32,413 nucleotides of DNA from Nannocystineae bacterium (GTDB lineage Bacteria; Myxococcota_A; Polyangia; Haliangiales; Haliangiaceae): positions 1 through 32,413 of the forward strand of contig SLNH01000427.1 in NCBI GenBank assembly GCA_007133195.1, given 5' to 3'. A program made the position numbers and the translations under genes. Positions 1 to 32,413 of the stretch are shown piece after piece (the stretch's first letter is position 1; each line of letters begins with the position of its first letter). Below the pieces are notes generated by a model. The model saw nothing but the letters and a program-made list of their open reading frames with translations. It made no database searches and was not told the origin of the DNA.

Positions 1-216
1 GAGGAGACCGCGAGCGGCGCCGGCGCGGCTTTCGGGCAAGCCGGCCCCGACGCGGGCAGGAGCTCGGCCCGCGAGGGGGCGACGGGCCGAGCGCCGGACG
101 GCGCCCAGGCGGCTCAGCGTCGCGAACCGGCGACGGGCCGAGATGCAGGCCCCGACGACGACGCCGGCAAAGACGACGACGCCTCGGTTCGCTTCAGCCT
201 GCTGGAGCTCGACTGA
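1..216 (+). CDS. C-terminal end of an unknown protein (partial)
   Basis: The first reading frame is open from base 1 to a TGA at 214-216, giving the last 71 residues of a protein that begins outside the window. The tail is low-complexity, rich in Gly, Ala, Arg and Asp, with an acidic run (DDDAGKDDD) and a short ordered-looking end (SVRFSLLELD). Its TGA overlaps the ATG of the next gene (ATGA), which suggests translational coupling and an operon. No domain is recognisable in this fragment, so no function is offered. It is called coding because of the overlap, the clean open frame and the GC-rich third positions. Confidence 0.55.
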   Translation, partial: EETASGAGAAFGQAGPDAGRSSAREGATGRAPDGAQAAQRREPATGRDAGPDDDAGKDDDASVRFSLLELD

Positions 217-650
217 TGAGCGACCTGGCGCGCCGCTATTACCTTCGAGGCCGCGAGGCGCTGGCGCGCGGCGATCTCGAGCTCGCGGAAGATCGACTCC
301 GCGCCGCGCTGGAGCTCGTCCCCGCGTTTGCGCCCGCGCGCATCGCCTACGCCGCGGCGCTGTCTCGCCAGGGCGAGCGAGGGCGCGCACCGGCGGTGCT
401 TCGCGCCGGCATTGCTCGCGCCGAGACGAACAGGGCCGAGGCATCACTATACGCGGCGCTCGGCGACGCGCTGATCGCCGCGAGCGATCTCGAATCGGCG
501 AGCGAGGCGTACTCGCAGTGTGAGGCGCTGCGTCCGGCGCTCGCGTCGCGCGCCGCGGGCGGCCGGGCCCAGGCGCTGGCCAAGCTCGGGCGCTACCGAG
601 AGTCGATCGCCGAGCTCACCCGCGCGGCGAAACTGTCGCGGCCGAAGTAA
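216..650 (+). CDS. Small TPR-repeat protein
   Basis: A 144-residue protein with tetratricopeptide-like helical repeats. The first, around residues 6-38, has the pattern YYLRGREALARGDLELAEDR followed by LRAALELVP. A second spans about 40-72 and a third about 80-140 (YAALGDALIAASDLESASEAY, then QALAKLGRYRESIAEL). There is no signal peptide, so it is probably cytoplasmic. TPRs are protein-protein interaction scaffolds, and the partner cannot be read from the sequence. The ATG overlaps the stop of the upstream gene by one base in an ATGA arrangement, with a GGAG about 10 nt upstream, so the two are probably co-translated. It converges on the histidine kinase gene to the right. Confidence 0.75.
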   Translation: MSDLARRYYLRGREALARGDLELAEDRLRAALELVPAFAPARIAYAAALSRQGERGRAPAVLRAGIARAETNRAEASLYAALGDALIAASDLESASEAYSQCEALRPALASRAAGGRAQALAKLGRYRESIAELTRAAKLSRPK

Positions 651-692
651 CAGCCGGATCGCGCGTGTAGAGCCACAGGCGGCGGCCCATTT

Positions 693-2159
693 TCAAGCCC
701 GCGTTTTCGCGGGGAGCCACAGCGTAAACGTGCTTCCGGCGCCGGGCTCACTGTCCACGGTCAGGTGGCCGCCCAGGATCTCGGCGACGCGCCGGCTTAT
801 CGCGAGACCGAGCCCGTAGCCCTCGCGCTGTTTGTCGAGGCGCGTGTACTCCTCGAAGATCGCCTTCGCCTTGTCGTGCGGGATGCCGGGACCGGTGTCG
901 CGCACGCGAAGCGCGATCCACGCGCCAGGGCCAGGCGCCTCCCCGACCTCGGCGGGCGCCACCGTGACCCGCACGTCCCCGCCCTCCGGGGTGTACCGAA
1001 GGGCGTTTACGAGCAGGTTGCGCAGTACCTCCCGCACGCGGACCGGGTCGGTCTGGACGGGCGCGACGTCTGGGGTCGATTCGGCGGAAAGGTGCAGGCC
1101 GCCCGCCTCGGCGGTCGGGCGATAGTCGTCTACCGTGGCTTGGGCCAAGGCGGCCACGTCCACGAGCTCGCTGCGGATCGCGATGTCGCCCGACTCGCGG
1201 CGGCCCGCCTCGAGCAGGTCATCGATCGTCTGCTTGAGGGACGACACCGAGCGTCGGATGCGATCAGCCAGCGTTTTGGCTTCGTCGGGCCTTTGTCGAG
1301 CGGTGTCATCCTCGAGGCGGCGGGCCGACAGGTCGATGACGGTGAGCGGATTTCTCAGGTCGTGCGTGAGACCACGGACCATGCGCGCCTTGGATTCCGC
1401 GGCGCGCTCGGCGAGCTCGCGGCCGCGCGCGGCCTCGTCGGAGAGCCGCCACACCTTGGCGCCGATCCACACGAGCCCTCCCGCCGCCGCCACCGTGAGC
1501 GGAACCAGCACGAGCGTGATGATCAGGGCGAAGTGCTCGGCGTCTTCGATCTCGTCCCGGTTCTGGTCGGCTTCGATCAAAAGCTCGTCGCGCAAAACGC
1601 CGGTGGCATCCAAGATCTTTTCATAGAGCATGTGCTCTTGCGGGACGAGCCGGTCGTAGTCGCCCGGCAGCGAGCGCTCCTCGAGGAGCTGGGCTTCATC
1701 GATGTGCTCGTTCCACTGCGCAGCGAGGCTCTGGACCGTTTCGAAGTCGGCGGCGACCTCCGGGCCCAGTTTTTCAGTGTAGGGCTCGAGGGCGTGGAGG
1801 GCGTCCCGCTCGTCGGCGACTCCCTGCTGGTACCTCGCCAGAAAGTCGCGCTCGCCCTTGATCGCGAAGCCTCGCAGCGCCGCCATCTGCACGGCGAACG
1901 AGACGTGCAGCTCGCTCACGGCGTCGCGCGCTGGCTGGATCACCTCGGTGCGGTGCTCGCGAAGGTCGTCGATCCGATGTTGCACCACGAACGGCGCCAA
2001 AAGGAGCGCCGCCAGCGTCGCGAGCACCATGGCGAGGAGGGCCCTCACCAGCCACGGCCGAAAACCGGGTGAGGTGGTTTGCGCAGTGCCTTGGTGACCG
2101 TGGTGCAACGAACGTTCTTTCGCCTGCCGCTCCGCGCTCTCGGGCAGGCCGACTCGCAT
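693..2159 (-). CDS. Membrane sensor histidine kinase, CHASE3-like sensor
   Basis: A 488-residue transmembrane histidine kinase. A first membrane helix lies at about residues 37-59. An all-helical, charged extracytoplasmic region follows (60-208), resembling a CHASE3/four-helix-bundle sensor, and a second membrane helix lies at about 209-233. The dimerisation/phosphoacceptor helix carries the H-box at H266 (THDLRNPLT). The ATPase domain has the N-box NLLVNALRYTP (381-391), the G1 box DTGPGIP (421-427) and the G2 box GYGLGLAIS (447-455), so it looks fully active. The CHASE3 reading is inferred from helix content and position. No response regulator lies beside it, so it is an orphan kinase. The ATG at 2159 has no strong Shine-Dalgarno sequence; a promoter-like sequence lies about 95 bp upstream. 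Confidence 0.9.
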   Translation of the reverse strand: MRVGLPESAERQAKERSLHHGHQGTAQTTSPGFRPWLVRALLAMVLATLAALLLAPFVVQHRIDDLREHRTEVIQPARDAVSELHVSFAVQMAALRGFAIKGERDFLARYQQGVADERDALHALEPYTEKLGPEVAADFETVQSLAAQWNEHIDEAQLLEERSLPGDYDRLVPQEHMLYEKILDATGVLRDELLIEADQNRDEIEDAEHFALIITLVLVPLTVAAAGGLVWIGAKVWRLSDEAARGRELAERAAESKARMVRGLTHDLRNPLTVIDLSARRLEDDTARQRPDEAKTLADRIRRSVSSLKQTIDDLLEAGRRESGDIAIRSELVDVAALAQATVDDYRPTAEAGGLHLSAESTPDVAPVQTDPVRVREVLRNLLVNALRYTPEGGDVRVTVAPAEVGEAPGPGAWIALRVRDTGPGIPHDKAKAIFEEYTRLDKQREGYGLGLAISRRVAEILGGHLTVDSEPGAGSTFTLWLPAKTRA

Positions 2160-2253
2160 CCGGGCGATCGGCGGGGGCGCGCCGGAGCCCGCTGATGGCG
2201 AGCGCCGCGCCGCAGCTCGTTACGGGTTAAAGCACGCGAATGCGCGCGCTAAA

Positions 2254-2281
2254 AGTGTAGCCGACCCGCTGGAGGCCTCAA
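2254..2281 (-). promoter_or_regulatory. Candidate promoter of the sensor kinase gene
   Basis: On the minus strand TTGAGG (2281-2276) is followed by a 16-bp spacer and TACACT (2259-2254). Each hexamer matches the sigma-70 consensus at 4 of 6 positions. It sits in a less GC-rich stretch and would give a leader of about 85-90 nt before the ATG at 2159. Assigned by eye only. Confidence 0.35.
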
Positions 2282-2392
2282 CCTCGGGATCGCGCTACGC
2301 GGGACTCGGCGCTTCATGAGCTTCGACATTCGCCCACTTTGCACCTGCGGCAGACCGATCCCTGGCCAGGTGGGGAAGCGCCCGCGCCGACC

Positions 2393-3769
2393 TCACCGAC
2401 GCGCGTCGCGACGCCGCCTTCGGGACAGGACCCAAAGCGCGAAAAGGGGCGCGATCGGGGACGCCGCGCCGGGGCCGGCCGCACAGCCGCCGGTGAGCTC
2501 CGAGCCGCTGCTCGCGCCGGCCGGTGGATCATCGTCGTCGCCGGTGTTTTCGCCCGGGTCTCCGCCCGCGCCCCCGCCCCCATCGGCGATGTCTACGGAG
2601 ACCGCGCGCTTCAGGTCGCCGTCGTTCCAGCTTTGCGAGCCGCTTTCGTCCACGGGCTCGGCGGAAAAGTCGGACTTTTCGTACACGCCGGGGATGTGCT
2701 TGATCCAGGCGCCGAGGCGCGCTGGGTCGCCGCTCGTCTGCGCGTCGGCGCGCACCGTCAAGACGATCATCTTGGTTTCGCCGGGCGACAGCGCGTAAAG
2801 GTGCAGATCGAACCGCTCGCCGGGGAGCTCGCGCGGCGGATTGTCGGGGTGGTCGTTGGCGTCGTTCGGGCACATCTCGCCGCCGCAGGCGTTCGCGTGG
2901 AAGTCATCGTAGATCTCCCAGTCGAGGACGGTTACGAGGTCGGCGGGCGCGTCGATCCCCGCGACGACGTCGCGCGCCGCGCCTCCCTCGTCGCCCGCGC
3001 GCACGAAAAACCGCGCCTCGAAGATCTCGCCGACGTCAGCGGCCACGGCGTCGCCCGCTTCTCTGTCGTTGTCGTGGCCGAAGCGCTCGGATTCGGCGGC
3101 CATCGACAGCTTCGGGGTGGTGTCCGGCGACTCCTGACAAGTCGCCGCCGGCAAGCCTCCGTGTTCACCCTGGTCGACCCACCAGGACGCCTGGCCGCTA
3201 CACGGGCCCGCGTACGGATCGTGGGACACGCCGCTTATGCGCGGCTCGAAGTGAAGGTGCGGACCCGTCGACGAGCCAGACGAGCCCATCTCGCCGAGCT
3301 TCTGCCCGCAGGACACCTCGTCTCCGACCGCGACGGTGAGCGAGTATCGCTTGAGGTGGGCGTAGTAGGTCTCGGTGCCGTCCGCGTGCCGGAGGCGCAC
3401 GTAGTTTCCGAATCCGCCGCCGCCCGGGCAATCGCCCGTCGTGCAGCGGTCGAAGGCGCCGTCGTGCACCGCGGTGACGACGCCCGGGGCCGCGGCGACG
3501 ATATCTCGGCCCTCGTCCATGCCCGCGAAGCTGCCCCCGCCGATATCGGTGCCCCGATGGCCGTCGTAGGCGAGGGTGCCGCAGCCCCAATCTTGGACGC
3601 CCCCGCCCGGTCCGTTTACGTCGCGATACGCGGTGATGTAAAAGTGCTCGCGGTGTTCGTCTGCGCCGGGGAAGCGAAACGACACCTCGGCTTCGGCGCT
3701 CGCGGCGGTCAGCGTCGAGAGCGCGAGCGCGGCGTAGCCGGCGAATACAGCGGCGCGCGCGCCGGTCAT
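2393..3769 (-). CDS. Secreted M23 metallopeptidase with MYXO-CTERM-type tail
   Basis: A 458-residue secreted peptidase of the LytM/M23 family, zinc enzymes that usually cut peptidoglycan peptide bridges. A signal peptide covers about residues 1-27 (AALALSTLTAASAEA). The catalytic domain spans about 65-178 with the full ligand set: H71 and D75 in HRGTDIG, H138 in YAHL, and H171/H173 in HLHFE. After it come about 240 residues of unrecognised, probably beta-rich sequence (220-400), a Gly/Asp/Ser linker, and a C-terminal GGC motif, a short hydrophobic stretch and a basic tail (SRRRRRDARR). That is the three-part layout of MYXO-CTERM surface anchors in Myxococcota. The ATG overlaps the stop of the upstream lipoprotein gene by 4 nt (ATGA) and has AAGGAA about 10 nt upstream. 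Confidence 0.9.
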   Translation of the reverse strand: MTGARAAVFAGYAALALSTLTAASAEAEVSFRFPGADEHREHFYITAYRDVNGPGGGVQDWGCGTLAYDGHRGTDIGGGSFAGMDEGRDIVAAAPGVVTAVHDGAFDRCTTGDCPGGGGFGNYVRLRHADGTETYYAHLKRYSLTVAVGDEVSCGQKLGEMGSSGSSTGPHLHFEPRISGVSHDPYAGPCSGQASWWVDQGEHGGLPAATCQESPDTTPKLSMAAESERFGHDNDREAGDAVAADVGEIFEARFFVRAGDEGGAARDVVAGIDAPADLVTVLDWEIYDDFHANACGGEMCPNDANDHPDNPPRELPGERFDLHLYALSPGETKMIVLTVRADAQTSGDPARLGAWIKHIPGVYEKSDFSAEPVDESGSQSWNDGDLKRAVSVDIADGGGGAGGDPGENTGDDDDPPAGASSGSELTGGCAAGPGAASPIAPLFALWVLSRRRRRDARR

Positions 3770-4608
3770 CGCGGCAGTTCCTTTTGCAGCGCCTCGTCCA
3801 AGGTGGTGTCGGCGTCAAACGTCCTGACCTCGCCGCCCGGGGCGATCCGCAGCACGGCGTCGTCGGCGCGGAACGCGATGCCCTCGCGCTCCCAGGCGAT
3901 GTCGGCCCGATGGCTCGGCGCGGGCGTGGTCGCGTCGGCGTCTAGCTCGGGGCCGGGCTCGAGCCCGATGTTCGTGAGTTGCCGGGCAGGAGTTTGGTCC
4001 AGGCTGGCCGCGAACAGGCTGGCCACACCCGTGCGCCCGGACAGGAGCAAGACCTCGTCACCGCTCGGGGAAAAGCCGAGCACTTCGTCGCTGCCCGGAC
4101 CGCTGTCGAGCGCCCGCACCTCGTCCGCGTCCACGTCCACGATCATCGGCGCCGTCTCCGGACCATCGATGCGGACGGCGAACGCCACCTGGCCGCCCTG
4201 CGCCGCGAGGCCTACGATGGCCTGCGCCGCAACCTCGCGGCGCCCCTCGGGCGCCCGGTCGGCCGGCGCGAGCCACAGCTCGTTTTCATCGCCGATCCAC
4301 GCGAGCGTACCGGTCTCCTCGTCGATCACGGCGTCCTTGGCTCGGATGTCCAGCGGGCGCGGATCACCGCCTCGGTCGTCCTTCGCGTACAGCTCATAGC
4401 GCGGCCGCTCGCCTGTTTCGGGACGCGGCGGCGGGGCGACGCCGTAGATCTCGACACCCCCGGTGGAGCCGACGTCCAGGCGCAGCGCGTCGCGACCGGT
4501 GTCCGGATCGTCGTCGGGGAGCGGAGGGAGCGATTCCTGCGCGCACGCGACGAGCGCGAACGCGGGCAGGGACGCTGTCATCCCGAATAGGCTGCAAAGG
4601 CGGTGCAT
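3766..4608 (-). CDS. Lipoprotein with TolB/PD40-like beta-propeller motifs
   Basis: A 280-residue predicted lipoprotein. A short hydrophobic signal leads to the lipobox ALVAC with the lipidated cysteine at residue 22. The mature part holds repeated blade-like segments of the WD40/PD40 (TolB) kind, the clearest being FSPSGDEVLLLSGRTG near residue 170. Others lie around EETGTLAWIGDENELWL and GGQVAFAVRIDGPE. Such propellers bind proteins or ligands at the cell envelope; the partner here is unknown. It is the first gene of an operon with the M23 peptidase, overlapping it by 4 nt, so an accessory or anchoring role for the peptidase is an inference. The start at 4608 has an AGGA about 11 nt upstream; an internal ATG at 4581 is an alternative. 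Confidence 0.75.
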   Translation of the reverse strand: MHRLCSLFGMTASLPAFALVACAQESLPPLPDDDPDTGRDALRLDVGSTGGVEIYGVAPPPRPETGERPRYELYAKDDRGGDPRPLDIRAKDAVIDEETGTLAWIGDENELWLAPADRAPEGRREVAAQAIVGLAAQGGQVAFAVRIDGPETAPMIVDVDADEVRALDSGPGSDEVLGFSPSGDEVLLLSGRTGVASLFAASLDQTPARQLTNIGLEPGPELDADATTPAPSHRADIAWEREGIAFRADDAVLRIAPGGEVRTFDADTTLDEALQKELPR

Positions 4609-4867
4609 GAGTTCGCGGTCCTGGCGAGCTCCGATGATGGAGTCGCCACTGCCAAATGCACGATTCGTACCGGGGCTAAGGGTGGGCTATGTGCGCAGAG
4701 ACAAACGAACGTGCCGCCCCCCGTCGGTTGCAGCGTGGGGCTTTACACCGCAACTCGTTGTGGGCAGCGCCGTGGGGGACGCCGTGCCGCGGGCGGGCCC
4801 GCGTGTCCCTGGCGCGCGAGCCAGACAGGCCGTGAGCAGGGCACGCTGCGCTGTGTATATTGGGTGC
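4609..4867. other. Divergent intergenic region
   Basis: This 259-bp spacer separates two lipoprotein genes reading away from each other and must hold both promoters. A perfect 6-bp stem with a 4-nt loop (CGCGGG/CCCGCG, 4788-4803) lies in it; its role is unknown. A TATATT hexamer at 4856-4861 is the only clear -10-like box for the rightward gene. The open frame of that gene extends back through the spacer to 4463, but this extension has no signal peptide and overlaps the divergent gene. Confidence 0.5.
4856..4861 (+). promoter_or_regulatory. Candidate -10 box directly before the PLC-like gene
   Basis: TATATT matches the sigma-70 -10 consensus at 5 of 6 positions and is a rare AT run here. It ends 6 nt before the ATG at 4868, so the predicted transcript would start at or next to the start codon. 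No good -35 hexamer is visible at 16-18 bp. Confidence 0.3.
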
Positions 4868-6424
4868 ATGCGCGCGTTACTGTCTGTCTTCATCACTGGC
4901 GCGGTTGCGTCGGCCTGCTCTCCGAGCTCGGGCGACGGCGGCCCCGGGCCAGGATCCGAGCCCGATGGCAGCGCGGGTGGCGACGACGCCGGGGTCTCGC
5001 TATCCGACGCGGCCGGGCCATCCCCCGATGCGGATCCCGCTTCCTACGTGAACTACGCCGAAGCGCACTTCGCGGGCACCCACAATTCGTTCAAGGGCGG
5101 GACCAACGGCGATCGCGGCAGCCTCACCGAACAGCTCGCCGCCGGCGTGCGAAACATCGAGCTCGACATTCACGCGGGCGATTTTTCGACCCACGGGTAC
5201 CGGGTGGGGCACCACAGCCCGGGCGACGACGTCGCGCACGGCGGGGGCAACCCCGACACCGACGCGCTCGTGGATTGGCTCGAGGTGATCGCGGACTGGT
5301 CCGCCGAAAACCCGCGCCACGCCCCCATCACTTTGGTGATCGATCTCAAAGACCCGCTAAACGAAAAGCGGCGCTATGAGGACGGCGATCTGGCCCGCCT
5401 GAACGACGTCGTTCGCGACGCGTTCGGCGACAGTCTGTATGCCGCCGAGGAGCTGGGCGGGCGGTTTCCCTCGGTGGGCGAGCTGCGCGGCCGGGTGCTC
5501 GTCGTGATGTCGGGGAGCGAGTCCGCTCGGCTCGCTTATCGGCGCGATCCGGGGCACAACATCGCCGTCGCCGTAAACGACCAGGGACACGTCATCGAGG
5601 TCCACGACTCGGGCAACGACGATCTGTGGTACTGGACGGGCGAGATCGAAGACGGCTACGTGCGCTGGCACCGCCACACGAAATACGACACGGGCGAGCG
5701 GCCGGCGGTGGCCCTGAACAACCAAGGCCACGTCGTGGAGGTCCACCAGACCGGGGACGACCGGCTGTTTTACCGGGTCGGCGAGCTGGGCGACGACTTC
5801 GAGATCGATTGGTATCACGATAGCGGCATCCGCCTGGAAGGTGACGACGGGGTGAATCCGACCGTGCGCTTCGTCGATCGCGACGGGCTCGCGGTGCGCG
5901 AGATCCACGAGAGCGAGACCTCGGGCGACCACTTCTTCTGGGACGGCGAGATCGACGTATCGGACGGGAGCGTCTCGTGGACGCGGCCCGGCGGAAACGG
6001 CGAGACCGACGAGCCGCTACACGACAAGACGGCCGACGCGACGGCGGGCTACAGCGTGGCGGTGTCGACCGGTTCGTATCAGCAGTACGGGAGCGACACC
6101 CTGCGCTACCACCTCGGCGACGGGGCGTGGCGGCCCATCCGCTACGAGCAGGTCTTGTTCGTCGAGGCGCAGCACGGAGGGAGCTCGGCACTGCAGGGCG
6201 ACGACGTCTGGTTTTTCGCCGCGCCCGCGAGCAGCAGCAGCGGTCGGGAATGGGCCGAGCAGAGGCGCATCGGCGGCGGCGTGGTCAGGCTGTGGAGCTT
6301 CAACGACCCCGGCCACGACACCGACCCGCCGGTCAATTTTCCAGCCACGGATTACCCGCGCGAAGGGTATTACGGCGCTCACTGCGCCGAGGTCGGCTGC
6401 CTCGATTTCGAGTCACTAGATTAG
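4868..6424 (+). CDS. PI-PLC-like phosphodiesterase lipoprotein with inserted repeats
   Basis: A 518-residue predicted lipoprotein (cysteine 17 in VASAC) followed by an Asp/Gly/Ser-rich linker to about residue 57. The fold is that of phosphatidylinositol-specific phospholipase C-like TIM barrels. It has a catalytic-type histidine H72 in FAGTHNSF, acidic metal/active-site residues E98 and D100 in NIELDIH, and a second histidine at H115/H116. The barrel end is typical, with LWSFNDP and NFPATDYP near residues 475-497. Between barrel strands, about residues 229-375, sit three repeats of roughly 48 residues (AVNDQGHVIEVHDSG, ALNNQGHVVEVHQTG and a weaker third) that look like propeller blades. Lipid cleavage is family knowledge; the true substrate is unknown. 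The start at 4868 is chosen because it gives the signal peptide and clears the divergent gene. Confidence 0.8.
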   Translation: MRALLSVFITGAVASACSPSSGDGGPGPGSEPDGSAGGDDAGVSLSDAAGPSPDADPASYVNYAEAHFAGTHNSFKGGTNGDRGSLTEQLAAGVRNIELDIHAGDFSTHGYRVGHHSPGDDVAHGGGNPDTDALVDWLEVIADWSAENPRHAPITLVIDLKDPLNEKRRYEDGDLARLNDVVRDAFGDSLYAAEELGGRFPSVGELRGRVLVVMSGSESARLAYRRDPGHNIAVAVNDQGHVIEVHDSGNDDLWYWTGEIEDGYVRWHRHTKYDTGERPAVALNNQGHVVEVHQTGDDRLFYRVGELGDDFEIDWYHDSGIRLEGDDGVNPTVRFVDRDGLAVREIHESETSGDHFFWDGEIDVSDGSVSWTRPGGNGETDEPLHDKTADATAGYSVAVSTGSYQQYGSDTLRYHLGDGAWRPIRYEQVLFVEAQHGGSSALQGDDVWFFAAPASSSSGREWAEQRRIGGGVVRLWSFNDPGHDTDPPVNFPATDYPREGYYGAHCAEVGCLDFESLD

Positions 6425-6460
6425 GCGCGGCGCGGCCGATCCGGGGCCGAAACGACCTGA

Positions 6461-6485
6461 CGCCGCCCACAACAAGCGGGCGGCG
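6461..6485. terminator. Hairpin between convergent genes
   Basis: CGCCGCCC (6461-6468) and GGGCGGCG (6478-6485) form a perfect 8-bp GC stem with a 9-nt loop. It lies between the stop of the PLC-like gene (6424) and the stop of the oppositely oriented lipoprotein gene (6520). Its position suits a bidirectional terminator, but no T-tract follows on either strand. Confidence 0.45.
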
Positions 6486-6519
6486 CCAGAAAGCGGCTCC
6501 TCGGGGACGGGCGATGGGC

Positions 6520-7467
6520 TCAGTTTTCGCCGTAGCCGAAGCGCGCCAGCGAAAACGGCTCGCCGAAGTCGTACTCGCCCCAGTGGCGAAGGGCGAGTCG
6601 CACGATCGTGCCCTGCTCGTCGCGGGCGATCTCATCGACGATATAGGTGTCCTCCTGGCCGCCTCCGGTCTCGAAGGTGATGTGCGAGGCGCCGATGCCG
6701 AGCGGTTCGGGCACGGCGAGATACCGCTCGCCGCGCTCGACGTCACATTCCGTCCCGGCGCACGAGCTGGCGATCTGGCGGATGAAGGAGCCCGCCACCT
6801 CGCCCTGCTCGCCGGTGTCGTACGGCCCGAACTGCACATCGACGACTTCGCCCTCCACCGGGGCCGCGCCTTCGCGCGCATAGTGACCGGGGAGCGCGTC
6901 CATCGTGTCGATTTGGGTGTCGGGACGGATTTCGGGCCCGCCCCAGCGCGTGAGCACGAACGGCTCGCCCGGCGCCTGGTCGGCCGAGGGCGCGTAGCGA
7001 AGGTGAAGAGCGGCGATCTCGCCGCTGGCGTCTCGGGCGACGTGCTCGACGGCGTAAAACGCAGACGGCGACTCCTGATCCGCATCGAGGAGCAGGTAGG
7101 CCTCGTTGATGCTCATCTCGGGCGGGAGCGCCCGGTAGCTGTCGGCGACGACGAAGTCGCAGCTCGTCGCGTCGCAGTCGGCGGCGCGGGTGCGTGACTC
7201 GCCCGCCTTCGCGCCGCTCGTCATCTCCCCGGCTCCGAGCCACAGGCTGGCGAGGGCGCCGTCGCTGGCGGCCCCTTCGGCGAGCACGTAGTATCCCGGC
7301 AACTCGTTTAGAAGCTCGACCGTTCCCGGGGCCGGGGCAAACCCGTCGCCGCCATCGCCGAGGGCGCGGTCCCTTACGCTATTGCCCGGGTTCCCCTCAC
7401 CGGCGTAGCAGGCGATGACCGGAGTCGTGAGCGTCAAGATTGCCAGAGCCGTTAGGTAGTGCCTCAT
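6520..7467 (-). CDS. Lipoprotein with two copies of an unknown domain
   Basis: A 315-residue predicted lipoprotein. Its signal peptide ends in PVIAC with the lipidated cysteine at residue 20. The mature protein is an internal duplication: residues about 56-176 and 192-311 share one layout. Each opens with LPGYY or LPGHY and has a cysteine pair (C98/C103 and C236/C241), then a YRALP or YLAVP segment and an ARDxxG segment with an L-R motif (LHLRY, LALRH). Each closes with GEPF and R(W/F)G. Each cysteine pair is close enough for a local disulfide. I do not recognise the family. The ATG at 7467 is chosen because GGAGAGG lies about 5 nt upstream and the signal peptide starts there; a longer frame to 7578 adds a non-hydrophobic leader. 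Confidence 0.75.
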   Translation of the reverse strand: MRHYLTALAILTLTTPVIACYAGEGNPGNSVRDRALGDGGDGFAPAPGTVELLNELPGYYVLAEGAASDGALASLWLGAGEMTSGAKAGESRTRAADCDATSCDFVVADSYRALPPEMSINEAYLLLDADQESPSAFYAVEHVARDASGEIAALHLRYAPSADQAPGEPFVLTRWGGPEIRPDTQIDTMDALPGHYAREGAAPVEGEVVDVQFGPYDTGEQGEVAGSFIRQIASSCAGTECDVERGERYLAVPEPLGIGASHITFETGGGQEDTYIVDEIARDEQGTIVRLALRHWGEYDFGEPFSLARFGYGEN

Positions 7468-7798
7468 CTGCCCTCTCCATCCGCGATAGGTCGTCACGGC
7501 GACTTGCGATTGGTTCCCCACCTCTGGGCGGGGGCTAGCCCCGCCTTCGTGAGGCCGGTTTGCGGTGAACGCGAGCACTCATACCTACAAGTCGCACTTA
7601 AGTACAAATTAGAAGTTTTGCCCTACGATGGAGCACACCTAATGACACCGTATCCAGCTGAAATCAGTAGGTTACACTGGCCGCTGTGGCTGAATGGCAT
7701 TCACTGAGGCGCGGAGGTAATACCGGCGACGGGTGTTCGCTGCCTGCGCCGTGCGAAGAATCGAGCCCCGCCCGTCTCTAAACCCGGACCGGAGTGCG
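7468..7798. other. Divergent intergenic region with AT-rich core
   Basis: This 331-bp spacer separates a leftward lipoprotein gene from a rightward histidine kinase gene. By direct count 7581-7680 has 43 G/C in 100, against about 70% around it, so promoters for both genes probably lie here. A TTGCCC at 7618-7623 with TAATGA 16 bp further on is a poor sigma-70 match. No hairpin, RNA gene or convincing ORF was found. Confidence 0.5.
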
Positions 7799-9292
7799 AT
7801 GAGCAACGAATCTGGCTTCCCGCGAGCTGCCGCTGCCCTGCGCGAATCCGCGGAGGAGATTCTCGCCGGCTGGGAGGCAAGGGTGCGTTCGGCGCGCGGC
7901 CTGTCCTCCGGCGAGCCCGGCTCGGCCGTTTTGCGAGACGACATCCCGGAGATGATCGAGGCCCTCGCCAGCGGGCTCGCGCCGCCGGCCTCGGAAGGAG
8001 CGATCCCGGATCGCGCTCCTTATGATCACGCGCTCCAGCGCTTCACCGAGGACGTCCCTCTGCCGACGCTGGTCGAGGAGTACCGGATCTTGCGCTCGGC
8101 GCTCTTCGACCTGCTCGCGCGCGAGGCGCTGGATGAGCTCCCACGGGCGTGGCCCTACGTCGCGAACCACCTCGACCGCGCGATCGAGGAGGCGGTGGCC
8201 CAATACAGCGAGCAGCGGATGCGCTGGCTCGCCGAGAGCGAACAAGAGATCGAGGCGGTTTTGCGCGAGCTGCCGGTCGGCGTCGCGGTCGCCGACGCCA
8301 AAACGGGGCGGCTCGTGCGCGCGAATCGACAGATGGCCAAAATTCAGGCCGGGGTCGCCGAGGCGGGGACGGTGCAGGCGGCGGCGCAGGGCGTGGAGCA
8401 TCTAAGCGGCGCGCCGTGCACCCCCGACGAGGTTCCGCTCGCGCGCGCGCTCCGCGGCGAGGAGACGGGAGCCGAGGAGTACCGCGTCTACGACCCGAGC
8501 GGGAATCCCGTGGCCGTCGAGGTCCGGGCGAGGCCCCTTCGCGGCCCGGGCGGTGACGTGCGGGGGGCCGTGGCGATCGTGAGCGACGTGAGCGAGCGCA
8601 TGCGATCGACCGCCGAGCGCCAGCTCATCGCGGCGACTCTCGGCCATGACGTAAGGAGCCCCCTCAGCACGATCCGAGTCGCGGCGCAAAGGCTTCAGCA
8701 GGTGGAGACCTCATCCCTCGTTCACAAGCTGAGCGGCGGTATCGTGCGCAGCTCGTCCAAGCTCACCGATCTGGTCACCGAGCTCCTGGACGTCGCCCGG
8801 AGCCGCGATCAAGCCCCGCCGCTGTCGCGCGAGCCGATCGATCTCGCCGAGCTGTGCCGAGAGGTCATCGCCGATCGGAGCGCGGCGCGAGCCGGACCCG
8901 AGATCCGGCTTCACGTTCCGGTCGCGGTGGAGGGCATGTGGGATCGCCGGCGCCTCGTCCGCATCGTCGAGAATCTGGTGGACAACGCGGAAAAGTACGG
9001 CGAAGCGGCGTGGGGCGTCGACATCCACGTCTACCAGGAGGCGGCCATGGCGGTGCTCGCGGTGTCCAATCGCGGTAGCTTCGGGGGCGGCGAGATGCCC
9101 AGCAGGCGCCTGTTCGAGCCCTACCGGCGCGGCGACGGCGGCGCCGTCGGCTCGGGTTTGGGGCTCTACATCGTCAAAGAGTTTTCCGAAGCGCACGGGG
9201 GGGTCGTGAAGGTGCAAAGCGAACAAGGGATCACGACCCTGCGGGTGTTTCTTCCCGTCGGCGAGACGTCTGGCGCGGCGGAGCCCGGTTGA
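7799..9292 (+). CDS. Soluble histidine kinase, RsbRD_N-PAS-HisKA-HATPase
   Basis: A 497-residue cytoplasmic histidine kinase with no membrane helix. Residues about 10-145 resemble the RsbRD N-terminal domain found in stress sensors and many myxobacterial kinases (ILAGWEARVRS, LRDDIPEMIEAL, LVEEYRILRSAL). A PAS-like sensor follows at about 150-268. The phosphoacceptor is H283 in LGHDVRSPLS. The ATPase domain has the N-box ENLVDNAEKYG (391-401) and the G2 box GSGLGLYIVKEF (451-462). The G1 box is altered: the usual Asp-x-Gly-x-Gly reads NRGSF (424-428), with Asn for Asp. Kinases with a V-x-N-x-G form of this box are a known subgroup, so activity is still likely. No adjacent receiver gene. The ATG at 7799 follows GGAG by 4 nt. 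Confidence 0.9.
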   Translation: MSNESGFPRAAAALRESAEEILAGWEARVRSARGLSSGEPGSAVLRDDIPEMIEALASGLAPPASEGAIPDRAPYDHALQRFTEDVPLPTLVEEYRILRSALFDLLAREALDELPRAWPYVANHLDRAIEEAVAQYSEQRMRWLAESEQEIEAVLRELPVGVAVADAKTGRLVRANRQMAKIQAGVAEAGTVQAAAQGVEHLSGAPCTPDEVPLARALRGEETGAEEYRVYDPSGNPVAVEVRARPLRGPGGDVRGAVAIVSDVSERMRSTAERQLIAATLGHDVRSPLSTIRVAAQRLQQVETSSLVHKLSGGIVRSSSKLTDLVTELLDVARSRDQAPPLSREPIDLAELCREVIADRSAARAGPEIRLHVPVAVEGMWDRRRLVRIVENLVDNAEKYGEAAWGVDIHVYQEAAMAVLAVSNRGSFGGGEMPSRRLFEPYRRGDGGAVGSGLGLYIVKEFSEAHGGVVKVQSEQGITTLRVFLPVGETSGAAEPG

Positions 9293-9394
9293 TCTTTGGA
9301 GGCGTCCTGCACCGTCCGCTCGCACGCCGGGCGATCGTGAGTCATCGTGGCCGCCGCCCCGGGGGCCCTGGCTGTGGCCGGCGTGGGGCGCGGT

Positions 9395-9423
9395 TTGACA
9401 CCATCCCCGGCGCTTCGTAGGTT
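9395..9423 (+). promoter_or_regulatory. Candidate promoter of the hydrolase-acetyltransferase-helicase operon
   Basis: A perfect -35 hexamer TTGACA (9395-9400), a 17-bp spacer, then TAGGTT (9418-9423), which matches 4 of 6 consensus -10 bases. It lies about 80 bp upstream of the operon's first ATG at 9502. This is the best sigma-70-like promoter in the window. Confidence 0.5.
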
Positions 9424-9461
9424 GGTGCGAGCGGCCGGCGTCGCCGGGCGTGACAATTCTT

Positions 9462-9475
9462 GGAGCGAACGCTCC
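9462..9475. promoter_or_regulatory. Inverted repeat in operon leader
   Basis: GGAGCG-AA-CGCTCC is a perfect 6-bp inverted repeat with a 2-nt centre, between the candidate promoter and the start codon at 9502. It could be an operator or part of an mRNA leader hairpin. Function is inferred only from position and symmetry. Confidence 0.3.
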
Positions 9476-9501
9476 GGCTGCCACGACGCAGGGAGGCCCC
9501 G

Positions 9502-10392
9502 ATGACGCGACGCGTGCGGGTGGCCACGACCCAGTACTTCTTCCGCCCCATCAAGACCTTCGACGAGTTCCGCGGCCAGGTGGAGGCGCTCGTGGAGACG
9601 GCGGCCGACTACGACTGCCGAATCATGGTGTTTCCGGAGTACTTTACGGCTCAGCTCCTCACGCTCGGCGACGTGCGCCGTCCGATCGACATTCAGATCC
9701 GCTCATTGGCCGAGCAGGTGCCGCGCTTCGTCGACATGCTCTCGACGCTGGCTCGGCAGTTTCGAATTTATATCGCGGCGGGGACGATCCCCGTCGCCGG
9801 CGAGACCGACGACGTGGTCTACAACGACTGCTACTTCTTTTCGCCGCACGGGGAGTTCGTCGTCCAGGGCAAGCTCCACATGACCCGATTCGAGGTCGAA
9901 GAGTGGCGGGTGTCGGCGCGAAACAGCCTCAAGGTGTTCGACACCGAGTACGGCCGCATCGCGATCGCGATCTGCTACGACGTCGAGTTTCCGGAGATCG
10001 TCCGCGAGTCCGCGCTGCTCGGAGCCAAGATCCTGCTCGTGCCGAGCTGCACCGACGACCGGCAGGGCTTCATCCGCGTGCGGTACTGCGCCCAAGCGCG
10101 CGCGATCGAAAATCAGCTCTACGCGATTCACGCCTGCACGGTGGGCTCGATCCCGCAGGTGCCGGCCGTGCACATGAACTACGGTCAAGCTTCCATCATC
10201 ACGCCGAGCGACTTCGCGTTCGCGCGCGACGGGATCCTCGCGGAGGGGACGCCCAACAGCGAGGCGATGCTGATCGGTGAGCTCAACCTGGAGACCATCG
10301 AGGAGAGCCGAGACTTCGGCTCCGTGCTGCCGCTGTCGGACAGCAGGCGCACGCGGGAGATCATTCGCGAGCCCGAGGTCATCAAGTTGTGA
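9502..10392 (+). CDS. Carbon-nitrogen hydrolase (nitrilase superfamily)
   Basis: A 296-residue cytoplasmic amidohydrolase of the nitrilase/C-N hydrolase superfamily, which cleaves non-peptide C-N bonds through a Glu-Lys-Cys triad. All three are visible: E46 in FPEYFT, K124 in GKLHMTRFE, and C158 in ICYDVEFPE. The size fits a single catalytic domain. In many bacteria this branch is fused to an N-terminal GNAT acetyltransferase (YhcX-type). Here the acetyltransferase is a separate gene directly downstream, overlapping by 4 nt, which supports a shared pathway. The substrate is unknown. The start at 9502 is preferred over a TTG at 9460 because GGGAGG lies 5 nt upstream and the domain begins immediately (RVRVATTQ). 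Confidence 0.92.
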   Translation: MTRRVRVATTQYFFRPIKTFDEFRGQVEALVETAADYDCRIMVFPEYFTAQLLTLGDVRRPIDIQIRSLAEQVPRFVDMLSTLARQFRIYIAAGTIPVAGETDDVVYNDCYFFSPHGEFVVQGKLHMTRFEVEEWRVSARNSLKVFDTEYGRIAIAICYDVEFPEIVRESALLGAKILLVPSCTDDRQGFIRVRYCAQARAIENQLYAIHACTVGSIPQVPAVHMNYGQASIITPSDFAFARDGILAEGTPNSEAMLIGELNLETIEESRDFGSVLPLSDSRRTREIIREPEVIKL

Positions 10393-11126
10393 GCGATGGT
10401 TCCGAGTTTCCTTCTCATCGCGTCGAGGTCCGTCGAACCCGCGCCCGAGACTTCGCGGCGCTGCGTGACATCAGCCGCCGGGTGTACCCGGACGAGTACC
10501 CGTGGACGGAGGCCTACCTTCAGTCCCACTTGCGCCACTTCCCCGACGGGCAGCTCGTCGCCACCCTGCGGCCGAGCGGGCGAGTCCTCGGCATGGCCGC
10601 GAGCCTCATCGTGGATTGGCGCGACTACGAGACCGGCGACTCGTACGGGGACTTCACGGGCGGAGGCTGGTTTACAAACCACGACCCCACGGGAACGACC
10701 CTGTACGGCGCGGAGGTGATGGTGGATCCGAGCGCGCAGGGGATGGGCGCGGGCAAGGCCCTTTACGCCGCCCGCCGGGACTTGTGCCGGCGCCTGGGGC
10801 TCGAGCGGATCCGGGCCGGCGCGCGCATCCCCGGGTACGCCGAGGTGAGCCACCGGATGTCCGCCGAGGAGTACGTCCTCGCCTGCGTTCGCGGGGAGCG
10901 CGTCGATCCCACGCTCACGTTTCAGCTCGCGCAGGGGTTTCACGTCGTCTCCGTGGTTCGCGGCTATGCGCGGGGTGACCGCGAAAGTGACGGCTACGGC
11001 GTGCTCATCGAATGGGACAGCGACGCGCTCGTTCCGGGTTCGCGCGGCGGCGGGCGCGATCCGCGAACGGGCCGAGCTCGTGGGCGGCGGCCGTCGTCCG
11101 GGGAGGGTGACCGGAGGGGGGCGTGA
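10389..11126 (+). CDS. GNAT family N-acetyltransferase
   Basis: A 245-residue GNAT acetyltransferase. The acetyl-CoA pyrophosphate loop is QGMGAGKAL (117-125), on a typical strand-loop-helix (AEVMVDPSAQGMGAGKALYA). The later segments GYAEVSHRMSAEEYV and LAQGFHVV resemble the acetyltransferase half of the fused GNAT/C-N hydrolase proteins. Residues after about 215 are a disordered Arg/Gly-rich tail without family support. It starts with GTG inside GTGA, overlapping the hydrolase stop, and its own TGA overlaps the GTG of the helicase gene the same way. The small-molecule or peptide acceptor is unknown. Confidence 0.88.
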   Translation: MSDGSEFPSHRVEVRRTRARDFAALRDISRRVYPDEYPWTEAYLQSHLRHFPDGQLVATLRPSGRVLGMAASLIVDWRDYETGDSYGDFTGGGWFTNHDPTGTTLYGAEVMVDPSAQGMGAGKALYAARRDLCRRLGLERIRAGARIPGYAEVSHRMSAEEYVLACVRGERVDPTLTFQLAQGFHVVSVVRGYARGDRESDGYGVLIEWDSDALVPGSRGGGRDPRTGRARGRRPSSGEGDRRGA

Positions 11127-13039
11127 ACGAGCTCGAGCGGATGGCCGAGCTCTGGGAGCGCGAGCGCCGGCATCAGGAAGCCCAGTTTGCCGAACAAATG
11201 CAGGCGCTCTCGCAGCGCGAGCGGATCGAGGCCGGCATCGCGCTCCGCCGGCTGTCGATCGCCGAGGTGGACGCCACGGCGGGCGGGCGGTTTTTGCTGT
11301 GGCTGGAGTCGGCGAAACCCAACGACCTGGAGCTATTCCGCCTGCAGGTCGGGGATCCGGTCAGGCTGTGGATCGAGGCGCCGGCCTCGGGCGCGCGGGC
11401 GACCATCGCCCGGCGGCGCGGCCCCTCCGTCGCGGTCATTCCGGACCAGGAGCTGCCCGACGAGTACTTCGAGGCCGACTTCCACCTCGACCGCGACGCC
11501 CCGAAGGCCACCTTCGAGCGCGGCGCTGCGGCGATCGCGCGGTTTCGACGCGGCGGAAGGGAGGGGCCCGCCGGTGACCGCGGGCGGCTGCGCGACGTCC
11601 TTTGTGCGGCCGAGCCGCCGGCGTTCGGCGACATCGAGGCGCTAGACCTGTTCGACACGGATCTCCACGAGGCCCAGGCGCGGGCCGTGTCCGCGGCGCT
11701 CGCGAGCCAAGATGTCGGCCTCGTGCTCGGGCCGCCCGGGACGGGGAAGACGCGCACGCTGGTCGAGGTGATCCGCCAGCTCGTAAGCCGCGGCGAGCGC
11801 GTGCTCGCCACCGCCGCCAGCAACGCGGCGGTGGATAACCTCGGCGAGCGGGTCGCGCGGACGGGCGCGGGCGTGGTCCGCCTGGGCCACCCGGCGCGGG
11901 TGTCGCCGGCCCTCGAGGATCGAACCCTCGACGTCCTGCTCCGCCGCAGCGACGACGCCGCCGTCGCGAAAAACTGGCTCGATCAGGCCAGCGAGATCCG
12001 GCGGCGAGCCGAGGCGCGGCGGTCCCGCGGGCGAATGTCGCGCCGCGAGTTCAAAGACGCGCTCCAAGAGGCGCGCGGGCTCGCCCGCGACGCCAAGAAT
12101 CACCTGGCCCGCGCCGAGTCGGCGATCCTCCGGCGCGCGCAGGTGGTGTGCGCCACCGCGGCGGGCGCAGACGCCGCCGCGCTCGGCAGCGCAAACTTCG
12201 ATCGCGTGGTGCTCGACGAGGCGACCCAGGCGCCGGATCCGATCGCGCTCGTGGCGCTCGCGCGCGCCCCGCGCGCCATCTTGGCAGGTGATCCTCACCA
12301 GCTCCCGCCGACCGTCGTGGATCCCGACGCCGCCGCAGCGGGCCTGAGCCGCACCTTTTTCGAGCGCATCTCCGAGGCGTACCCGAAGGCGCCGCGCATG
12401 CTCGTCCGGCAGCACCGGATGCACGCCGGGATCATGGCGTTTCCGTCGATGAGCAAATACGACGGCAAGCTCGAGGCGGCGCCCGAGGTCGCGGCGCACG
12501 AGCTAGCCGATCTCGGGGCGACGGACGACCCGCTTCGGCCGAGCCCGTTCGTGTTTATCGACACGGCGGGCACCGGCTGGACCGAACAGCGCGAGGCCGA
12601 CGACCCGAGCCTTTCGAACCCGGGCCACGCCGAGCGCGTGGCCGCCGAGGTGCGGCGCGTGATCTCGCGGGGCGTCGAGCCCGCACAGATCAGCGTGATC
12701 GCCGCGTACCGCGCGCAGGTGCGCGGACTCCGCGAGCGCCTCGCCCCAGAGCGCGAGGCGGGGCTCGAGGTCGCGACGGTGGACGCCTTCCAGGGGCGCG
12801 AGAGTGAGGTCGTGGTGGTCGACCTCGTGCGTAGCAACGACCGCGGCGAGGTTGGATTTCTGGCCGACACCCGGCGGATGAACGTCGCGCTCACCCGCGC
12901 CCGCCGGATGCTCCTCGTCGTGGGCGACAGCGCCACCGTGGGCGGCCATCCGTACTACGCCTCGTTTTTGCGCCACGCCGAGCGCGCCGGCGCTCACCTG
13001 AGCGCGTGGGCCGACGCCGCAGAGCCCCTCGAGGGCTGA
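11123..13039 (+). CDS. UPF1/IGHMBP2-like superfamily 1 helicase
   Basis: A 638-residue SF1B-type RNA/DNA helicase of the UPF1/SMUBP-2-like group. An N-terminal beta-rich region (about 35-140) precedes the first RecA domain, with Walker A GPPGTGKT (203-210), Walker B VLDEATQ (363-369) and motif III LAGDPHQLPPT (387-397). The second RecA domain has the QHRMH motif (430-434), motif V with VDAFQGRESEVVVVD (553-567), and motif VI ALTRARRMLLVVGD (589-602). An inserted basic, helical segment (285-335) fits the 1B/stalk region. All core motifs are intact, so ATP-driven unwinding is expected; the nucleic-acid target is unknown. The GTG start lies in GTGA with the upstream stop and follows GGAGGGGGG. 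A helicase coupled to hydrolase and acetyltransferase genes is unusual. Confidence 0.92.
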   Translation: MNELERMAELWERERRHQEAQFAEQMQALSQRERIEAGIALRRLSIAEVDATAGGRFLLWLESAKPNDLELFRLQVGDPVRLWIEAPASGARATIARRRGPSVAVIPDQELPDEYFEADFHLDRDAPKATFERGAAAIARFRRGGREGPAGDRGRLRDVLCAAEPPAFGDIEALDLFDTDLHEAQARAVSAALASQDVGLVLGPPGTGKTRTLVEVIRQLVSRGERVLATAASNAAVDNLGERVARTGAGVVRLGHPARVSPALEDRTLDVLLRRSDDAAVAKNWLDQASEIRRRAEARRSRGRMSRREFKDALQEARGLARDAKNHLARAESAILRRAQVVCATAAGADAAALGSANFDRVVLDEATQAPDPIALVALARAPRAILAGDPHQLPPTVVDPDAAAAGLSRTFFERISEAYPKAPRMLVRQHRMHAGIMAFPSMSKYDGKLEAAPEVAAHELADLGATDDPLRPSPFVFIDTAGTGWTEQREADDPSLSNPGHAERVAAEVRRVISRGVEPAQISVIAAYRAQVRGLRERLAPEREAGLEVATVDAFQGRESEVVVVDLVRSNDRGEVGFLADTRRMNVALTRARRMLLVVGDSATVGGHPYYASFLRHAERAGAHLSAWADAAEPLEG

Positions 13040-13364
13040 GGCGGTCCGACACCCACATCGGTCCGCGATCACGCGTACGCGTCTTCGCCAGATCCTTTGA
13101 GCGAGCGCAAACAGACCCACACGTGGGACGACGCGGGAGCGTCTGCCGGACGTTGCGTCCTGTGCACACACTGTTTGCCCTCAGAAAAACTCGGCGCGCC
13201 GCGCCAGAATTTTGTCCTGAGGAGAGTCGGTGAGGGTTCCGGTCTGTCGATCGGTTAGGGCGCAAATGCGGCTTTCCTCTGGTCACACCGCTTTTTTTAT
13301 CGAAACGGACTTCTCATCGCTTTTCCTCGATGACAGCTCAGATCCACTTTGATAGCCTGATTTG
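13040..13364. other. Intergenic region after the helicase operon
   Basis: This 325-bp spacer has no convincing ORF or RNA gene. A short GC palindrome (GGCGCGCCGCGCC, 13193-13205) followed shortly by TTTT is a weak terminator candidate. A run of seven T at 13292-13298 follows a 4-bp GCGG/CCGC stem (13268-13291), also weak. The last 100 bases are AT-richer and contain the promoter-like pair of the next gene. Confidence 0.45.
13330..13358 (+). promoter_or_regulatory. Candidate promoter abutting the start of the small lipoprotein gene
   Basis: ATGACA (13330-13335, 5 of 6 match to TTGACA), a 17-bp spacer, and TAGCCT (13353-13358, 3 of 6). The -10 box ends 6 nt before the ATG at 13365, and no Shine-Dalgarno sequence is visible. 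This would give a leaderless transcript. The weak -10 keeps confidence low. Confidence 0.28.
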
Positions 13365-14033
13365 ATGATGAAACGATACATTGTCATTCCTCAGGCGCTT
13401 TTTCTCTTCTTCATGCTCGCGGGATGTGACGAGTTCGGCGAGGATTACGGCCACCACGCCGCCGCCGGCACCGTCAGCGACGATCCCGAGGACAAGGAGT
13501 TCCCCGAATTCCCGCTCTACTACACGGGAACCGGCGTGTTTTTCAACGAGCTCGATCCGACTGATACGCTCATTGGCATCTACACCTACGACATGGAAGA
13601 AGGGGTGAATCACGAGATCGTGCATTGGGTGGACCGGACGATCGTCGCGATCATGGAATACGATCTCGAGGGCGACGAGCCGGACCGCGAGTACTGGATC
13701 GACCTCGACGAAAAGGGGCGGCCGACGGATTGCGAGCTGGCCGAATTCCCGCTGCCAAATGTCTTTCACCGCGACTGGTGGCTCGAAAACGACATGGTTT
13801 ACGAGGGCACCGACGAGATTAATGGCTTCGCCGCCCACTGCTGGGCCGGGGAGATGCCTGAGGCGGGATTTCCCGTGCGGTACTGCAACCGCGCCGACGT
13901 GTATCCCGAATTTTCGCCGCTGCTCAAGCAGGTCGCTCATTTCACGTTTGAGGACTACGACGGCCGCGAACTCGAAAAGAGCGATATTCAGCCGAGCTTG
14001 TTCAAGCTTCCGCGCGAGTGTCGAGATCTCTAG
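13365..14033 (+). CDS. Small lipoprotein, unknown function, lower GC
   Basis: A 222-residue predicted lipoprotein: basic start (MMKRY), hydrophobic core, and lipobox MLAGC with the lipid cysteine near residue 21. The mature part is acidic and aromatic-rich (FPEFPLYYTGTGVFF, HWVDRTIVAIMEYDLEG, HRDWWLENDMVYEG) with cysteines that could pair. I do not recognise a family. Its base composition is visibly less GC-rich than its neighbours and it stands alone between two long genes, so recent acquisition is possible. Two adjacent ATGs (13365, 13368) and a TTG at 13362 compete as start. The first ATG is chosen, since no ribosome binding site decides. Confidence 0.7.
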   Translation: MMKRYIVIPQALFLFFMLAGCDEFGEDYGHHAAAGTVSDDPEDKEFPEFPLYYTGTGVFFNELDPTDTLIGIYTYDMEEGVNHEIVHWVDRTIVAIMEYDLEGDEPDREYWIDLDEKGRPTDCELAEFPLPNVFHRDWWLENDMVYEGTDEINGFAAHCWAGEMPEAGFPVRYCNRADVYPEFSPLLKQVAHFTFEDYDGRELEKSDIQPSLFKLPRECRDL

Positions 14034-14256
14034 GCGAGCTGCCCGGGTTGGCCTCGTCGGCCCGGCCCTTCGACGGTAGCGCCTCGGGTGGCGACGCCGC
14101 TCGTTCGGCCGGGGGCGCGGGGCAGCCTTCGTGCTGCTACGACCAAACGGGGGCTCGATCTCGCCACCGCGAGGAGTCTCGTTGCGACGTTTGCACCCGA
14201 CGACAAGGATGAGACAATCGCGATAAAGCGGCGACGGGGGACCGGTCGAGGCACGC

Positions 14257-17200
14257 GTGACTTTTCTGGACATCGAGACGGTCCATTCCGGACGACGCTT
14301 TGTCGTCCAGCGGTGCCGGCGCGAACGGGACGGGGCGCGCGTGGTGGTCAAGCGCCTGCGGTCCGGCGAGGGCGATTCCTACGGCGCGCGCTCTCTGTCC
14401 GCAGAACACGAGATTCTGCAGGCTTTGACGGCTACGCCCGAGCGCCCCCGAATCTCCGAGCCGATCGAGTTCCATGGTCCCGATCGGGGCGGCCCGGCGC
14501 TGGTGCTCGCGGACGCGGGACCGACGGATCTCCGCAAAAGGCTCGGTCACCGAACGCTCGACATGACCACGGCGCTCTCGTTCGGTATCGAGTTGGCTCG
14601 CGTCCTCTCCTATCTCCACGGGCATCACATCCTGCACCGGGACATCAACCCTTCGAACATCGTAGTTGGCGCCGACGGCCACCTTGCGCTCGTGGACTTC
14701 GACGCGGCGACGCGGGTGATCGGCCTATCTCCCGACGACGTCCCCAGCGAACTCACCGGCACGCTGCACTACATTGCGCCCGAGCAAACGGGGCGGATGG
14801 GCCGCGGGGTCGACCACCGCGCCGACCTGTACGCCGCCGGGGCCACCCTCTACGAGATGCTGACCGGTTCACCTCCCTTTGCGGGCTCTGACGCCGTCGC
14901 GCTCGTCCACGCCCATTTGGCCCGCACCCCCGTCGCGCCCGCCACGATCAATCCGCGGGTGCCGCGCCTTCTGTCCGATCTCGCCCTGAAGCTCCTCGCC
15001 AAGAACCCAGACCACCGCTACCAGACCGCCGATGCGCTCGCCCACGATCTCGAAGAGGCCCGTGAGCGGTGGCGCGAAACCGGCACGATCTCTCGTTTCG
15101 AGCTCGGCCGGGCCGATGTCCGGGGCACGCTGGCCATCGCCCAGGGGCTTTACGGGCGGCGCCGCGAGATCGAGAGCCTGACCGCGGCCGTAACGCGCGC
15201 TGGCGACGGAGCGCGCGAGCTCATCGTGCTGCGCGGACCCGCCGGTTCTGGGAAGTCCTCTCTCATCGCCGAGGTCGCCCGGACGCATGCCGGCCGGGCG
15301 ACGTTCACGCAGGGCAAGGCGGGACAGGGGCAAGGCAATCACCCCCACGCGGCGTGGAAGGAGGCGGTCGGGCCCCTGCTCACCCAGATTCTCGACGCCG
15401 GGGAACCGCGTCGATCGCGGTGGAAAAGGCTCGTGCTCGAAGCCACGGGCCGCGACGCCGCGCTGTTGACTGAGCTGTGCCCGGACCTAGCCGCCCTGTT
15501 GGGCCCGCAGCCGGCGCCGCCGCCGAGCACGGGGGCCGCCATGCGCGAAACCAGGTTCCGTCGCGCGTTCGTCGGCCTGATTCGCACCCTCGCCGCCGAA
15601 TACCGTCCGCTCGTCCTCAGCTTCGACGATCTGCAGTGGATCGATCCGGCGTCTTTGAGCCTGCTGCACCTGATCGCCGCCGAGGGCGATTGTCCACACT
15701 TGCTCGTCATCGCGATCTACCGGGACGATGAGCTTCCGGCGACCCATCCGATGCACGAGGTCGTCGCGGCCGCGGGCGAGCGCGAGGTCCCGGTGCACAC
15801 CCACGACCTCGGCGCTCTCGGGCAAGGCGACGTGACGAGCTTGCTGGGTGACACCCTAAAGCGGCCGGAGGACGAGGTGCGCTCGCTCGCCCGCGTCGTA
15901 CTGGCCAAGACCGCCGGCAACGCGCTTTTCGTTCACCGTTTTCTCTACACCATTCATCAGCGCGATTGGCTCACCTTCGACGCGACGCGAAACTCGTGGT
16001 CGTGGGACGAACACCGCATCGCGCGCGCGGAGGCGACGGAGAACGTGGTAGCGCTCATGCGTGACGCGATCCGCAACCTCCCTGCCGAGACTCAGGAGGT
16101 GTTACGAGCCGCGTCCTGCTTCCGCGGATGGATAGACCTCGAGCTGCTGGCGGAGATCACGGACGCCGATCGAGAGCGTGTGGCTCGAAGCCTGTGGCGC
16201 GCGGTCGAGGAGCGTCTTTTGGTCGGCAGGCGTGATCAAGCCGGCAACGCCTACTATCGCTTCGAGCACGATCGGGTCCAAGAGACCGCGTATGCCCTGC
16301 TGGGGGCCGAGGAGCGTCAGGCCATTCACATGTCCCTCGCCCGTAGGCTGCTCGAGCGCTACGCCCAGCATCCGGACGGGGAGATCTTCGAGGTGGTCGA
16401 GCACCTGGGGCACGGCGCGGCGCTGATTCGCGGGGAGGGCGAGCGCCACGATGTGGCGAGACTCCACGCTGAGGCCGGCGCGCGGGCGCGCGCCGCCAAC
16501 GCCTATCGCGCCGCGCTCGCCTATTTTCACCGCGGAATCGCGCTGCTCGGCGGAGGACATGGCGCCTGGGAAGTCGACCGCGAGCTCGCGTTCCGCCTTC
16601 ACCGGGAAGGGGCGGAGTGCGCCTATCTGCTCGGCGAGTACGCCCAGGGCGATGCGCTCGTCGAAACGGCGCGTCCCCACGAGTCGTCGCCGTTCGACAG
16701 TGCTGGCCTCGCCAACCTCCAAGTCATCGCGATGGCGACCCGCGGCGACATGGAAGGCGCGCTCCGCCGCGGCATGGAGGGACTGGCGGGCTTCGGCATC
16801 GAGCTCCCGGGCGACATCGAGGAGGCCTGGGAGCAGGAGCTCGCCAGCGTGCGAGACGCCCTTTCGGAGCTCCGCAAGCCCGTCATCGAGCTCGAGCGCC
16901 TACGCGATCCGACCGAGGTCGCGATCATGGAGCTCCTTTCGAACTTGCTCTCGCCGGCGTTCGTCACCAGCTCGCGCCGCTTCGCGTTCTTGGTCGGCCG
17001 CATGGTCGCCCGGTCCGTCCAGCACGGAAACTGCGTATACTCGGCCTTCGCCTATGCCGGTTTGGGCATGGTGATCGGCACGCTCGAGCGCGACTACCGC
17101 ACCGCGCACGAGCTGGGCCGAACGGGCGCGGCGCTCGCCGAAGCGTTCGACGATCCGGTCCAGGAATGCCGCACCCTTCACATCCTGGGCTGCTTCATCA

Positions 17201-19884
17201 ACCACTGGCGGGCGCCGCTCCGCTCCACCGTGTCGATCCTGCGGCGAGGCATCGACCGCGGGATCGAAGGCGGTGAGCTGCAGTTCGCCGTATACGCGTC
17301 GACTTCGATCATCGTGAGTCGATATCAACTCGGCGATCCGCTGGACGAAATATCGGCCGAAGCCGAATCGTTCTCCGCGCTCGCGGGCAGCGTGAATGTC
17401 AAAGCCGGACAGGAGTACCTCACTGTCTATCGCCAGGCCATCCGGTCGCTCAAGGGGAGCACCCCCGCGCTCGGGCGGTTCGATGACGACAGTTTCGACG
17501 AAGCGGCGTACCTCGAGTCGTGCGGCGGGAATCCGGTTTCGCTGGTGCTATACCACGTGCTGCGCCTTCAGACGGCGTTTCTGGCTCGCCAGCTGGGCGA
17601 GGCGGAGGAGAGCGCCGCCGCGATAGAACATCTGATCGGGGCCGTCGGCGGGCTCGTCTCCATCGCCGACTACCGCTACTTCCATTCGCTCGTCATCGCG
17701 GCGGCCGGCGGCGATGATGCCATCGAGCGAGTTCGCGGCCACCAGGAAGATCTCACGTGTTGGGCCGACAATTCCCCGGAGAATTTTTTACACGCGTCCC
17801 TGCTCGTCGAAGCCGAGCTCGCCCGTCTGGAGGGTCGCGCCGAGACCGCCGCGGTCTTGTACGACCAGGCGATCGACGCAGCGGAGAAGGTGAGCAACGA
17901 GCGCGACGCCGCCGTCGCATGCGAACTCGCCGCGCGGTTTTGGGCAACGCGTCGCCTCCGACGCGTCGCCGAGCTCTACCTGCGGAGCTCGCTCGCGCGA
18001 TACGCCCGATGGGGCGCGAACGCCAAGGTCGTGGCGCTCGAGCACGAGTTCCTCAACCTCGCCCCGCCCAGCGGCGCTTCGTGGCGAGTCGGGGAACACT
18101 CGCCCGGAAGCGCCACGCTCGACCTCATGGCGCTCCACAAGGCCTACGAGACCCTGTCGAGCGAGGTCGTCCTCGAACGCCTGGTCGATAAGCTCGTGTC
18201 CGTGTCGATGGAGGTAGCGGGGGCCACCGGGGCGGCGCTGCTCTTCGAGCACGAAGGCTCGCTCGTCCTGCGCGCGTCGGCACCCGCTAACGAGCCACCG
18301 GACGTCCATCAGGATCTCGTCGAACGCGCGCGCGCGGCCAATGAACCTGTCGCCGTCGGCGACCTCGCGCAGGCGCGCGCCCTCGGACTGGAGGCGGCCA
18401 TGCGCCGCGGCCGAGCCCAGTCGCTCCTTGCCGTGCCGATTCACCGAGGGAGCCGAGCGATCGGCGTCCTCTACCTGGAAAATCGGCTCACGACCCACGC
18501 CTTTACCGCCGAGCGCGTCCGCGTTCTCCGCATGCTCGCGTCACAGGCTTCGATCTCGCTCGAAAACAGCATGCTCTTCGAAGGGCTGAGCGTGGAGATC
18601 GCCGAGCGAAAGCGGGCCGAGGAGTCGCTCGGATTTCTGGCCGACGCGAGTGCGCAACTGGGGCGCTCCCTGGACCAGGACACGATCCTGGAGAGCCTCG
18701 TGCACCTGCCCGTGCCTTTCGCAGCAAGCTGGTGCATCGTACAGCCCGTGAGGAACGGCGAGGTGTCCACCGAGGGCGCGTTCGCTCACCCCGCCGCGCT
18801 CGGCCAGACGCCCCTTCACAGCGCCCTGCGCGCGCCCGTGAAGGCGCTTGCGCGCGAGGCGCTAAGCCGCGGCGATGTGCGGGTACAGGAGCTGTCCGAC
18901 GCCGACCGCGGGCACCTGCCTCCGGGGACCCGCGCGGTCTTCGCGGTGCCCCTCGTCGCTCGCGAGCGCAACCTGGGCGTGCTCTCGGGCGGCACCTCGA
19001 AGGCCCTGCAGGACGGAGACCGAGTCATTCTTCGCGAATTGGCCCATCGCGCTGCGTTCGCCCTGGACAACGCGCGCCTTTATGCCCAGTCGCAGGAGGC
19101 CGTGGGCATACGGGACGAGTTTCTGTCGATCGCGTCCCACGAGCTCAACACGCCGCTCACCTCTCTGCGGCTCGCCAGCCAGAAATTCCTGCAGGGCGCG
19201 GTGGACGATCCCGCGCGCGACGAGTCGTTCTTTCGGATGGCGCGCGTGCTCGATCGCCAGACCGGCCGGCTCGCAAAGCTCGTCGAGGACCTCCTCAACG
19301 TCTCTCGCATTCACGCCGGGCGCCTTGAGCTCACGCTCGAGACCGTAAACCTGGGCGAGCTCGTGACCGAGGTGCTCGAGCGGTTCGAGACGCCTAACGA
19401 CGCGACAACCGTGTCCGTAAGCCGGCGGAACACAGGCCCCGTCGTCGGTCGGTGGAACCGAGCGCGGCTCGATCAGGTCGTCACGAACCTCGTGTCGAAT
19501 GCGCTCAAGTTCGGCGCAGGAGGTCCCATCGAGATCGAGACGAGCGTCGCTGGCGAGCGAGCCCTGCTCACGGTGACGGATCACGGCATCGGGATCGAGT
19601 CCGCTCGCTTGAACGCGATCTTCGATCGCTTCGAGCGCGCAGTACCGTCGTCGCGCTACGGCGGGTTGGGCTTGGGGCTGTACATCGCCAAGGAGATCGT
19701 CAGCGCCCTCGGTGGCGCGATCCACGTGGAGAGTGAACCCGAGGTGCGGACGACGTTCGTCGTGGAGCTCCCGCTCGCGGGGCCCCCGCCCTCTGCGCCG
19801 CCGGCGTCGACTCGATCGGGCCACGCCCCGGGAAACGGGCATGCGCCGGGGGACCCGGGCGCTTCGGACGGAGAACCTGCGTGA
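14257..19884 (+). CDS. Trifunctional Ser/Thr kinase-ATPase-GAF-histidine kinase
   Basis: A 1875-residue signalling chimera. Residues about 10-270 are a protein kinase fold: lysine K32 (VVVKRL), catalytic loop HRDINPSN at 127-134, and DFD at 147-149 where DFG is usual. From about 290 an AAA/STAND-like ATPase follows with Walker A GPAGSGKS (K333) and Walker B LSFDDLQW (about 455-461). Helical, TPR-like sequence fills about 650-1280. Two GAF domains lie at about 1300-1440 and 1460-1610. The histidine kinase module has H1628 (ASHELNTPLT), an N-box NLVSNALKFG, G1 DHGIGI, and G2 GGLGLGLYIAKE from 1802. This order is known from trifunctional kinases of cyanobacteria and myxobacteria. There is no receiver domain. 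The GTG start at 14257 follows GAGG by 5 nt. Confidence 0.92.
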   Translation: MTFLDIETVHSGRRFVVQRCRRERDGARVVVKRLRSGEGDSYGARSLSAEHEILQALTATPERPRISEPIEFHGPDRGGPALVLADAGPTDLRKRLGHRTLDMTTALSFGIELARVLSYLHGHHILHRDINPSNIVVGADGHLALVDFDAATRVIGLSPDDVPSELTGTLHYIAPEQTGRMGRGVDHRADLYAAGATLYEMLTGSPPFAGSDAVALVHAHLARTPVAPATINPRVPRLLSDLALKLLAKNPDHRYQTADALAHDLEEARERWRETGTISRFELGRADVRGTLAIAQGLYGRRREIESLTAAVTRAGDGARELIVLRGPAGSGKSSLIAEVARTHAGRATFTQGKAGQGQGNHPHAAWKEAVGPLLTQILDAGEPRRSRWKRLVLEATGRDAALLTELCPDLAALLGPQPAPPPSTGAAMRETRFRRAFVGLIRTLAAEYRPLVLSFDDLQWIDPASLSLLHLIAAEGDCPHLLVIAIYRDDELPATHPMHEVVAAAGEREVPVHTHDLGALGQGDVTSLLGDTLKRPEDEVRSLARVVLAKTAGNALFVHRFLYTIHQRDWLTFDATRNSWSWDEHRIARAEATENVVALMRDAIRNLPAETQEVLRAASCFRGWIDLELLAEITDADRERVARSLWRAVEERLLVGRRDQAGNAYYRFEHDRVQETAYALLGAEERQAIHMSLARRLLERYAQHPDGEIFEVVEHLGHGAALIRGEGERHDVARLHAEAGARARAANAYRAALAYFHRGIALLGGGHGAWEVDRELAFRLHREGAECAYLLGEYAQGDALVETARPHESSPFDSAGLANLQVIAMATRGDMEGALRRGMEGLAGFGIELPGDIEEAWEQELASVRDALSELRKPVIELERLRDPTEVAIMELLSNLLSPAFVTSSRRFAFLVGRMVARSVQHGNCVYSAFAYAGLGMVIGTLERDYRTAHELGRTGAALAEAFDDPVQECRTLHILGCFINHWRAPLRSTVSILRRGIDRGIEGGELQFAVYASTSIIVSRYQLGDPLDEISAEAESFSALAGSVNVKAGQEYLTVYRQAIRSLKGSTPALGRFDDDSFDEAAYLESCGGNPVSLVLYHVLRLQTAFLARQLGEAEESAAAIEHLIGAVGGLVSIADYRYFHSLVIAAAGGDDAIERVRGHQEDLTCWADNSPENFLHASLLVEAELARLEGRAETAAVLYDQAIDAAEKVSNERDAAVACELAARFWATRRLRRVAELYLRSSLARYARWGANAKVVALEHEFLNLAPPSGASWRVGEHSPGSATLDLMALHKAYETLSSEVVLERLVDKLVSVSMEVAGATGAALLFEHEGSLVLRASAPANEPPDVHQDLVERARAANEPVAVGDLAQARALGLEAAMRRGRAQSLLAVPIHRGSRAIGVLYLENRLTTHAFTAERVRVLRMLASQASISLENSMLFEGLSVEIAERKRAEESLGFLADASAQLGRSLDQDTILESLVHLPVPFAASWCIVQPVRNGEVSTEGAFAHPAALGQTPLHSALRAPVKALAREALSRGDVRVQELSDADRGHLPPGTRAVFAVPLVARERNLGVLSGGTSKALQDGDRVILRELAHRAAFALDNARLYAQSQEAVGIRDEFLSIASHELNTPLTSLRLASQKFLQGAVDDPARDESFFRMARVLDRQTGRLAKLVEDLLNVSRIHAGRLELTLETVNLGELVTEVLERFETPNDATTVSVSRRNTGPVVGRWNRARLDQVVTNLVSNALKFGAGGPIEIETSVAGERALLTVTDHGIGIESARLNAIFDRFERAVPSSRYGGLGLGLYIAKEIVSALGGAIHVESEPEVRTTFVVELPLAGPPPSAPPASTRSGHAPGNGHAPGDPGASDGEPA

Positions 19885-19954
19885 GCGGCCGGCGCGATAG
19901 CGGGCCGCGAAGGCTCGGGACACGCGCGAGGGTGATCGACGCCGAGCAAACCGA

Positions 19955-19978
19955 GCGTCGCGGGCCCGCCGTCGACGC
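19955..19978. terminator. Possible hairpin between convergent genes
   Basis: GCGTCG (19955-19960) and CGACGC (19973-19978) can pair around a 12-nt GC-rich loop. This lies in the 132-bp gap between the giant kinase stop and the stop of the oppositely oriented lipoprotein gene. There is no T-tract. In DNA this GC-rich such stems arise by chance, so support is weak. Confidence 0.2.
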
Positions 19979-20016
19979 ACCGGCGCCCCACTTGAGTCTA
20001 AGGAACGCGCGGAGTA

Positions 20017-20658
20017 TCAATCGCAGCAGGCCGAGTGTACCCATACAGAGCTCGTGTAGGTCTCCCCGCCCGGCAGCTGAACGTCCACGTAGGCGCTCAA
20101 GCGATCGCCGTCCATCGTACTCGGCCGCAGCCCAGCGCGCAGGATGGCGAAGACGCTCGTGAGCGCGAAGTCCCCTTCGTCCGTCTCGCGGTAGTGTCCC
20201 GCGCGGTTCGCGGTCGCCAGCACCTCGCCCGCCTCGTCTTCGATGCGGAACGCGGACTGCACCTCGTCCCGCTGCTCGCTGGTAAGCGACTCCAGCACAT
20301 CTCGCTCGAGCCGAGACGAGAGCCAGGCGTGCGAGCCCCCTTGAATTCCGCGCTCCCATCGCAGCTCGTCACCGTGCATAAGGGGCTCCCAGGCGTCGAT
20401 GCCGCTGCCGATCTGGAGCTCGCGATCGCCGGCCGGCGGATCCCCCTGTTGCCAGGATCGCCCCGCGTCCCCACCTCCCTCGCCGTCTCCAGTCGCTCTA
20501 GCGTCGGGCTCCGCTGCGTGGGCGTCGCCGCTCGACGCGTCGACTCCGGACGCCTGATCCTGACAGGCAGACGCCAAGGCTGCGTAGAGGAGCGCGGCCG
20601 CGGCTACGGCTACCAGGGCTCCGCCGTCATGGCGACGGTGCGCAGTAGTGATGTCCAT
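20017..20658 (-). CDS. Lipoprotein of unknown function (third gene of lipoprotein operon)
   Basis: A 213-residue predicted lipoprotein. A basic start, a hydrophobic helix and the lipobox LASAC place the lipid cysteine at residue 32. An Asp/Ala/Gly-rich linker follows to about residue 70. The remaining 140 residues look folded (a DAWEPLMHGDELRWERG segment, SAFRIEDEAGEVLATANRAGHYR, SAYVDVQLPGGETYTSSVWV) and end in CC-D, so a beta-rich domain is likely. No family is recognised. The ATG at 20658 is chosen because it begins the signal peptide; the frame is open further upstream to 20754. With this start it overlaps the upstream gene's end by 32 nt, as in a co-translated operon. Confidence 0.65.
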   Translation of the reverse strand: MDITTAHRRHDGGALVAVAAAALLYAALASACQDQASGVDASSGDAHAAEPDARATGDGEGGGDAGRSWQQGDPPAGDRELQIGSGIDAWEPLMHGDELRWERGIQGGSHAWLSSRLERDVLESLTSEQRDEVQSAFRIEDEAGEVLATANRAGHYRETDEGDFALTSVFAILRAGLRPSTMDGDRLSAYVDVQLPGGETYTSSVWVHSACCD

Positions 20659-21169
20659 GATCGCGGGGCGAGCGCTCGCAGCGCATACGCCCGTGCTCCG
20701 TCGTTGGGCAGTCGTAGTTGTGTACATGGTCACCGTGGTCGAGTACGCAGACAAAGCCGCACGCTCGTTCGCCGTCGTCTAGCTCGAGCGCGCACTCGGC
20801 GTGGACGCCGGAGCCGAAAAAGCCGCAGCTCGTACGAAGCTCATCACAGTACGGAGCGCAAAACCCGACGCGAGCGTCTTTCTCGAGAAACACACACGTG
20901 CTTTCGTCGAGGCATCGGGTGTCTTCATCACACAGCTCACCCGGCTCGGCTTCCTGCGGGAACGATTCGATGGCGTCGGGCGATGCGGCATCGGACTGGG
21001 TTTTTGCATCGACCTGAGCCGATGCATCGATCGGGGCGTCGCTGGCGCCGTCCGAATCGACCTCGGCGGCGTCGTCGCCGCCACACGCCGCCAGGTGGGT
21101 GAGCAAGCACGCGGCGAGGACGCACCACCGAGCATGCGCCCGCGATGCGCGACAGCAGGGCGCGCGCAC
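20627..21169 (-). CDS. Cysteine-rich lipoprotein (second gene of lipoprotein operon)
   Basis: A 180-residue predicted lipoprotein with lipobox HLAAC (cysteine 29) and a Ser/Asp/Ala linker to about residue 75. The C-terminal 100 residues contain exactly 12 cysteines, spaced as in small disulfide-rich extracellular modules, enough for six disulfides. Histidine/aspartate clusters (DHGDHVHNYDC and DHGHHYC) near the end could bind metal. No named family is recognised. The GTG start at 21169 overlaps the stop of the NHL gene by one base (TAGTG), which argues for translational coupling and fixes the start. A GTG at 21121 would still give a shorter signal. Confidence 0.68.
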   Translation of the reverse strand: MRAPCCRASRAHARWCVLAACLLTHLAACGGDDAAEVDSDGASDAPIDASAQVDAKTQSDAASPDAIESFPQEAEPGELCDEDTRCLDESTCVFLEKDARVGFCAPYCDELRTSCGFFGSGVHAECALELDDGERACGFVCVLDHGDHVHNYDCPTTEHGRMRCERSPRDHGHHYCAPSP

Positions 21170-23586
21170 TACTCGTCGTCCCCCGCAGCCGCGTTGCGGC
21201 CGCGATACAGCGCCTGGCTGGAGGTGATCACGAGATCCTCATCCACGACACTCAAGCCCGAAGGGAAGTAAAAGCGCGCGGTGTCGAGCGGTACGGCCGG
21301 CTCGCCCGAGCCGCCCGCACGGCCCAACTCGCCCAGCGGCGTATCGACCTCGCGGTCGTCGATGTGCAGGCGGCGGATGGCGTGATTCACCCGGTCGGTG
21401 ACATAGAGATGCTCGCCCTCGGCGCCCACGGCGACGGCGTGCGGGGAACGGAAGGCCGCCTCCTCCCCCACGCCGTCGAAGGCGCCGGGCACTCCGTATT
21501 CCCCTGCAAGGGTGTCGACCGTCTGCGTCGCGAGCTCGACGCGACGAATAAGGTGATGCGCGGTGTCGGCGACATAAAGCTGTTCGTCATCGTGGGCGAG
21601 CGCGAGCCCTCCGGGCGCTACGAAAATCGCCTCATCGCCCACGCCGTCGGGATCGTACTCGCTGTCCTCCGGCTGAGGCTTGCCGCCCGCTACGTCGCGC
21701 ACCTCACCCGCTGCGAGATCGATGACTCGCACGCGATGCAGCGAGCGATCGCTCACGTAGATGTGGTCTCGTTCGGTCGCCGCCGCGATGCCACCGAGAA
21801 GCCCGTACTCTGCGTCCTCGATCGCCCCCTCGATGACCGCGTCCTCCGCGGGCTCCCCGTCCTCGAAGGCGACGATGCGGTCGGGGCCGCCTGACGTGGT
21901 TGTGAGCTCGCGGGACTGGGGATCGAGCTCACGGACGGCGTGGTTGCCGACGTCGGCGACATAAATGCGCTCGCCGTCGGCGGACGCGGCCACGGCGCTG
22001 GGCGCGCTGAGGCGAGCGAGCTCCCCAGCGCCGTCGGCATAGCCGGCCACGCCGGGAGAGCCCGCGAGCGTCTCGACGACGCCGCGTTCGGCGTCGAAGC
22101 GACGCACCACATGATTCCCCGGGTCGGCGACATACACGTACCGTCCTCCTTTCGCGACCGCGACGCCTTCGGGGTCCCGAAAGCGCGCCTTGTCCCCCTC
22201 TCCGTCTCGCCAGCCGCTGGGCTGGGGCGCCCCCATGATCGTCTCAACCGTGTCGAGTTCGGGCACGTACTCGCGCACGTTGTTGTTCGTGCGGTCCATG
22301 TAATAGATGCGCTCACCCGCGGCGTCGGCGTGAATGCCGAAGGCAATCCCGAAGCGCGCCTCGAGCGCGTGGCCATCGGAGGCACCGTCCGCGCCGCTTT
22401 TGCCGGCCACTGTCTCCACCTCGAAGGTCTCGGCATCGATCTCGCGAATCGTGTTGTGGAAACCAGCGACGAAGAGTGAGCCCGAGGCGAACGCGAGGCC
22501 TTGGCTTACGGCGAAGCGAGCCTGGTCGCCCACCCCGTCTTGATCGCCTGCCTGTCCGGGGGTGCCGGCGATCGTGTCGACCTCGAAGTTCGACGCGCCG
22601 AGGTCTACGCGCCGGACGACGTTGTTGAATGTGTCGTTTACATACAGAAACTCGGCCTCGTCATCTACGTCGATCCCGCCTGGCCCCGAGAAGCGTGCTT
22701 CGTCGCCCGGGCCATCCTGAAAGCCGTCGCGCTCCGGCGCTGAGACGGAGGTGTCGCCGGCCACGTTCTCCACCACCTCGTCATCGAGATCGACTCGCCT
22801 GATTCGGTTGTTTCCGCGGTCGGCGAAGTAGAGATACCGCCCCTGCGGGTCCATCTGCATGCCGATGACAAGGGCGACCCGAGCCTCGGAGAGCTCTCCG
22901 TCTACGTCGCCGCACTCCCGCGGCTCACCGATAAGCGTCCTAACTTCGCGGGTGGCCACCTCGAGCGTCCGGAGGGTGCAGTTGAAGCCGTCGGCGATGT
23001 AGAGCACCTCTCCCTCAGGATCGATCGCGACACCGCGCGGACCCTCGAAAGTGGCCTCGTCGCCCACGCCGTCGTCTGCGCCTTCCACCCCGGGTCGGCC
23101 GGCGAGCGTCACGACCTCGCCACTCACGAGCCCAAGCCTGCGCACAGTGCGATTAAAGGTGTCGACAAAGTACAAAAACTCGCCCTCGGGGGAGATCACC
23201 GCGTGGAGCGCGCCGTCCATCCTGGCCCGCGTCGCCACGCCGTCGTTGCTCCCAACCGCCGTGACGCCAGCGAGTAGCTCGAGCGTCTCGCCGACCTCCT
23301 CATCCACGTCATGGTCACCGTCGGGCGGGCCGACGGTGGTGCTCGTTCCGTCATCACACTCGATCGTCGCCGTGCCGTCGTCGTGCTCCTCGACAGTGCA
23401 ACCGGAGGGGACCTCCATGTCTGTTCCGTCGTCGCAGCGGATGAAGACTCCATCCTCCTCGTCGCTCACCGTGCAGCCGGCGAGCGACGAGCCATCGTCG
23501 CTACCGCAGCCCGACGAGGCGACGGGAAGGAGAACCGCGAGGAGGGCAGCCCCGCATAAGCGTTGAAATGCGTCGCGTACAGTCAT
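21169..23586 (-). CDS. NHL-repeat beta-propeller lipoprotein (first gene of operon)
   Basis: An 805-residue predicted lipoprotein (lipobox ASSGC, cysteine 27). After a short acidic region with paired cysteines (residues 28-80) it consists of about eleven NHL-type repeats of 50-60 residues. Each has the pattern LAGxPGxxGxxDGxGxxAxF, then a G-V/I-A strand, then (L/I)YVADxxNxxVRR. NHL repeats form six-bladed propellers, so this length suggests two propellers in tandem. They bind proteins, RNA or carbohydrate; here it must act outside the cytoplasm. It heads a three-lipoprotein operon. The ATG at 23586 is chosen over an upstream one at 23691 because GGAGA lies about 9 nt before it and the signal peptide starts there. 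Confidence 0.85.
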   Translation of the reverse strand: MTVRDAFQRLCGAALLAVLLPVASSGCGSDDGSSLAGCTVSDEEDGVFIRCDDGTDMEVPSGCTVEEHDDGTATIECDDGTSTTVGPPDGDHDVDEEVGETLELLAGVTAVGSNDGVATRARMDGALHAVISPEGEFLYFVDTFNRTVRRLGLVSGEVVTLAGRPGVEGADDGVGDEATFEGPRGVAIDPEGEVLYIADGFNCTLRTLEVATREVRTLIGEPRECGDVDGELSEARVALVIGMQMDPQGRYLYFADRGNNRIRRVDLDDEVVENVAGDTSVSAPERDGFQDGPGDEARFSGPGGIDVDDEAEFLYVNDTFNNVVRRVDLGASNFEVDTIAGTPGQAGDQDGVGDQARFAVSQGLAFASGSLFVAGFHNTIREIDAETFEVETVAGKSGADGASDGHALEARFGIAFGIHADAAGERIYYMDRTNNNVREYVPELDTVETIMGAPQPSGWRDGEGDKARFRDPEGVAVAKGGRYVYVADPGNHVVRRFDAERGVVETLAGSPGVAGYADGAGELARLSAPSAVAASADGERIYVADVGNHAVRELDPQSRELTTTSGGPDRIVAFEDGEPAEDAVIEGAIEDAEYGLLGGIAAATERDHIYVSDRSLHRVRVIDLAAGEVRDVAGGKPQPEDSEYDPDGVGDEAIFVAPGGLALAHDDEQLYVADTAHHLIRRVELATQTVDTLAGEYGVPGAFDGVGEEAAFRSPHAVAVGAEGEHLYVTDRVNHAIRRLHIDDREVDTPLGELGRAGGSGEPAVPLDTARFYFPSGLSVVDEDLVITSSQALYRGRNAAAGDDE

Positions 23587-24142
23587 GTCGTCGTCTCCGT
23601 GAAAAGCGGGTGAGCTTTGCCTGCGCGCAGACCCTTGAACCACAACCCGCAGGCAGAAGCAAGCGAATTGCAAAGGCATCGGAGTTGCCATACGTCGGCG
23701 CTTCGCCGTCTACCCGTCCGTTTCGGCCAGCCCGAGGCCAAACGGCCGTGGGTCGATGCGGGCGACGAGGCTCAGCGCTCGAAGCTCGCCCCCGCGGCGT
23801 GACGGCGTTGCAGCCGGCCGCCAGGCGACGTCCGACACAAGGGTTGTTCGACGATTGGGTGGCGGCGCGCTCCGCGGTGGAGCAGGCGGGCGGGGCGGCG
23901 CGTTAGCGGGCGACGAAGAGCGCGGAGTACGCCAAGCGTCTCGAGAAGGGACGCTTCTCGGCTCTGTGGCGAAGCGGACCCACGACGAGCGTCGAGCTTA
24001 CGGCGAGCGAGCTGTCGGTGTGTTCACAAGGACGTGAGCGCGTCCCGCGCATGAGGCTGTCGCCGACAGCCACGCGGTCTTCATGGGGCGGGGGCGGGTG
24101 ACTCGCTTGGCTGGGACACAAGCGAGTGGGAGCGTGGCGGGG
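23587..24142. other. Long intergenic region, mostly featureless
   Basis: 556 bp between two leftward lipoprotein genes. It holds the promoter region of the NHL operon and a short stretch resembling the end of an IS66 tnpB gene. Several short frames cross it on both strands, but none has a recognisable product, signal peptide or ribosome binding site. It looks like decaying sequence. Confidence 0.5.
23922..24020 (+). pseudogene. Possible remnant of IS66-family tnpB (Orf2)
   Basis: One frame reads YAKRLEKGRF and, after about eleven residues, SVELTASEL. The C-terminal part of IS66 TnpB (Orf2) proteins typically contains KRLEKGRF followed about a dozen residues later by a V-x-LT-x-x-(Q/E)L segment. 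An in-frame TAG (23904-23906) lies just upstream, and the residues after the match are unrelated to the usual LLEGID end. If real, only about 33 codons survive. No terminal repeats or other transposon genes are near. The assignment rests on memory of the motif and a short match. Confidence 0.4.
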
Positions 24143-24910
24143 TCAGTTGTGTGCGTCTTCGCTGTGCGCGTCTTCGCCGTGCGGGTCCTCGTCGTCCGCG
24201 AGCACGTCGTTGACGGCGTCCGAGAGACTGGTCATCCCCGCGCGCTCGCCGATATCCTCGGCCTCCTCGGCGGAGGCGCCGTCTACGAAGTGCGCCTTGA
24301 GCGCATACATCGCGCCCACGCGATTGCCGCTCGCGCAGTGCACCAGGACGTCGCGCTCGGCGTCCTCCAGGGCTTCAGCGAAGGTCTCGGCGTTTTGTAG
24401 GGTGAGTCCCTCGGCGCCCGCCACTGGGATGACCTCGTAGTCGATTCCCGCCTCCTCGGCGCGCTCGCGGAGCTCGGCGGCGCCCGCCTCATCGGACGGC
24501 TGGAAGCTGATAACGGTCTCGTAGCCGGTGTCGGCGGCATCCTCGATGTGCGCGGGCTCTGGCTGTCCCCCGGTGAGCACCCCGTCCACGGCGCGCGCGT
24601 TCGGGATATCGATCGGTGCCGGATCAGCATCTGGCGGTGCCGGATCAGGATTTGGCTGGGCTGGGTCGTCGGCTGCGCTGCGATCGCCGGCGTCGGCCGC
24701 CGCCGCTTCAACCGCGGTGTCGGCGCTCGACTCGGCGGCCGCTGGGCTCTCGCCAACCGGTGAGGACGCGGCCGCCTCGGCGCCCGGCGAGCCGTTGGGG
24801 CCGGCTTCGCTCGGGCGCTGCGGGCTGGTGCACGCCGTGAGGGCGAGGGCGAGACCGCTCGCCGCAGCGAGCGCGGCGGTGGCGTTTAGCCTTCGTGTCG
24901 TCATCATCAC
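24143..24910 (-). CDS. Lipoprotein with DUF442/BLH-type phosphatase-like domain
   Basis: A predicted lipoprotein of about 255 residues. The signal peptide ends in ALTAC (cysteine 27), followed by a long Ala/Ser/Pro/Asp linker to about residue 100. The folded domain (about 102-230) resembles the dual-specificity-phosphatase-like DUF442/beta-lactamase-hydrolase-associated family. It opens with VDGVLTGGQPEPAHI and has the P-loop HCASGNR with C192 and R197, the cysteine-x4-arginine spacing of that family. The C-terminus is acidic with His (DPHGEDAHSEDAHN). An exported version of this domain is uncommon in my knowledge. It follows polX by 6 nt on the same strand. The GTG at 24910 and ATGs at 24907 and 24904 are all possible starts. 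Confidence 0.8.
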   Translation of the reverse strand: MMMTTRRLNATAALAAASGLALALTACTSPQRPSEAGPNGSPGAEAAASSPVGESPAAAESSADTAVEAAAADAGDRSAADDPAQPNPDPAPPDADPAPIDIPNARAVDGVLTGGQPEPAHIEDAADTGYETVISFQPSDEAGAAELRERAEEAGIDYEVIPVAGAEGLTLQNAETFAEALEDAERDVLVHCASGNRVGAMYALKAHFVDGASAEEAEDIGERAGMTSLSDAVNDVLADDEDPHGEDAHSEDAHN

Positions 24911-24916
24911 CGGAGT

Positions 24917-26662
24917 TTACACCCGCGCCCGCCGCGCGCGCATCCACGCGCGAAGATCGGAGGCGGGCCAGGTGTTTACGATCTGGCGGCGATCGACGAA
25001 GCCGCGGGTCGCATGCGCTGCGCCGGTGCGAACGCGTTCGAAGTCGCGCTCGCGGTGTGCGTCGGAGTTTACGAAGAACAAAACCCCCGCGTCGCAGGCC
25101 TGGCGGAGAATATCGGCCGGCGCGTCGAGGCGCGCGAGCGAGCTGTTGATTTCGATCGCAGTTTGCGTGCGGGCGGCGGCGTCGATTACGGCGCCCGAGT
25201 CGAGCTCGATACCCGGCCTTCGGCCGATGAGCCGGCCCGTCAGGTGCGCGATAGCGCAGACGGTGGGATCCTCGATCGCGGCGAGGAGGCGGCGCGTTTG
25301 CGCGCTCGCGTCGAGATCGAAGTGCGAGTGGATCCCGGCGAGGCAAAAGTCAAGGCCCTGCCTGAACCCATCGTCGTAGTCGAGCTCACCGCTTGGCCCG
25401 ATATTGAGCTCGCAGCCGTGTAGGATCGTCATGCCGGGGTAGTGCCGGCGGAGCGCTTCGATTTCCTCGGACTGCGCCGCGAGCGACGCGCGCGAGACGC
25501 CGTTTGCGGACAAGTTCTCCCCGTGATCGGTGATGGCCACGTACTCGTAGCCGAGGTCCGCGGCCTTCGCGATCACGTTTTCGAGCGGCACGTGGCCGTC
25601 GCCCGACCGATCGGTGTGGACGTGAAGATCGCCGCGAATCTCCTCCGGCTGGACGGGCGCGGGAAGTTTCCCGGCGGCGGCGCGCTCCACCTCGCCCGTG
25701 TCCTCGCGCATGGGGGCAGGTATCCAAGGGAGGCCGAGCGCTTCATAGATGGCCGCCTCGTTCTCCGAGGCGATCACACGTCCCGTGTCGATCTCGGTGA
25801 GGCCGTACTCGTTTAGCGTCCACCCGCGCTTTAGCGCGAGCTGTCGGAGCTTGATGTTGTGTGCCTTCGATCCGGTGAAGTAGAGGATCGCGGCGCCGTA
25901 TTGCGACGGCGACACCACGCGAAGATCCACCTGCAAACCGCGGTCGACGAGCACCGAGCTCTTGGTGTCGCCACGGGCGAGGATCTCTCCGATCTCGGGC
26001 AGGCCGATGAACGACTCCATCGCCGCGCCGGGGCGCTCGGATGACGCGATGATGTCGATGTCGGCCGCGGTCTCGCGAAAGCGGCGCAGGCTGCCGCAAT
26101 ACAGCGCGCGGTTCACGTCGGGGTGCTCTTCGAGCGCGGCGGTCAGTCGCTCGGCGACCGGCAGCGCGCGGGCGATCGGCGTGCGGTGGCTCTTGCCGGG
26201 GGAGCCGAGTCTGTCCAGCGAGCGGGCGAGCTTCTCCTCGCGCTTTTGTCCCATACCGGGCAGCTCGCGCACGGCGCGGCGCTCGAGGGCGATGCGCAGG
26301 TCGTCGATCGACTCCACGGCGAGCTCGCGGCGAAGCAGCATGGCGGTTTTCGGCCCCACGCCGGGGACGCGGGTGAGCTCGCGGAACGCCGGCGGATACT
26401 TTGCGCGCAGCGCCTCGAGCTTCTCTATGCGGCCGGTCTCCAGGTAGTCCCGGATCTTCTTCGCGAGGCTCTTTCCGACCCCTTCCGTGGCCATGAGCTC
26501 GCGGTCGCTCATCGACGCGATGTCGCGGCGTTCGCCCTCGAGCTCGAGGGCGGCCATTTCGTAGGCGCGCGCCCGAAACGACTGCGGGTTCTCTTCGTCG
26601 AGGATCGTGAGCTCGGCGAGCTCCCGCAGAATCTCGATCACGTCATGGTTGCGGCGCGCCAC
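24917..26662 (-). CDS. polX: Family X DNA polymerase / 3'-5' exonuclease (PolX)
   Basis: A 581-residue PolX, the bacterial repair polymerase with a C-terminal PHP nuclease. N-terminal helix-hairpin-helix segments include [11 protein letters not shown] (60-70) and [11 protein letters not shown] (98-108). The nucleotidyltransferase core has GSLRRF (190-195) and the metal-binding aspartates D201, D203 (ADIDII) and D246 (QVDLRVV). The PHP domain keeps its metal ligands: HVH at 347-349, D379/H380 in ITDHG, E418, H445/H447 in GIHSHFD, H473 and SDAH at 533-536. Polymerase and exonuclease therefore both look intact. Length matches the family. It acts in gap filling and base-excision repair. The GTG start at 26662 is the only in-frame one at the domain start; the DUF4010 gene ends 72 bp upstream. 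Confidence 0.95.
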
Positions 26663-26734
26663 GAGATCATTTTACGAGAGGTTCTTCGAGGTGGCCACGA
26701 CGAACCTTTCTCCGAGCGGGGGGTGTCCGCGTGT

Positions 26735-27991
26735 TTACACGATGAACGCGACGCCGATGCCGACGACGGACGCGAGGGCAAAGTAAAGGATGATTCGGGT
26801 GCCGAACGCGCGTCCGCCTCCGATCACGGCGATGGAGCCCTTGACGACGAAGTTGGCGACGACGCCTACGGTGATCGCGACCGCCGCGAGCGAGACCGCC
26901 ACGTCGCCGGCGGCGGCCTGCCTCGAGACGGCGATGGCGACCGGATCGACATCGACCAGGCCGGAGATGGCGGCGACGATCACGACGGCTTCGCTGCCCG
27001 CGGTCTCGGCGGCGATCGCCGACACCAAAAGGACGACGCTTAGGACGAACCCCCATTTGAGCGCGGGCAGGAGCGCAAAGGGGTTTGCCATCTCCGGCCC
27101 CTCGGTTTCGCCTCGTCCCGTGCCGCCCAGGGCAGGGAGCCGGGGGACCGACGCGGCGAGCATCACGATCGCCATTGCGCCCATGGGCGGCAGGATCTGA
27201 AACGCGGTCTCCGCGCTCACCACCGCCGTGATCACGAGGACCCGGCCGAAAAGCATGGCGTTGGCCAAGAACACGGCGAGCTGGGCGGCACCGCGCATGT
27301 CGGGATCCTTGGCGACGGTTTGGGCCATCGTCGCCGTCACCGCGGTGGAGCTCGTGATGCCTCCCACGATCCCGGTGGCGCCCACACCGCGCTGCTTGCC
27401 GAGGATGCGGCTCAAGAAATAGCCCACGTAGCTGAGGCCGGCGATCAGGACCACGAACAGGCCGATGGCGCGTGGCGGTAGCGCGTCCCAGGGATCGGCG
27501 GCCTCGGTGGGCAGAAGGGGGATGACGATCGCGACGGCGATGAGGAGCTGCAGGGTCCCCGTGAGCTCCACGCGGCGCAGCTTTCCCACGACCGTGCTCA
27601 CCCAGGGCTTGGAGATCAAGAGCACCGTGGCGAGGATCGCGAGCGTCGCCGCGAGCAGGCGATCCTGGCTCACGAGCATGCCGAGGACGAGGGTGAACAG
27701 CGCCGAGATCTCGGTGGTGATGCCCGTGCTTTCGCTCGGCCGGTAGCGAATGTGCTGAGAGACGATGAGCACCCCGACGAGCCCGAGGATCCCGAGCGGG
27801 AGCCAGGGCAGCTCGGCGGCGAGGTATTGGGCGAGCCAACCGAGGAGGCCCAGCAGCGCGAAGGTGCGGACGCCGATCGGGCTGTCCTCGGCGTGGTCGG
27901 GCTCGCGCGTGACGTCGCGGTGCTGGCGCTCGAGGCCGACGAGGACGCCGATGCCGACGGCGTAAGCGATGTCGATGTACTCGGGAGGCAC
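26735..27991 (-). CDS. MgtC/SapB-DUF4010 membrane protein
   Basis: A 418-residue polytopic inner-membrane protein. It opens with an MgtC/SapB-type first helix (YAVGIGVLVGLERQHRD, residues 11-27) and a second conserved helix (GVRTFALLGLLGWLAQYL). The rest matches the DUF4010 layout with about ten further helices and a conserved-looking GATGIVGGITSSTAVTATMA segment near 205-225. Function of the family is not established; MgtC proteins are linked to Mg2+ stress and regulation of other membrane proteins. The start is a GTG at 27991-27989. Its first base is the last base of the 163-bp inverted-repeat element, so the ribosome binding region (AGGGA about 11 nt upstream) and any close promoter lie inside that element. 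Confidence 0.85.
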   Translation of the reverse strand: MPPEYIDIAYAVGIGVLVGLERQHRDVTREPDHAEDSPIGVRTFALLGLLGWLAQYLAAELPWLPLGILGLVGVLIVSQHIRYRPSESTGITTEISALFTLVLGMLVSQDRLLAATLAILATVLLISKPWVSTVVGKLRRVELTGTLQLLIAVAIVIPLLPTEAADPWDALPPRAIGLFVVLIAGLSYVGYFLSRILGKQRGVGATGIVGGITSSTAVTATMAQTVAKDPDMRGAAQLAVFLANAMLFGRVLVITAVVSAETAFQILPPMGAMAIVMLAASVPRLPALGGTGRGETEGPEMANPFALLPALKWGFVLSVVLLVSAIAAETAGSEAVVIVAAISGLVDVDPVAIAVSRQAAAGDVAVSLAAVAITVGVVANFVVKGSIAVIGGGRAFGTRIILYFALASVVGIGVAFIV

Positions 27992-28122
27992 TAGGGGGTG
28001 TCCCTAAAAGGCACGCACCACCTGGAGAGCCCCTGAAATCCCATGCATCGTTGCTCCTCGGTCATGGGGTACGGACCCACTCCCTCGTCGCGCCTCGCCT
28101 GGAATTCCATGTGCTTATCCAT
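27991..28122 (-). CDS. 43-codon ORF inside the inverted-repeat element
   Basis: On the minus strand an ATG at 28122-28120 opens 43 codons that end in the TAG at 27993-27991, the outermost bases of the terminal repeat. The product begins MDKHMEFQARRDEG and ends SRWCVPFRDTP; it contains two cysteines and no recognised motif. The TAG overlaps the GTG of the DUF4010 gene by one base (TAGTG). This could be chance, or a leader ORF giving translational coupling. There is no strong ribosome binding site. It is reported because of its exact fit to the element's end. Confidence 0.25.
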   Translation of the reverse strand: MDKHMEFQARRDEGVGPYPMTEEQRCMGFQGLSRWCVPFRDTP

Positions 28123-28153
28123 GAGGCACGCGGCATTTAGGGACACCCCCTAG
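27991..28153. mobile_element. 163-bp MITE/REP-like element with perfect 18-bp inverted repeats
   Basis: The left end CTAGGGGGTGTCCCTAAA (27991-28008) is the exact reverse complement of the right end (28136-28153). If the TA at 27992-27993 and 28151-28152 is a duplicated target, the element proper is 27994-28150. A TA duplication is typical of Tc1/mariner-IS630 type miniature elements. The octamer AGGCACGC occurs just inside both ends as a direct repeat. No transposase is encoded. It separates dapE from the DUF4010 gene inside a run of co-directional genes. Whether it is a MITE, a REP-type element or a large regulatory hairpin cannot be settled from one copy. Confidence 0.7.
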
Positions 28154-29264
28154 CGCTCGCCGCGGCGCCCGCGCGCTCCGTCGGCTCGGGCGGCGCGGCC
28201 TGAAGGACGCGGCGCAGGGTCTCGTAGTTGTGGGTGAGGTCAGCGACTTGGCAATACTCGGCGGGTTGATGCGCCTGGGCGGTGAGGCCGGGGCCGTAAT
28301 TCAGGGCCGGGATACCGGCCTCGGCGAGCCGCGCCACGTCCGTCCACGCCTGCTTGGGCGCCACGGGCACGCCGGCGCGCGAGACCACGAAGTCGTACAG
28401 GCGGCCGGTGGGCACCGCGCCGCTCGGTGAGCGATCCGTGATCTCGACGTGGGCGCGATCGCCGGCGAGCGCCCTGATGTCCGCCTCCGCCTCGGTGATG
28501 GTGCGGCCGGGCGCGAAGCGGTAGTTGACGTGGAGCTCGAAGTGATCGGGCACCACATTGCGGTAGCGACCGGCGCTCGCGCGCGTTGCGGACATGACTT
28601 CGAAGAAGGCGTGCCCTCCCACCTGGACCTCGCGGTGCTCTCGATCGGCGAGCGCCGCGAGGATCGGCGCGGCCTTGTGGATCGCGTTTTCGCCGTGCCA
28701 GGGCCGGGCGCTGTGTGCGCTGGAGCCGCGCAACGTGAGCGTGGCGTGGATCGAGCCCACGCAACCGACTTGGATCACGTTGTCGGTCGGCTCGCCCACG
28801 ATGGCGAGATCCACCTCGCCGAGCCAGGGGCAGGCGCTCAAAAGCGGGCCGAGGCCGCTGTCTTCGTGAGGCCCTTCCTCTTTGTCGTAAAACACGAGGA
28901 CGAGGTCCCAAGGCAGGGTGTCTCGATCGAGATCGTCGGCGAGGGTGAGGGCGACCGCGAGGCCGGACTTCATATCGCTCGCGCCGAGCCCGATCACGCG
29001 TCCATCGGTGATCGACGGTGCGGGATCGCCCTCGTGGGGTGGGACGGTGTCCAGGTGCCCAACGAGCGCGATGGCGGGGCGGGCGCCCGAGGGCCTGCCG
29101 GCGACGACGGCGTTCCCCACGCGTACGACTCGGTTTGGCGAGAATTTGGCCTTGGCCCAGGCCTCGATCTCGTCGCACAGGGCGCGCTCATCGCCGTAGA
29201 CCGAAGGCGTGCGCACCAGATCGAGCGTGCGGCGCGCGAGCCGCGAAGCCAAATCGGGGGCCAT
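28137..29264 (-). CDS. dapE: Succinyl-diaminopimelate desuccinylase (M20 family)
   Basis: A 375-residue zinc amidohydrolase of the M20/ArgE/DapE family that removes succinate from N-succinyl-LL-diaminopimelate in lysine and meso-DAP synthesis. Metal and catalytic residues are visible: H70 and D72 in GHLDTVP, D97 in GASDMKSG, the catalytic E129 with E130 in YDKEEG, and E158 in VGEPTD, with a late histidine in TAQAHQPAEY. The dimerisation-domain segment GSSAHSARPWHGENA is typical. It starts 3 nt after dapD stops, which supports DapE over other M20 peptidases. The last four residues (RGCP) and the TAA lie inside the terminal repeat of the adjacent element, so the native C-terminus may have been altered, well away from the active site. 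Confidence 0.93.
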   Translation of the reverse strand: MAPDLASRLARRTLDLVRTPSVYGDERALCDEIEAWAKAKFSPNRVVRVGNAVVAGRPSGARPAIALVGHLDTVPPHEGDPAPSITDGRVIGLGASDMKSGLAVALTLADDLDRDTLPWDLVLVFYDKEEGPHEDSGLGPLLSACPWLGEVDLAIVGEPTDNVIQVGCVGSIHATLTLRGSSAHSARPWHGENAIHKAAPILAALADREHREVQVGGHAFFEVMSATRASAGRYRNVVPDHFELHVNYRFAPGRTITEAEADIRALAGDRAHVEITDRSPSGAVPTGRLYDFVVSRAGVPVAPKQAWTDVARLAEAGIPALNYGPGLTAQAHQPAEYCQVADLTHNYETLRRVLQAAPPEPTERAGAAASARGCP

Positions 29265-29267
29265 CGC

Positions 29268-30083
29268 TCAGACGTCGGCCGCGAACTCGCGCAGCACTTC
29301 GTTTAGCTCGGTCTTGCGGTTCGTGCTCTCCTTCCGCTCGCCGACCAGGAGCGCGCACGGCATGTGGTAGGTCCCGGCCGGAAAGCTCCGCGGCCGAGTC
29401 CCGGGTACCACCACGGATCCCGCCGGGACGCGCCCCTTGATGACGTGCTCCTCGTCCCCGCGGACGTCGATGATAGGGGTAGAGGCCGTGATCACGGTGC
29501 CGGCGCCGAGCACCGCGCCCTTTTCGACGACGGCGCCCTCGACGACGATCGACCGCGAGCCGATGAACGCGTCGTCTTCGACGATCACCGGGCGCGCGCC
29601 GGGCGGCTCCAGCACGCCGCCGATGCCGACGCCGCCGGACAGGTGCACGCCCTTGCCGATTTGCGCGCACGACCCCACGGTCGCCCAGGTATCGACCATC
29701 GTCTTTTCGCCCACGTAGGCGCCGATATTGACGTACCCGGGCATGACGACGGCGCCGCGCTCGACGTGCGCGCCGTAGCGGATCACGCCGGGCGGCACCA
29801 CGCGAACGCCCTGCCGGTCAAGGCCCCGTTTGGGTGGCACCTTGTCGAAAAACTCGAGCCCACCGAGCTCCATGACCTCCATCTTCGCCACCGCGAAGTA
29901 AAGAAGGATGGCTTGCTTCGCCCACTCGTTGACTTGCCACTCGCCGTCTCGCTTGTCCGCGACGCGGAGCTCGCCGCGGTCGAGGCGCGCGATCGCCTCG
30001 TGCACGGCGGCCGTGTGCTCCGCGTCGGCGAGGAGCTGTCGATCGGCGAAGGCGGCCTCGATCTTGGTTTTGAGCGCTTCCAT
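29268..30083 (-). CDS. dapD: Tetrahydrodipicolinate N-succinyltransferase
   Basis: A 271-residue DapD, which transfers succinyl from succinyl-CoA to tetrahydrodipicolinate, two steps before DapE in the pathway. An alpha-helical N-terminal domain (1-100) precedes a left-handed beta-helix built from hexapeptide repeats (GAHVERGAVVMPGYVNIGAYVG, and IGSRSIVVEGAVVEKGAVLG). It contains the characteristic VDTWATVGSCAQIGKGVHLSGGVG region (130-153) and the C-terminal segment LNEVLREF. The length equals that of known DapD proteins. It is followed by dapE after 3 nt, so the two form an operon in the cytoplasm. Confidence 0.96.
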   Translation of the reverse strand: MEALKTKIEAAFADRQLLADAEHTAAVHEAIARLDRGELRVADKRDGEWQVNEWAKQAILLYFAVAKMEVMELGGLEFFDKVPPKRGLDRQGVRVVPPGVIRYGAHVERGAVVMPGYVNIGAYVGEKTMVDTWATVGSCAQIGKGVHLSGGVGIGGVLEPPGARPVIVEDDAFIGSRSIVVEGAVVEKGAVLGAGTVITASTPIIDVRGDEEHVIKGRVPAGSVVVPGTRPRSFPAGTYHMPCALLVGERKESTNRKTELNEVLREFAADV

Positions 30084-30142
30084 GACCGGGCGACGCTACC
30101 CCGGCGTGCGAGCGTCGGCAACCGCCGGCGGGGCCGGGGCGG

Positions 30143-30817
30143 TCACGAGCTCGGAAAGCGCCCGCGCGTAAGCGTGCCGCTGAAGTGCGCGCAGGGCAGC
30201 ACCGCCGTGCCGGGCAAAAGGATCGCGCCCGGGCTCAGCACGGCGTTGCATCCGGTCTGCGCCCCGTCGCCGAGAAGGGCGCCGAGCTTTCGGAGCCCGC
30301 TCGGCGAGGACCCGGCGCCGTCCGGAACGCGGATCGCGACCTCGTCCTTTTTGAGCTTGAGGTTGGCGAGCTTGGTTCCGGCACCGAGGTTTGTGTCCCG
30401 GCCGAGAATCGAGTCGCCTATGTAGGCGAAATGACCCGCCTTCGCCCCATCGAACAGCAGCGCGTTTTTGGCCTCGGTGGCGTGGCCGCATACGGCACCC
30501 TCGCCCAAGTAAAGGCCGCCGCGGACGAACGCGCCGTGGCGGACTTCGGCGCCGCGGCCGATATAGGCAGGCCCCTGCACGTACGCGGTGGGGCCGATCT
30601 CCGCGCCTTGTGCGACGTAAACGCGGCCCTCCACGATGGCGTGCGGCGACACGCTACCCTCGATTCGCGGCTCTTCGCCGACGCCGAGATCCTCGAGCAG
30701 GCTGGTCAACAGCGTCGCGAGTCCGCCGCCCACGAGCCGGAGCGGATCCGATCCGGCGAACCGCTCGGCGTGATGGAGGCTGTCGACATCGACCAGCGTC
30801 TCGAGCGAAATCAACAT
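30143..30817 (-). CDS. Left-handed beta-helix acyltransferase-like protein (GlmU C-domain-like)
   Basis: A 224-residue protein. A short N-terminal helical part is followed from about residue 50 by hexapeptide repeats (VEGRVYVAQGAEIGPTAYVQGPAYIGRGAEVRHG) that form a left-handed beta-helix. The segment HFAYIGDSILG, then TNLGAGTKLANLK, mirrors the acetyltransferase region of GlmU (HLTYLGD with NIGAGT). The uridylyltransferase half is absent, so it is not a full GlmU. A sugar-nucleotide or amine acyltransferase is the likely role; the substrate is unknown. The ATG at 30817 follows GAGGAA by a few nt. It ends 59 bp before dapD on the same strand, so it may be the first gene of the dap transcript. 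Confidence 0.8.
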   Translation of the reverse strand: MLISLETLVDVDSLHHAERFAGSDPLRLVGGGLATLLTSLLEDLGVGEEPRIEGSVSPHAIVEGRVYVAQGAEIGPTAYVQGPAYIGRGAEVRHGAFVRGGLYLGEGAVCGHATEAKNALLFDGAKAGHFAYIGDSILGRDTNLGAGTKLANLKLKKDEVAIRVPDGAGSSPSGLRKLGALLGDGAQTGCNAVLSPGAILLPGTAVLPCAHFSGTLTRGRFPSS

Positions 30818-30904
30818 CGTTCCTCGTCGGCGCGCCTGCGTCTTGCGCGGCCGTGCTGGGATGCTGCAAGCCGGGTGAACGGGGCAGATGGCCGCGGGCG
30901 CGAG

Positions 30905-30947
30905 CGCCTCATTCGCGCCCTATCCGCGCCGCATTCACGCCCTATTC
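30905..30947. repeat. Imperfect direct repeat after the CusF-like gene
   Basis: The 13-mer ATTCGCGCCCTAT (30911-30923) recurs 22 bp on as ATTCACGCCCTAT (30933-30945) with one mismatch. A further GCGCC lies between the copies and ATTCACG follows. The second copy covers the stop codon of the leftward CusF-like gene. It lies upstream of the beta-helix gene. Only two units are present. Confidence 0.35.
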
Positions 30948-31349
30948 ACGATCGATCTCGGTGTCCTCCGGGAGCAGTTCGAGGCTGGTCACCGTCAGAG
31001 CCGGCGACTCGTCCCAGTCGACTTCGAAGGTAAACTCGATGAGGTCCCCGCGGTCGACGTCATCCAGCGCGACGTCGTCGGCGACCCCGAAGGGCATCGA
31101 CATGGCCGCCATGCCCGTCGTTTCTCCCTCGCGATCGACGAAATCCGGGATCTCTTCGTGAAAGATCTGCACGGTCCCGCCTTCGTCACCGGGGAGTCCC
31201 TCGATCTCACCGCGCGTCGTGTAGGTCGAGGTGTCGCCGTCGCCGTCGTCCGGATCCGCGGCGTCGTCGCCGTTACATCCGACCGACGGGGCGATGAGCG
31301 CGGCCACCGCCGCCGCCAAAAGCGACTTTACAAAGCGCGAAGTTCGCAT
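30942..31349 (-). CDS. CusF-like copper-binding lipoprotein
   Basis: A 135-residue predicted lipoprotein: signal peptide ending in PSVGC (cysteine 25), acidic linker (26-42), then one small beta-barrel domain of the CusF/copper-binding type. Its hallmark is TVQIFHEEIPDF followed by MAAMSMPFGV. H64, M83 and M85 correspond to the His/Met/Met copper ligands of CusF, and GDLIEFTFEVD is the usual next strand. The tryptophan that caps copper in CusF is not evident. It would bind Cu(I) or hand it to a partner at the outer face of a membrane. No copper pump or Sco gene is nearby. The start at 31349 is set by the signal peptide; no Shine-Dalgarno sequence is seen, but promoter boxes abut the ATG. Confidence 0.82.
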   Translation of the reverse strand: MRTSRFVKSLLAAAVAALIAPSVGCNGDDAADPDDGDGDTSTYTTRGEIEGLPGDEGGTVQIFHEEIPDFVDREGETTGMAAMSMPFGVADDVALDDVDRGDLIEFTFEVDWDESPALTVTSLELLPEDTEIDRE

Positions 31350-31356
31350 GGCTGGG

Positions 31357-31385
31357 ACTGTAGAGCAGCTGGTCGGCCGTTTCAA
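31357..31385 (-). promoter_or_regulatory. Candidate promoter abutting the CusF-like gene
   Basis: On the minus strand TTGAAA (31385-31380) is followed by exactly 17 bp and TACAGT (31362-31357). Each hexamer matches consensus at 4 or more of 6 positions. Seven nt separate the -10 box from the ATG at 31349, so transcription should begin at about the start codon. Confidence 0.4.
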
Positions 31386-31507
31386 CGTGGCCTTGGCGAG
31401 CTCGTCCATGAGCCGCCGTCGGAGGGCGTCTTCCGGAATTCGGGGCCCGGCGCGGTGAGGGGGCGCTTGGCGGCGGGTGCCCGCGGGTCCGCCCAGAACC
31501 CGAGCCC

Positions 31508-32344
31508 TCAGGGTAGCCCGCACACGTGCAGATCGCGGAACAGCACGTGGTTTTCCCGCGCGTGGACGCCGACGGCGCCCGCGCCGCCGCCGAAGCCATC
31601 CGCCTGGACGAACACGGCCTCGTCCTCTGTCGTCACGCGGCACGTCATGCGGTCGTCGCGGAGCTCCATCCGCACGTGAAAGAGCTCGTCGAGATCGACG
31701 CCGTCATACTCGCGGGACGCGATGCGATCCGTCTGCACCGCACCGGGTGAGCCAGAGAGCTCCACGATCGATACGATCCGCTCGAGGCCGCCGTTTTGGG
31801 ACAGCTCGATCCCACAGCCGACAGCTTCGTAGTGTTCCTCGTCCCCGGTCGCGCGGGCGGTCAAAAATACCTGGCGCAGATCGTCGCCGAGTCCCTCGAC
31901 CTCGGTCGCGGCAGCCGAAATTTCGGCGAGTACGTCGCTCGCCGACGCCGCGGGGAACACGCTCGCGTCGTCCCGGTCAGGCTCGATCTCCGCCTCTTGG
32001 CGGTAACCGTCACCGGCGAACTCCCAGGCGCCGGCGTCGAACCCGGGCAGGACCTCCGCCTGGCCCTCGTCCGCCGTGAGCGGGTCGGCGTAGACGTCGT
32101 GCGCGGCGATCTGTCCGCTCGGGTCGCAGTCGCAGCCCGTTTGCCACGGACCCTCGCACCCGGCGCTTTGCGCGTCGCTGTCGTCTTGGCCGGCATCGGG
32201 CGCCGGCGCGACGTCCGCATCAGGGGGCGCTGCTTGTCCGGGGTCCTGAGCGCATCCCCACGCCGAGGCCGCCATGAGCGCGAGTGGGAGACATGCGCGC
32301 GCGCGTTTTAGAGGCTCCGCCGCCACGAGCGGAATTTTGCACAT
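31508..32344 (-). CDS. Lipoprotein with C-terminal jelly-roll (LamG/DUF1080-like) fold
   Basis: A 278-residue predicted lipoprotein. A basic N-terminus, hydrophobic core and SAWGC lipobox place the cysteine at residue 31 (Trp before Gly is unusual). An Asp/Ala/Pro linker is followed by a Cys-containing segment (CEGPWQTGCDCDP). The last 190 residues look like a concanavalin-type beta sandwich: WEFAGDGYRQEAEI early, DELFHVRMELRDDRMTCRV, and the closing GAVGVHARENHVLFRDLHVCG, which matches the usual last strands of LamG/DUF1080 domains. Such domains bind or act on carbohydrate; no catalytic residue can be named. The ATG at 32344 is chosen over an upstream one at 32386 because it opens the signal peptide. 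Confidence 0.7.
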   Translation of the reverse strand: MCKIPLVAAEPLKRARACLPLALMAASAWGCAQDPGQAAPPDADVAPAPDAGQDDSDAQSAGCEGPWQTGCDCDPSGQIAAHDVYADPLTADEGQAEVLPGFDAGAWEFAGDGYRQEAEIEPDRDDASVFPAASASDVLAEISAAATEVEGLGDDLRQVFLTARATGDEEHYEAVGCGIELSQNGGLERIVSIVELSGSPGAVQTDRIASREYDGVDLDELFHVRMELRDDRMTCRVTTEDEAVFVQADGFGGGAGAVGVHARENHVLFRDLHVCGLP

Positions 32345-32413
32345 CCTGGCGCGCCCGCCAAATCGTGGCGGGCGGCCAGCGCGCATGCCAGCGGCGCGAG
32401 TCGCTGCCGGCCC

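Follow-up and report, generated by a model that had tools for sequence, protein, structure and literature searches.

MITEs are short non-coding elements with terminal inverted repeats, which occur in many dispersed copies. The normal definition of a MITE rests on its ends, the interior being dispensable. For IS630/Tc1-mariner MITEs, like those with ISAzs37- or ISMno11-type ends, the distinguishing features are a TA duplication, a CTAG target and the terminal repeats of an IS630 element. Duplications of TA or TNA are typical of DDE transposases.

CGTC- and GTAG-tagged REPs (Di Nocera et al. 2013, PMC3733652) are single hairpins of 20-40 bp that carry a CGTC or a GTAG tag. These palindromic repeats of the chromosome were identified in many phyla, close to stop codons and to the 3' ends of genes. 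The CGTC REPs are without a known transposase (PMC3733652).

The element described here is located on a contig (C178) of a 99%-complete short-read MAG of a Nannocystineae bacterium, assembled into 496 contigs with a total of 5.64 Mb; the whole stretch of 32,413 nt that was analysed is called the window. Like the IS630/Tc1-mariner MITEs, the element is short, has no convincing ORF, carries terminal inverted repeats and has a CTAG target, the TA of which recurs at either end, and an alphaproteobacterial sister family has IS630-like terminal repeats. Unlike these MITEs, it contains a structured core, for which the examined IS630 regions gave no match and which is common to elements whose ends match other IS. 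IS630 terminal repeats were identified for the alphaproteobacterial family, but not for the window ends. With the CGTC and GTAG REPs, the elements share the habitat and the contacts with stop codons, and the CGTC REPs are likewise without a known transposase. However, the elements are 160-270 bp long, are bounded by terminal inverted repeats, show TA duplications and have a different conserved core, and in size and motif they differ from the published description of CGTC REPs as hairpins of 20-40 bp with an unpaired CGTC tag and a CCA tail. REPINs with RAYT transposases resemble them in hairpin structure and in forming chromosomal populations, but the occurrence of Y1 genes does not follow that of the core, and co-occurrence with RAYT was not found.

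The Element between dapE and the DUF4010 Gene

The following features were assigned:

27991-28153, no strand assigned: whole element, CTAG to CTAG, 163 bp, with exact terminal inverted repeats and homologous copies elsewhere in the genome
27991-28008, plus strand: left terminal inverted repeat CTAGGGGGTGTCCCTAAA; the same terminus in L003, an altered form in L002
28136-28153, minus strand: right terminal inverted repeat, found on its own or within decayed copies as well (L003, L010)
28048-28098, plus strand: conserved core from the core-model search, model R1 match of 64.6 bits
28049-28065, minus strand: core flank A (CGTTGCTCCTCGGTCAT on the plus strand), which in the folded strand pairs with flank B (covariation, one antiparallel register)
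28066-28078, minus strand: apical hairpin GGGGTACGGACCC, with a stem that varies between families and yet is complementary (flank and stem comparison)
28079-28095, minus strand: core flank B (ACTCCCTCGTCGCGCCT on the plus strand), covarying with flank A
28137-28139, minus strand: stop codon of the dapE-like gene (ORF 28137-29264), from the terminal repeat
27989-27991, minus strand: listed GTG start of the DUF4010/MgtC ORF (26735-27991; family match), abutting the element

The initial annotation had described perfect 18-bp inverted repeats with TA just inside the outermost base at each end, and on re-reading both observations proved exact. The left arm (CTAGGGGGTGTCCCTAAA) and the right arm (TTTAGGGACACCCCCTAG) are exact reverse complements over 18 bp, and they form the only inverted repeat of this length with arms at most 400 bp apart in the whole window. 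In 60 first-order Markov sequences of window length, no such repeat was obtained at 18 bp, with a mean of 0.08 at 16 bp and of 0.57 at 14 bp. The TA is part of a CTAG on both ends of the 163-bp element, as in IS630/Tc1-mariner insertions. The sole ORF within the element, of 51 aa, is regarded as spurious, which leaves a short non-coding sequence with perfect terminal repeats, as in a MITE. Folding of the element as DNA gave z = -2.67. It can most safely be stated that the inverted-repeat observation is real and that the feature is MITE-like.

The site between dapE and a DUF4010 gene was likewise confirmed by family matches. On the minus strand, which carries both genes, a dapE-like gene (Peptidase_M20) is followed by the element and then by a gene with MgtC and DUF4010 matches. 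The frame of the dapE-like ORF enters the element, with the last codons (ARGCP) inside the terminal repeat, and its TAA stop codon at 28139-28137 is contributed by the element. The listed GTG start of the DUF4010 ORF at 27991 touches the other end.

Copies and Families in the Source Genome

A DNA search of its own genome with the element gave 18 matches, 17 of them at other places, and many of these have only the centre of the element in common. Four families were distinguished by their ends, A (CTAGGGGGTGTCCCTAAA), B (CTAGAGCCCATCTCAAAAATC), C (CTAGARCGSCGAYCRGTTTGAA) and D (CTAGTGCCTCGACCCAGGCGT), which are unrelated; their common core starts 57 nt from the left CTAG in most intact copies. 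Using the core model R1, 51 places were identified in this genome at E<=1 and 48 at E<=0.01, in several families, so that the many dispersed copies expected for a MITE are present. The initial annotation had named a single copy in the genome, together with conservation at this locus in all relatives, as a refutation of its reading. The first half of this condition does not hold, since about 50 cores at different loci were found, and its proposal of a non-autonomous, multicopy, TA-flanked MITE is supported.

Family D, which has terminal repeats of its own, is present in many copies, and its full-length copies are mostly 90-99% alike. Six contigs of the source genome G000 (C260, C80, C464, C220, C478 and C188) end within D-family elements. 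This indicates that the repeats break the assembly, and the copy number is therefore a lower bound.

At two loci of this genome, L012 (contig C292) and L052 (contig C489), two elements are arranged in tandem with one CTAG in common, as expected if one element had inserted at the terminal target of the other. For families A and D, numerous ends were also seen that stand alone or are decayed and lack the remainder of the element (L153-L166). In a search for autonomous copies in the same genome, no facing second end bounding an IS was found for these partial ends.

Distribution of the Core

The 50-nt core at 28048-28098 is common to elements with unrelated terminal repeats in the source genome and in at least ten phyla. 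With R1 at E<=0.01, it was identified in 17 of 56 genomes including its own, a few of them with a single weak match, and the copy number reached 106 in genome G001 and 26 in G005. An exact core pattern, in which C or G was allowed independently at two covarying sites, was present in at least 117 stretches of GTDB genomes. Among the matches listed, Myxococcota, Acidobacteriota, Verrucomicrobiota, Acidimicrobiia, Bacteroidota, Alphaproteobacteria, Elusimicrobia, Nitrospinota, Nitrospirales, Gemmatimonadetes, Eremiobacterota and Thermodesulfobacteriota were represented; these taxa are taken from record titles, and single ones may err, since "Bacillus sp. 2B10" holds alphaproteobacterial-type elements.

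The elements have a size of about 160 bp with a single core or of about 270 bp with a double core. In the double-core elements (L167, L188, L189, L197 and L204), an inverted second core and a middle hairpin were observed, and in L188 the second core has a matching loop.

A virus or plasmid as carrier was rejected: the exact core pattern is absent from IMG/VR, and for five alphaproteobacterial elements a search of 72,556 plasmids revealed a terminal-repeat match but no full one. In phage records, two weak matches to elements were seen at 71-74%. ORF clustering of the 117 core loci revealed no recurrent neighbour gene, the clusters being small and apparently made up of housekeeping genes, of translations of the elements themselves or of sets from the same genome. 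A known RNA family was rejected, as Rfam models at E<=1 gave no credible match for the window and 11 other loci, with one chance match of 13 bits against a gathering threshold of 100. No description of the core was found in open-access papers, and its novelty is judged against Rfam and these papers alone.

Structure of the Core

Covariation was analysed on 148 cores with 40 unique flank pairs, which are not independent by descent. The mutual information of the 17-nt flanks peaks on i+j=18, a single antiparallel hairpin register, with a mean of 0.152 compared to at most 0.040 on any other diagonal compared. C-G, G-C and A-T account for most of pair 9-9; pair 12-6 occurs as G-C or A-T, and pair 17-1 as C-G or T-A. 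In L168 and L178, which belong to one MAG, the apical loop is identical and the 9-9 pair is swapped (C-G/G-C). At steps 7/8, 10/11 and 14/15, T.C/C.T is found on the plus strand almost without exception, corresponding to tandem G.A on the minus strand. The apical stems are complementary and have about a hundred different sequences.

The register of the mutual information, the complementary stems and the types of mismatches together provide good support for a core that would fold as a single strand or as a cruciform. In the arms and the flank stem, the mismatches point to the minus strand (G.U 83 versus 41 and G.A 78 versus 28, in 50 arm families), whereas those in the apical stem point to the plus strand (G.T 21 versus 4 and G.A 20 versus 3), so that either strand may be the relevant one.

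Insertion Sites and Stop Codons

For 83 elements the ends were assigned, and TA is mirrored at both ends in 52 of them; 32 of these are symmetric, mostly with CTAG. About 18 elements have an identical TTA or TAA on both sides. In one asymmetric class, TTA is present on both sides in 9/9 cases, and the other 11 have mostly TAA.

When the 91 gene 3' ends facing elements were inspected, about 36 ended 0 to 8 nt from the boundary and 7 deeper, counts that are approximate because the gene calls are crude long ORFs. Many of the facing genes stop exactly at the terminal stop codon of the element. No strand bias of gene orientation relative to the element was identified (18 '--' versus 15 '++'), and a role as a cis-acting RNA was rejected on this basis.

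In Sphingomonas G057, an element is located at the TAG stop of secA. A secA query gave matches in 80 of 81 Sphingomonas genomes, and outside G057 the listed matches start at about query position 547, just past the edge of the element. Among these listed matches, no element was detected at the site; the flanks there are too diverged for the duplicated bases to be read. In 29 relatives with aligned secA ends, secA terminates without an element, and elements with 78-96% identity occur at other loci in several species. In two Sphingopyxis records (L197 and L214), elements with the same ends are present in the same pyrH/frr neighbourhood, which suggests an old insertion kept in place.

Terminal Repeats and Candidate Mobilisers

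A 32-nt query, the terminal repeat of Aureimonas and Sphingomonas elements, was searched in the plasmid collection. It matched complete IS630-like elements of 1055-1064 bp with CTAG or TTAG ends, namely ISAzs37, ISMno11, one each from Roseomonas and Sphingopyxis and an unannotated one from Polymorphobacter, and 23-26 of the 32 positions agree between the alphaproteobacterial elements and these IS. In seven fetched plasmid regions, five of them with a complete IS-length element, the core was absent when up to 4 mismatches per flank were allowed. On the Azospirillum ramasamyi plasmid unnamed7 (L373/L379), a 32-nt terminal repeat resembling the one in the Sphingomonas elements was seen on its own beside other hairpins.

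For family B, the end resembles that of a Leptospira weilii element annotated as IS5 (870 bp), AGAACCCATCTCAAAAAT, with 20/21 identical nt. Both ends and the TA flank agree, but the match is short and weak when taken alone (E=3), and no such IS was found in the source genome. Terminal repeats in common with an IS were identified in sister families, with IS from other hosts, and none were found in the source genome, which is a fragmented MAG. In three element-carrying alphaproteobacterial isolates, no IS with matching ends was found, the exact terminal-repeat pairs being about 187-190 bp apart.

The initial annotation had labelled the element IS630/mariner-like, which is not shown for the window element. 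Its own terminal repeat matched no annotated IS in the plasmid collection, and neither DDE_3 (IS630, PF13358) nor DDE_Tnp_1 (IS4/IS5, PF01609) gave a match in its assembly. A resident IS630 or IS4/IS5 as mobiliser was rejected on the basis of the Pfam searches; this absence is not conclusive, since a fragmented short-read MAG can lose IS copies. The reported lack of a transposase in the window agrees with genome searches for PF13358, PF01609 and PF01797, which gave no match on the window contig for these three families. As a whole, the initial interpretation is partly supported.

Eight Y1/RAYT-like genes (L085-L092) are present in the source genome, several of them with an N-terminal GGARxGAGRKR motif. 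RAYT/Y1 was nevertheless rejected as mobiliser, since over 56 genomes it showed no co-occurrence with the core and no convincing core was identified beside the eight genes (best 12.5 bits). G001 has 106 cores without any Y1 match, G030, G037 and G051 also contain cores and no Y1, and the Y1-rich genomes G003, G007 and G024 have no core.

Origin of the Element

The feature is probably a MITE-like non-autonomous element which keeps one structured core and carries the terminal repeats of different TA-duplicating IS. That one core may travel between such terminal repeats is strongly suggested by the conservation of the core with divergent ends, moderately to strongly by the one good match to IS630 ends, and weakly by the one short match to an IS5 end. 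The scarcity on plasmids and the absence from IMG/VR count against this explanation, since both are unusual for an ordinary MITE. So does the lack of an IS with matching ends in the source genome, in the three alphaproteobacterial isolates and, for the window ends, among plasmids.

Alternatively, some enzyme (HUH, recombinase or RNA-based) might recognise the folded core, and the ends would need only complementarity. Such a core-specific mobilisation is fairly unlikely. It agrees with the internal position of the conserved part and the variable ends, with the preference of the fold-type mismatches in flank stem and arms for the minus strand, with the scarcity on plasmids and the absence from the viral scan, and with the lack of a matching IS in the host genome. 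However, one family has terminal repeats in common with an IS630-like IS, TA and TNA duplications were seen, no recurrent neighbour gene was present in the 117 loci, and Y1/RAYT was excluded as a general partner.

For an ordinary IS630/Tc1-mariner MITE, the interior would be the leftover of one IS and the conservation of the core would reflect common ancestry. The CTAG target, the TA duplication and the IS630-like ends of the alphaproteobacterial family fit this explanation, but we consider it unlikely: the core sequence and its covarying hairpin are kept across phyla while the terminal repeats have diverged beyond recognition, the seven plasmid regions, five with a complete IS-length element, contained no core, and 3-bp TTA/TAA duplications occur too.

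It is quite improbable that the element is a structured RNA or DNA beneficial to the host, such as a terminator, an mRNA 3' stabiliser or a chromosome-structuring site, which was dispersed by transposition and then kept. The patchy distribution (17/56 relatives), the lack of an orientation bias against transcription (18 '--' versus 15 '++') and the lack of an Rfam match argue against such a role, although the hairpin is strong, many copies are located at gene 3' ends or stop codons, the core is conserved across phyla and the two Sphingopyxis records (L197, L214) have the same gene neighbourhood.

That the element is REP/REPIN-like and was moved by RAYT (Y1) transposases is highly improbable, since the 106 cores of G001 occur without Y1, the Y1-rich G003, G007 and G024 are without core, the best core near a Y1 gene reaches 12.5 bits and the duplications are of the TA type, even though the elements are palindromic, intergenic, mostly chromosomal and often supply stop codons, as GTAG REPs do (PMC3733652), and eight Y1 genes are present in the source genome.

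According to the preferred explanation of a core carried between the terminal repeats of different IS, a MITE-like element would have inserted at a TA (CTAG) on the dapE/DUF4010 boundary. It would belong to a cross-phylum group in which lineage-specific terminal repeats and the conserved central hairpin core are separable. The terminal repeats appear to be those of TA- or TNA-duplicating DDE IS, IS630-like in alphaproteobacteria and IS5-like for family B, and are presumably acted on in trans by the transposase of a resident IS. They may have been exchanged between IS families, with the core keeping its fold and key bases while the ends and the apical stem change. Selection would then act on a folded single strand, either ssDNA during transposition or replication, or RNA; as a working guess, the core might be a cis-acting folded signal which aids transposition.

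Implications

In these elements the interior is the conserved part, with a covarying hairpin and tandem G.A across phyla, and the ends change with the IS lineage. This points to an unrecognised role of the interior, as a transposition signal, as a single-strand structure or in a use by the host. The core sequence model could serve to classify many unannotated intergenic repeats. A simple account of the survival of the elements in dense genomes would be that the TA targets fall on stop codons, which are then restored by the duplication. More tentatively, it is possible that the core represents a structured module of DNA or RNA, selfish or serviceable and of very wide reach, which has been packaged repeatedly between unrelated TA-duplicating IS ends (IS630, IS5 and others) in at least ten phyla. 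If this is true, one hairpin would have colonised the chromosomes of these phyla by changing its vehicle.
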